DNA of 42,827 nucleotides from Thermoanaerobaculia bacterium. GTDB lineage: Bacteria; Acidobacteriota; Thermoanaerobaculia; Multivoradales; JAHZIX01. Shown piece after piece: positions 1 through 42,827 of this stretch. Each line of letters starts with the position of its first letter. The first letter of the stretch is position 1. The translations under genes and the position numbers were made by a program. A model generated the notes under the pieces. It saw only the letters and a list, made by a program, of their open reading frames with translations. It made no database searches and was not told the origin of the DNA. The DNA lies in contig JALXFE010000460.1 of NCBI GenBank assembly GCA_027069135.1, positions 1-42,827 of the forward strand, given 5' to 3'.

Positions 1-1
1 G

Positions 2-763
2 GGGGTCCGGTTGACGGGTGCGGGGCATCGGTTGGCGGTTCTGGCTGTCGATCCGACGAGCAGTATCAGCCGGGGGAGCATCTTGGGGGATAAGACCCGG
101 ATGGAGGCTCTGGCCCGGGACGAACGAGCCTTCATTCGCCCTTCGCCGACGGGGGGCTCCTTGGGGGGAGTCAGCCGCAAGACGCGGGAGACGATCTTGT
201 TGTGCGAAGCGGCGGGCTACGACATCGTCCTGGTGGAGACCGTCGGGGTCGGCCAATCTGAAATCCTGGTTGCGGAGATGGTGGACTTTTTTCTCCTGCT
301 CCTCCTGGCCGGCGGCGGGGACCAACTCCAGGGGATCAAGCGGGGCATCATGGAGCTGGCAGATCTGGTCGCGATCACCAAGGCCGACGGAAACAACGCC
401 GGGAGGGCAGCCCGGGCCCAGCGGGAGTATGCCGCGGCCTTGCGCTTCCTACTGCCCAAGAGCGAGCTCTGGAAGCCCTCCGTCTGTAGCGTCAGTGCTC
501 TTGAAGGGATCGGAATACAGGAGGTCTGGGACGAGGTTGAAGCGCATCATCTCCGCCTGGAGGAAGCCGGGGAACTGGCGCGTCGGCGACGGCGTCAGCG
601 GGTTCGTTGGATGTGGGCGATGGTGGACGAAGGGATGCGTCAGCGCCTCGAGGACATCCCGGAGCTCCAACAGAGAATCCCTGAGCTCGAGGGGCAGGTG
701 GAGGAGGAGACCCTCACCCCGACCCTCGCGGCACGGGAGATCCTGGCTACCCTGAGATCCTGA
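2..763 (+). CDS. meaB: MeaB/ArgK-family GTPase (5' truncated)
   Basis: G3E-family P-loop GTPase that guards and loads adenosylcobalamin-dependent methylmalonyl-CoA mutase. The frame is open from the first bases, and the P-loop (GxxGxGKS) that should precede the visible [11 protein letters not shown] segment lies outside the window, so the gene is cut at its 5' end. Visible family signatures are [30 protein letters not shown], the switch-like [18 protein letters not shown] and the guanine-specificity motif as TKADG. About 253 C-terminal residues remain of a family usually near 320-340. The C-terminal helices (rich in Arg and Glu) fit the dimerisation arm. The last codons and the stop run into an 8-base tandem repeat. 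A mutase gene would be expected upstream, outside the window. Family assignment is firm; the partner mutase is inferred. Confidence 0.93.
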
Positions 764-807
764 GATCCTGAGATCCTGAGATCCTGAGATCCTGAGCTCC
801 TGAGATC
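754..807. repeat. Tandem 8-bp repeat across the meaB stop codon
   Basis: Unit GAGATCCT occurs five times exactly, once as GAGCTCCT, then as a partial GAGATC, in perfect register. The array begins inside the last codons of the GTPase gene and supplies its TGA stop. A lone GAGATCCT also lies upstream at about 737-744, a plausible seed for slippage. Because 8 is not a multiple of 3, changes in copy number leave the stop in place. Confidence 0.9.
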
Positions 808-881
808 GGGGCAAAATTCGGGGTGAGTGTCCTCGGGAATCGAGTCAACCGGGACGAGACTTCTTGGAAACAGGCTGACCC

Positions 882-1895
882 TCAGGGAAACACGATGCCG
901 ACGGGCGACGGCATGAAGCTGAAGAGAAAGACGAGCAAGGCCACGAACGCCAGCGCCTGACGGCCTTTTCCCAGGGGAGCGTCTTCATCCCGGACCGGCG
1001 GGTGTCGCAGCCCCATCAACAGAACGAAGACACACCACACCCACCATACCGGCCAGAAAAAACCTGCCGCCAGAAGCAGCAGCCAGAAGGGAAGGGCGAG
1101 GCGTCGTTGCCAGCGGCCCGCGGAGGCGTAGAGGATATGTCCTCCATCCAGCTGGCCCAGCGGCAGGAGGTTCAAGGAGGTGGCCAGAAGACCCACCCAG
1201 GCCGCCAAGGCTGCGGGATGAAAATCCAAGAAGTACCCGGGAGGAAGGGAACCGTGGGTCATGTGGACACCCCATCGGAGGGCTAGGCTATTGCCGACGA
1301 AAACGAAAGGCCCCCCAACATCCTCGAGTTCCGCCATGGGGACGAGCTGCGAGCGGGCGAGGCCGTAGAGCAGGACCGGAATCAGCGCCGCGAAGCCCGC
1401 CAGAGGCCCAGCGATGCCGACATCGAAGAGCTGGCGCTTGAGCCTTATGGGGGCCCGGATGCGAATGAACGCGCCGAGGGTGCCCAGACCCAAGGGAAAG
1501 GGCAGGAAATAGGGAGGTGTAGCCGGCAATCGGTACCAGCGGCACGCCAGGTAATGCCCCATCTCATGGCAGAAGAGAATGAATAGGACCGAGACGGAAA
1601 AAGCGAGGCCGCGGCGCAGGAGCTCCGGGTCGCTCCAGACCCGGTGCAGCGCTTCCGGGGAAGCCCACAGGGCCCGGTCTGCGCGAACCACGATCTCCTC
1701 GTTCCACAAGGCGCCGATGGTCGTCGTCGTCACGAAAGTCAACAGGAGGAGGGCGATGGCCAGCGGCCATTCACGCATCCGCTGAGCCAAGGTCTTAGGA
1801 AGCGGGCCGAGCTCGCGCATCGATTCCAAGGGAATCTCGTCCAAGGGGAAACGGGAAGGCAGGGGAAGCGGTTCCTGGGGAGGGTCGAAGGGCAC
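882..1895 (-). CDS. Membrane site-2 protease family (M50) metalloprotease
   Basis: Polytopic intramembrane zinc protease of 337 residues. The zinc-binding HEMGH lies at residues 110-114 inside a hydrophobic segment, and the third-ligand motif LDGGH at 249-253 follows NLLPLGQ, both hallmarks of S2P enzymes. Further hydrophobic helices lie at about 45-65, 97-112, 160-180, 228-245 and 265-330. A Pro-rich cytosolic N-terminus precedes the first helix. The layout resembles the soluble-tail-free S2P proteins of Acidobacteria and plants (EGY1-like) rather than RseP, as no PDZ domain is visible. It starts 15 bases after the HU gene on the same strand, so the two are probably co-transcribed. The substrate is unknown. 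Confidence 0.88.
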   Translation of the reverse strand: MPFDPPQEPLPLPSRFPLDEIPLESMRELGPLPKTLAQRMREWPLAIALLLLTFVTTTTIGALWNEEIVVRADRALWASPEALHRVWSDPELLRRGLAFSVSVLFILFCHEMGHYLACRWYRLPATPPYFLPFPLGLGTLGAFIRIRAPIRLKRQLFDVGIAGPLAGFAALIPVLLYGLARSQLVPMAELEDVGGPFVFVGNSLALRWGVHMTHGSLPPGYFLDFHPAALAAWVGLLATSLNLLPLGQLDGGHILYASAGRWQRRLALPFWLLLLAAGFFWPVWWVWCVFVLLMGLRHPPVRDEDAPLGKGRQALAFVALLVFLFSFMPSPVGIVFP

Positions 1896-1910
1896 TAGAA
1901 AGTGAGACTC

Positions 1911-2177
1911 TCAGAGGTCTTTGAGCTCTTTGCCGGGCTTGAAACGAACGGTCTTTCCCGGAGCGATGGCGACCTCGACGCCGGTCTTGGGATTTCTGCC
2001 GACGCCTTTCTTTCGGTCCCGGACCTGGAAGACCCCGAAGCCGCGTAATTCGATGCGTTTTCCCTGGCGTAGGGCGTCCTTCATCGCTTCGATGATGGCG
2101 TCCACCGCCTTGGCCGCTTTGATCCGCGGAACGTCGGTGACCTCGACGACGCGATTGACGATATCGGCTTTGATCAT
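1911..2177 (-). CDS. hup: HU/IHF-family DNA-binding protein
   Basis: 88-residue histone-like protein, the normal length for HU. It begins MIKADIV, has the helical dimerisation half, and carries the beta-arm signature GFGVFQVRDRKKGVGRNPKTG followed by VRFKPGKELKDL. The arm contains the RNPKTG tip that holds the DNA-intercalating proline. It binds and bends DNA non-specifically as a dimer. It lies 46 bases downstream of the MshEN-domain gene and 15 bases upstream of the S2P gene on the same strand. Whether it is HU or IHF-like cannot be decided from this sequence alone. Confidence 0.95.
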   Translation of the reverse strand: MIKADIVNRVVEVTDVPRIKAAKAVDAIIEAMKDALRQGKRIELRGFGVFQVRDRKKGVGRNPKTGVEVAIAPGKTVRFKPGKELKDL

Positions 2178-2223
2178 TTCAGCTCCAAAACGGCGCGAAG
2201 CTTACCAGCGGGTTTGGGCTCCG

Positions 2224-3477
2224 TCAAACGGAATTTCTGGCTTTTTCGGATTGCAGGCGATTTCGTAAGATGCAGTTCTCAAAGGCTTTGACGGCGTGGA
2301 CCGCCATTTTTCGGAGCTGGGCGACCTCGATTTCCGGGGTCCTCAAGGGAGTGTCGACATAGACCAGGCAAAGGGTCTGCCGATGGCTGGTCAGGGGGAT
2401 GATTCCACAGCTCTCAGGCCACGCCGCGCCGCGCCAGCAGGAGAGGAACCGACGGTTGGCTTCGTGCCGGGCCATGGGACCGATGTGTAGGCTCCCACCG
2501 AGAATCAGATTGAGGAAAGCGGACGGTTCTTCGGGGCCGATCTGCAGATCGGAGAATTCCTTGGCGTTCAAGCCTGCCCCATGAGCCATCCACCCCTTGA
2601 ATCCGGTCTTGAGCGGCTTGAGGAGGGCTACGCGCCGATACAGTCTCGCCAGACCGGTGCGCAGGGCTTCTCCCACGTCGGGAGCTCGGGTCGCTCGCAG
2701 GAGACGTTGCTCGAGGGGCATCGCTGCCAGCTCCTTTTCCGTCATCTGACGAGACAGCTCCTCGCGTTCCGATGGCGAAAGCTCCACGATCTGCACACGG
2801 GTCCTGGGAGCCGGAGCTTGCTGCGCCGGCGGCGAAGGCTCCGGAGAGGATTGCCCCTCGCCTTGCGGCCCGGGTTTTTGAGAGCGATGGGAGCGGGGAA
2901 GAGGAGCCGAGAGCGGGGCGTTCAAGACACCGAGCCGGTCGAGAGAAGGGGGCAGCGGCGCCGCCTTAAACTCTCCACTTTCGCTGCCGGAAGCGGTTCG
3001 ACTCCGGTTGAGCTGTTTGAGAAGCCGAGAGATGCGGGGTGGGCAATCGATGCCGTAAAGCCCTTCAAGCCCTTCGTAGACCCGGGCCTCGTGAAGACTC
3101 AAAGGCAGGATCTTCTTGTTGGTTGCAAAGGCGAGCTCATCCCGCGCAGCCAGGTCCCCGGCGTCTTCGAAAGCCACCGAGAGAGTTCCCGCGGTTTCGT
3201 GAATGGGGAAGACTCGCCGCCGCCGGGCGAGCTCCGTCGGGACCAGAGAGGAAAGGCCCTTGGGAAGGTCCCGGAGCCCGTCGATGGGGCCCTGGGATAC
3301 GCCGGCTCGTTCCGCAAGGACCGTCAGGAGCCGTTCTTCGGAGATGGCGCCGATTTCCAGGAGGCTCGTTCCCAGCCGGCCCCCATATTTTCTTTGCTGA
3401 GCCAAGGCTCGGACGAGCTGCCCCCGGGTGATCCATCCGCGCAGTTGCAGAACCTCTCCCAATCCGAGTTGACTCAA
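2224..3477 (-). CDS. Orphan MshEN (GspE N-terminal) domain protein with GAF-like tail
   Basis: 417 residues. The first ~150 resemble the N-terminal domain of type II secretion / type IV pilus ATPases (GspE_N/MshEN): LGEVLQLRGWITRGQLVRALAQQRKYGGRLGTSL followed by the ISEERLLTVLAERAGV repeat. MshEN domains bind cyclic di-GMP in several proteins. There is no Walker A or B, so this is not the secretion ATPase. A Pro/Ser-rich linker (about 160-235) leads to a C-terminal domain of about 180 residues that ends in a long helix (AVHAVKAFENCILRNRL), as GAF domains do; that fold is a guess. A good sigma70 promoter lies about 50 bases upstream. A role as a signalling adaptor is inference. Confidence 0.7.
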   Translation of the reverse strand: MSQLGLGEVLQLRGWITRGQLVRALAQQRKYGGRLGTSLLEIGAISEERLLTVLAERAGVSQGPIDGLRDLPKGLSSLVPTELARRRRVFPIHETAGTLSVAFEDAGDLAARDELAFATNKKILPLSLHEARVYEGLEGLYGIDCPPRISRLLKQLNRSRTASGSESGEFKAAPLPPSLDRLGVLNAPLSAPLPRSHRSQKPGPQGEGQSSPEPSPPAQQAPAPRTRVQIVELSPSEREELSRQMTEKELAAMPLEQRLLRATRAPDVGEALRTGLARLYRRVALLKPLKTGFKGWMAHGAGLNAKEFSDLQIGPEEPSAFLNLILGGSLHIGPMARHEANRRFLSCWRGAAWPESCGIIPLTSHRQTLCLVYVDTPLRTPEIEVAQLRKMAVHAVKAFENCILRNRLQSEKARNSV

Positions 3478-3534
3478 GTTCCGTGGCCTCCAAGCCTAAG
3501 TCTTTATGAAAAAGAAGTTTATGGCCCAATTGAA

Positions 3535-3563
3535 ATTATATGGACGGTGCTCGCGGTTGTAAA
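3535..3563 (-). promoter_or_regulatory. Sigma70 promoter for the leftward MshEN / HU / S2P genes
   Basis: On the minus strand, TTTACA (3558-3563) and a perfect TATAAT (3535-3540) are separated by exactly 17 bases. The predicted transcription start near 3528 gives a leader of about 50 bases before the gene starting at 3477. This is the best-matching sigma70 promoter I found in the window. Confidence 0.75.
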
Positions 3564-3607
3564 GAATGGCGGTTGTCCAAACACCGAGGCGTTGATATCC
3601 TGAGACG

Positions 3608-5536
3608 ATGAGATGTTCCTCTGCATTCTGCGTTTTCTTCCTACTCTCCCCCCTCCTTGCGGCGGCAGATTCCGTCGATGCATCCCTGAGCTTCGCCATG
3701 GCCAAGCTCTTGGCCGACGAGGGATCCTTCAGAGAGGCTCTTGAATCCTTCGAGAAGGCCGCGGCGGCGGCACCGGAGGATCCCTACATCCGGACCGAAT
3801 ACGCAGAGTTCCTCACTCGGCTGGCGCAGCTTTCGAGGTCTCCCCGATACCGTCAGCAGCAATTGGATCGGGCCCTCGAACAGGCTCGTGTCGCCCAGGA
3901 GCTGGCGCCGGTGGACACCGATGTCCTCAAAGTCGTGGGGGAGACCTACCTCGCGGTTGCGGAGGCGGATCCTCGCGATACCGGACCGCTGCACGAAGCA
4001 GCAAGCGTCTTCGAGAAGATTCGCCAGGCTTCTCCCAACGCGTTGGGGGAGCGGATGACTTTGGGCCAGATCTATACCTATCTGGGAGATCCGGAGAAAG
4101 CGATTCCGGTGTTTCGAGAAGTGATCGCCGCCACACCCCGGGATCGAAGAGCCTATGAGCGCCTGGTGCAGGCCCTGATGGAGGCGGGCCGGGCCGAAGA
4201 GGCCGAGACGGTATTTCAGGAGATCCTGGGTTTCGATCCGGAGGCCAGTCAGGCCCGCCTGGGGCTGGCCGAGCTCCTCGCTCAACGGGGGGAAGCCGGG
4301 GCTGCCGTCCAGGTGCTCCGGGAAGGCTCTGCGGAATTTCAAGCTGGGGATAAGATCCGCCAGCTCTTGGCCGTTCAGCTATATCTCTCCGGAGACTTTC
4401 CCTCCGCATTAGAAGAGCTCGAAGCCATTGACGGCAAGGAAGGCGTCGAGCCCATGGGGGCCCTTCGAGCCCTCATCCTCAGCGCTCAAGGGCGCAACGA
4501 GGAAGCCGCGGCAGAGCTGGAAGAGCTCCTCCGGGAGGATCCCGCCAACGCCGATATCGCCGGTGCCTTAAGCCGGGTCCTGGTGCGTATGGGAAAGAGT
4601 CAAGAGGCAGCTACGGCGCTTCAAGAGGTGACCTTGCGACTCGAGGAGGCCGACAAGGATCGGGGTCTTCGCCTCCGCTTCGAGTGGGCCGAGCTTCTCC
4701 TCGGGGCCGAGGATTGGTCCCAGGCCCTCGAGGTCCTGGAGCCCGTGGTCTCGAGCGAACGACCGCAGCTCCGTGCGGCCGCCGGCCTCTTGCAGGCCGA
4801 GGCTCTTTCGCGGCTCGGCCGCGAGGAAGAAGCCCTAGGTCTCCTGCGAGCCACCGGCTCCGGAGATCCTCCGAGCCGTGCCAAGGAGGCCGAGATTCTC
4901 CTGCAGACCGGCAGCGCAGCGGCGGGGGCCTCCATCCTCGCAGATCTGGCGACCTCCGGCGACGAAACCGACATCGTCGCTGCCGCCTCGGTGTATCAGA
5001 GGCTGGAGCGTTATGGAGATGCGGTCGAGATGCTGGGCCCCTACGTCAAGGACAACCCCAAATCCTTGAGGGCCCTCTTCCTATTCGGAGCCGCCAACGA
5101 ACGCAGCGGTCGCCGGCCGGAAGCCGTCGCTGCCTTTCGCAGTCTCCTCGAGCTGGACCCGACCTTTCCCGAGGCCCTGAATTACCTCGGATATATGTTT
5201 GCGGAGCAGGGCGAGAATCTGGAAGAGGCGGAAGAGCTGATTCTGAAAGCTGTTCGGACGGAGCAGGAGAACGGAGCCTTCGTCGATTCTCTCGGGTGGG
5301 TCTATTTTCAGATGGGCCGCTTCGAGGAGGCCCGCTTGCACTTGGAGAGGGCCGTACGTCTGATGCCCGGAGACGGCACGGTCTTCGAGCATCTGGGCGA
5401 TGCCTATCTGGCCCTGGGCCTTGAGGGAGATGCCCGCGAAGCCTATTTGAGAGCCCTGGAGCTCGAGGATACGGACCAGGAAAAAGTCCGCGGGAAACTC
5501 GCTCCCCTGGCCGAAAAGCCCGGCACTGAGGATTGA
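3608..5536 (+). CDS. Secreted/periplasmic TPR-repeat protein
   Basis: 642 residues with a short signal peptide (MRCSSAFCVFFLLSPLLAAA, cleavage near residue 20) and TPR-type helical pairs through almost the whole length, about fourteen or more. The last block (LNYLGYMFAEQGENLEEAEE, then FVDSLGWVYFQMGRFEEA) matches the large TPR proteins that sit before lolB in pseudomonads (PA4667-type). The start is chosen for the signal peptide; no Shine-Dalgarno is visible, and a weak promoter (TTGTCC, 17 bases, TATCCT at 3573-3601) would put transcription start almost on the ATG, so leaderless translation is possible. Its stop abuts the start of the LolB-like gene. TPRs bind proteins; a role in outer-membrane assembly is inferred from context. 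Confidence 0.85.
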   Translation: MRCSSAFCVFFLLSPLLAAADSVDASLSFAMAKLLADEGSFREALESFEKAAAAAPEDPYIRTEYAEFLTRLAQLSRSPRYRQQQLDRALEQARVAQELAPVDTDVLKVVGETYLAVAEADPRDTGPLHEAASVFEKIRQASPNALGERMTLGQIYTYLGDPEKAIPVFREVIAATPRDRRAYERLVQALMEAGRAEEAETVFQEILGFDPEASQARLGLAELLAQRGEAGAAVQVLREGSAEFQAGDKIRQLLAVQLYLSGDFPSALEELEAIDGKEGVEPMGALRALILSAQGRNEEAAAELEELLREDPANADIAGALSRVLVRMGKSQEAATALQEVTLRLEEADKDRGLRLRFEWAELLLGAEDWSQALEVLEPVVSSERPQLRAAAGLLQAEALSRLGREEEALGLLRATGSGDPPSRAKEAEILLQTGSAAAGASILADLATSGDETDIVAAASVYQRLERYGDAVEMLGPYVKDNPKSLRALFLFGAANERSGRRPEAVAAFRSLLELDPTFPEALNYLGYMFAEQGENLEEAEELILKAVRTEQENGAFVDSLGWVYFQMGRFEEARLHLERAVRLMPGDGTVFEHLGDAYLALGLEGDAREAYLRALELEDTDQEKVRGKLAPLAEKPGTED

Positions 5537-6319
5537 TTGGCTAACCGTCCGTGGCGATCCTCGTCCGGGCTCCGAAAGGGGCTCGGGGCTACACTTTGCG
5601 CTCTGGCGACGGTCGTCGCAGCATCGGGTTGTTCTTCCCAGCCTTCTCTGGCACCCCTTCCCGGGCCGCCCCCGGTTCTGGCCGCGTCTCCCTGGGAGCT
5701 ACCCCAGGAGGCCTTCGCTACGCAGAGACTCTTCCGGGTCCGATTCGAGAGCGAGGATGGGGATGGGCGTTTCCGGCTGACTCTGCGTCTCGTCGATGCG
5801 GAGCGCTTCCAGCTCCGCGCCATCGATCCCCTCGGTCGGTCGGTTTGGACCCTCCATTCGGATCGGGGGAGTTCCTTATTTCTTGACCACCGGGAACGTC
5901 GAGCCTGCACCTTCGGGCCTCGGGTAGATCTGACGGAGCTCTACTTGGGCTCATTTCCGGCCCGAGACCTGCCAGCGCTCATTCTTGGCCGGATCCCCGC
6001 CCAACCGATGGGGGATCCTCTTTGGGGCAGGGAAGAATCGATGGAATCTCAGACTCTCGAATTCCGAGATCAGCAAGATCGGGGCTGGAGCAGCCGTTGG
6101 GCCCGTGGGCGTCTGATCAGTTGGTCTCTGCGGTCTGCGGCGGGGGAACCACTGGCGTCGTTACAGCGGGAGGAGAACGGCTTTCGGTTGCAGGACCGCC
6201 GTCGTCGACTGGAGGTTCAGTGGCGGGAAGTTGCCGCCGAGCCCCTTCGCAAGGCCCTCGAGAAACCCGAGACCCCTTCGAGCTATCGCCAGGATGGCTG
6301 CTTCGCCGGGGCTGGCTAG
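5537..6319 (+). CDS. LolB-like outer-membrane lipoprotein
   Basis: 260 residues with a TTG start directly after the TGA of the TPR gene, so the two are translationally coupled. The signal sequence ends in a lipobox with acylated Cys32 (VVAASGC). A Pro-rich stretch then leads to a beta-rich domain (RLFRVRFES, RFRLTLRLVDAERFQLRAID, GRSVWTLHSD) of the LolA/LolB/DUF4292 type, expected to hold a lipid or lipoprotein in a hydrophobic half-barrel. Position after the TPR gene and upstream of prs, rplY and pth matches lolB of gamma-proteobacteria. Sequence similarity alone is weak, so the name rests mainly on context, lipobox and fold pattern. I give no gene symbol for that reason. Confidence 0.65.
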   Translation: MANRPWRSSSGLRKGLGATLCALATVVAASGCSSQPSLAPLPGPPPVLAASPWELPQEAFATQRLFRVRFESEDGDGRFRLTLRLVDAERFQLRAIDPLGRSVWTLHSDRGSSLFLDHRERRACTFGPRVDLTELYLGSFPARDLPALILGRIPAQPMGDPLWGREESMESQTLEFRDQQDRGWSSRWARGRLISWSLRSAAGEPLASLQREENGFRLQDRRRRLEVQWREVAAEPLRKALEKPETPSSYRQDGCFAGAG

Positions 6320-6363
6320 CTCCACTCGCGAAGAGTCCGGATCCCCCTCGTCGGAGAATCCAT

Positions 6364-6392
6364 TTGACACCTCGCCTTGCCGCCTCTAGCAT
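6364..6392 (+). promoter_or_regulatory. Sigma70 promoter upstream of spoVG
   Basis: TTGACA (6364-6369, perfect) and TAGCAT (6387-6392) are spaced by 17 bases in the 123-base gap after the LolB-like gene. Predicted transcription starts near 6399, about 44 bases before the GTG of spoVG, and could read on through tRNA-Gln and prs. Confidence 0.7.
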
Positions 6393-6442
6393 ACGCTCCA
6401 CGCAGAGCCTCGCTCTGACTCGAAAGGCCAGGAGAGGCAACG

Positions 6443-6850
6443 GTGGAGATCACAGAGGTCAAAATCTTTCCGGTTGGTGAAGACAAACTCCGGGCGTTCG
6501 TCTCGATCGTCTTTGACCATAGTTTCATGGTTAACGATATCAAGGTGATCCGCGGCCGAGACGGGCTGTTCATCAGTATGCCGAGTCGGCGTAAGAAGAA
6601 CGGCGATTTCAAGGACGTGGCCCACCCGCTGAACAATGAGACTCGAAGTCGACTCGAGGCTCGGATTTTGGCGGAGTACGAACGAGCCGTCGCGGAGCGA
6701 AGCGCTGCCCCGGCGGGCGGTCTAGCGGCTGCGCCGGTGATTGCGAAGTCTGACTCGCCGCCTCCGGTGGAGGAGACGCCTCCCGAGGAGCGGTCCCTCG
6801 AGGAGGTCGAAGAGCTTCATCTGCGGGATTCTTTCTGGTCGGTACCGTAG
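6443..6850 (+). CDS. spoVG: SpoVG-family nucleic-acid-binding regulator
   Basis: 135 residues starting at GTG 6443, preceded by a good ribosome binding site (GGAGAGG, 6431-6437). The first ~85 residues are typical SpoVG: MEITEVKIFPV, LRAFVSIVFDHSFMVNDIKVI, GLFISMPSRRKKNGDFKDVAHPL. The family binds DNA and RNA and adjusts gene expression in many bacteria, including non-sporulating ones. The tail (about 90-135) is Ala/Pro/Glu-rich, ending acidic, and is longer than in Firmicutes. The order spoVG - prs - ctc - pth is also the Bacillus order, which supports the call. Confidence 0.95.
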   Translation: MEITEVKIFPVGEDKLRAFVSIVFDHSFMVNDIKVIRGRDGLFISMPSRRKKNGDFKDVAHPLNNETRSRLEARILAEYERAVAERSAAPAGGLAAAPVIAKSDSPPPVEETPPEERSLEEVEELHLRDSFWSVP

Positions 6851-6901
6851 CGTGGTCGAACAAGCTGCATTGTTGGCTGGAGAGGTTAGGAAGCGATTTC
6901 T

Positions 6902-6976
6902 TGGGGCGTCGCCAAGTGGTAAGGCACCAGACTTTGGATCTGGTATTCCTAGGTTCGAATCCTAGCGCCCCAACCA
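6902..6976 (+). tRNA. tRNA-Gln (anticodon UUG)
   Basis: Seven-base-pair acceptor stem (TGGGGCG, 6902-6908, with CGCCCCA, 6966-6972), D arm with GTGGTAAGGC, anticodon stem CCAGA/TCTGG around loop CTTTGGA giving anticodon TTG at 6934-6936, and a T arm containing GGTTCGAATCC. Discriminator A at 6973 and an encoded CCA at 6974-6976. It reads CAA and, by wobble, CAG. It lies between spoVG and prs, the usual place of tRNA-Gln in the lolB-prs region of pseudomonads. Confidence 0.97.
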
Positions 6977-7141
6977 TCACCCTTCGTACCGAGCCGACGA
7001 AAAACGCTCGGACGGGAATCGGGAAACATCGGCAAGATTCGGTAGGATAGGAAGAGCTCGAAAATAGCGAGGCCTTGCGAGGTTTCGGTTCGTCATGAGC
7101 CTTCGAGGCATCTTTACGGGTAGAGGATTACGGCAGGACCT

Positions 7142-8083
7142 ATGTACGGCGAGTTGAAAGTCTTCGGGGGAAGAGCCCACCCTTCCCTCGTTTCCGAGAT
7201 CTGTGACTATCTGAGCGTGGCCCAAGGCAAGGCGACAGCGTATAACTTCTCCGATGGGGAGTCCTTCTTCCAGATCGACGAGAACGTTCGCGGCTCGGAT
7301 GTATTCGTCGTCCAGCCGACGGCTCAGCCCGTCAACGACAATCTCATCGAGTTGCTGATCATGATCGACGCCTTCAAGCGGGCGTCCGCCGCACGGATCA
7401 CGGCGGTGATTCCCTACTACGGCTACGCCCGTCAGGACAAGAAGGATCGGCCCCGGGTACCGATTACCTCGAAGTTGGTCGCGGATCTGATCTCGAAGGC
7501 CGGAGCCGACCGGGTTCTGACCATGGACCTCCACGCGTCTCAGATTCAAGGGTTCTTCGATGTTCCCGTCGACCATCTCTTCGCCGCGCCCGTCCTCCTC
7601 GATGCGATTCGTGCCAAGGACCTGCCGGATCTGATCATCGTCGCGCCGGACGCTGGCGGAGTCGAGCGGGCTCGAGCCATCGCCAAGCGCTTGGCCACTG
7701 GCCTGGCGATCGTCGACAAGCGCCGGACGGCTCCCAACACCGCTGAGGTCATGCACCTGATCGGTGACGTCCAAGGGCGCACGGCCCTGGTCATCGATGA
7801 CATCATCGATACCGCCGGTACACTGGCCAAGACGGTCGGTCTTCTGGAGAAGAAAGGCGCCGAGCGAATTCTTGCCGTGGGTATCCACGGAGTTCTTTCC
7901 GGACCGGCCCTGGAGCGACTCGAAGAGTCCCCCTTGGAGTCGGTCCTCATCACCAACACCATTCCGATCGATGACAAGCTGGCCGCCTGTAAGAAGCTGA
8001 GCTCCGTGTCGGTGGCTCCCCTCCTGGGGGAGGCGATCCGACGAATTCACGAAGACAGCTCGGTCAGTTCCCTGTTCGTATAG
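7142..8083 (+). CDS. prs: Ribose-phosphate pyrophosphokinase (PRPP synthetase)
   Basis: Makes PRPP from ribose 5-phosphate and ATP for nucleotide, His and Trp synthesis. 313 residues, the standard class I length. Visible motifs are the N-terminal VFVVQPTAQPVNDNLIE, the ATP-site PYYGYARQDKK, the catalytic/flexible region TMDLHASQIQGFF, and the ribose-phosphate loop ALVIDDIIDTAGT with the conserved DDxxDTxGT. The segment IVAPDAGGVERARAIAKRL is also typical. It stands 13 bases before the L25 gene in the conserved prs-rplY-pth order. A 165-base gap after tRNA-Gln holds one hairpin (CCGAGC 6989-6994 with GCTCGG 7006-7011) without a T-run; no clear promoter is seen there. Confidence 0.98.
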   Translation: MYGELKVFGGRAHPSLVSEICDYLSVAQGKATAYNFSDGESFFQIDENVRGSDVFVVQPTAQPVNDNLIELLIMIDAFKRASAARITAVIPYYGYARQDKKDRPRVPITSKLVADLISKAGADRVLTMDLHASQIQGFFDVPVDHLFAAPVLLDAIRAKDLPDLIIVAPDAGGVERARAIAKRLATGLAIVDKRRTAPNTAEVMHLIGDVQGRTALVIDDIIDTAGTLAKTVGLLEKKGAERILAVGIHGVLSGPALERLEESPLESVLITNTIPIDDKLAACKKLSSVSVAPLLGEAIRRIHEDSSVSSLFV

Positions 8084-8096
8084 AGGTAAAGTCGCC

Positions 8097-8750
8097 ATGA
8101 GTGAAGTCGCAATCGAAGTACAGACGCGGGAAGAGAAGGGCTCCAACGCCAGTCGCCGCCTGCGCAACGAAGGGAAGGTCCCTGCGGTCGTCTACGGCGG
8201 CAAGCTCGACGCCGCGCCCGTGGTCGTCAACCGTCGGCGGGTGATCGAATCTCTGCAGGAGGCCGGAGGCGAGAACGCGATCTTCCTCTTGACGCTGGGC
8301 AAGGACAAGCGCCATGCCATGATCCGGGAGATGCAGGTGGATCCGATCACGAACCGGATCGAACACATCGATTTCCAGCGCATCGACATGGCCGAGAAGG
8401 TGAAGGTCGAGATCCACGTGGAGCTCACCGGCGAAGCGGTCGGCGTCAAGCTCGAAGGTGGTCTGGTGGACTTCATCACCCGCTCCGTGGCGGTCGAGTG
8501 CCTGCCTTCAAATATCCCCAACGAGTTGAAGCTCGACGTCTCCGAGCTCCACATAGGGCAGCATCTGGAGGCCAAGGATCTCCCGATACCAGACGATGTC
8601 GAGCTGGTGGAGGACGAATCCCGGGTCATCGTTTCCGTCGCCGCTCCCCGTGTCGCCGACGAAGAAGAAACGAGCGCCGAGGACGAAGGTCTTCTCGAAG
8701 CCGGTGGTGAAGAGCCGGAGGTTGCGGGGCACGGGAAAGAAGAAGAATAG
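8097..8750 (+). CDS. rplY: Ribosomal protein bL25, Ctc/TL5 long form
   Basis: 217 residues, so the long (Ctc/TL5) form: an N-terminal 5S-rRNA-binding L25 domain (EKGSNASRRLRNEGKVPAVVYGG, about 1-95) and a C-terminal beta domain (VKVEIHVELTGEAVGVKLEGG onward). A final ~40 residues are strongly acidic (EEETSAEDEG and similar) and probably disordered. It binds 5S rRNA in the large subunit. Start ATG 8097 follows AGAGGTAAAG. It is placed between prs and pth as in most bacteria. Confidence 0.97.
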   Translation: MSEVAIEVQTREEKGSNASRRLRNEGKVPAVVYGGKLDAAPVVVNRRRVIESLQEAGGENAIFLLTLGKDKRHAMIREMQVDPITNRIEHIDFQRIDMAEKVKVEIHVELTGEAVGVKLEGGLVDFITRSVAVECLPSNIPNELKLDVSELHIGQHLEAKDLPIPDDVELVEDESRVIVSVAAPRVADEEETSAEDEGLLEAGGEEPEVAGHGKEEE

Positions 8751-8776
8751 AGGGCTATCGAGATCCCGGAGACCCT

Positions 8777-9379
8777 ATGGCCGAGATGCGAGAGGAAGGC
8801 TCCGATGTCCCCTGGCAAGTCGTCGTCGGGCTGGGCAATCCTGGCCAGAAGTATCGTGCAACACGGCACAATGTAGGTTTTCGGGTCCTAGACGAGCTGG
8901 CCCGGCGGCGGGGATCTTCCTTGGATCGAGAGGAATGCGGCGCTCGGATCGCTGTACTTCAAGCGCATCACCTTCTCTTGGTGCAGCCTCAGACGTTCAT
9001 GAACCGTAGCGGCTACGCCCTGCGGTGTTTGGCGGAGACGAGATCTCTGAGCGCCGCCTCGTTCCTCGTGGTCTACGACGAGATTCATCTTCCCCTGGGC
9101 CGCCTGCGGTTGAGGCCCAAGGGAGGGCCGGCGGGCCATAGGGGCATGGAGTCCGTCATCGAGAATCTTCGTACAGAGCAGGTGGCTCGTATGCGGTGCG
9201 GTGTCGCCTTGGACGACGGCGCTCCCCTGGATGGGGAGGAGCTGGTGGACTTCGTGCTGGCACCCTTCGGGAGCGACGAAGAGGAGAAGGTAGAGGACAT
9301 GATCCGTCGCGCAGCGGATGCCTGTGAGGCCTATTTGGCCGAGGGCGTCGCCGCGGCGATGAATCGATTCAATGGTTGA
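8777..9379 (+). CDS. pth: Peptidyl-tRNA hydrolase
   Basis: Frees tRNA from peptidyl-tRNA that drops off ribosomes. 200 residues. The family motifs are [19 protein letters not shown] with the catalytic His in [12 protein letters not shown] with the conserved Asn, and the [20 protein letters not shown] loop with the conserved Asp. A short charged N-terminal extension ([13 protein letters not shown]) precedes the usual start. It lies 26 bases after rplY in the same direction. Confidence 0.97.
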
Positions 9380-9447
9380 GGTCGGATGAAGGTCGAGGGC
9401 TCTCAAGAAGCGCCTCGGGGAATGAAAGAGCAAGGAGGGAACGAGTC

Positions 9448-11504
<2,057 letters not shown>

Positions 11505-11511
<7 letters not shown>

Positions 11512-11530
11512 GCACTGGGCTCTAGACACT
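11505..11530. repeat. Imperfect direct repeat across the hppA stop codon
   Basis: GCTCTAGGCACT (11505-11516) recurs as GCTCTAGACACT (11519-11530), 11 of 12 bases matching at a 14-base period. The first copy contains the TAG stop of hppA. Confidence 0.6.
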
Positions 11531-11558
11531 AGGCATAGAGATCTGAAACCGGTACAAT
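11530..11558 (+). promoter_or_regulatory. Putative sigma70 promoter of the rpsF operon
   Basis: TAGGCA (11530-11535) and TACAAT (11553-11558) with 17-base spacing lie between hppA and rpsF. The -10 is good, the -35 moderate. It would give a leader of about 95 bases. Confidence 0.5.
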
Positions 11559-11572
11559 CGCGTTTCTTCACC

Positions 11573-11603
11573 GGCAGGGAGCTTTTCTTTAAGGCCCCCT
11601 GCC
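11573..11603 (+). promoter_or_regulatory. Leader hairpin before rpsF, possible S6:S18 site
   Basis: GGCAGGG (11573-11579) pairs with CCCTGCC (11597-11603). Inside, CTT/AAG close a TTCTTT loop, with unpaired AG and GCC flanking as an internal loop. A regulatory RNA that binds the S6:S18 complex is widespread in front of rpsF, and position and size fit, but I cannot confirm its conserved nucleotides. No T-run follows, so a terminator is less likely. Confidence 0.35.
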
Positions 11604-11660
11604 AACCCGTCTCCTCTCTGTTCCGGTAGCCCGGGACTGTACAGGCCATAGGGAGGTTCC

Positions 11661-12005
11661 TTGCGAATCTATGAGTTAATGTTTGTAGTAGATCCTCGTG
11701 TCTCGGACGACGATCTAGTCTCCTTGACGGACGACGTCAAGAAGTTACTCGAAGCGGGCGGCGGCAGCGTCCCCCGTCAGGAAAGCTTGGGGCGGCGCAG
11801 GCTCGCGTACCCCATCAACAAGACGACGGAGGGTAAGTACGTCTTGCTCTACGTCACCACCGATGGCTCCAATCCTCTTCCCGAGGTGGAGCTTCGGATG
11901 AAGCAGAACGACAAGATCCTGCGCTACCTCACGGTGCGCACGGATCGTGAACAGGATATTGTCGAAGCCGTCGAAGAAGACGGCGAGGCCGAAGGGGAGG
12001 GCTGA
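11661..12005 (+). CDS. rpsF: Ribosomal protein bS6
   Basis: 114 residues starting at TTG 11661 behind GGGAGG. The S6 pattern is clear: [11 protein letters not shown] at the start, then [20 protein letters not shown] and [11 protein letters not shown] Glu-rich tail ([13 protein letters not shown]) extends it, as in E. coli S6, which is glutamylated. It binds S18 and the 16S central domain. The TTG start is unusual for a ribosomal protein but no alternative ATG gives the full domain. Confidence 0.97.
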
Positions 12006-12010
12006 TCACC

Positions 12011-12238
12011 ATGCGTAAGAGAGTCTTCTTTCGTCGGCGCAAAGTTTGTAAATTCTGCGCGGACCGCATCGACTACATCGACTATAAAGACCTGAAGCTA
12101 CTGCAACACTTCACTCCGGAGCGTTCGAAGATTCTGCCTCGGCGGATCTCCGGAACCTGCGCCAAGCATCAGCGGGTTCTGCAGCGGGCGATCAAGCGGG
12201 CTCGCCATCTGGCTCTACTGTCCTTTGCCGCGGACTGA
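12011..12238 (+). CDS. rpsR: Ribosomal protein bS18
   Basis: 75 residues. Family core: [47 protein letters not shown]. It retains the Cys pair (CKFC) of the zinc-binding C+ form at the N-terminus plus Cys and His in GTCAKHQ, so zinc binding is likely. It starts 5 bases after rpsF and forms a dimer with S6 on the 30S platform. Confidence 0.97.
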
Positions 12239-12252
12239 GGGGAGAGGACCAA

Positions 12253-12699
12253 ATGTTAGTGATTCTGCTGAAAGATCAACGCAATCTCGGCAAACGGGGC
12301 GAAGAGGTCAACGTCAAGCCCGGTTTCGGCCGGAACTATCTGATTCCGCAGGGGATGGCTCTTCTCGCCAACAAGGCCAACCGCGCCTACTTCGAGCAGC
12401 AGCGGGCCAAGATCGACGCCCGCCACGTGAAGGAACGGGAAGCAGCCATGGAAATTGCTGCCCAGTTGGCGGGTACAAAAGTGTCCATCACCAAGCGGGT
12501 GGGCGAGTCCGGAACCCTCTACGGTTCGGTGACGTCCATCGATATCGCTGCCTGCCTCGCGGAGAAGGGCATTACCGTGGATCGCCGTCGTATCGAATTG
12601 GAGACGGGGATCAAGAGCATCGGTGACCACAAAGTGGAGATCGATTTGCATTCTGAGGTGATGGGCGAGATCACGGTCAGCGTGGTACCGGAAGAGTAG
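12253..12699 (+). CDS. rplI: Ribosomal protein bL9
   Basis: 148 residues, standard length. N-terminal domain MLVILLKDQRNLGKRGEEVNVKPGFGRNYLIP with the signature GxxxxVKPGFGRNYLIPQGMA, a connecting helix (AKIDARHVKEREAAMEIAAQL) and the C-terminal domain (LYGSVTSIDIAACLAEKGI). GGGGAGAGG gives a strong ribosome binding site just upstream. The rpsF-rpsR-rplI order is conserved; no ssb lies between rpsF and rpsR here. Confidence 0.97.
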   Translation: MLVILLKDQRNLGKRGEEVNVKPGFGRNYLIPQGMALLANKANRAYFEQQRAKIDARHVKEREAAMEIAAQLAGTKVSITKRVGESGTLYGSVTSIDIAACLAEKGITVDRRRIELETGIKSIGDHKVEIDLHSEVMGEITVSVVPEE

Positions 12700-12704
12700 G
12701 GGCC

Positions 12705-13895
12705 GTGGGGGCAGAATCCGGGCCCCGCCGGTCACCGAAGATCGAGGATTTCCTCGAGACACCTACCCGCCGGTTGGCGGATTGGCATTGGCTGTGGACG
12801 GGGAACCATGCGTTTCCCATCCGCAGCCATCGTGGTTTCTTGGGGCGCCTTCTCGTTTCCATCAAGCGTCTCCTCCGACCTCTCGTCAAGACTCCCCAAA
12901 ACGACCTCTGGGAGCGCCAACGGGTCTTCAATACCGTTCTGCTCGAGCATCTGATGGATCTCGAGCGGCGGGCTCTCGACGAACGTCACGAGCATCGTGT
13001 CCGTCACCTCGAAGCCTTCATGGATGAAGGCTTGAAGGAGGTCATGGGGCACAACGATGCCCTCTTCGCCCGGGTGGACCAGAAGATGGATCGCTACCGG
13101 CGTCAATCCTCCCAGCTGGTGACCAGTCTCGGGGCTGCCCTGGCCTTAGTGGAGCAGACGGGGGCTACGACTCCCGCCCTCGAGCCGTTGGTCCGCAGCC
13201 GGGAGGAGCTTTCCTATCTGGAGTTGGAGCAGCGCTACCGGGGTACCGGAGACGATATCGAGGAGCGCCTCAGCGTCTACTTAGAGGTTCTCTCAGGCCA
13301 GGAGCCGATCCTCGATCTGGGGTGTGGACGGGGGGAATCCCTCGAGCTCTTCGAGCGTCAGGGCTGGGCCGCGGAGGGGGTCGACGGCAGCGCCGAGATG
13401 GTCGAGCAATGCCGCAAGAAAGGGCTCCATGCCCACGAGGGAGATCTCTTCGATCACTTGGCGGCGGCCCAACCGGAGAGCCTCGGAGCCATCGTCTCGT
13501 TCCATGTCATCGAGCATTTGCCGGTGGAGACTCTGGATCGGCTGGTACGGTTGGCCTTTCGAGCGCTGCGGCCCGGTGGAATTCTGATCCTCGAGACCCC
13601 GAATCCTCTCTCCGTAGTCGTCGCTGCCCGAAATTTCTGGCTAGACCCCACCCATCGCCGTCCCGTCCATCCGGAGACCCTACGGTTGTTCTATGAGCTG
13701 GCGGGTTTTGAGGCGATCGAATTCCTCCCGCTTCGCCCCTTCGCGGCCCAGGATCGACTCCCGGAGCTCAATCTGCAAGGGCTGGCGCCGGAACAAAGGG
13801 ATCTGGCAGACCGCTTCAACCGCCTACGGGACCGACTCGACGACGTCCTCTTCGGAGATCAGGACTACGCCCTCATCGGTCGCCGCGGGAAGTGA
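12705..13895 (+). CDS. Class I SAM-dependent methyltransferase with long N-terminal helical region
   Basis: 396 residues from GTG 12705, 5 bases after rplI, so probably co-transcribed. Residues 1-190 are mostly helical and charged (LMDLERRALDERHEHRVRHL and following). The Rossmann methyltransferase core starts near 200: ILDLGCGRGESLELF (SAM-binding motif I), acidic GVDGSAEM, FHVIEHLPVETLDR, LRPGGILILETPNP. The FHVIEHL and ETPNP patterns resemble methyltransferases of polysaccharide and O-antigen clusters. The acceptor is unknown. Its 3' end overlaps the 3' end of the leftward hydrolase by 23 bases, tail to tail. Lipid or glycan methylation is inference. Confidence 0.75.
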   Translation: MGAESGPRRSPKIEDFLETPTRRLADWHWLWTGNHAFPIRSHRGFLGRLLVSIKRLLRPLVKTPQNDLWERQRVFNTVLLEHLMDLERRALDERHEHRVRHLEAFMDEGLKEVMGHNDALFARVDQKMDRYRRQSSQLVTSLGAALALVEQTGATTPALEPLVRSREELSYLELEQRYRGTGDDIEERLSVYLEVLSGQEPILDLGCGRGESLELFERQGWAAEGVDGSAEMVEQCRKKGLHAHEGDLFDHLAAAQPESLGAIVSFHVIEHLPVETLDRLVRLAFRALRPGGILILETPNPLSVVVAARNFWLDPTHRRPVHPETLRLFYELAGFEAIEFLPLRPFAAQDRLPELNLQGLAPEQRDLADRFNRLRDRLDDVLFGDQDYALIGRRGK

Positions 13896-14931
13896 GAGGC
13901 TCAAGGAGCCACCGGGACCGGGATGGCCTCCGGGTCGCCGGTTCGAAGGCCTTGGCCACAAATCCGCGAATCTCAGCAAAGACCTGCCCTCGTTTCTTTT
14001 CATGCAGGATGTCATGGCGCATTTTGGAGAAGACCTTCATCTCCTTGGGTTTCGCCGCCAGACGCTCGAAGAAAATTCGTTGCGGGCGGCGATGGACGAC
14101 GCCGTCCGCCCCACCGGAGAGGATCAGGGTCGGTGTGCGGATCGCCCCGGCATCGCGGACCAGGCGCGTTCCCGCATCATGAAGACCGAGGAGCGCAGAA
14201 ACGGAGATCTCCCGAGTGATCCAGGGGTCCTGCCGATAGGCCTCCCTTTGTCGCCGGTCACAGGTCAGCATCCGAGCTCCGACATAGCTCCGGACGACCT
14301 TGTGCCGAAACCCCTTGAGGGATTGCAGGAGCCGTAGCCCCGGAAGGGCGAAAGGCACGTAGGTCTTGATGCGAAACGCCGGGCTGACGAGGATCATCCC
14401 TCGGATAGGCGGGGCGTAGTCGCGGACCCAGGCGGCGGTGATGACTGCGCCGGTACTTTGACCGAGAAGGACGGTTTCCTCCAGGCGGATTCCATGGCGT
14501 CGGGTGAGAGCCCGGACGAAGAAATCCTGGTCTCGAACCCATTGGGCGAAACTGGGGGCATGCCCCCGAGGATCTAGGGTTCGGCCATGACCACGGGCGT
14601 CCCACGCGAAAACAGCGGTTTCTTCGAGGCCCAGAGCTTGGACCACGTCCTCCAACCGCCCGGAGTGCTCCTGGCCTCGATGGAAGAGGAAAAGGGCCCG
14701 ATCGACCTTGCCGCGGGGGATCCAACTTCTGTAGAAGAGCTCGATGCCATCCGGAAGACGAAGAGTCTCATGGCAAGAAGTCTCTGAGCTTATGGTCCCA
14801 CGGGTGCTCCGGTCTCTGGTTCCCGCAGGCCCCGGCAGGAGCTCCGGAGAGCGGAAGCCGGGCCCTCCATCGACCTTCGAGGGGTAGAAGAACGATGGCT
14901 TGGAGGTAGCGTGCACAAACGGGTGGTTCAT
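13873..14931 (-). CDS. Alpha/beta hydrolase, lysophospholipase / S33 aminopeptidase-like
   Basis: 352 residues from ATG 14931, chosen because AAAGGA lies just upstream (an upstream in-frame ATG at 14958 has none). Nucleophile elbow GQSTG with Ser159; likely acid Asp in SGGADGVV; His in MRHDILHE near the end. The stretch LFHRGQEHSGRLEDVV and AWDARGHGRT matches the hydrolase half of bifunctional hydrolase/methyltransferases that occur beside CDP-alcohol phosphatidyltransferases in proteobacterial lipid clusters. The next gene upstream is exactly such a transferase. A role in remodelling or cleaving an unusual phospholipid is inferred. The first ~60 residues are not conserved-looking. Substrate unknown. 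Confidence 0.75.
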   Translation of the reverse strand: MNHPFVHATSKPSFFYPSKVDGGPGFRSPELLPGPAGTRDRSTRGTISSETSCHETLRLPDGIELFYRSWIPRGKVDRALFLFHRGQEHSGRLEDVVQALGLEETAVFAWDARGHGRTLDPRGHAPSFAQWVRDQDFFVRALTRRHGIRLEETVLLGQSTGAVITAAWVRDYAPPIRGMILVSPAFRIKTYVPFALPGLRLLQSLKGFRHKVVRSYVGARMLTCDRRQREAYRQDPWITREISVSALLGLHDAGTRLVRDAGAIRTPTLILSGGADGVVHRRPQRIFFERLAAKPKEMKVFSKMRHDILHEKKRGQVFAEIRGFVAKAFEPATRRPSRSRWLLEPLTSRGDR

Positions 14932-14980
14932 GGATGGGATCCTTTCTTTCGTGCGCATTCGCGGGACGAGGAACCGGTCT

Positions 14981-15817
14981 TCAAGCCGCGGCCCGGGGGG
15001 TGGAGAAGGTGGCCCAGGATCGACGCTCCGCGGCGTGCCGCAAGCTCCGGTGGATGCCTCGGAGGCGTACCCAGAGGGTCTGCAAGCTGCCGGCGAAGAG
15101 GACGAAGAGCATGAGGTCCAGGAAGTTGAGCCCAGAGACCCCGGCAGAAACCCAAGCGGCAGCCGATTGGAGGGCCGGCACGGCGGTGACGACCCGGGCG
15201 AGACCTTGTATTAGGCGGATATTCACCCAGGAGGTCATCGGTCCCCAGAACGCCTGGAGCATCAGGGGTACGAGGAGGCCAGCTCCGACGGCGACCATCC
15301 GCCACGGCTTCGACATCACGCCGCCGAGTTGTCGACCTGCGCCGACGGCCCGAGCGAGGGTTCCGGTGTAGGCGATCAGCAGGGAAGCGATCGCTGCACC
15401 CAAGGCGAGGGACGGCTGGCAGAGCCCGCTGATCGCCAGGGCCATGAAGATCAGGAGATCCGAGACCCGGTCCGGCAGCTCGTTGAAGACTTCACCCAGA
15501 GCAGTCGTCTGATCGGTAGCTTGCGCCACCATACCGTCCAACCTGTTGAGCCAAAGACGCAGGCCGCCAAAGATCACCGCCAGGAGGATCGCCAGGGGAA
15601 AGGCTGCCGGGGCGAAGTGAAGGCCGAGTTTCGCCTGGCCGGCGACGATCAAGGCCGTGGCGGTCCCGGCACCGGCGACGAGGGAGGCCAGGGAGACGGT
15701 ATTGGGGTGGATCCCTCGCTGGCGACAAAGGTCGACGGCGCCGGTTGTGGTCCAACGGAACAGCCCGGCAATGGGGCGTCGGAGCTTCTGGGCCGAAGTC
15801 TGGTCTCGAAGGTTCAT
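14981..15817 (-). CDS. CDP-alcohol phosphatidyltransferase family membrane protein
   Basis: 278 residues from ATG 15817, with GGAGG 9 bases upstream; a TTG 30 bases earlier is less likely. About six membrane helices. The family motif DxxDGxxAR(8)GxxxDxxxD appears as NRLDGMVAQ ... GEVFNELPD (coding bases near 15500-15550): the first and third metal-binding Asp are Asn, and the Arg is Gln. The family joins a CDP-linked lipid to an alcohol such as glycerol phosphate or inositol phosphate. I recall a subfamily with the same NxxDG / GxxxN pattern in hydrolase/methyltransferase lipid clusters, so this may be a functional variant rather than a dead enzyme. It precedes the hydrolase gene by 49 bases. 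A sigma54-type promoter lies upstream. Confidence 0.75.
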   Translation of the reverse strand: MNLRDQTSAQKLRRPIAGLFRWTTTGAVDLCRQRGIHPNTVSLASLVAGAGTATALIVAGQAKLGLHFAPAAFPLAILLAVIFGGLRLWLNRLDGMVAQATDQTTALGEVFNELPDRVSDLLIFMALAISGLCQPSLALGAAIASLLIAYTGTLARAVGAGRQLGGVMSKPWRMVAVGAGLLVPLMLQAFWGPMTSWVNIRLIQGLARVVTAVPALQSAAAWVSAGVSGLNFLDLMLFVLFAGSLQTLWVRLRGIHRSLRHAAERRSWATFSTPRAAA

Positions 15818-15883
15818 GAATAGGGTCCTCCTCAGAATGATCAACAATCAGCTCATGGTTCGTGGTCTCGACCACTTTCCATT

Positions 15884-15898
15884 ACAAGGCGTGTGCCA
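15884..15898 (-). promoter_or_regulatory. Sigma54 (-24/-12) promoter facing the lipid genes
   Basis: On the minus strand the sequence reads TGGCAC-ACGCC-TTGT against the consensus TGGCAC-N5-TTGC: one mismatch, at the last base. Transcription would start near 15874, leaving a leader of about 57 bases before the phosphatidyltransferase ATG at 15817. An NtrC-type activator gene lies close by. Confidence 0.6.
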
Positions 15899-15958
15899 GC
15901 TCCGAGGATTCATCCAAACTCAATCTTGACAAGGGTTTACGCGATGCCGCCGGCCGGG

Positions 15959-16012
15959 GTGCAGCCCGGGCGCTGCGGTCTCCGGACTGCAGGTGCAGCC
16001 CATGAGCTGCAC
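15959..16012. promoter_or_regulatory. Two dyads, possible enhancer sites for the sigma54 activator
   Basis: 15993-16012 reads GTGCAGC-N6-GCTGCAC, a perfect 7+7 dyad. 15959-15978 reads GTGCAGC-N6-GCTGCGG, matching 12 of 14 positions. Centres are 34 bases apart and lie about 95 and 128 bases upstream of the predicted leftward sigma54 start, which is the usual enhancer distance. On the rightward side a weaker GG-N10-GC pattern (16017-16030) abuts the kinase start. Confidence 0.4.
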
Positions 16013-16042
16013 TCTCGGGCCTTTTTTGGCCATAATGCGGGA

Positions 16043-18127
16043 ATGCTGTCTCAGCTGTTGTTCTATTTCGAGCTGCTGGCCTTTCTCGCCGGTACCTTGC
16101 TCTATGGCTTTCTCGCTCGGGAGATCTACCGGCGGCGGGATGTCCTTCCCGGGAATCGACCGCTGCGAGCCGCCGCCGTGACCCTGACCCTGTGGTTCGG
16201 AGTCACCCTCATCGATCACCAGGCTTTCTTGCTGCTGGGCCTTAAGGATCCGGCGGCCGTCGGTGCAATCTTCGATCTCATCCGGGCCGGCGCCTGGCTG
16301 CTGTCGTTCCCTCTCCTCGCTCACGTCATGGAGCGGGTTTTGGCGTTGGAGCTGGGCTCTTCCCGCCTGGCGCCCCTGGCCTGGGCCGCCTACGCGCCGC
16401 TGCTTCTCCTGCTCGTGCCGTTCATCCGCTTTGCTCGATCCGGGGAGACGCTGCTGGTTCCGGCCACCCGTGCCGTCTTTCCTCTGGTGATATTTCATGC
16501 GGCGTTCAGTCTGGTGCTAGCGATGGTGCTGGCGGAGGCCGTGGCGCGGCGGCTCAAGGGGCGCCTGCGGATCTTTATACGGGTCTTCGCCGGGACTTTG
16601 GCCATGGTGTGCCTGATCTTGGTGTCGAGTCTTCTGGTGGATCCCTGGGCTTCGGAGCCCGGGGTCGCCGGACGCTTGGCCCGCACCGGGCTTCTTTCGA
16701 GTCTGCTCCTTCCGGGCCTGCTCTTTGCTTATTTCGTCCGCACCTATCACCTGCTTCACCTGTCTTTGTCCTTTCGTACGGTGCGCCATTTCGTGACGGC
16801 CATTTTGATGGTTCTGGCCATCATTGCCGCCGGTCCGGTGCTCGGTGTCGAAGACGAGAAATTGCTGCGCCGGGCGCTGGCCGCCGCTCTTCTCGTGGGG
16901 CTCCTCCTGGGCGGTACCTACGCTCCCTTGGCAGATCGACTCCTGGGGCGATCGCGAACCCTGCGCAATTTCTTTGGAAAGGGGGTCTCCCCTCGCGAGC
17001 TGGACCGATTGGTCGAACGACTCCAGGTGGCCGCTTTGGAAGATGGAGACACCATCGACCGGGCGGCGGCGGAGCTCGGCCGGTGGTTGGGAGAAGAAGT
17101 GAGACTCCTGGAGTCTCCGGAGGATGGCCCGGAAAATCTGTGGAAGTACTTTCAGGACAGCGGGGAGTCGATGGTGACCCGCCACGGATCGCCCTCCCCA
17201 GAGCTCGCCCGCAGCTTGGGGAAGGCGGGGCTCCATGCGGCCTACGCGCTGCGGGTCGACCAAGAGGTGGAGGTGATTTTGGGGCTGCCTGCGACCTCCA
17301 CCGGGGGAGGCTATGCGGACGGTCAACTGGAAGCCGTACGTTTGGCCTCGAGGCAACTTGCAGGATCCTTGGCCTTGCGCAAGCTGGCGGAGTCTCGGAT
17401 CCGCCAGGAACGCCTCCAGGAAGGACAGGAGCGCCTATCGATGCTCGGTATGGTCGCGGCTTCCTTGGCTCATGAGGTAAAGAATCCCCTATCGTCGATG
17501 AAGGCCTTGGCCCAAACCCTGCGCGAGGATCTGGCGACGGCGGTCGAGGAGGAGGGAACCCTGCCGGCGGAAGGTGTCGAAGATCTGGACCACATCGTCG
17601 AGCAGATCGATCGCCTCAACCGTACGACGGTGGAGATCCTGGGTCTGGCCCGGCCCGGCGAGGGAGAGGTGACGGAGCTGGCGGAACTGGTCGCGAGCAC
17701 CCTCTATGTGCTCAAAGCGGAAGCGCGAAAAAGAGCGGTGGAAATCGATAGCTCCGGCCTTCAAATCGGGGCCACCGTTCGCGGAACCGCCGCCTCCTGG
17801 CAAACCGTGGTCTTCAACCTGGTCTTAAACGCCCTCTTGCATACGGCTTCCGGGGGCACGGTGCGGGTGTCCCTAGAGCATCGCCCCGGGGTTCTGGTCT
17901 TTGCCACCTCGAATCCCTGTGAGCCGAAGTCCGAGGCGGAGATCGAGCAGCTCTTTCAACCCTTCGTGACCTCCGGAGGCACCGGTCTCGGCTTGCCCCT
18001 GGTGGCGCGGCGGGTGCGGGAGCTGGGTGGCCGGGTACAGGTCCGTTGGCAAGAAGGGCAGCTACGTTTCGAGGTCGCCGTGAGCCACAGTGGGGGAGAC
18101 GCTACCGAGGGGAAGGAGAGAACATGA
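16043..18127 (+). CDS. Membrane sensor histidine kinase
   Basis: 694 residues from ATG 16043, the start of the first hydrophobic helix (MLSQLLFYFELLAFLAGTLLYG); the frame is open further upstream, so the start is not certain. About seven to eight membrane helices fill residues 1-290. A GAF-like region (about 320-450) precedes the kinase core: H-box LAHEVKNPLSS with phosphorylated His477, N-box NLVLNALLHTASGG, and G-box GGTGLGLPLVARRV. It autophosphorylates and passes phosphate to the next gene's product; their reading frames overlap as ATGA. The multi-helix sensor plus GAF layout recalls PrsK-type kinases, but no exosortase is seen here. The signal is unknown. Confidence 0.9.
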   Translation: MLSQLLFYFELLAFLAGTLLYGFLAREIYRRRDVLPGNRPLRAAAVTLTLWFGVTLIDHQAFLLLGLKDPAAVGAIFDLIRAGAWLLSFPLLAHVMERVLALELGSSRLAPLAWAAYAPLLLLLVPFIRFARSGETLLVPATRAVFPLVIFHAAFSLVLAMVLAEAVARRLKGRLRIFIRVFAGTLAMVCLILVSSLLVDPWASEPGVAGRLARTGLLSSLLLPGLLFAYFVRTYHLLHLSLSFRTVRHFVTAILMVLAIIAAGPVLGVEDEKLLRRALAAALLVGLLLGGTYAPLADRLLGRSRTLRNFFGKGVSPRELDRLVERLQVAALEDGDTIDRAAAELGRWLGEEVRLLESPEDGPENLWKYFQDSGESMVTRHGSPSPELARSLGKAGLHAAYALRVDQEVEVILGLPATSTGGGYADGQLEAVRLASRQLAGSLALRKLAESRIRQERLQEGQERLSMLGMVAASLAHEVKNPLSSMKALAQTLREDLATAVEEEGTLPAEGVEDLDHIVEQIDRLNRTTVEILGLARPGEGEVTELAELVASTLYVLKAEARKRAVEIDSSGLQIGATVRGTAASWQTVVFNLVLNALLHTASGGTVRVSLEHRPGVLVFATSNPCEPKSEAEIEQLFQPFVTSGGTGLGLPLVARRVRELGGRVQVRWQEGQLRFEVAVSHSGGDATEGKERT

Positions 18128-19521
18128 AACGCATCCTGGTCTGTGACGACGAAGCCTCGGCCCGTCGCGGAATTCTACGAGCCCTGGGCCGTGACCACAG
18201 CTATATCGAATGCGCCAGCGGTACTGAATGCCTGGACCGGCTGGACGGCCTGCGGGTCGACCTGGTGCTTCTGGATCTGCGCATGCCCGGCCTGGACGGC
18301 CAGGCGACGTTGGAGCGAATCGTCGCCCAGCCCACACCGCCGCCGGTGGTGATGATCACCGCCGATTCCAGCCTCCGGACGGCCGTCGAGGCTTTGCGAG
18401 CCGGCGCGGCGGATTTTCTGGCCAAGCCCTACGAGATCGAGGAGCTGCGTTGGGTGGTCAAGAGAACTCTGGAACGGGAGGGGCTCCAAAGAGAGAACCG
18501 TCAGCTCAAGGATCGTTTGCAGCGTCTGGGAGAAAAAGACCGCCTGCTGGGCGAGAGCGCTGTCATGGTCCATCTGCGGGACGAGTTGGCACCGCTGGCG
18601 CCGACCCAGGCCAGCGTGCTCATCCGTGGCGAGACGGGAACCGGAAAGGAGCTCGTGGCCCGCACCCTCCACGGAGCCAGCGAGGTTGCCGACGGACCCT
18701 TCGTGGCAGTGAATTGCGCCGCGGTTCCGGAGACCCTGATCGAGAGCGAGCTCTTCGGTCATCGTCGAGGGGCCTTCACGGGGGCAGATCGCGACCACGC
18801 GGGCCGTTTTCAGCAAGCCCATGGCGGCACCCTCTTCCTCGACGAGGTGGGGGATATGCCGCTGGCGGCCCAGGCCAAGCTCCTGCGGGTCTTGCAGGAG
18901 CGCACCGTCGAGCCTCTGGGAGGCAAGCCCGTGGAGATAGAGGTACGGGTGTTGGCCGCCACCCACCAGGACCTGGAGGCTCTATGCATCGAGAAGCGCT
19001 TCCGTGAGGACCTCTACTATCGGCTGCGGGTCGTCGAGGTCGCCGTTCCGCCGCTGCGAGAACGGGGCAGCGACGTCCTTCTATTGGCGCGGACCTTTCT
19101 GGCCGCCGCTGGTTGCCACGAGCCGGAGATCTCTCCCGAAGCGGCGACCTTGCTCTCCTCCCATACCTGGCCCGGCAATGTTCGAGAGCTCAAGAATGCG
19201 ATGGAACGGGCGGCGATTTTCTGCCGCGGGGCCGTGGTCCTGCCGCAGCACTTGCCGGCGGAGTTGAGATCTTTGGGAACGGGTTCCTCCGGAGCCTCCG
19301 TCCCCATGGGAGACGCCACCGAGTGGGCTCCCGGGATGGATTTCCAGACGGCGAAGAATCAGGCCATCGAATTGTTCGAGCGCCGATTCCTATCCGCAGC
19401 CCTCGAAGCGGCCCAGGGCAATCTCTCTCGCGCAGCTCGGGAGATCGGTATCCATCGGCAGAATTTGCAGAAGAAGATTCGCCAGCTGGGGATCGACGCC
19501 AGCTCCTGGGCCAAGCGCTAG
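18124..19521 (+). CDS. NtrC-family sigma54-dependent response regulator
   Basis: 465 residues from ATG 18124, overlapping the kinase stop. Receiver domain: CDDE acidic pair near the start, phospho-acceptor Asp51 in VLLDLRMPG, Lys in FLAKPYE. AAA+ domain: Walker A GETGTGKE near 169, sigma54-contact loop GAFTGA at 216-221, Walker B TLFLDEVGDM, and the RLRVVEVAVPPLRER arginine region. C-terminal Fis-type helix-turn-helix: GNLSRAAREIGIHRQNLQKKI. It activates sigma54 promoters when phosphorylated. Two near-consensus sigma54 promoters occur nearby, facing the lipid pair and the M64 peptidase; these are candidate targets by inference. Confidence 0.95.
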   Translation: MKRILVCDDEASARRGILRALGRDHSYIECASGTECLDRLDGLRVDLVLLDLRMPGLDGQATLERIVAQPTPPPVVMITADSSLRTAVEALRAGAADFLAKPYEIEELRWVVKRTLEREGLQRENRQLKDRLQRLGEKDRLLGESAVMVHLRDELAPLAPTQASVLIRGETGTGKELVARTLHGASEVADGPFVAVNCAAVPETLIESELFGHRRGAFTGADRDHAGRFQQAHGGTLFLDEVGDMPLAAQAKLLRVLQERTVEPLGGKPVEIEVRVLAATHQDLEALCIEKRFREDLYYRLRVVEVAVPPLRERGSDVLLLARTFLAAAGCHEPEISPEAATLLSSHTWPGNVRELKNAMERAAIFCRGAVVLPQHLPAELRSLGTGSSGASVPMGDATEWAPGMDFQTAKNQAIELFERRFLSAALEAAQGNLSRAAREIGIHRQNLQKKIRQLGIDASSWAKR

Positions 19522-19591
19522 CCCGTCGGATAGAATCGATCCCCGAACAATTCGATTGAGTAGACAACAACAGCCAGGAGGCCTTTTCCCG

Positions 19592-21649
19592 ATGAATCTG
19601 CAATTTCTCTGGTGTCTCGCGCTGCTGGGATTGGCGGCGACGGTGAGCGCCGCCACCGAGCCCCATGGCTTCAACGTCGATGACCTCCTGGCCATGGACC
19701 GGATTTCCGATCCTCAGCCGTCACCGGACGGTCGCCACATCGCTTTCGTGCTCCGCTCGACGGATCTTGAGGCCGACCGGGGCCGCACGAACCTCTGGTG
19801 GGTCGGTGTCGACGGGAAGGGTCTGGCGCAGCTGACCACCCACAAAGCCGGGGACTCCAATCCCCGCTGGGCACCGGACGGATCCGGGATCTTCTTTCTG
19901 TCCAGCCGTTCCGGCTCCTCTCAGGTCTGGCGTCTGCCGACAGCCGGTGGGGAATCTCAGCAGGTCACCGACCTCCCCCTGGATGTGAATGGCTTTGAGG
20001 TCTCGCCGGACGGTGAGCACCTGGCCGTGGCCCTCGAGGTTTTCCTCGACTGCGAGGACCTCGCCTGTACCGCGAAGCGGCTGAAGAAAAGGGAGACTTC
20101 CAAGGCCACGGGCATGACCTTCGACAAGCTCTTCATCCGCCATTGGGATACCTACAAGGATGGCCGGAGATCCCACATTTTCATCGTCCCGGTGACGGGC
20201 GAGGACACCGTCGATGTTTGCCAGGGCCTGGAGGGGGACATCCCTTCCAAGCCTTTCGGCGGTACGGAGGAGCTGGCTTTCACCCCCGACGGGAAGGGTC
20301 TCGTCTACGCCGCTCGAACCGCGAATGAGCAGGAAGCTTGGGCCACGGATTTTGACCTTTGGTATTCCCCCATCGATGGATCCACCGCCCCCAAGAAGCT
20401 GACGACGGCCAACCGGGCTTGGCTGACCCAGCCGGTCTTTTCTCCGGACGGTAAGACCCTGGCCTTCTTGGCCATGAAACGGCCGGGCTTCGAGGCCGAC
20501 CGTTTTCGCCTCATGCTCTGGGATTGGCCCGTGTCGGGGGAGCCGCGGGCCTTGACGGAGGCCTGGGATCGTTCGGTGAGTGAGTTCTTCTTTTCAAGGG
20601 ACGGCAGGACCCTCTACGCCACCGCTCAGGACACGGGCCACAAACGACTCTTCGCCATCGACGGTAGCACCGGCAAGGTGACGCCCCTCGTGACTCAAGG
20701 AACCGTGCGCTCGCCGGCTCTCACCGGGGATCGGATCGTCTTCGGCATGGATCACCTGAGTTCACCGGTGGAGCTCTACAGCGTCGGTCTCAACGGAGGG
20801 GCTCCCAAGCGGCTCACAGATATCAACGGTGAACGGCTGGGGCAGGCTCTCCTAGGCGAGGCGGAGCAATTCAGCTTCAAGGGCTGGAACGACGAGACCG
20901 TCTACGGTTGGGTGGTGAAACCGGCGAGCTTCAAGGAGGGGGTCCGTTATCCCGTCGCCTTTCTGATCCACGGCGGCCCCCAGGGCTCCTTCAGCAACAA
21001 TTTTCATTATCGGTGGAACCCCCAAACCTACGCCGGTGCCGGCTTCGCGGTGGTGACGATCGACTTTCATGGTTCCACCGGTTACGGCCAGGCCTTTACC
21101 GACTCGATCTCCGGAGATTGGGGCGGCAAACCTCTGGAGGATCTCGAGAAGGGGCTGGCCGCGGCCCTGGCGAAGTACTCAGATTTTCTGGACGGTGATC
21201 AGGTTTGTGCCCTGGGAGCTTCCTACGGCGGCTATATGATCAATTGGATCGCTGGCAAGATGCCGGAGCGGTTCCGCTGCCTGGTCAATCACGACGGGAT
21301 TTTCGATCAGAGAATGATGTACTACGCGACGGAGGAGTTGTGGTTTCCCGAGTGGGAGCATGGAGGTCCCTACTTCGAACAGCCGGAAGCCTACGAGGAA
21401 CACAATCCTCTCCACCTGGTGAAAAATTGGAAAACGCCGATGTTGGTGGTCCAGGGCGCAAGGGACTTTCGGGTTCCGGAGACCCAGGGCTTGGCCACCT
21501 TTACCGCCTTGCAGCGTCAGGGGATCGAAAGTAAGTTGCTTTTTTTTCCGGACGAGAACCATTGGGTCCGCAAGCCGGCGAATAGCATCCTCTGGCACAA
21601 CACCGTCCTCGATTGGCTGAAGCGCTGGACGACGGCTCCGAAGGGATGA
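19592..21649 (+). CDS. Secreted S9 family serine peptidase (acylaminoacyl peptidase-like)
   Basis: 685 residues from ATG 19592, with AGGAGG (19576-19581) 10 bases upstream. Signal peptide MNLQFLWCLALLGLAATVSA, then a WD/TolB-like beta-propeller (repeats such as PQPSPDGRHIAFVL, PRWAPDGSGIFFLS, FEVSPDGEHLAV) and the catalytic alpha/beta hydrolase domain. Catalytic triad: Ser544 in GASYGGY, Asp625 in GARDFRVPE, His657 in PDENHW. The family cleaves short peptides. Propeller gating and periplasmic location fit a scavenging or peptide-turnover role. It follows the regulator gene by 70 bases and may have its own promoter. Confidence 0.93.
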   Translation: MNLQFLWCLALLGLAATVSAATEPHGFNVDDLLAMDRISDPQPSPDGRHIAFVLRSTDLEADRGRTNLWWVGVDGKGLAQLTTHKAGDSNPRWAPDGSGIFFLSSRSGSSQVWRLPTAGGESQQVTDLPLDVNGFEVSPDGEHLAVALEVFLDCEDLACTAKRLKKRETSKATGMTFDKLFIRHWDTYKDGRRSHIFIVPVTGEDTVDVCQGLEGDIPSKPFGGTEELAFTPDGKGLVYAARTANEQEAWATDFDLWYSPIDGSTAPKKLTTANRAWLTQPVFSPDGKTLAFLAMKRPGFEADRFRLMLWDWPVSGEPRALTEAWDRSVSEFFFSRDGRTLYATAQDTGHKRLFAIDGSTGKVTPLVTQGTVRSPALTGDRIVFGMDHLSSPVELYSVGLNGGAPKRLTDINGERLGQALLGEAEQFSFKGWNDETVYGWVVKPASFKEGVRYPVAFLIHGGPQGSFSNNFHYRWNPQTYAGAGFAVVTIDFHGSTGYGQAFTDSISGDWGGKPLEDLEKGLAAALAKYSDFLDGDQVCALGASYGGYMINWIAGKMPERFRCLVNHDGIFDQRMMYYATEELWFPEWEHGGPYFEQPEAYEEHNPLHLVKNWKTPMLVVQGARDFRVPETQGLATFTALQRQGIESKLLFFPDENHWVRKPANSILWHNTVLDWLKRWTTAPKG

Positions 21650-21653
21650 ATCT

Positions 21654-22028
21654 ATGGCGGACGGGATCCGTCTCTTCGTGTACGGCACGCTGATGAGCGG
21701 CGAACCTTACCACCATCGATGGATGGAAAAGGCTCGCTTCCTGGCCAAGGCGAGGACGGTTCCCATCTTTCAGCTCGTCGATCTCGGATCCTATCCGGGC
21801 CTGGTCTCCGGCGGGGAGACTTCGGTCGTCGGTGAGCTCTACGAGATCGACGAGTCTCTCCAGGCGGTGATCGACCGCCTGGAAGGCCATCCCCACCTCT
21901 ACCACCGAACCTCTATCACCCTCGACGACGACTCCGAGGCCACGGCGTACCTTCTCCCGGACAAAGCTGCACAGCGCTTTCCCGTGATCCCGGGAGGAGA
22001 TTGGAAGAAATATCAGAGACGGAAGTGA
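21654..22028 (+). CDS. Gamma-glutamylcyclotransferase-like protein
   Basis: 124 residues, AIG2/GGCT fold. Signature FVYGTLMSGEPYHHRWM at the N-terminus, then YPGLVSGGETSVVGELYEID, whose Glu in GELYEI is the family's general acid/base, and later AVIDRLEGHPHLYHR. Members release 5-oxoproline from gamma-glutamyl dipeptides or act on gamma-glutamylamines; the exact substrate is not visible. It starts 4 bases after the S9 peptidase stop and is followed 4 bases later by the DinB-like gene, so an operon is likely. Confidence 0.88.
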   Translation: MADGIRLFVYGTLMSGEPYHHRWMEKARFLAKARTVPIFQLVDLGSYPGLVSGGETSVVGELYEIDESLQAVIDRLEGHPHLYHRTSITLDDDSEATAYLLPDKAAQRFPVIPGGDWKKYQRRK

Positions 22029-22032
22029 GGCA

Positions 22033-22569
22033 ATGGATTTACAAGGTTATCTGAGTGAGGTGCTCGGCGAGTACCGTTTGTACAAGCGGATGTGTGAACG
22101 AGCGGTGGCACAGGTTTCAGACGAGGATTTCTTTGCCACGCTCGACCCTAAGTCCACCAGCATCGCGGTGATCCTCAAGCATCTGGCGGGCAACCACCGA
22201 TCTCGGTGGAGGGATTTCTTGACCTCTGACGGAGAGAAGGCGGACCGTCACCGGGATCATGAGTTTGTGGTCGATGGGGAGACCCGCTCTTCGATCTTGA
22301 AGCGGTGGCAAGAGGCTTGGAAGATCACCTTTGACAGCCTCGAGAATCTGAGTGTCGACGACCTCGATCGCAAGGTCACGATCCGCGGAGAGCCTCATTC
22401 TGTCGTCGAGGCCATCCAGCGAAACCTGGCCCACCTGGCCTACCATGTCGGTCAAGCCGTATTCTTGGCTCGCCATTTCGCCGGACCTGCTTGGCAGACG
22501 TTGAGCATCCCGAGGGGAGGTTCTGAAGAGTACAATCGGCGGTCCTGGGGTAGCGGAAAGCCCAGGTAA
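22033..22569 (+). CDS. DinB-like / DUF1572 family protein
   Basis: 178 residues, four-helix-bundle DinB superfamily. Candidate metal-binding His residues are in ILKHLAGNH and in HLAYHVGQAVFLARH, with the typical C-terminal SIPRG(G)SEEYN. Members of this superfamily include thiol-dependent transferases, but no biochemical role is known for DUF1572. It stands 4 bases after the cyclotransferase gene. A link to low-molecular-weight thiol chemistry is speculative. Confidence 0.8.
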   Translation: MDLQGYLSEVLGEYRLYKRMCERAVAQVSDEDFFATLDPKSTSIAVILKHLAGNHRSRWRDFLTSDGEKADRHRDHEFVVDGETRSSILKRWQEAWKITFDSLENLSVDDLDRKVTIRGEPHSVVEAIQRNLAHLAYHVGQAVFLARHFAGPAWQTLSIPRGGSEEYNRRSWGSGKPR

Positions 22570-22620
22570 GCAACCGGGGTAAAGAAGTAGCTGCGGAAGG
22601 CCGGAAGAGGAGGAGCAAGC

Positions 22621-23019
22621 ATGGCAGTGCGGGTGACGGGCTCGTTCGTGATGAAAGCTTGGGACGAGGAGCCGTATCAGGAGCTTGAAGGCGGGCGCAA
22701 GCTCAGCCGGGCTCAGGTCAAGAAGAGCTACCACGGTGAAATCAAGGGGGAGGGCTCCTTGGAATACCTGATGTACTACCAAGAAGATGGGGTCGTGAGC
22801 TTCGTCGGGCTAGAGCACATCAGCGGCAGTCTGGCCGGTCGGAAGGGGAGCTTCATCCTGCAACATACGGGCACTTTCAAGGGGGATGCCGTCCAGATTC
22901 ATCTCTCTATCCTCAAGGGCTCCGGCACCAGGGATCTCCGGGGCCTGAGCGGCGAAGGGGAGTTCTCCGCTGGCCACGAAACCAGCTATCCCATGGCTCT
23001 CGAAGTGGACTTCGGCTGA
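22621..23019 (+). CDS. DUF3224 family protein
   Basis: 132 residues, no signal peptide or membrane helix. The pattern FVMKAWDEEPYQE ... KSYHGEIKGEGSLEYLMYYQEDG, then VGLEHISGSLAGRKGSFILQHTGTF and LSGEGEFSAGHE matches DUF3224, a small beta-barrel (allene-oxide-cyclase-barrel-like) family of unknown function. GGAAGAGGAGGAG gives a good ribosome binding site. It probably ends the S9 peptidase operon. Confidence 0.85.
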   Translation: MAVRVTGSFVMKAWDEEPYQELEGGRKLSRAQVKKSYHGEIKGEGSLEYLMYYQEDGVVSFVGLEHISGSLAGRKGSFILQHTGTFKGDAVQIHLSILKGSGTRDLRGLSGEGEFSAGHETSYPMALEVDFG

Positions 23020-23094
23020 CGAGATTTTTGCCACACTTCGAGAGTTTGCGAAAGATTTCGAACAAAATCCTCTCGTTCCCACGTCTGACCATGT

Positions 23095-23697
23095 ATGAAG
23101 GCGTTGGAAAGCACCTATGGGGAAGCACTGATCGCGCAGCGAGAGAGTAGGCAGTCCGAATCCGAAGGGGTCGTATGGAAGCGGCTCTTCCAGGAAATCT
23201 CGGAAGGGAGCTCCCGAGCTCTGGCGGAGCTCTACGACGCGGCCTGTCATCGGCTCTACGGTCTGGCGCTCTGGCGCACCGGCCATCGAGAGGATGCGAG
23301 CGACGTGGTCCAAGACGTTTTCGTGCGTATGGCCCGGCGCAGGAAAGAGTTGAGTCAGGTCCGGGATCCCCGGGCCTGGCTGCTGAGCGTCACCCATCGA
23401 GCTGCCATCGATCTCACCCGGCGGCGGAGAGTCCGAGCCACGGAGCCTCTCGAGGCGGCGGTTTCCCTCGTAGCGCCTGCCATCGACCCCTCCCGCGCCC
23501 TCGATGCGGCTCGCCTTTCGAAGTATTTCCGTCATTTATCCCCGGCTCAGCGGGAAGTCGTGTATCTCAGACACTTCGGAGAGCACTCCTTTCGAGAGAT
23601 CGGGGTCATCACCCGTGTTCCCACCTTTACCGCGGCCAGTCGCTATCGACGGGGACTGGCGCATTTGAAACGTCAGATGATGGAGGAATCTCCATGA
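23095..23697 (+). CDS. ECF-type RNA polymerase sigma-70 factor
   Basis: 200 residues. Region 2: ALAELYDAACHRLYGLALWRTGHREDASDVVQDVFVRMARRR, with DVVQDVF typical of ECF factors, and LLSVTHRAAIDLTRRRR. Region 4: LSPAQREVVYLRHFGEHSFREIGVITRVPTFTAASRYRRGLAHLK. The first ~25 residues are poorly conserved, so the start may be further in. Upstream, CGAAC (23059-23063) and CGTC (23082-23085) resemble an ECF promoter and may mean autoregulation, though spacing is 18. The stop overlaps the next start (ATGA), a typical sigma/anti-sigma arrangement. Confidence 0.9.
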   Translation: MKALESTYGEALIAQRESRQSESEGVVWKRLFQEISEGSSRALAELYDAACHRLYGLALWRTGHREDASDVVQDVFVRMARRRKELSQVRDPRAWLLSVTHRAAIDLTRRRRVRATEPLEAAVSLVAPAIDPSRALDAARLSKYFRHLSPAQREVVYLRHFGEHSFREIGVITRVPTFTAASRYRRGLAHLKRQMMEESP

Positions 23698-24122
23698 AAT
23701 ACGATCCCGATCTCGGGGCCTTGCTCGAGGGTCTCGATGCCCCGGAGCCGCCAACTACCTTGAGGGCCTCGGTTCTTTCTGCTGCGGGGCAGGCTCTCGA
23801 TGAAGGGGCCTCGGATCCGTGGGCTCGGCTGTGGCATCGGCGGGGGCTCCGCCTCGCCTGGTCGGTGACGGTGGCCTTGCTGCTGGTCGGCCATGTCCTG
23901 CTTCCGGTCCTGCTTCCGGCCAGCCCGGCCCAGCCCTCGGAGACTGAGACGTGGGTTGGGACGGGGGCAGCCCTTTCGCGGCTGGAATCGGACGATCTCC
24001 TGACGATTTTCCCGATCCGTCTCAATTCTCTGGCTTTCTCTGACGACGTCTCGGGCCCCGATGCGAACCGGGCTCCCGAGACTCCCAATGACCTCCAAAT
24101 TTCTCCGGAGACCCACTCATGA
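23694..24122 (+). CDS. Single-pass membrane protein, candidate anti-sigma factor
   Basis: 142 residues overlapping the sigma gene by 4 bases and the next gene by 4 bases. Residues 1-55 are cytoplasmic-like (MKYDPDLGALLEGLDAPEPP), followed by one membrane helix (LAWSVTVALLLVGHVLLPVLL) and a short outer domain with no known motif. Position and topology are those of an anti-sigma factor, but there is no HxxxCxxC zinc motif. The function is inferred from context only. Confidence 0.6.
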   Translation: MKYDPDLGALLEGLDAPEPPTTLRASVLSAAGQALDEGASDPWARLWHRRGLRLAWSVTVALLLVGHVLLPVLLPASPAQPSETETWVGTGAALSRLESDDLLTIFPIRLNSLAFSDDVSGPDANRAPETPNDLQISPETHS

Positions 24123-25231
24123 CCGTCCAATCGACCCGATCCCCCTATCTCCGTCCGGTGCTTCTCTCTCTGATCTTGGTCCTCGTGTTGGCTCTCTCCC
24201 TTCGGATTCGGCTTGCCAACCAAGATCCGCCGCCGAGGCCGCCCCGGCCGACGGCTCCCCTCCACCGCTTGCCAGCCGTGCCCGAGGCCCGGGTGCCCGA
24301 GCCCCGAGACTTGGACCTAGCGGCTCTTCCTATCCCCTGTTGGAGTTGCAAGGAGGCCCGTGGCTGGCCCATCGTCTCGCGGGTGGACCTGGACATCCTC
24401 GCTCCCCTTGGGGACGGCTCCGGCAATGCCGGGGAGTGGGTGGCCGCCTATCTGGTGCCTCAGAACCCTTTCCATCCGGAGTGGTCAGAAGCCTCGAAGC
24501 GGTTGATCGAAGGCAGTGGGAGCTTCGCGGGAAGATTGATCTTAGCTCCGGACGATCCGTTCCTCCTGGCGGCGGAACCTTGGTTCGATCAGGAGCGGTT
24601 GCAGATCTACCCGGAGCTCATACCTTTCGAAGGCGCCGAGAGCAGGATCCCGAACTTCCTCGGTGGCCTTGTTCTGGCGCGATCATGGATCGCTCGGGGA
24701 AAAGCCGCACAGAACGCGGACGAAGCCCTCGAGGATTTTCGCCGGGTGGTACGGCTGGGGCGCCTCTGGCGGCAGGAGGACGTCACGGTCTCGGCCGATC
24801 TGGTGGGGATCGCTACGATCCAGCTCGGCGCTCAGGCGATCTATGAGTTGGCCCAGGTCAACGGGGATCAGGACCTGGCCCTCAGAGCCGCCGTCGTGCT
24901 CGGGGAGCTCACGCCCCAGCGCTTCCTCACCTCGGATTGGGTCTCCCGCTATCAGGGGGTCGGGACTTCCTTGGCCCTAGGGGATGGGGCGAAGCTTACG
25001 AGAAGTGTTTTTCGCCAGCTCCTCAAGGTTGCGGAAACGGCTCCAGGACGCAGATTTCGCCTCGAAGCTCTGACTCAACTGGCCTTCGTGGCCCATTTGG
25101 GAAACCGTTCTCAGAAGGAAAGGGCGCGGCGCGTGATCGAGGGGCTGGAGCAGGATTCCGATGAGCTCATCGCCGCTCAGGCGACCTGGGCGGCGCAGCT
25201 GAGCCCCCTGGAGCTCAAACGGCTGAGCTAG
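24119..25231 (+). CDS. Membrane-anchored periplasmic protein of unknown function
   Basis: 370 residues; not recognised. N-terminal signal anchor (LRPVLLSLILVLVLALSLRIRLA), a Pro/Arg-rich linker, then a mostly helical outer domain. A CWSC (CxxC) pair lies near residue 80 at the start of the outer domain. Helical pairs (WIARGKAAQNADEALEDFRRVVRLGRL, VNGDQDLALRAAVVLGEL) suggest degenerate TPR-like repeats. It is coupled by a 4-base overlap to the sigma / membrane-protein pair and may sense or execute their response. The stop codon lies in an 11-base tandem duplication. Confidence 0.6.
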   Translation: MTVQSTRSPYLRPVLLSLILVLVLALSLRIRLANQDPPPRPPRPTAPLHRLPAVPEARVPEPRDLDLAALPIPCWSCKEARGWPIVSRVDLDILAPLGDGSGNAGEWVAAYLVPQNPFHPEWSEASKRLIEGSGSFAGRLILAPDDPFLLAAEPWFDQERLQIYPELIPFEGAESRIPNFLGGLVLARSWIARGKAAQNADEALEDFRRVVRLGRLWRQEDVTVSADLVGIATIQLGAQAIYELAQVNGDQDLALRAAVVLGELTPQRFLTSDWVSRYQGVGTSLALGDGAKLTRSVFRQLLKVAETAPGRRFRLEALTQLAFVAHLGNRSQKERARRVIEGLEQDSDELIAAQATWAAQLSPLELKRLS

Positions 25232-25250
25232 AGCCCTCCTAGAGCCCTCC
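25229..25250. repeat. 11-bp tandem duplication across a stop codon
   Basis: TAGAGCCCTCC occurs twice head to tail (25229-25239, 25240-25250). The first copy begins with the TAG stop of the preceding gene. Confidence 0.8.
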
Positions 25251-25272
25251 CCCGTGTAAGAGTGATTCTTCA

Positions 25273-25305
25273 GCGGACCTTTCTCGGTCCGCCGTGGCTC
25301 TTTTC
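25273..25305 (+). terminator. Possible intrinsic terminator after the ECF sigma operon
   Basis: Seven-base-pair perfect stem GCGGACC/GGTCCGC with a TTTCTC loop, then CGTGG and a pyrimidine stretch containing TCTTTT at 25299-25304. The T-run is interrupted and 7 bases off the stem, so this is only moderate. Confidence 0.4.
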
Positions 25306-25342
25306 TCTCATTTCATCCGGCCCTTCGGATGCCCGGGGCCGC

Positions 25343-25370
25343 GGTGCCTCTCTCGAGGCACCACGGTGCC
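25343..25370. promoter_or_regulatory. Three alternating GGTGCC half-sites
   Basis: GGTGCC (25343-25348), its inverse GGCACC (25357-25362) and GGTGCC again (25365-25370) give two overlapping inverted repeats sharing the middle half-site. It lies about 270-295 bases upstream of the predicted sigma54 start of the M64 gene. It could be a protein-binding array or two mutually exclusive RNA hairpins. Confidence 0.4.
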
Positions 25371-25611
25371 GATGAGTGGCAACATCGCGGGCGGCAGCCG
25401 GTTCCCGGAACCCTCTCTTGGGGACTAGAAGGCCCTCCACCCCTGCCCACCCTGTGGGCGGCAGGGAAAGCGGCGCCGGATCCCAGAGTTTTCCTAGGCC
25501 ACACCCAGGGCCTGCCTCGTATCAAGTTAAGTCATTTTATTTCTGTAGGTTAACTCACTTCTACGGGGCCTGGACGGTGGGATCTACGGCCTGCCGTCAG
25601 CTCCGGCATCT

Positions 25612-25626
25612 TGGCATTGCCCTTGC
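25612..25626 (+). promoter_or_regulatory. Sigma54 (-24/-12) promoter of the M64 peptidase gene
   Basis: TGGCAT-N5-TTGC with GG and GC exactly 10 bases apart; one mismatch to TGGCAC-N5-TTGC, and followed by T as in the consensus. The predicted start near 25638 leaves a leader of about 99 bases before ATG 25737. Confidence 0.6.
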
Positions 25627-25736
25627 TACTTCATCTCGCAAGCCTTCGACCGGATTTGGGAGAGCGAGTTTTCGAGCGGGAGGGGAAGAGCTCGGCCGGG
25701 GCCGCAATGTACACATCAGATAAGGAGAAATTGCCG

Positions 25737-27956
25737 ATGAAATTTCCAAGACTTTTTGTACCCGTTCTGCTGATCGCATTGGCCGCGGGGCCGCGGGCAC
25801 AGGCGTGCACGGCGCCGTCCTGTACCAAGTTGATCAACAACGGCTCGGACGCCGGCAAGATCGTCGTCGTGGTCATGGGGGACGGGTATACCTCGAGCCA
25901 GCAAAGCGCCTACAACCAGCAGGTCGACGACCTGGTGACCGACGGCGTTTTCGGTCATGACTTCTTCGAGGAGGAGCACAACGCCTTCAACCTCTATCGG
26001 TTGAACCTGAACTCCTCCCAAAGCGGGGTCAGTCAGCGGGTCTACGATCAGCACGGCACCCCTTCTGACGCCAGTGACGACACCATCGTCTCGACGACCC
26101 TCAAGAATACGGCGTTGAAATATATCTTTTCCGGGTCCTGGGCCCATTGCTGGTTGGAGCATCGCGTCTCCGGCGGTACGAACCTGACCCAGCAGGCCAA
26201 GAACGCGGCCTTGGCGGCCAACGGCGTTTCCCACGCGGACTATATTTTCGTCATCCTGAACGACGCCGGCTTCGGCGGTTGCAACCGGGGGCCCCGGGAC
26301 ATCGTCCAGACGAGCAGCGTCTCCTGGAGCGTGGCGGCCCATGAGGCGGGCCACGGTATCGGTGGACTCTACGATGAGTACAGCGCCGGCCGCGGCGATT
26401 ACACCGGTGGCATCATCAACAATCGCAATTGCTCGACGGTGCTAAACCGGAGCTCGGTGTTCTGGAATCGTTTCATCGCTCCGGGGACTCCTGTGGTGAC
26501 TTCCTTGGGAGCCGGTATGGACTCCAATCGGACGGTGGGGGAGTTTGACGGCTGCGCCACCTACGACTCCAAGATCTATCGGCCGGTCCACAACTGCCGG
26601 ATGAAAGGCAACTCCCCCAACTATTGTCCGGTGTGCCAGACCCTCATGCGCAACGCCCTCTACCCGAAGCTGAAGCACGACTTTGACAACGCCCTCATCG
26701 GTGACTTCAACGGCGACGGCCGGGACGACGTGCTGGTGCAGAATGGCAATGATCTGGCGATCTACCGAGCGGCGGGCGGGCCCAATCATCTGGACCGGGT
26801 CTGGTCCGCCAACAATCGGGTGCCGTCGGCACCCGGTAGCACCTACTTCTGGACCCTAGCCTCCGGTGACAAGCTCCACGTGGCGGATTTCAACGGCGAC
26901 GGCAAGGACGACATCTACATCCTCAACACCACCAGTTGGGGAACCCGTTGGCTGGGGCTCTTGCGCTCCAACGGCACGGGGTTGGAGACGGTTCGCCACT
27001 ACGGCGGTACCCTGCCGGGCTACGGTCGCATCGGCTCCAAGGATCAGGTTCACGTGGCGGATTTCAACGGCGACGGCAAGGACGATATCTATCTCTTTAC
27101 CGCCGGTAGTTGGAGCACAAAATACATGGGCCTGCTGCGCTCCAACGGCTCTTCGCTGACCACTGTGAAGCGCTACGATGGGAGTTTTCCCGGGTGGATC
27201 ATGGCGGCCCAAGATCGCTACTACGTGGCGGATTTCGACGGTAACGGCAAGGAGGACCTCTACGTCTTCAACGGCAAGGATTGGGGCTCCTGGCGGTATC
27301 TGGGGATGTTGCGCACCAACGGATCGACCCTCACCGACATCAAGCGCTACGACAAGAAACTCGCTTCCGGCTGGAATATGGGGGCCAACGACGAGCATTT
27401 CGTGGCCGACATCAACGGCGACGGCAAGGATGAGCTCTACGTCTTCAACGGCAAGGATTGGAGCTATCCATATCTGGAGATGACCCGGTCGACGGGCACG
27501 GCCCTCAACTACGCAAGACGCTACGACGGTGATCCGAATACCGCCTGGGCGCCCAATATCCCCGGCTGGGTGATGACCAAGGGGGACCGGTTTTTCGCCT
27601 CCGACTACAACTCGGACGGCAAGGGGGATCTCTTCGTCTACAACCCGAAGGTCAACTGGTCGACGGAGTATCTGGGCTCCCTGCGCTCGACGGGCTCCGC
27701 CCTATCCGGCAGTTGGTCCAAGGATTGGGTCAGCGGCATTTCCGGAGCCGGTGCCTGGAATCTGGGCATCTCCGACAAGATCCTGGTGGCCAATTTCGAA
27801 GGCGGTGCCGGCAAGCCGGACATCGTCATCCGCAACAACCAATGGCTAGGGTTGCTGCGCCGACGGTCGAGCGGGTTCGTCATGGATCGGCATTACCACC
27901 GCTGGATCTATACACCGCTCCACGACAGTAAACCGTGGGCCCTGAGCATGCCGTGA
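25737..27956 (+). CDS. Secreted M64 (IgA-peptidase-like) metallopeptidase with VCBS/FG-GAP propeller
   Basis: 739 residues from ATG 25737, with AAGGAG 9 bases upstream and a clear signal peptide (MKFPRLFVPVLLIALAAGPRAQA). Peptidase domain about 24-315: VVVVMGDGYTSSQQ at the start and zinc site HEAGHGIGGLYDEY (HEAGH at 202-206), the M64 signature. The second part has repeats each holding a Ca-binding loop: DFNGDGRDD, DFNGDGKDD (twice), DFDGNGKED, DINGDGKDE, DYNSDGKGD, and a degenerate NFEGGAGKPD, giving a seven-bladed propeller like integrin/VCBS domains. Several Cys (CTAPSC, CNRG, CPVC) suggest disulfides. It is exported; the target is unknown. Two related secreted proteins follow. Confidence 0.93.
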   Translation: MKFPRLFVPVLLIALAAGPRAQACTAPSCTKLINNGSDAGKIVVVVMGDGYTSSQQSAYNQQVDDLVTDGVFGHDFFEEEHNAFNLYRLNLNSSQSGVSQRVYDQHGTPSDASDDTIVSTTLKNTALKYIFSGSWAHCWLEHRVSGGTNLTQQAKNAALAANGVSHADYIFVILNDAGFGGCNRGPRDIVQTSSVSWSVAAHEAGHGIGGLYDEYSAGRGDYTGGIINNRNCSTVLNRSSVFWNRFIAPGTPVVTSLGAGMDSNRTVGEFDGCATYDSKIYRPVHNCRMKGNSPNYCPVCQTLMRNALYPKLKHDFDNALIGDFNGDGRDDVLVQNGNDLAIYRAAGGPNHLDRVWSANNRVPSAPGSTYFWTLASGDKLHVADFNGDGKDDIYILNTTSWGTRWLGLLRSNGTGLETVRHYGGTLPGYGRIGSKDQVHVADFNGDGKDDIYLFTAGSWSTKYMGLLRSNGSSLTTVKRYDGSFPGWIMAAQDRYYVADFDGNGKEDLYVFNGKDWGSWRYLGMLRTNGSTLTDIKRYDKKLASGWNMGANDEHFVADINGDGKDELYVFNGKDWSYPYLEMTRSTGTALNYARRYDGDPNTAWAPNIPGWVMTKGDRFFASDYNSDGKGDLFVYNPKVNWSTEYLGSLRSTGSALSGSWSKDWVSGISGAGAWNLGISDKILVANFEGGAGKPDIVIRNNQWLGLLRRRSSGFVMDRHYHRWIYTPLHDSKPWALSMP

Positions 27957-27995
27957 TGGCGACGAATTTCAATCGAATCGACAAGGAGAACAACC

Positions 27996-28901
27996 ATGAA
28001 GTGGAGTCATAGAAGAAGCGAGGCGAGAGTGCTCTTGGTCGCCGTTCTGGCCATGGGAAGCACAGTGTCTTGGGTTGTCGGGGCCCAGACGGAAGAGGTC
28101 CAGGCCCAGACGGAAAAGCCCAAGCAGGATACTTCCGGTGAGGCCATGCCCGGCAGCCGGACCGAGCCTGGCAGGGTGCTGGCCCTCCCGGAGGCCCGGG
28201 TAGCCCCCAGAGTCTTGGCTCGGCCCGGTGGAGCGCCCAGGATCTCGACGGTGAAGCCGCGGATCATCGGGGAAGGGATGGCGCAGGCTCTCTCCGCTCC
28301 CCAGGCCGTGGTGCGAGGGGATCTTCTCCCGGTCGCTCAGCTTCGTTCGGTGGTCCAGGACAAGGCGCCGGTCACCCAGCTCAAACCCCGTCTGGCCTCT
28401 GGGCTAGAGAGTTCAGAGAGCTACCTCAGCATCGTGATGCGGGTTCGCTCGGACGGCACCTCGCAAGTGGTGAGCGCGACGGAGATTCCCGGCCCGGCAC
28501 CGGTGTCCGAGGAGCCCAAGGGGGATTTCCTTTACGAGGTCCAGCTGGGCGGAAGAGCGGTAGCGGTGGAGGCTCTGCCGGACCCCTTCGAGGCTCACGC
28601 CTTCGGCGGTCCCCCGGGAACCCCCGAGGCCCTGCACCACTTCGAGCGCCAGGAGGCGGCGACGGTGGTGATCAAAGTACCCAAGGCAGGTCTCGATAGC
28701 TCGCTTGAAGACCTCTCCTTTCAGCTCTTCAAGCTGGAAGGGGGAGCACCCCTCGAGAAGGTCAACCCGCAGGTCTTAGAGCAGCTGAAGCGCAGCCGCT
28801 ACCTGCGCAGCCTGGTGCGCTCGGCTCCCCAGACCCTGGCCCCCCAAATTCGTGAGCTCGGGCTGACGCTGCGGCCGGAGGCCCTCGAGATCCAGAAGTA
28901 G
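27996..28901 (+). CDS. Secreted protein with DPFEAHxFGGPPG domain (paralogue 1)
   Basis: 301 residues; family not recognised. Start ATG 27996 follows AAGGAG. Signal peptide up to about VVGAQ (residue 30), then a Pro/Ala/Arg-rich, low-complexity section to about 135. The C-terminal domain (about 138-301) begins SYLSIVMRVRSDGTSQVVS, has DPFEAHAFGGPPG at 196-208, VVIKVPKAGLD, and ends with conserved helices (VNPQVLEQLKRSRYLRSL). The same domain forms almost all of the next protein. It starts 39 bases after the M64 gene. A role as inhibitor, substrate or partner of the peptidase is a guess from neighbourhood. Confidence 0.7.
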   Translation: MKWSHRRSEARVLLVAVLAMGSTVSWVVGAQTEEVQAQTEKPKQDTSGEAMPGSRTEPGRVLALPEARVAPRVLARPGGAPRISTVKPRIIGEGMAQALSAPQAVVRGDLLPVAQLRSVVQDKAPVTQLKPRLASGLESSESYLSIVMRVRSDGTSQVVSATEIPGPAPVSEEPKGDFLYEVQLGGRAVAVEALPDPFEAHAFGGPPGTPEALHHFERQEAATVVIKVPKAGLDSSLEDLSFQLFKLEGGAPLEKVNPQVLEQLKRSRYLRSLVRSAPQTLAPQIRELGLTLRPEALEIQK

Positions 28902-28906
28902 TCGGG

Positions 28907-28959
28907 CCGGAAGCCGTGGTCTCTCATCCTCACCCCTTCTTGTGAGGCCACGGCTCCGG
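28907..28959 (+). terminator. Strong two-tier hairpin between the paralogues
   Basis: Outer stem CCGG(A)AGCCGTGG (28907-28919) pairs with CCACGGCTCCGG (28948-28959) with one bulged A. Inner stem CCTCAC/GTGAGG (28928-28933, 28942-28947) closes a CCCTTCTT loop. The tail CTCCTTT is only weakly T-rich, so it is a terminator-like or mRNA-processing hairpin. Confidence 0.55.
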
Positions 28960-29032
28960 CTCCTTTGGAGTGATGGCCGCCCCATCTTCGAAGGCGGCCG
29001 GTAGTATGATCCATTCCGGGAGGCAATCCATC

Positions 29033-29656
29033 ATGCACCGCCAGCATCTCGCCTCATCGTTATCCTCCATGTCCATTGTCGCCGTTTTTCTGCTGTCTCT
29101 TTCGGCTCTGGGCATGTCCTGCCCGACCGGTGCCGAGGATCCTCCGGCGCAGTCAGGGGATTCGGCATCACAAGACAGCTATCTGCACCTCCTGCTTCGG
29201 GTGACGAGAGAAGGCGAGATGGAGGTGACCGGCGTCTCCCAGGTACCGGGGAAGCTGGTGATCTCCGACTATCCCGCCGGTCCCTATGTGATCGAAGTTC
29301 GCCGCGACGAGCGCATCGTCGCCGTGACCTCCATCGTCGACCCTTTCGAAGCCCACGGCTTCGGCGGGCCTCCGGGAGGGGGGCAGGAAGAGCACTCTTT
29401 CGAGGCCCAGACCCCTGTCACCATCGCCGTCAAGATCCCCGATGCCAAGCTTGCCGATCCGGGTTTGGATCGTCTCGCCATCACCCTCTACCGACGTCTC
29501 GATCCCGGAGTCGCCCTCCGGCGAATCGATCCCCAAGTCCAGGCCCAGCTGCTGAGAGAACGCCGCTTGGAAGAGGTCGGGGCCCTCGGGGGCCGAGACC
29601 TCGCCGAGCAGATCCGGGCTGAGGGCCCGGCGGTGGACCCCCAAGGAGAAGTGTAA
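29033..29656 (+). CDS. Secreted protein with DPFEAHxFGGPPG domain (paralogue 2)
   Basis: 207 residues from ATG 29033, chosen because GGGAGG lies 9 bases upstream; an in-frame start at 28970 would delay the signal peptide. Signal sequence SSMSIVAVFLLSLSALGMSC may be a weak lipobox (GMSC). The mature part starts QDSYLHLLLRVTREGEMEVTGVSQVPG and aligns with paralogue 1 throughout: DPFEAHGFGGPPG at 103-115, VTIAVKIPDAKL, RIDPQVQAQLLRERRLEEVGAL. Identity is moderate, so the duplication is old. Function unknown. It ends shortly before the nested inverted-repeat elements. Confidence 0.7.
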   Translation: MHRQHLASSLSSMSIVAVFLLSLSALGMSCPTGAEDPPAQSGDSASQDSYLHLLLRVTREGEMEVTGVSQVPGKLVISDYPAGPYVIEVRRDERIVAVTSIVDPFEAHGFGGPPGGGQEEHSFEAQTPVTIAVKIPDAKLADPGLDRLAITLYRRLDPGVALRRIDPQVQAQLLRERRLEEVGALGGRDLAEQIRAEGPAVDPQGEV

Positions 29657-29672
29657 GAGTACGTCCCTCTTA

Positions 29673-29994
29673 GCAGCCCGTGGCAGAAGTCAGGCGCTAG
29701 TGTCCCGATTGACAAATTCATCGCATAAATACGCGGCCCTTTCGGGCTCTAGCTGCGTTGTTCCTCCGCGCAATAGCTCTGCTATTACTTGTCCTCACGC
29801 CTTACCAGAGTCCCGAAATGCCTCGCGATTTCTCACGCGAATTAGTCAATCGGGACACTAGCGAGAGCGAGGAGTATTCGAGCCGAATCAAGGCGGAAGA
29901 CCGCAGATGATTCTTAGAATCATCGAGGTTTGACAACGAAGATTCGGCCGAATAGAACTGCTCGGAGCGCGGTTCGACTTTTGCCACGGGCTGC
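29673..29994. mobile_element. Outer MITE-like element (B)
   Basis: Terminal inverted repeats: 29673-29691 (GCAGCCCGTGGC...) and 29976-29994 match at 18 of 19 positions. With the inner element removed, the left arm goes on to align with the right arm through AGTATTCGAGCCGAATC versus its inverse ATTCGGCCGAAT, so the original element is a long imperfect palindrome of about 150 bases. A central hairpin GATGATTC-TTA-GAATCATC lies at 29906-29924. No transposase. It ends 6 bases from the stop codon of the Schlafen-like gene. Confidence 0.7.
29695..29863. mobile_element. Inner MITE-like element (A) inserted in element B
   Basis: Perfect 19-base inverted repeats: 29695-29713 (CGCTAGTGTCCCGATTGAC) and 29845-29863. 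The CTAG in each end (29697-29700, 29858-29861) can be read as a 4-base target duplication, leaving TGTCCCGATTGAC as the true end. A central hairpin AATAGC-TCT-GCTATT lies at 29772-29786. The inside has no reading frame long enough for a transposase. CTAG fits the YTAR target of IS5-type transposases; that link is an inference. Confidence 0.75.
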
Positions 29995-30000
29995 AAGGAC

Positions 30001-31275
30001 TTAGGATTCCTCCGAGGCCTCAGTGGCGAAGATCGTCAAGAGCAACTCCGCATCGTCGATCAGTCGGTAGGTGGGAATCTGGCCGCTCAGGGCCTTGCTT
30101 CTCGAGAGAATAATGGGCACTCCCTCGCCCCGTTTGTCCATGACATGAGTACGGTCAGGGGCCTCGCGCCCTCCGTTGGTACGAACCGGGCAGCGCGCGA
30201 GAAGACTGGTGATCGCCTCATTCCGCGTGGCTTGGCGGAAGGCGAGGCTCTCCACGGTCATCGTGTTCGGGATAGTGCCCGGGGAGAAGAGCTCCAGCCG
30301 ATTGCTGAATAGGCGCAAGCGGATCTTGGAACCATAGACCGAATAGTCGCGATGAGCCACCGCGTTGGTGACGGCCTCGAATACCGCGATCATGTCGAAT
30401 TGAGGTAGATCTTCCCGCCCGACTCCCCTTTTTCGTGCGGCGACCCACATATTCTTTCTTACGAAGTCGCAAGCCGCAAAGATTTGCTCGTCCAGCGGGC
30501 CGCTCAAATCCTGTGCATCGCGCTGATAGAAAGAAGCCTCCTGCTGGGTGAGGTCCGTCCCCCTATAGGCCACCGCCTGGATGTAGGCGTTGGCAAGGAA
30601 GCGCCGGGGATCGCGGCTCGCCATCAGCACGCCGGCTACCGTAGGGCGAATCACCCCGTCGTCATCGTGTCTCGCCATCGCTAGTTTCTGAAGGAGGTCA
30701 TCCCGGGATTCTTGTGTCCTCCCGCCGACGAAGCGCTGCCAGAGGTCAGGCTCCAGGTCATCCAATTCTGCCTTGGGTAGACATTGTTCGTCGAAGCGTA
30801 TGATGCGCGCTTGGCTTCGCTGCTGGAATAGCCGGGCAAGGTAGTCCGGCGGCATAGGCCGCTTGCTGCTTCCCACCCGGTGAAAGTAGCCGCCCGGGCT
30901 CTGATGCACGAATAGGCTGCGCGGGACATCGATGCGCAGAACGGGAAGTTCTTCGCCGAGATTGTTCGGGAGCTTCAGCCGCTCGATGATTGGAGCGAGG
31001 GGAGGTGTGACCGAATCCTGGCAAGCTTCCCGCACCAGGTTCTCGATCGCATCGAGCCTTTCGATGGGGATGCCGAGTACCTCCCGCGTCCCGTCGTCGA
31101 CTCCCAGAACCAGTATCCCGCCGCGACTGTTGGCGAAGGCGGCTAACTCGTCAGCCAGGTCCCTGCGGAGAGGTCCGCTGACCCTGCCCCCGGTGAAGCG
31201 AACCTCCTTCAGCTCCAGATAGCTGTCTTCCCCCAGCTGGATCTTTTCCAGGAGCTCAGACCTGGTACGCCACAT
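30001..31275 (-). CDS. Schlafen AlbA_2 / HATPase_c_4 domain protein
   Basis: 424 residues from ATG 31275 (a TTG two codons earlier is closer to the GGAGG site and is possible). N-terminal AlbA_2 domain: EDSYLELKEVRF, LADELAAFANSRGGILVLGVDD, then YFHRVGSSKRPM. The middle and C-terminal half have the GHKL-like region seen in this family: FDMIAVFEAVTNAVAHRDYS and KIRLRLFSNRLELFSPG, then DKRGEGVPIIL. Such proteins are annotated as ATP-binding or transcriptional regulators and often occur in defence islands; AlbA_2/Schlafen domains can cleave RNA. It lies 101 bases downstream of the DUF262 gene on the same strand and may be a fourth member of that operon. Confidence 0.85.
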   Translation of the reverse strand: MWRTRSELLEKIQLGEDSYLELKEVRFTGGRVSGPLRRDLADELAAFANSRGGILVLGVDDGTREVLGIPIERLDAIENLVREACQDSVTPPLAPIIERLKLPNNLGEELPVLRIDVPRSLFVHQSPGGYFHRVGSSKRPMPPDYLARLFQQRSQARIIRFDEQCLPKAELDDLEPDLWQRFVGGRTQESRDDLLQKLAMARHDDDGVIRPTVAGVLMASRDPRRFLANAYIQAVAYRGTDLTQQEASFYQRDAQDLSGPLDEQIFAACDFVRKNMWVAARKRGVGREDLPQFDMIAVFEAVTNAVAHRDYSVYGSKIRLRLFSNRLELFSPGTIPNTMTVESLAFRQATRNEAITSLLARCPVRTNGGREAPDRTHVMDKRGEGVPIILSRSKALSGQIPTYRLIDDAELLLTIFATEASEES

Positions 31276-31376
31276 GGTCAACTTCTACCTCCAAGCCCTT
31301 CGGTATCCTTTGGAACCATGATTTCCTCGCCGACTTCCGAAACCGAGTTTCTCACGGCTCTCATGGCTTAGCCGAT

Positions 31377-33044
31377 CTACTCGATCTCATCCGTATCCGA
31401 GGAATCGCTGTCCGCCGCGGCCAGAGCCTGACGGCTCGCGGGCAATCTCACCCGCTGCTTTTCTAGGAACCCTCGCTCACCATCAATCAGTTTCTGCAGT
31501 CTGGCTTCGATGACCCTTTCCCGATTACCGTCCCGAATCAGGGCTCGGGCACCGTCTGAAAAACCATGGCTTACAAGGATGGATTCATCCTGATTTGTCA
31601 GATCATTCCAAGTCTGTCCTGAGTGGTCACGATCGGCAAACATCCTGTTCGCCGGACTACTCCTAAGAGGACCCGGGAGGCTGCTGCTGACGTACGCCAG
31701 AGCCCCGGGGCCGAGCTCGGAAAGGAGCTCCCCTGGCCGAAGGGGAGAAGGAACTCCGTGGATAGATTGCGGATGAAGTGAGACCAGGTACAGAAGAAAA
31801 GCGCGAACTCGGGCACTCCGCGCGTCAAATCGCTCCGGGAAAGGTTCTGCAGGAGACTCCAAATCGAAGACGTCGAATTCTCTGCGTTCACCTCTCGCCA
31901 GTTCTCGCATCTCCTCCAGCGATTTCCCCACACGCGCCGTATTGACTCCACCAAACCATGCTGTAAAAGAAGTGACCCAGAACCACCGGCGCAGCAGCGA
32001 TTCCAGTTCCGAGTCGGATGGAGCCTTCCTGAGGCGAAAGAACTCGGCGAGCAGCACGAGTTGAAGTCCGTAGGGTAGAAGCCGGTCCGAGGTGACTCCA
32101 AGGTCCTCAAGAAACTTCAAAGCCAGGCGAAGCCCCCGCGTAGCATCTTCGAAGGCTTCCGGCAGAGCCTCTCGCACCTCGTCCCGTACCATCAGGCCTT
32201 CCCAGTCCTTGGCATAGATATCTCGGCCCATCGCCGCTAGAACCGAGCGGAGGATGAACCCGCGGTCGAGGCAGCCAAATCCCCGATGGGAGATCTCCGC
32301 CTGGAATTCATCGAGCTTCGTGGCTAGGTGGAACTGGCCCTCCCGGTAGGTCAGAGCTGAGACCATCTGGTCAGCGGTCATTCGTCGGCCCCGGAGGTTC
32401 AGTCTCGCAAAGACGGTGACCGCTGCATCCAGATTGGCATCCTTGATCGTGATGGTGGGAACCTGGTAGTCACGAAAGGCGTTGGCAAGCCGATCAGCTG
32501 CCTGAAGGAGGGTCTCTACGCTCCTTGGGGCTGCAGTTGTCTCGATGTGGCGGCATGCCGCGAGAAAGCCCGAGGTTGAGAGCAAGGACCGAACAGGGAA
32601 ATGATGGACCTCGGCTCCGCCACGCGGTTCCGGCAAGAATTCTCTTTCCTCGAGGTCATAGTAGACCCGCCAGTTGACTCCGGCAGTCAACTTCGAGGAC
32701 TTCTCAGGAAGTTGAAGGGTACCGGCGAGCGTCGACACGCGCTGTTGTCCGTCGAGAAGGTAACTCACAACACCCTTCGGTCGCTCTTTGACTTCGATAG
32801 GACCTACCTGATCAATACTCGTGACCGTCGAGTCAGTTTCCCAAAGGAGGATGCTCCCGATGGGGTAGCCCTCCACGATGCTGTCCAATAATTGGAGTAT
32901 TTGATGTTGCTTCCAAACGAACGGTCGCTGGAATCGCGGAACCCGAAGAGCACCTCCGGTGACCCGTTCGAGCAACTTTCCTACGAAGACTACTTCCGGG
33001 GTGACTTCAATCCGTTTCAATTCACGACTTTGCATCCGCCTCAT
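31377..33044 (-). CDS. DUF262 (GmrSD N-terminal-like) protein
   Basis: 555 residues. DUF262 core at the N-terminus: RVPRFQRPFVWKQHQILQLLDSI (36-58), GSILLWE, and the ParB/Srx-like nucleotide motif SYLLDGQQRVSTLAG with DGQQR at 98-102; later VFARLNLRGRRMTADQMVSALTY. DUF262 is the N-terminal half of GmrSD type IV restriction enzymes and uses NTPs. The DUF1524 HNH nuclease half is not evident, although ANRMFADRDHSG near the end could be a relic. The remainder is helical. Its ATG overlaps the stop of the TOPRIM-like gene as ATGA, so the two are translated together. Anti-phage function is inferred. Confidence 0.85.
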   Translation of the reverse strand: MRRMQSRELKRIEVTPEVVFVGKLLERVTGGALRVPRFQRPFVWKQHQILQLLDSIVEGYPIGSILLWETDSTVTSIDQVGPIEVKERPKGVVSYLLDGQQRVSTLAGTLQLPEKSSKLTAGVNWRVYYDLEEREFLPEPRGGAEVHHFPVRSLLSTSGFLAACRHIETTAAPRSVETLLQAADRLANAFRDYQVPTITIKDANLDAAVTVFARLNLRGRRMTADQMVSALTYREGQFHLATKLDEFQAEISHRGFGCLDRGFILRSVLAAMGRDIYAKDWEGLMVRDEVREALPEAFEDATRGLRLALKFLEDLGVTSDRLLPYGLQLVLLAEFFRLRKAPSDSELESLLRRWFWVTSFTAWFGGVNTARVGKSLEEMRELARGERREFDVFDLESPAEPFPERFDARSARVRAFLLYLVSLHPQSIHGVPSPLRPGELLSELGPGALAYVSSSLPGPLRSSPANRMFADRDHSGQTWNDLTNQDESILVSHGFSDGARALIRDGNRERVIEARLQKLIDGERGFLEKQRVRLPASRQALAAADSDSSDTDEIE

Positions 33045-34000
33045 ACCTCCTTGCGAATCAGGCTAAGACCGTGCTCGAGATCCCCGCGTCCTCGTTTCAA
33101 TAGCTCCTTCTTCGGGGAAACGCTCCAGTTTTTCCAGCAGTGGTGAACTTTTCGGCCGAATCCAGTCTTGAGTAGGTCGCGGTCTTTCTTGTTGAGCTCG
33201 TTGAAAAGCTTTCGTTCGGCGGGTTGCGGCTTGGTGGGGAGGCCGTTCTTCATATCTAAGTAATCTTTCTGATCATCCGAGAGTCGGTCCCAGGCTTCCA
33301 CTCGTTGCGCGTGGTCTCGGCCGCTGTCAGGCCGAGCCTCGAGGAGAGGGCGAGGTAGGTAGTTTTCGGCTTCTCTTTTTGCCAAGATCCAGCATGGAAG
33401 GTTTTGCTGCTCGCACTTCTCCTTGAGTCGCTGCGCTTCGAGGCTGGGTTTCTCCTCAGGTCCCTTCCTATCGCTATCGACCATGACAACAAGTCTTGGT
33501 CGCACCTGTGACGAAGCACACTTTCTCGTAACCTCCTCGACCATCTGTCCTTTTCCACCGACGCTATCAAATTGAAGAGGCTCTCCGCTCATCTTCAGTA
33601 GTTTCCTGAGGTCGTGATCCAATTCATGAATGACACGGCCCAGAAAGCCGTGACCGTCGCTCACTCGGTTCTCAACGAGAACCACCAGGGGCTGCTCTGC
33701 CAGGCGTGCAGCGCTTTCTGGAGAAAGTTTCTCGGAGCCGTTGGGGGCGTTGGTGACTCGAAGTCGACGACCATGCGGGCCAGGTCCGCTCCAGGCACTG
33801 CGGCGCGTAGCCGCCACGAAGAGCTCGCTTACCCAGGCCCCGGCCCTTCCACGATCGCAAATCCAGGTTGTTTCGGAGAACCTCTCAAGGCCTGTTACGT
33901 CCCAGAGGTGCCAGCCATCACCAATTTTGTGGAGCAGACGGTCGAGCCATCTATGAGCCGCCGGATCGTCGGCTACCGAAGTTTCGATCTCGATCAGCAC
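33041..34000 (-). CDS. TOPRIM-like (OLD/AriB-type) protein, separate from its ATPase
   Basis: 319 residues from GTG 34000, whose first base overlaps the stop of the ATPase gene. Three spaced acidic motifs look like a TOPRIM nuclease fold: Glu in PLVVLVENRVSDGHGFL, DSD in RLVVMVDSDRKG, and Glu in CWILAKREAENYLPRPLL. The REAENYLP segment recalls OLD-family TOPRIM and DUF4435 proteins. The C-terminal 90 residues are basic and Lys-rich. A split ATPase + TOPRIM pair is the layout of PARIS (AriA/AriB); here a DUF262 gene follows. Nuclease or sensor activity is inferred from motifs only. Confidence 0.6.
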   Translation of the reverse strand: MLIEIETSVADDPAAHRWLDRLLHKIGDGWHLWDVTGLERFSETTWICDRGRAGAWVSELFVAATRRSAWSGPGPHGRRLRVTNAPNGSEKLSPESAARLAEQPLVVLVENRVSDGHGFLGRVIHELDHDLRKLLKMSGEPLQFDSVGGKGQMVEEVTRKCASSQVRPRLVVMVDSDRKGPEEKPSLEAQRLKEKCEQQNLPCWILAKREAENYLPRPLLEARPDSGRDHAQRVEAWDRLSDDQKDYLDMKNGLPTKPQPAERKLFNELNKKDRDLLKTGFGRKVHHCWKNWSVSPKKELLKRGRGDLEHGLSLIRKEV

Positions 34001-35241
34001 TAGGCAATTCTTTCATGGGCCATCCGTCGAATGGCGAGGATCTCATCGTAGTCCTCGTAGAAGACGCCGTCCGGCCATCCTTCCACTTCGCCGTCCTCAG
34101 TCACGTGAATCCTGCGGGCAGAAGCGAGACCCTCTTCCGAGATATCGATCCAGTAGATGGCCAGATCTTCAGGAGGTAGTTTGCCCTCCACGACTCGACG
34201 GCGTGCCCTCAGCAGCAGCATTTCAGAATGGGTCTCCACCAAGAGAGGCCGATTCCTGCCAGCGAGACTCTCGAGGAGCAAGTCGGCGACGGCGCCATGG
34301 GCTCCCGGATGGAGCTCTGCCTCGGGATGCTCGATCAAATCGATCCCGGGGCCGCGTTCTTCCGCGGAAAGGGCTTGCACAGCCACCGGCAACACCTGGG
34401 CAAGCCCCTGGCCCGCTTGATCCATGGAGATAGTGGTGCTCATCCGGGGGTCACGGATCTCGAGAAAGGCCACATCTCCCTGCATCCGAAGATCAACCGT
34501 AACTCCGAAGTGTTCCCGGTACCATTCCCGTACCTTGGCCCGCAGAGTGTCCGAGTCGGCAAGAAGATAAGCTGTCTGCATTCCATCGAGATTGGCGGTG
34601 GCCCATTGTTCTCCAGGAAATGAAAAAGGAGAGGAGGGGAGGCTCCGTGGTGACTTGAGGTATGAAACGGATCTTGCCCAGCTAACAAGGTCGTCCAAGA
34701 TCGATTCGACTCTCTCGGTTGCCTCTCCGAATTTCGAAAGGTCGGGGCGGAGCCCACGCCAGGAGACCGGTGTCGTCTCGTCCGTGCCCGGTAGGCCCGA
34801 GAGCTCGTAGGTTGAGTCGCCTGGGTCTAGACCTGTTCGTTCCAGGTTAAGTGATAGGTCATCGGAGCGGAGGATCCAGGACTTTACGACTTGACGGACT
34901 GCCGCGCCGGCGCCGGTGACCACGGACTGGACGACCACCTTGAGGTTGATTCGAGTGGATCCGCTTCTGAATTCTGCGGTGAGCGTGATGTTGCCGTGAA
35001 TGGCACGGTGGCTGATCAAATCCTGCAGGGTCCTTCCATGGACCAAGCCGGAGGATGCGAGCGGCAGGGGGGTCTCGTGTCGATTTCCAAGGAGCCCTCC
35101 GGCGAGCAAGGGGATGGCTCGTGCCAGAGCGCTCTTACCCGAGCTATTTCTTCCTACCAAGATCGTCAAGGGCCGCACGCAGAGTTTACAGGGCTCGAGG
35201 TACCCTTTATACCGTTCAACTTGGAGGCTCTGAAGGTGCAT
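34000..35241 (-). CDS. OLD/ABC-type ATPase, DUF3696-like
   Basis: 413 residues from ATG 35241 with AAGGAG 8 bases upstream; an in-frame GTG at 35304 is less likely. SMC/OLD-like ATPase: VERYKGYLEPCKLCVRPLTILVGRNSSGKSALARA with Walker A at 30-37, signature-like DQAGQGLAQVLPVAVQAL, Walker B DLIEHPEAELHP, and the switch His in VETHSEMLLLRARR. The end (EDGEVEGWPDGVFYEDYDE) fits the DUF3696 C-terminal motif. No TOPRIM is fused; a TOPRIM-like gene follows at once. Such ATPases act as scaffolds or sensors in defence systems such as PARIS and Gabija. It is first of the ATPase / TOPRIM / DUF262 operon. Confidence 0.88.
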   Translation of the reverse strand: MHLQSLQVERYKGYLEPCKLCVRPLTILVGRNSSGKSALARAIPLLAGGLLGNRHETPLPLASSGLVHGRTLQDLISHRAIHGNITLTAEFRSGSTRINLKVVVQSVVTGAGAAVRQVVKSWILRSDDLSLNLERTGLDPGDSTYELSGLPGTDETTPVSWRGLRPDLSKFGEATERVESILDDLVSWARSVSYLKSPRSLPSSPFSFPGEQWATANLDGMQTAYLLADSDTLRAKVREWYREHFGVTVDLRMQGDVAFLEIRDPRMSTTISMDQAGQGLAQVLPVAVQALSAEERGPGIDLIEHPEAELHPGAHGAVADLLLESLAGRNRPLLVETHSEMLLLRARRRVVEGKLPPEDLAIYWIDISEEGLASARRIHVTEDGEVEGWPDGVFYEDYDEILAIRRMAHERIA

Positions 35242-35335
35242 GACGAAGGCTCCTTGGACGAAGGGTTCTGTAGGCCCTCGGCCTATCTTTGAAGAATTGC
35301 ACACTAGAGAAGAACCCTGTAGGCCAGGATTGGGC

Positions 35336-35344
35336 AGTATACCA
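35336..35344 (-). promoter_or_regulatory. Extended -10 promoter for the defence-like operon
   Basis: On the minus strand TGGTATACT gives an extended -10 (TGn plus TATACT). No convincing -35 is seen. Transcription near 35329 would give a leader of about 88 bases before ATG 35241, separating this operon from the vWA genes upstream. Confidence 0.45.
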
Positions 35345-35385
35345 GTCAGACCATGGCGAAAGGCGCTCTCGAACCCCGGGAGGCC

Positions 35386-36411
35386 TCAAGGCCGGATGGA
35401 GTTGAGGGCGACGAAGGTTCCGCCGTTGCGCTCGCATAGGGCGCGCATGAGGGTGGCGAAGCGGATGCCGGTGGTCTGGGAGGCGCCGAAGGCGGTGAAG
35501 ACGACGGGGAAGCCGACGGCGTGGATGCGCACCCGGGGGTTGCCGTTGCGGTCCCGGTGGTTGAGCTTGTCGACGGTGTCCAGCACCTCTTGGATGGAGT
35601 CCCCCGTGAACTCGTCGCCGAAGACGTAGAGGCTCACTTTCTTTTTTGAAACACCGAAGGTTCGGATCGCCCGAGTGATGCCTTCGACCGGGCTGCTGTT
35701 GCTGACCACCCGCCAGCTGCGAAGCCGGTTGAGGATGGCTTTTCTGCGACCGGGGGTGTCCGGAATCCACTTGCCGGCATAGGACGAAAACATGTATTGG
35801 CCCTGGTCACTCATCACCTGGATGCCCTTGACCTTGGGATAGATGGCGAGGGTTTCCGTCATTTTACGGATCACCAGGGGCCAGGCGTTGCCGGTCATGC
35901 TGCCGGAGGTATCGATGATGAAGATGATGTACTCGCTGTCGACGGGCACCCCGCCGACGGTGGCGTCCCGGGGGGGCGGGGCCGCCGCTTGTCGTTGCAG
36001 GCGTTTCATTTCCTCGGTGAGCTTCTGCTGGGCCGCCAGCATCCGACCCTCCAGGATGTCCTGAACCTCGGAGAGCTCCCGGGTCGCGGCGTGCTCTCCG
36101 GGGAGCTTGGAAAGGTCCGCCCGGAGGCGGGCGATGTTTTCTTCCTCGATCGATTCCTGGCGTCGCTTGCCCACCAACTGGCGCTCGAGGATGGTCGTTT
36201 CCCCGCGGATTTCGAAGAGCTCTTCCTGGAGGGCCAGGACCCGGGCTTCGAGATCCTCGCGGGCGGATTCGAGAGCGACGGGCTCACCGATCTTGGAGAG
36301 CACCAACAACATGACGATGGCGCCGAAGCCGCAGCTGATGGCGTCGAGGAACGAGAGGCTCATGCCATCCGGGCCTCCCCGGGACCGGCGCCGCTTGCCC
36401 GAGCGCCTCAC
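35386..36411 (-). CDS. Membrane-anchored von Willebrand factor A protein (vWA2)
   Basis: 341 residues from GTG 36411, which overlaps the stop of the preceding vWA gene as GTGA; this start leaves a basic N-terminus (RRSGKRRRSRGG) before the membrane segment SLSFLDAISCGFGAIVMLLVL, as in the paralogue. A long coiled coil (about 55-150) is followed by a vWA domain whose metal site DTSGSM lies in EYIIFIIDTSGSM. The last residues (GTFVALNSIRP) end at the domain. vWA domains bind protein ligands through a metal ion. It is the last gene of the seven-gene run; partners are presumably the MotA/TolQ channel and the PEGA proteins. Confidence 0.88.
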   Translation of the reverse strand: MRRSGKRRRSRGGPDGMSLSFLDAISCGFGAIVMLLVLSKIGEPVALESAREDLEARVLALQEELFEIRGETTILERQLVGKRRQESIEEENIARLRADLSKLPGEHAATRELSEVQDILEGRMLAAQQKLTEEMKRLQRQAAAPPPRDATVGGVPVDSEYIIFIIDTSGSMTGNAWPLVIRKMTETLAIYPKVKGIQVMSDQGQYMFSSYAGKWIPDTPGRRKAILNRLRSWRVVSNSSPVEGITRAIRTFGVSKKKVSLYVFGDEFTGDSIQEVLDTVDKLNHRDRNGNPRVRIHAVGFPVVFTAFGASQTTGIRFATLMRALCERNGGTFVALNSIRP

Positions 36412-37508
36412 GGCCAGTCCCTCGAGGGGGCCAGGAAGGAGCCGCGGGTGGCCAGAGCCAGCTTCCAATAGGCGCTGGCGGCCATGGGATCCCCCTCCAT
36501 GGGGAAGAGGATGACGTTGATGGGGGTCCTCGATGGGTGGGCCCGGAGGGCGCGATCGAAGTGTTTCAGCCGTTCTTTGCCGGAGACCTTGCCCCGGGAT
36601 GGCTCCCGGGCCCCCCGGGTGGGGAGGCCGTCCACCAGAAGAATCACATTGTCCGGCGGTGGGCGCATGGCGGCGGCGGCGGCCAGGCCCGCGTAGAGGT
36701 TGGTGCCTCCGGCGGGTGCTGCCTCGCGCAGGGCGTCGACGGTTTCATCGAGGGCCTTGCGATTCCCGGCGGAGCGCCAGGCGCCGGTGTCCCCCGGCAC
36801 CACCGGGCCCGCGGAATCGGCGAAGGTGTAGACCTGGAATTGGCTCGAGCGTGGCAGCTGGGTGGTCAGCCAGTCCACCGTAGCCACTACTTGGCGCCAC
36901 TTGCGGGCCTTGCGCTTGCGTGCTTCCGGCAGGTTGCGCAGACGGATGATGTTGACGATGGTCGCATCCAGCATGCTGGCGGAGGTGTCGACGAGGATGA
37001 GGATCCGTTCGCCGCCGATCTTCAAGCCCGTGAGGTATTGCCGGTCGCCATCGCCGACGAAGGTCCGTAGACGATCCCCGGGAGTCTCCTGGGACGGTTG
37101 AGAGGCAGACAGGCGCCGAGCCTTATCCTCCAGGGTCTTGAGATCGGTCTTGAGCTTGTTGAGATGCTCCCGTCGGGCGAGGGTCGTGTTCTCGTAGGTG
37201 GCAAGCTCCTCGCGGATGGCTTCGAGAGTCTCCAGCAGGCGCCGGGAGAGACCCTGGGTGATCCGGGATGTGTCGTCGATATCTTCGGTGGTATTGCGTA
37301 GCCGAACGAGATTTCGGGAACCTTCGAGGACTTCCTCCTCCAGACGATCGACCTCCGCGGAGAGGTCTTCATGGAGGTCGTTGGCTCGTACGCCGACGTT
37401 GGCGTTGATGATCATGTAGAGGAGGACGACGGCCCCCAGACCGCAGGTCATGGCGTCCAGGAAGGCCAGACCGAAGACGTTGGGGCTTCTACGCCGGGCC
37501 ATGCTCAT
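36408..37508 (-). CDS. Membrane-anchored von Willebrand factor A protein (vWA1)
   Basis: 366 residues; ATG 37508 (or 37502) overlaps the upstream gene by 20 bases. Same plan as its neighbour: basic start ARRRSPN, membrane segment GLAFLDAMTCGLGAVVLLYMII, coiled coil (about 45-125, LEEEVLEGSRNLVRLRN and following), then a vWA domain with metal site DTSASM in ILILVDTSASM and AGGTNLYAGLAAA supplying the conserved Thr. The shared FLDAxxCGxGAxV membrane motif with vWA2 shows common descent and perhaps a shared intramembrane partner. No enzyme motif is seen. Confidence 0.88.
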   Translation of the reverse strand: MSMARRRSPNVFGLAFLDAMTCGLGAVVLLYMIINANVGVRANDLHEDLSAEVDRLEEEVLEGSRNLVRLRNTTEDIDDTSRITQGLSRRLLETLEAIREELATYENTTLARREHLNKLKTDLKTLEDKARRLSASQPSQETPGDRLRTFVGDGDRQYLTGLKIGGERILILVDTSASMLDATIVNIIRLRNLPEARKRKARKWRQVVATVDWLTTQLPRSSQFQVYTFADSAGPVVPGDTGAWRSAGNRKALDETVDALREAAPAGGTNLYAGLAAAAAMRPPPDNVILLVDGLPTRGAREPSRGKVSGKERLKHFDRALRAHPSRTPINVILFPMEGDPMAASAYWKLALATRGSFLAPSRDWP

Positions 37509-38544
37509 TTCCCGAGGTGGGTTTCGGAGCCTTCAGGCGGCGGAGGAAGACCGCGGCGCCGGAGCCGGAGGCCTCAAGACCTAGGCTTTGGGCCACCTCG
37601 AGGGCGCTCCTCGCGACGGCTCCCCGGGGCAGGGTCGCCAGATCCCCCGGGCAGAGGGCTTCGAGGCGGGAAGCGAGACCCGGGAGCTGGGCCCCGCGAT
37701 GGGAGAGCAGAAGGCTCGCCCTTCCGACCTGCCGGAGCATGTCCCGGACCCCTTGAAGGATTTTTCCGTAGGGCTCCTCGACGGCGGCGATCAATCGGCT
37801 GCGGCTCACCGTCGCCCGGAAGTCTCCACCGGAACCCTCGAAATGAGCTTCGAAGTCTTTCCCTCGCTCCGCCTCGGCGAGCCAGCCCGGGAGCCGGTCG
37901 TGGAGGGTTTGCTCGGTGGCTCCCGCATGGAGGGGATCGAAGCGGGTCCGCCGCACGAGGGTCTCGGCGATGTGGCGAGCCCAGAGCTGTTGGAGGTCCT
38001 CCAGGCCCACATGGGCGAGGGTTTGAGTGGCACCGCCGACGATCTGGGAACCCGCCACGGTGGCCGTCAAGGTGAATCGGTGGAGGTGCGGATCCAGGTA
38101 GAGAACCCGCCCCTCGAGACCGGCGGCTCTCACCGCTACCACGGCGGAATCCATCAGACCCACCACCGGCCGATGGCTGGCCTTAAAGATCCCCAAGAGG
38201 ATGCCCAACTGCTGGGAGGAATAGGCCGAAGACAGAGCCAGGACGGCTCCCTTTTGCAAGGGAGGGTGACGGCTCCACACTTCTTCCAGGTGGGCGTGGG
38301 CCAGATCCGCCAGACTCCAATCCCCAGGGAAGGGACGGCCGGCGGGATCGAGGCTCAAATGCTGCCAAAACCGGCTGTGAACGGCCCGGGGCATGCGGCG
38401 AGCTCGCCGGGCGGCCTCGAGGCCCGTGCGCAGCGCCGTGCCCTCCAGGAGGGCAAAGCCCGGGCTCTCCTCTGAGGCTGAGGGGGCCTCGCCGTCGCCG
38501 AAAGCGGTGAGGAGGCCGGCGTCGTGGATTTCGAGCGCGAGCAT
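37489..38544 (-). CDS. Hsp70/actin-like ATPase-fold protein
   Basis: 351 residues. Segments placed like the Hsp70/actin ATPase motifs: phosphate-1-like LALEIHDAGLLTAFGD at the N-terminus, VVGLMDSAVVAVRAAG in the connect-1 position, phosphate-2-like VLYLDPHLHRFTLTATVAG, then SRSRLIAAVEEPYGKIL, and an adenosine-site-like ASLLLSHRGAQLPGLASRLEAL. No substrate-binding domain follows, and the glycines of phosphate-1 and -2 are partly lost, so ATP hydrolysis is uncertain. It sits between the MotA/TolQ gene and vWA1, overlapping the latter by 20 bases. The fold call is by pattern, not alignment. Confidence 0.55.
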   Translation of the reverse strand: MLALEIHDAGLLTAFGDGEAPSASEESPGFALLEGTALRTGLEAARRARRMPRAVHSRFWQHLSLDPAGRPFPGDWSLADLAHAHLEEVWSRHPPLQKGAVLALSSAYSSQQLGILLGIFKASHRPVVGLMDSAVVAVRAAGLEGRVLYLDPHLHRFTLTATVAGSQIVGGATQTLAHVGLEDLQQLWARHIAETLVRRTRFDPLHAGATEQTLHDRLPGWLAEAERGKDFEAHFEGSGGDFRATVSRSRLIAAVEEPYGKILQGVRDMLRQVGRASLLLSHRGAQLPGLASRLEALCPGDLATLPRGAVARSALEVAQSLGLEASGSGAAVFLRRLKAPKPTSGNEHGPA

Positions 38545-38550
38545 AAGAGG

Positions 38551-39351
38551 TCAGAGGACCTTCAGGTGGCGCACCAGGTGCTCGTCCACATAGTCCTCGC
38601 TCTCGAGGACCAGGCGCTCCTGCTGCAATTGGAGCTGGTGCATGAGGAACATGAGGACGATGCTGATGAGGAGGGCGACGAAGGTGGAATTGAAGGCCAC
38701 GCCGAGGCTTTGGGTGACACCGGAAATATCTCCCTCCACCGCCTGATGGGCTTGCCCCAGGGCCTCGCCGATCCCCCGAACCGTGCCGATGAAGCCGATG
38801 GACGGGATGGCCCAGGCGATATATCGGATCATCGACAGCTCCGACTCCAATCGTTCCGCCTCGCCCTCGCAGACCCCATTAGCGGTGTCCGAGACGTCTT
38901 GGATATTGCGCGTCGCGGCGAATCGGCGCAGGGCGGATAGGAGGGCCCGGGGCACTAGCAGACGCCGGTCCCCATCCGGCAAGGCCTCGACCTGTCGGGC
39001 GTACTCCCGGGCGTCGACGGGAAGAATGCGGGTGCCCTCGGGGACCGAGACCAGCTCGAGGCCGAGCAACCGGTGTTCCCGGCGCAGAATCCAACCCTTG
39101 AAGCTCATGATGGCTAGAGCCCACAAGCCCAGGACGAAACATGCCTCCTGCTCGAAATCGCGGATGATGACGACCAGATGCCGTTCCTGGATGTAGGTCG
39201 GATCCTCTTGCATGCGGATCCGCTGCTGGTTGAGGATGGCGTCCGCCTGGGGCCGCACCCAGGCGACGTAGACCGCGTGGACCACGATGACGGCGATGAT
39301 CAAAGAGGCCAGCTGGTAGACGAACTCGACGGGGTAGGTGTTCTTCCGCAT
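38551..39351 (-). CDS. MotA/TolQ/ExbB-family proton channel protein
   Basis: 266 residues with about four membrane segments: LASLIIAVIVVHAVYVAW near the start, FVLGLWALAIMSFKGWIL, and the two channel helices IRYIAWAIPSIGFIGTVRGIGEAL and LGVAFNSTFVALLISIVLMFLMH. The IPxxGFIGTVxGIxxA and AFxxTxxAL motifs define the TolQ/ExbB/MotA group, whose pentamers use proton flow to drive a partner. A cytoplasmic loop (about 95-175) lies between. The next upstream gene encodes a small one-helix protein in the place where an ExbD/TolR-like partner would be expected. Confidence 0.9.
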   Translation of the reverse strand: MRKNTYPVEFVYQLASLIIAVIVVHAVYVAWVRPQADAILNQQRIRMQEDPTYIQERHLVVIIRDFEQEACFVLGLWALAIMSFKGWILRREHRLLGLELVSVPEGTRILPVDAREYARQVEALPDGDRRLLVPRALLSALRRFAATRNIQDVSDTANGVCEGEAERLESELSMIRYIAWAIPSIGFIGTVRGIGEALGQAHQAVEGDISGVTQSLGVAFNSTFVALLISIVLMFLMHQLQLQQERLVLESEDYVDEHLVRHLKVL

Positions 39352-39359
39352 CCGGATTC

Positions 39360-39548
39360 CTAGATGTCTACGGGGAAAGAGATGGCGCTATCGGCGGAAA
39401 GCTTTTCCGAGGGGATGAAGCGGTCGTCTTCCCCTGCTCCTTTCCCTTGGGCTTCGGCGGATCGCTCGATGACGCCGAAGATCAGTGCTGAGAGCAGCAG
39501 GAGCATCAAAGCGAGGAGTAGGGGATACGGTCGGCGTTCTTGGGTCAT
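39360..39548 (-). CDS. Small single-pass membrane protein beside the TolQ-like channel
   Basis: 62 residues from ATG 39548, with GGGAG 8 bases upstream. One helix (YPLLLALMLLLLSALIFGVIE) after a short basic N-terminus, then about 35 residues outside, acidic (GAGEDDRFIPSEKL). It is far shorter than ExbD/TolR (about 140) and lacks their periplasmic domain; no Asp lies in the helix. It lies 8 bases upstream of the channel gene and may be a cut-down partner. Confidence 0.7.
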   Translation of the reverse strand: MTQERRPYPLLLALMLLLLSALIFGVIERSAEAQGKGAGEDDRFIPSEKLSADSAISFPVDI

Positions 39549-39570
39549 GGTGGATTCTCCCATCCTGCGG

Positions 39571-42138
39571 TCATTGGGCGTAGCGGGCGATGCGAAAACC
39601 GACGTCCGGCCGGGGCCCGGAGCCGTAGTCCCGATAGGTGAGCCGCAGCTCGGTGACGGTGCTATGGCGCCAGCTGGAGCCCCGGATGACGTGATGGTCT
39701 CCCTCCGTCGGCCCCAGAGGATCCGTGGCCTTGCCGGAGCGACCGGTGCCGTAGAGGTCGTTCACCCACTCGGCGACGTTACCCCCAAAGTTATAGAAGC
39801 CCCCGGCATCCGGACCGAAGGCGTCCGTCGGCGCCGTGGCGGCGAAACCGTCACTGTAGCCCGGGACCAGGGACGGCGCGATGCCCTGGGCGGAGGCGTC
39901 GGCGTAATTTCCGGACTTGGGCGCCACCGGCAGAGAATCGCCCCAGGGATATTTCTTGGGTCCGGAGCCTCGAGGGTACCGAGCCGCCCAGGCCCATTCG
40001 GCTTCCGTCGGCAGGCGATAGCCGAGGGTCACGGGTTGAACCAGGACCCACCGCCCCCCTTCCTGTCTCTCATAAGCCGGTGCCAGCCCCTCCTCCCGGC
40101 TCAGCCAGTTGCAGTAGGCCACGGCGTCGTCCCAGCTGACCCGAACCACGGGGTGGTGGTCCGTTTCCAGACTCTTATCACCGGCCTTGCCGGAGAGGTG
40201 CTTCTTGCGGAAGCGCCGGAACTGCCGGTTGGAGACCTCCTGGCTGGCGAGATATACCCGGCGAACCAGCTGGGCCGATCTCTCGACTTCGTTGGCCCGG
40301 CGGCCGGGCTCCCGGCGTGGTGCCCCGAGAGTCAGGCTGCCGCTGGGCAAGAGGCGCAGCTCGTGGCCCTGAGGGGTCGTGAGCACCGCCGGCATCGCCT
40401 TGGCCAGGAGCTCTTCCTCGCTCTCGAGTCTCGCCTTTATCGAGTGGGTCTGTCCCGGCCTCGGGGTGACGGTCTGGCGGTAAGTCTGGTAGCCGTCCCG
40501 GCGCACCTCGACGGTGTGGGGCCGTGCCGGAAGCTCCAGGGTTTGGGAGCCCTGGCCGCGGGATTCGCCGTCCACCAACACCTCTGCGTCGGCGGGCCAC
40601 GTTTCGATCTTGACCTCACCGACCCGGGGGGGGAGATCGACGCGTTGTCGCCGGGTCTCTCGGGGAGCCACCGTAAGCTTGAGGGTGGCGGTGTCATGGC
40701 CGGCCTTGGAGATCTTGATCTCGAGAGCCCGGTTCGGATCCACCGATAGCTCGAGGGGGGTCTCTCCCCGGAAGGTCCCGTCGACGGTGACCGTGGCCCC
40801 GGAGGGCTCGCTTTCCAACGTGAGGTGGCCGGCGGCAATGGGGAGCGAGATGGAAGGGACCGTCAAGGGCTCCTTGGCGACCACCTCGATGCTGCGGCGG
40901 CGGGTCTCCCGGCCGGCCATGGAGAGCTCCAGCCGGTGGCTCCCAGCCCCCAGCTCCGCTGTCAAGGGAGTGGTGCCCAGGGAGCGGCCGTCGATGCGGA
41001 CGGTGGCTCCGGAGGGATCCGAGGAAAACGATACGGGAGCCCAGCGTGGCTCCAAGGCGACGTCGAGGGTCTGGAGCTTGCCGGCTCCCTCGATGGTGAT
41101 GTTTCCCACGTAATCCTGGTGGCGGGGGGCGGTGATCCGCACCTGCCGCTCACCGGCGGCGATCTCGAGGGGGCTGGCCAAAGGGGTGCGTCCGGCGGCC
41201 TCACCATCGACGAGAATCTCTGCCTTGAGGGCGCCGGTGGAGATCTCCAACCGGCCCGGGAGCTTGCGCAAGGAAAAGCTCGCTGTCCCCTTCCCTTGTT
41301 TCGTGACCTCGAAAGGCTCCTCCAAGGGGTAGTAGCCTTCCTTTTCGGCCAGAAGGGTGTATCGGCCCGGCCGCAAGAACGTTCGGCCGCCGACTTCCAA
41401 AGAGAAACCTCCCTGAATCTCCCGATGGTCCGGGGTCGGGTCGATAGAGATCTCCACCGGCCTGGACGTGAACACCCACGCCGCCGCCCCTCCCAGGACC
41501 AGTAGGAGGAGGAGGCCGAGAAGCCCGGCGGGGGATCCCCACCGCCGCCGCCGCGGTGCCTGAAAACCCGCCCGAGGTCGAAAGGCGATGGGCTGGATTA
41601 GCTCTCCACCACTCGGCTGCCCCTTGGCGTCGCCACCACTCGGCTGCCCCTTGGCGTCGGGCCCCTTGGCGTCGTCGGCGGCGTCCTGCGGAGGGATTGC
41701 TCCGGCCGCGGCAGCTCCCGGTCGGGGAGGGGGGACCAGAGTGGGAGGCGCCTTGGGCCGGGCGGCTTCGATCGTGGCTATCAGACGCAGCTGCCCGCCC
41801 TGGCGGTGGATGTTGAGAATTCCCGGGCCCAGGCTCACCCGGTCGCCGTCGTGAAGCCAGTGGGAGGCCTTAAGAGGGATCCCGTTGACCGCCAACGGGA
41901 GAGGATTTCCTTCGGCTCCCTGGAGAAAGAGGTCCCCTTGCGAAAGGCCCAGGTAGGCGGCCGGCTCGGAACGCCGGTGAGCCTCCGGGTGATCCTCCGC
42001 TTCGGACCAAAGCTCGAGATCCGCGCCGGCCCCGCCGAGGCTCAAGGGGAAGTCCTCGGGGCCCACCCGTCGCACCCCCCGCAGGTCTTCGAGGGTAAAG
42101 ATCTTGGGCGCGGAATCGCTCAAATCTTCTCCTCGCAT
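39571..42138 (-). CDS. FHA-like / membrane / PEGA-repeat / SUMF1-domain protein
   Basis: 855 residues. N-terminal ~120 resemble an FHA domain (ISO pattern: SLGGAGADLEL, YLGLSQGDLFLQG, VNGIPLKASHWLHDGDRVSLG). An Ala/Pro/Gly linker with a 9-residue tandem repeat (DAKGQPSGG) leads to one membrane helix (about 207-225, LLGLLLLLVLGGAAAWVF). Outside are about five PEGA-type beta repeats (SDPSGATVRIDGRSLGTTPL, ESEPSGATVTVDGTFRGETP, ETWPADAEVLVDG). The C-terminal ~240 is a formylglycine-generating-enzyme (SUMF1) domain: EVSNRQF, VSWDDAVAYCNWLS, YRLPTEAEWAWAAR, NFGGNVAEWVNDLYG, RGSSW, VGFRIAR. The region after RGSSW lacks the catalytic Cys of true FGE, so a binding role is likelier. It links cytoplasmic phospho-Thr sensing to the periplasm or cell surface. 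Confidence 0.85.
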   Translation of the reverse strand: MRGEDLSDSAPKIFTLEDLRGVRRVGPEDFPLSLGGAGADLELWSEAEDHPEAHRRSEPAAYLGLSQGDLFLQGAEGNPLPLAVNGIPLKASHWLHDGDRVSLGPGILNIHRQGGQLRLIATIEAARPKAPPTLVPPPRPGAAAAGAIPPQDAADDAKGPDAKGQPSGGDAKGQPSGGELIQPIAFRPRAGFQAPRRRRWGSPAGLLGLLLLLVLGGAAAWVFTSRPVEISIDPTPDHREIQGGFSLEVGGRTFLRPGRYTLLAEKEGYYPLEEPFEVTKQGKGTASFSLRKLPGRLEISTGALKAEILVDGEAAGRTPLASPLEIAAGERQVRITAPRHQDYVGNITIEGAGKLQTLDVALEPRWAPVSFSSDPSGATVRIDGRSLGTTPLTAELGAGSHRLELSMAGRETRRRSIEVVAKEPLTVPSISLPIAAGHLTLESEPSGATVTVDGTFRGETPLELSVDPNRALEIKISKAGHDTATLKLTVAPRETRRQRVDLPPRVGEVKIETWPADAEVLVDGESRGQGSQTLELPARPHTVEVRRDGYQTYRQTVTPRPGQTHSIKARLESEEELLAKAMPAVLTTPQGHELRLLPSGSLTLGAPRREPGRRANEVERSAQLVRRVYLASQEVSNRQFRRFRKKHLSGKAGDKSLETDHHPVVRVSWDDAVAYCNWLSREEGLAPAYERQEGGRWVLVQPVTLGYRLPTEAEWAWAARYPRGSGPKKYPWGDSLPVAPKSGNYADASAQGIAPSLVPGYSDGFAATAPTDAFGPDAGGFYNFGGNVAEWVNDLYGTGRSGKATDPLGPTEGDHHVIRGSSWRHSTVTELRLTYRDYGSGPRPDVGFRIARYAQ
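41606..41659. repeat. 27-bp tandem repeat encoding DAKGQPSGG twice
   Basis: Two identical 27-base units (41606-41632, 41633-41659), then a partial 15-base third copy. In frame in the linker between the FHA-like domain and the membrane helix, so copy changes alter only linker length. Confidence 0.85.
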
Positions 42139-42827
42139 AGGACGGTGAGGGTCGGGGGCTCCTTGCCGGCCTCGACGGCCAGGGTGCGCCGGACGTCCCG
42201 GTAGCCTTCCCGGGATCCGACGACGGTGTATCTCCCGGGCCGCAACTCGAGCCGCCGTTGGGTGAAGGTCCCCAGGGTGCCTACCCGATAGACCACGATT
42301 TCCGTGAGCCCGTCGGATTTGAGCTCAACCTGTACCGGGTGCGAATAGTCGGCGATGAGCTTTGCCAGGCGAGCTCGCTGGCCCTCGAGCTTCGGTCCCG
42401 CCGGCTCGATCTCCCGGGCCTCTTCGAGAGCTATGGAGGCCTCCCGCAGGACTTCCTGCGTCGAAAGCCGGTGGGGATGTCCGAGGTATCCGTCGAGGCG
42501 GCTCGCGAGGCGTGCCCGGCCGATGGCCCGCTCGCGGCCCCGGACGGCGTCGTCGAGAGCCGGGTCGAGGGCCAGAACCCGCTGGTAGTGGGTGGCGGCG
42601 GCGGCCCAATCTTCTTCTTTTTCGAGGGCTGTAGCTCGGCGCAAATGGTCGGCGATGCCCTGGAGCACGAGGCCCGCCTCGGCCCGGGCGAGGCCGTCGA
42701 GGACGCTGGGGGACGAGGGGTTGAGGTCCTTCGCCTTGAGGAAGGCGACCTTGGCCTCGGCCGGCGCGCCCCGCTCCAAGGCCCGGAGGCCGTCGGACAT
42801 GGCCCGGCCGAAGGATTCGTCTACCAC
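42120..42827 (-). CDS. TPR / PEGA-like protein (runs to the window edge)
   Basis: 235 residues visible; the frame is open to the last base, so the N-terminus probably lies beyond the window. TPR-like helical pairs at the start (ALERGAPAEAKVAFLKAKDLNPSSPSVLDGLARAE; EEDWAAAATHYQRVLALDPALDDA), then a PEGA-like beta module at the end (RRLELRPGRYTVVGSREGYRDVRRTLAVEAG). Its 3' end overlaps the next gene by 19 bases, so it belongs to the same operon. The PEGA module matches those of the next protein, suggesting joint surface binding. Confidence 0.75.
   Translation of the reverse strand: MVDESFGRAMSDGLRALERGAPAEAKVAFLKAKDLNPSSPSVLDGLARAEAGLVLQGIADHLRRATALEKEEDWAAAATHYQRVLALDPALDDAVRGRERAIGRARLASRLDGYLGHPHRLSTQEVLREASIALEEAREIEPAGPKLEGQRARLAKLIADYSHPVQVELKSDGLTEIVVYRVGTLGTFTQRRLELRPGRYTVVGSREGYRDVRRTLAVEAGKEPPTLTVLCEEKI

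Follow-up and report, generated by a model that had tools for sequence, protein, structure and literature searches.

The window, by which the whole analysed stretch of 42,827 nucleotides from a Thermoanaerobaculia bacterium is meant, contains four open reading frames (A, B, C, and D) on the minus strand (Table 1), as in an earlier note on this DNA, which described four leftward genes here. The one-base overlap claimed in that note is also found, as the stop codon of A and the start codon of B have one base in common (TAGTG, 34000-34002), and so is the distance of 101 bases between the third gene and the fourth. The 4-base overlap of B and C that it proposed (ATGA, with a C start at 33044) probably reflects a false start. 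An AGGAGG sequence immediately precedes the ATG at 33044, while an alternative ATG at 33035 lies 5 bases past the B stop codon, and this gap matches the 4-7 bases that separate B and C in the closest homologues; the true start of C is therefore probably the ATG at 33035. As for the domains, Pfam agrees with the calls made for A (OLD/DUF3696), C (DUF262), and D (Schlafen AlbA_2; SLFN_AlbA_2, 4e-18), and it adds a HATPase_c_4 domain in D that had not been named. For B, which had been called TOPRIM-like, Pfam is silent, but the AlphaFold2 model folds as an OLD-type TOPRIM protein.

Table 1. Genes and motifs of the locus in the window, and related gene pairs at other loci.
Feature	Position	Strand	Remark
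Gene A, OLD-family ABC ATPase (AAA_15/DUF3696), PDC-M55A	34000..35241	(-)	413 aa
Gene B, stand-alone OLD-type TOPRIM protein, predicted nuclease, PDC-M55B	33041..34000	(-)	319 aa, GTG start
Gene C, DUF262/GmrSD_N protein, BrxU-like fold, PDC-M55C	31377..33035	(-)	552 aa
Gene D, SLFN_AlbA_2 + HATPase_c_4	30001-31275	(-)	
Walker A of A, GRNSSGKS, residues 30-37	35131..35154	(-)	G30, N32, G35, K36 invariant
E110 of B, putative TOPRIM metal-site glutamate	33671..33673	(-)	invariant; catalytic role inferred
DSD motif of B (D175, D177), putative TOPRIM metal site	33470..33478	(-)	invariant; catalytic role inferred
DGQQR motif of C, residues 95-99, putative NTP site	32739..32753	(-)	alignment
A-like/B-like pairs	L197 2740-4335; L013 1156-2280 (G055:C42); L011		

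By the profiles of PADLOC-DB v2, in which PDC-M55 is listed as a candidate system, A matches PDC-M55A (E 2.6e-72, residues 1-411), and B and C match PDC-M55B (E 1.7e-38) and PDC-M55C (E 7.6e-135) over nearly their full lengths. The components M55A, M55B, and M55C are adjacent here, and D matches none of them. Judged by these profile matches, the candidate anti-phage system PDC-M55 is present here in full as A-B-C, and the locus shows no structural difference from it save for the unrelated D behind the operon. As a catalogue entry A-B-C was thus already known, and the present locus is a further copy. The view of the earlier note that exactly this set occurs in no characterised system is right as far as characterised systems go, yet A-B-C is catalogued as a candidate; likewise, the exact match to a named system that the note held would speak against its reading was found with PDC-M55, and not with a characterised PARIS or Gabija subtype. 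PDC-x entries are unpublished candidate systems (PMC11811056), and two other PADLOC candidates had no activity in the host tested (PMC12409345). A literature search found neither a paper naming PDC-M55 nor an experiment on any of its members, although the genes may have been mentioned earlier in surveys of ABC ATPases.

A profile of C detected 80 loci in named genomes. When HMMs of all four proteins were run over the loci that had been fetched, 42 showed A-B-C in the same order on a single strand, a number that includes two near-duplicate pairs and a few broken frames and is effectively about 40; the order is kept in 23 of the 24 closest relatives of C. The hosts, according to record titles, are Acidobacteria, Binatia, a Gemmatimonadota-like clade, Bacteroidota, Alpha- and Gammaproteobacteria, Myxococcota, Desulfobacterota, Actinomycetota, and Verrucomicrobiota, which amount to about ten phyla. 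The three closely packed genes pointed out earlier are recovered as a conserved operon in this neighbourhood survey, and it is almost certain that A-B-C forms a three-gene unit. Within the window's phylum its distribution is patchy: among 396 genomes, C exceeds 400 bits only in the window's genome and in one genome of the same order. Copies also occur on plasmids, and in a Leclercia plasmid copy B is split by IS1. When the operon DNA of Leclercia or Klebsiella served as query against E. coli genomes, no copy appeared among the matches listed, which were to IS1 and queH only, and contigs of genomes scanned with a single B sequence gave nothing. The flanking genes had no match in same-genus and same-family genomes, so that no empty site could be compared. 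GC and GC3 of the operon are below those of most flanking genes (GC3 of 61-66% for A-C, 72.9% for D, and 73-85% for the flanking genes examined), and the lower GC3 of A-C fits an acquisition of these genes and a separate origin of D.

The Schlafen/AlbA_2 gene had been taken as a member of one four-gene system, in which the AlbA_2/HATPase_c_4 protein would be a working component. D is on the same strand as A-B-C, follows after the short gap given above, and is preceded by a plausible ribosome-binding site, all of which would suit such a system. However, about 40 A-B-C loci have no D in their flanks, where the D HMM gives a single weak match (2e-9) that lies on the opposite strand and 1.5 kb off (L059). 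The copy on a P2-like viral contig (L152) has no D, no flanking family recurs around the A-B-C loci, and the GC3 of D is apart from that of A-C and nearer to that of the flanking genes. As a general rule the four-gene unit is refuted by this absence, and a role of D in the system appears extremely unlikely; from these comparisons, D is best described as an unrelated neighbour of A-B-C.

In Pfam, A exceeds the cut-offs of AAA_15 (53.3 bits, 4.6e-14) and AAA_21 (41.9 bits), and it also reaches 22.9 bits for DUF3696, with a cut-off of 22. The Walker A motif, the Walker B/HP motif (E304-E307 region), and the ETHS motif (336-339) are invariant in five homologues. Its best match in the PDB is an OLD nuclease, and its next-best PADLOC-DB profile after M55A is Menshen NsnB (7.7e-33); comparison with an NsnB protein gave a probability of 99.2%. 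By sequence, A is thus an OLD-family ABC ATPase whose nucleotide motifs are intact.

B belongs to no Pfam (E up to 1), NCBIfam, or PHROG family, and sequence searches of the PDB, profile search included, found no TOPRIM chain. Its AlphaFold2 model has a mean pLDDT of 94.6. While Foldseek gave no significant match of this model in the PDB, VIA-align ranked the TOPRIM domains of OLD, PARIS, retron, and Gabija proteins first, all above unrelated rows. Residues 100-319 align with the OLD TOPRIM 6nk8 (Z 10.6, 176 residues), and lower scores were obtained with PARIS AriB (8ux9_A; Z 8.8, 158 residues, rmsd 4.3), retron Eco2 (Z 7.5), and GajA (Z 7.2). According to the model, B is therefore a TOPRIM protein that stands alone and has the nuclease fold of OLD and AriB. 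In an alignment of 29-31 homologues, E110, D115, G148, G149, R169, D175, D177, R209, E212, Y214, K251, and G253 are invariant. From the OLD, PARIS, retron, and GajA relatives we infer that the acidic residues may serve a metal-dependent nuclease activity; AriB uses a two-metal mechanism (PMC12409363). It is quite probable that B is an effector nuclease.

C matches GmrSD_N/DUF262 in Pfam (2.4e-24). In its DGQQR motif D95, G96, Q98, and R99 are invariant among 29 homologues, and the third position is Q or H. The AlphaFold2 model (pLDDT 90.6) aligns with BrxU over residues 11-525 with a Z of 16.3 and an rmsd of 15 Å, a value that leaves the placement of the domains uncertain and probably results from domain shifts; it aligns less well with SspE and DndI. 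GmrSD_C/DUF1524 is not matched in Pfam at E up to 1, and the C-terminal part contains no histidine that all 29 homologues share. C therefore combines a BrxU/GmrSD-like fold and an NTP motif, and has no recognisable HNH nuclease; the action on nucleic acid that the earlier note gave to the DUF262 protein is hypothetical. Since the C-terminal region of BrxU is still covered by the modelled fold, C likely keeps a degenerate HNH remnant. More distant relatives of C, with neither A nor B, adjoin HsdS-like proteins of type I RM or a HipA-family gene, and such varied partners fit a sensor or regulator role of C.

In this wider family, DUF262 genes lie directly beside HipA-family genes in an Azospirillum and in a genome of the window's order (L047 5962-8831 and L052 193-4454), possibly as a separate module. 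A membrane-protein-like gene that recurs overlaps a DUF262 gene of the C family on a Klebsiella plasmid (L046 4973-7566) and in Pseudomonas (L089 4973-7548). An apparent C fusion of 1013 aa in one genome (G008) was rejected, as its reading frame had been extended too far and a HipA-like gene comes after it.

Several named systems share parts with A-B-C. As in PARIS, an OLD-type ATPase and a TOPRIM nuclease are encoded by separate adjacent genes, A satisfies the AAA_15/AAA_21 part of the PARIS rule, and B has an AriB-like TOPRIM fold. PARIS, which is triggered by anti-restriction proteins of the Ocr type, has no counterpart of the DUF262 gene C, though. A is nearer to NsnB than to AriA, B has no AriB profile match, its likeness to AriB being one of fold only, and DUF4435 (PF14491) is absent from B and from every member of its alignment, whereas the PARIS detection rule combines an AAA_15/AAA_21 ATPase with a DUF4435 partner (PMC9122126). 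In Menshen, NsnB is homologous to A and the DUF262 N-domain of NsnA to C, but NsnC is unrelated to B. None of A, B, C, and D matches an NsnC profile of PADLOC-DB, and the NsnC model PDLC03879 has no match in the window's genome. A complete Menshen operon (NsnA, NsnB, NsnC) is present in a different genome from the window's phylum (L195 1042-4151, G130:C88), in the order DUF262-ATPase-NsnC instead of the ATPase-TOPRIM-DUF262 found here. GmrSD and BrxU resemble C in fold and in the DGQQR motif of the DUF262 domain; they differ by the DUF1524 HNH domain, which is not recognisable in C, and here a separate TOPRIM protein and an ATPase stand alongside. Gabija likewise has OLD ATPase and TOPRIM domains, but joined in one GajA where two genes are present here, and no helicase such as the UvrD-like GajB was found among the window neighbours examined; the split genes and the missing GajB therefore exclude it. 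By the defining features of each, A-B-C is not PARIS, Gabija, or Menshen.

Apart from these, an A-like ATPase paired with a protein that weakly resembles B (E 5e-8 and 2e-6), with no C, was seen at a few loci (Table 1); these two-gene arrangements are possibly related systems.

On the P2-like contig, A-B-C (3825-7530) is flanked on one side by the replication gene gpA (1349-3679) and on the other by the portal gene gpQ (7977-8990) and terminase genes, which run on the opposite strand, and the interval from gpA to the portal gene holds, besides A-B-C, at most one possible ORF of 98 aa. The gpA-gpQ interval of P2-like phages is a hotspot of anti-phage systems and the home of old and tin (PMC9122126). 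The presence of A-B-C by itself in this hotspot suggests that the three genes alone are the whole cassette. Elsewhere A-B-C adjoins a type III methyltransferase (L058) or a DpdJ/BrxH-like helicase (L112), and other neighbours match DrmA, PglX, HEC-01, reverse transcriptase, and Cas1. Neighbours of a defence type are thus seen around the A-B-C loci, in line with the defence-like island of the earlier note; since the survey of neighbours had no control set, this counts as supporting evidence only. Overall, an anti-phage function of A-B-C is probable.

The explanation that we favour, with some reserve, is that PDC-M55 is an abortive system in which A, together with C, would sense infection and unleash B as the effector. 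By analogy with AriA-AriB of PARIS (PMC12409363), A may hold B inactive in the uninfected cell. C could use its DUF262 domain to pick up an infection cue, such as modified phage DNA or a nucleotide change, and signal to A, which would then release or activate B. B would cut nucleic acid, tRNA or DNA, of the host or of the phage and so bring phage growth to a halt, abortive infection being the most likely way. What triggers the system, what B cuts, and how A and C share the work are drawn as analogies, and this detailed order of signalling is tentative, falling somewhat short of an even chance. The chief alternative is a direct, type IV-like restriction, by which C would recognise modified phage DNA and direct B and A to cut it, and the cell would survive. 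It draws on the BrxU/GmrSD fold and NTP motif of C, whose relatives GmrSD and BrxU restrict modified DNA (PMC10952713), on the OLD and GajA TOPRIMs, which cut DNA (PMC10568477), and on the HsdS-like type I RM genes that adjoin distant relatives of C. Yet C has no recognisable HNH nuclease, and the division into separate ATPase and TOPRIM genes is the design of PARIS, where the TOPRIM protein AriB cuts tRNA (PMC12409363); we consider direct restriction unlikely.

A function outside phage defence, as an addiction or plasmid-competition module, would be in keeping with the plasmid copies and with the ability of ATPase and nuclease pairs to act like toxin-antitoxin pairs, but the copy in the gpA-gpQ hotspot and the defence genes next to A-B-C make it very unlikely. 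A narrower form of the abortive-effector model is that PDC-M55 is a PARIS-like split OLD-ATPase/TOPRIM pair under a nuclease-dead BrxU/GmrSD-like sensor, in which modified DNA would lead to abortive infection and not to restriction. Stated so fully it is rather doubtful; if C is indeed a type IV enzyme that has gone dead and now serves as a sensor, recognition of modified DNA would be linked to PARIS-type suicide. PDC-M55 is a widespread candidate for which the exact three-gene unit is now defined, a natural copy is placed in a known phage defence hotspot, and the likely effector B and its key residues are named.

Downstream of D, tandem paralogous secreted-like proteins with 39% identity and no Pfam family are encoded at window positions 27996-28901 and 28970-29656, and the protein of 28970-29656 had no match in the same-genus and same-family genomes searched. 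Next to them is a MITE-like element of 163 bp (29698-29860) with 22-bp terminal inverted repeats (TAGTGTCCCGATTGAC...), of which about 40 copies with 92-100% identity occur in this genome, several at contig ends. It is enclosed by a second repeat family (29668-29697 and 29861-29999) with 24-bp inverted arms and at least 40 copies at 90-99%, and the end of its copy in the window falls 1-2 bases from the D stop codon. The 163-bp element likewise borders on the second repeat in at least five more of its copies, as if that repeat were a preferred target.

Follow-up and report, generated by a model that had tools for sequence, protein, structure and literature searches.

Genetic organization of the operon

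The window analysed here, a stretch of 42,827 nt, spans the whole of contig G000:C460, which belongs to a draft genome of 7.2 Mb. Between positions 35386 and 42827 its ORF list contains a run of seven genes, all located on the minus strand and separated by -19, 7, 8, 6, -20 and -61 nt, which agrees with the seven leftward, tightly packed genes (mostly overlapping or within 22 bases) described in an earlier note on this DNA. From the first gene to the last, the run comprises:

42120..42827, minus strand: bitopic protein with TPR and PEGA, of which the window holds just the last 235 aa (TPR_1 7e-6 and PEGA 0.016, both under the Pfam cut-off)
39571..42138, minus strand: protein of 855 aa with a degenerate FHA domain, a transmembrane (TM) helix, four PEGA copies and a SUMF1/FGE-fold domain (Pfam, NCBIfam, FHA homology, PDB relatives)
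39360..39563, minus strand: mini membrane protein of 62-67 aa, one TM helix, conserved C-terminal tail
38551..39351, minus strand: TolQ/ExbB/MotA-like channel, 266 aa (PF01618; T190 and T223 invariant)
37489..38544, minus strand: Hsp70-NBD-fold protein, 351 aa, without a C-terminal FHA domain (AlphaFold model, DnaK match)
36408..37508, minus strand: vWA protein 1, with a TolR/ExbD-like TM helix (invariant D18), a coiled coil and a vWA domain with MIDAS DxSxS
35386..36468, minus strand: vWA protein 2, same layout, with the invariant Asp of its transpore helix (TPH) at D42 of the ORF

The start of vWA protein 2 is more likely a GTG at 36411, resulting in a 4-nt overlap and a protein of 341 aa. 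The TPR/PEGA gene is present as described before but starts outside the window: as the window is a whole contig and the gene runs past its end, it is truncated here. A homologue of the gene found upstream in relatives is located where contig C72 ends. This contig and the end of the window share 128 nt, with a single mismatch at the junction, and C72 supplies the N-terminus. The joined reading frame encodes 376 aa with a short cytoplasmic N-terminus, a single TM helix, a proline-rich linker, and then TPR and PEGA. Directly upstream of it, C72 carries two more genes with a mutual overlap of 4 nt, one for a secreted protein of 414 aa and one for a lipoprotein of 284 aa; with these the operon probably comprises at least nine genes. 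Pfam has no match for the mini protein, for the Hsp70-fold protein of the window or for the secreted protein encoded upstream.

Farther upstream, a few genes away from the operon, C72 (locus L130) also encodes an 1185-aa Ser/Thr kinase with TPR repeats (2516-6073), and a gene resembling phosphoglycerate mutase lies between the two. On the other side, directly downstream of the operon in the window (31377-35304), three genes correspond to components A (3e-72), B (3e-39) and C (8e-135) of PDC-M55, a candidate system of anti-phage defence.

A TolQ-like channel and two vWA proteins as probable motor core

The channel matches MotA_ExbB (PF01618) with an E-value of 3.8e-15, and two of its threonines are invariant in the homologue alignment (T190 in 97/97, T223 in 96/96); by analogy with TolQ, ExbB and MotA, we take these to be the pore threonines. 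No ExbD/TolR match was found in Pfam among the genes of the operon. At the N-terminus of each vWA protein is a TM helix of the form FLDxxxCGxGA; the Asp of this TolR/ExbD-like helix is invariant in all 97 and all 87 homologues of the two families, respectively. Pfam recognises VWA_2 in vWA protein 1 (1e-6) and only a weak VWA match, under the cut-off, in vWA protein 2 (0.03); the MIDAS motif DxSxS is near-invariant to invariant across both families, and invariant in the alignment of 87 homologues of vWA protein 2. The two proteins, with their intact MIDAS, had been viewed as adhesion anchors. Since both carry a TolR/ExbD-type helix with an invariant Asp, they are better read as rotor or force-transducing partners of the channel. 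The MotA_ExbB match and the invariant Asp and Thr residues support, as the earlier note had proposed, a probably proton-driven trans-envelope assembly, and one that is conserved. A PDB sequence search with the channel and vWA protein 1 profiles returned nothing at 0.001.

This arrangement was already predicted computationally in 2025 (PMC12204202), in a study the relevant section of which describes a TolQ protein with a heterologous vWA pair, the transpore helix of which carries a proton-binding Asp. Its second vWA family, sampled from Idiomarina, is predicted to form a 5:2 motor of unknown function. The operon shares with this family, as described in that section, a TolQ-like channel gene clustered with genes for two heterologous TPH-vWA proteins, each with a conserved Asp in its TPH, and in neither case is a TolR/ExbD gene recognised, nor is a MotB gene in the operon. 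We infer that the operon core and the Idiomarina family are identical. The same section makes no mention of the PEGA/SUMF1/FHA, TPR/PEGA (kinase), mini-protein and Hsp70-fold partners, or of the joint loss of kinase and FHA described below. Thus, the view of the operon as an undescribed machine no longer holds for its TolQ and paired TPH-vWA core, but its fixed partners, and the kinase switch that relatives have and this genome lost, seem undescribed as far as that section goes. In the open-access literature (preprints and closed papers were outside the search), no paper on the whole operon was found.

Two further loci, L045 (7257-10269) and L041 (7573-10128), contain a TolQ-like gene followed by one or two proteins with an LLD/FLDxxSC TM motif, in which no vWA domain was recognised; they perhaps represent a sister variant of the motor.

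The PEGA/SUMF1 protein and the Hsp70-fold protein

The 855-aa protein matches PEGA (3e-50, four copies) and FGE-sulfatase (2e-39) in Pfam. The closest NCBIfam model for its SUMF1 part is GldK, at 91.9 bits against a cut-off of 350, and its PDB relatives include FGE and PorK, the latter being a non-enzymatic FGE fold (PMC12421860). A functional FGE/SUMF1 enzyme, which has a catalytic Cys pair near the C-terminus, was considered and rejected: the whole protein, which was aligned with human FGE, contains a single Cys and so cannot hold such a pair. The N-terminal domain, noted before as FHA-like, is a genuine homologue of canonical FHA domains (hhalign P 2.6e-6; 4.7e-6 for the Ki-67 FHA), but its alignments lack the Ser-x-x-His of the phospho-threonine site; for this reason it is unlikely, judging from the sequence, to read phospho-threonine in the usual way. 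In a Foldseek search with the whole model, the best 50 matches listed included SUMF1-fold and other beta-repeat chains and no FHA entry. The PEGA/SUMF1 proteins of L107, L093 and their relatives, from several kinase-less gammaproteobacteria, are shorter (about 680-700 aa) and seem to be without the degenerate FHA.

The AlphaFold model of the Hsp70-fold protein (pLDDT 94) matches DnaK with a VIA Z of 32 over 323 residues, and this predicted model thus confirms the Hsp70 NBD fold, also found in Ssz1, that had been proposed. The ATPase function proposed along with it fared differently. Comparison of the family profile with Hsp70 chains shows that the glycine-rich phosphate and adenosine loops (DLGGGT, GGSTR) are missing: a stretch of the type D-x-x-L-H-R stands in the place of DLGGGT, and at what is presumably the position of GGSTR the family has the consensus LSxRxxxLPGL. 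As the phosphate-binding loops are lost, the protein is probably a pseudo-ATPase. It also differs from Hsp70/DnaK in having no substrate-binding domain; in many relatives its C-terminus is instead a canonical FHA domain (Pfam 2e-10 to 4e-14), which is absent from the window's protein. The gene is frequently located between the channel and vWA genes in relatives, and since some operons are without it (L118, L172, L173, L189, L190), it is not essential to the core.

Conservation and distribution

The operon was compared over 80 named loci from Acidobacteriota and Gammaproteobacteria, two of them labelled Rhodospirillaceae. All seven genes occur in order and on a single strand in 37 of the 80, and many of the remaining loci either run into a contig end or are complete except for a detectable mini protein. 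Gene order and strand are hence common to relatives from two phyla, the check that the earlier note had named, and their recurrence places the gene run beyond chance. The exceptions are L185 and L186, where the channel moved behind the vWA genes, and L082-type loci, where genes are inserted before the channel. In L082 (5610-9423) and the similar L087, L088 and L091, this insert lies on the opposite strand between mini protein and channel, and its genes look polyphosphate-related by sequence. The flanking genes vary by lineage, with an OmpA-family protein in some and small lipoprotein-like proteins in others (L073 14465-15202 and relatives; L120 14200-14913; L121 1061-1759).

A relative of vWA protein 1 was found in 57 of the 61 sampled genomes of the gammaproteobacterial family of Parahaliea, in 30/369 genomes of the class sample and in 2/396 genomes of the Acidobacteriota sample. 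Within the window's own taxonomic order the distribution is patchy, with a strong channel match in about 12 of 71 relatives. The acidobacterial members form one well-supported group in the tree, a finding that speaks against a contaminated window genome. By sequence comparison, the predicted motor core is recurrently accompanied by the genes for the PEGA/SUMF1, TPR/PEGA, mini and Hsp70-fold proteins, an association that is new here.

Co-occurrence of the kinase and the FHA domain

In many relatives a Ser/Thr kinase (PF00069, 1.8e-29 and 3.2e-35) has the TPR/PEGA homologue as its C-terminal portion, while L068, L071 and L112 have a separate kinase gene just upstream instead of the fusion. With the kinase state assigned by hand from catalytic residues and the FHA state scored by motif, all 30 operons with an active kinase have an FHA on the Hsp70-fold protein, compared with 4 of the 48 whose kinase is absent or a pseudokinase (none in 44/48). 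The association has a Fisher p of ~1e-17, calculated over related species with their kinship ignored; the tree needs about five changes of kinase state, the association rests on about four to five independent changes, and among independent pairs an average of 2.6 agree and 0 are opposite, which is not significant (sign test p ~0.25). Each of the four exceptions is FHA-plus but kinase-minus, which fits a loss of the kinase before the FHA. In the consensus, the Arg with which FHA domains usually contact phospho-threonine is not conserved.

The window's operon has neither the kinase nor an FHA on its Hsp70-fold protein. A phospho-threonine reader, as suggested for this DNA, is therefore not borne out in this genome, where the operon is without a kinase, the remaining FHA-like domain lacks Ser-x-x-His and no FHA is left on the Hsp70-fold protein; phospho-regulation is plausible in relatives, through kinase genes and canonical FHA domains that the earlier note had no view of. 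A close parallel is the threonine phosphorylation pathway of the T6SS (TagQRST-PpkA-Fha; PMC10482370), which similarly combines a transmembrane Ser/Thr kinase, an FHA protein and secreted or lipoprotein partners, and, as near some of the operons here, a PP2C phosphatase. The operon differs from it in having no recognised T6SS genes, an FHA that forms one protein with the Hsp70 fold, and a TolQ-type motor as presumed output. A PP2C phosphatase, and also a kinase that carries zinc ribbons, are encoded near some Woeseiaceae operons (L063 1130-1987; L072 297-1586).

Alternative explanations

A surface-motility or secretion motor, comparable to GldKLM of the Bacteroidota or Agl/Glt of Myxococcus, would account for a PMF motor next to a PorK/GldK-like SUMF1 domain, PorK/GldK being the hub of a PMF-driven machine (PMC12421860), and gliding of Myxococcus involves a vWA adhesin, CglB (PMC13104615). 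We regard this explanation as unlikely, since no further T9SS or Agl/Glt component was recognised in the operon (Pfam, NCBIfam) and the vWA proteins are anchored in the inner membrane via their TM helix rather than being surface adhesins. GldKLMN (PorKLMN) does share with the operon a 5:2 PMF motor, here predicted, beside a non-enzymatic SUMF1/FGE-fold protein, but SUMF1 is carried here by an inner-membrane-anchored PEGA protein and there by an outer-membrane lipoprotein; vWA proteins take the place of GldM, and no GldN was recognised. The GldK likeness, at a score that does not reach the NCBIfam cut-off, would thus be one of working principle only. It is also quite improbable that the operon encodes no motor at all, being instead a static signalling scaffold in which vWA and PEGA proteins serve as sensors for the kinase and the channel homologue is merely a membrane protein derived from a channel. 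The many sensor-like modules (PEGA, TPR, SUMF1, FHA, kinase) would fit such a scaffold, but operons that have lost kinase and FHA still keep the invariant Asp and Thr residues of the presumed proton path, so that the motor features outlive the signalling ones.

Anti-phage defence of the Zorya type, with a TolQ/MotA-like motor and its envelope parts as the sensor of infection, deserves mention because the nearest defence match of the channel is ZorA, very weak at E 0.001 (PADLOC), and because the candidate system PDC-M55 lies directly downstream. ZorAB also resembles the operon in coupling such a motor to an unusual periplasmic partner, which is, however, OmpA-like (ZorB) and not a vWA protein. 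No ZorB, ZorC or ZorD match was obtained among the genes scanned with PADLOC, the flanking genes of relatives differ (lipoprotein-like, OmpA-like), and presence in 57/61 genomes of one family, by the vWA protein 1 relative, is unlike the patchy occurrence of defence genes. This near-universal presence argues for a housekeeping role in that family and makes defence very unlikely.

Proposed mechanism and significance

We consider it likely that the operon encodes a PMF-driven trans-envelope motor of the TolQ/ExbB/MotA class, whose fuller form would have a kinase-FHA gate that was lost in the window's lineage. Besides the conserved gene order and residues, the independent 2025 prediction of TolQ with paired TPH-vWA proteins and the relation of the SUMF1 domain to PorK/GldK speak for this motor. 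A putative TolQ-like pentamer would hold the TM helices of a heterodimer of the two vWA proteins, which would stand in for TolR/ExbD, and protons moving past the invariant Asp and Thr would turn or shift this heterodimer. Through the periplasmic coiled coils and vWA heads of the heterodimer, the force would reach the two bitopic proteins, PEGA/SUMF1 and TPR/PEGA, from which secreted or lipoprotein partners may carry it onward to the wall or outer membrane. In the fuller form, a transmembrane Ser/Thr kinase (kinase-TM-TPR-PEGA) would read the periplasm and phosphorylate a threonine, to be read by the FHA of the cytoplasmic Hsp70-fold pseudo-ATPase, which, judging from its domains and the co-loss, may gate or dock the motor. 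More specifically, and only tentatively, this would be a phosphorylation-gated 5:2 motor with the FHA-tagged Hsp70-fold protein as a clutch under the TPR/PEGA-sensing kinase, a clutch that several lineages, including that of the window, have lost. As its lineage lost both the kinase and the FHA reader, the window's motor is probably ungated or otherwise regulated.

To our knowledge, only few TolQ-class proton-driven envelope motors are understood. The motor predicted here is near-universal in a gammaproteobacterial family with cultured members, and its recurrent set of partners could reveal what the motor pulls on. Phospho-gating of the motor is an idea open to direct test, as nature offers a series of operons with a kinase, with a pseudokinase and without either.
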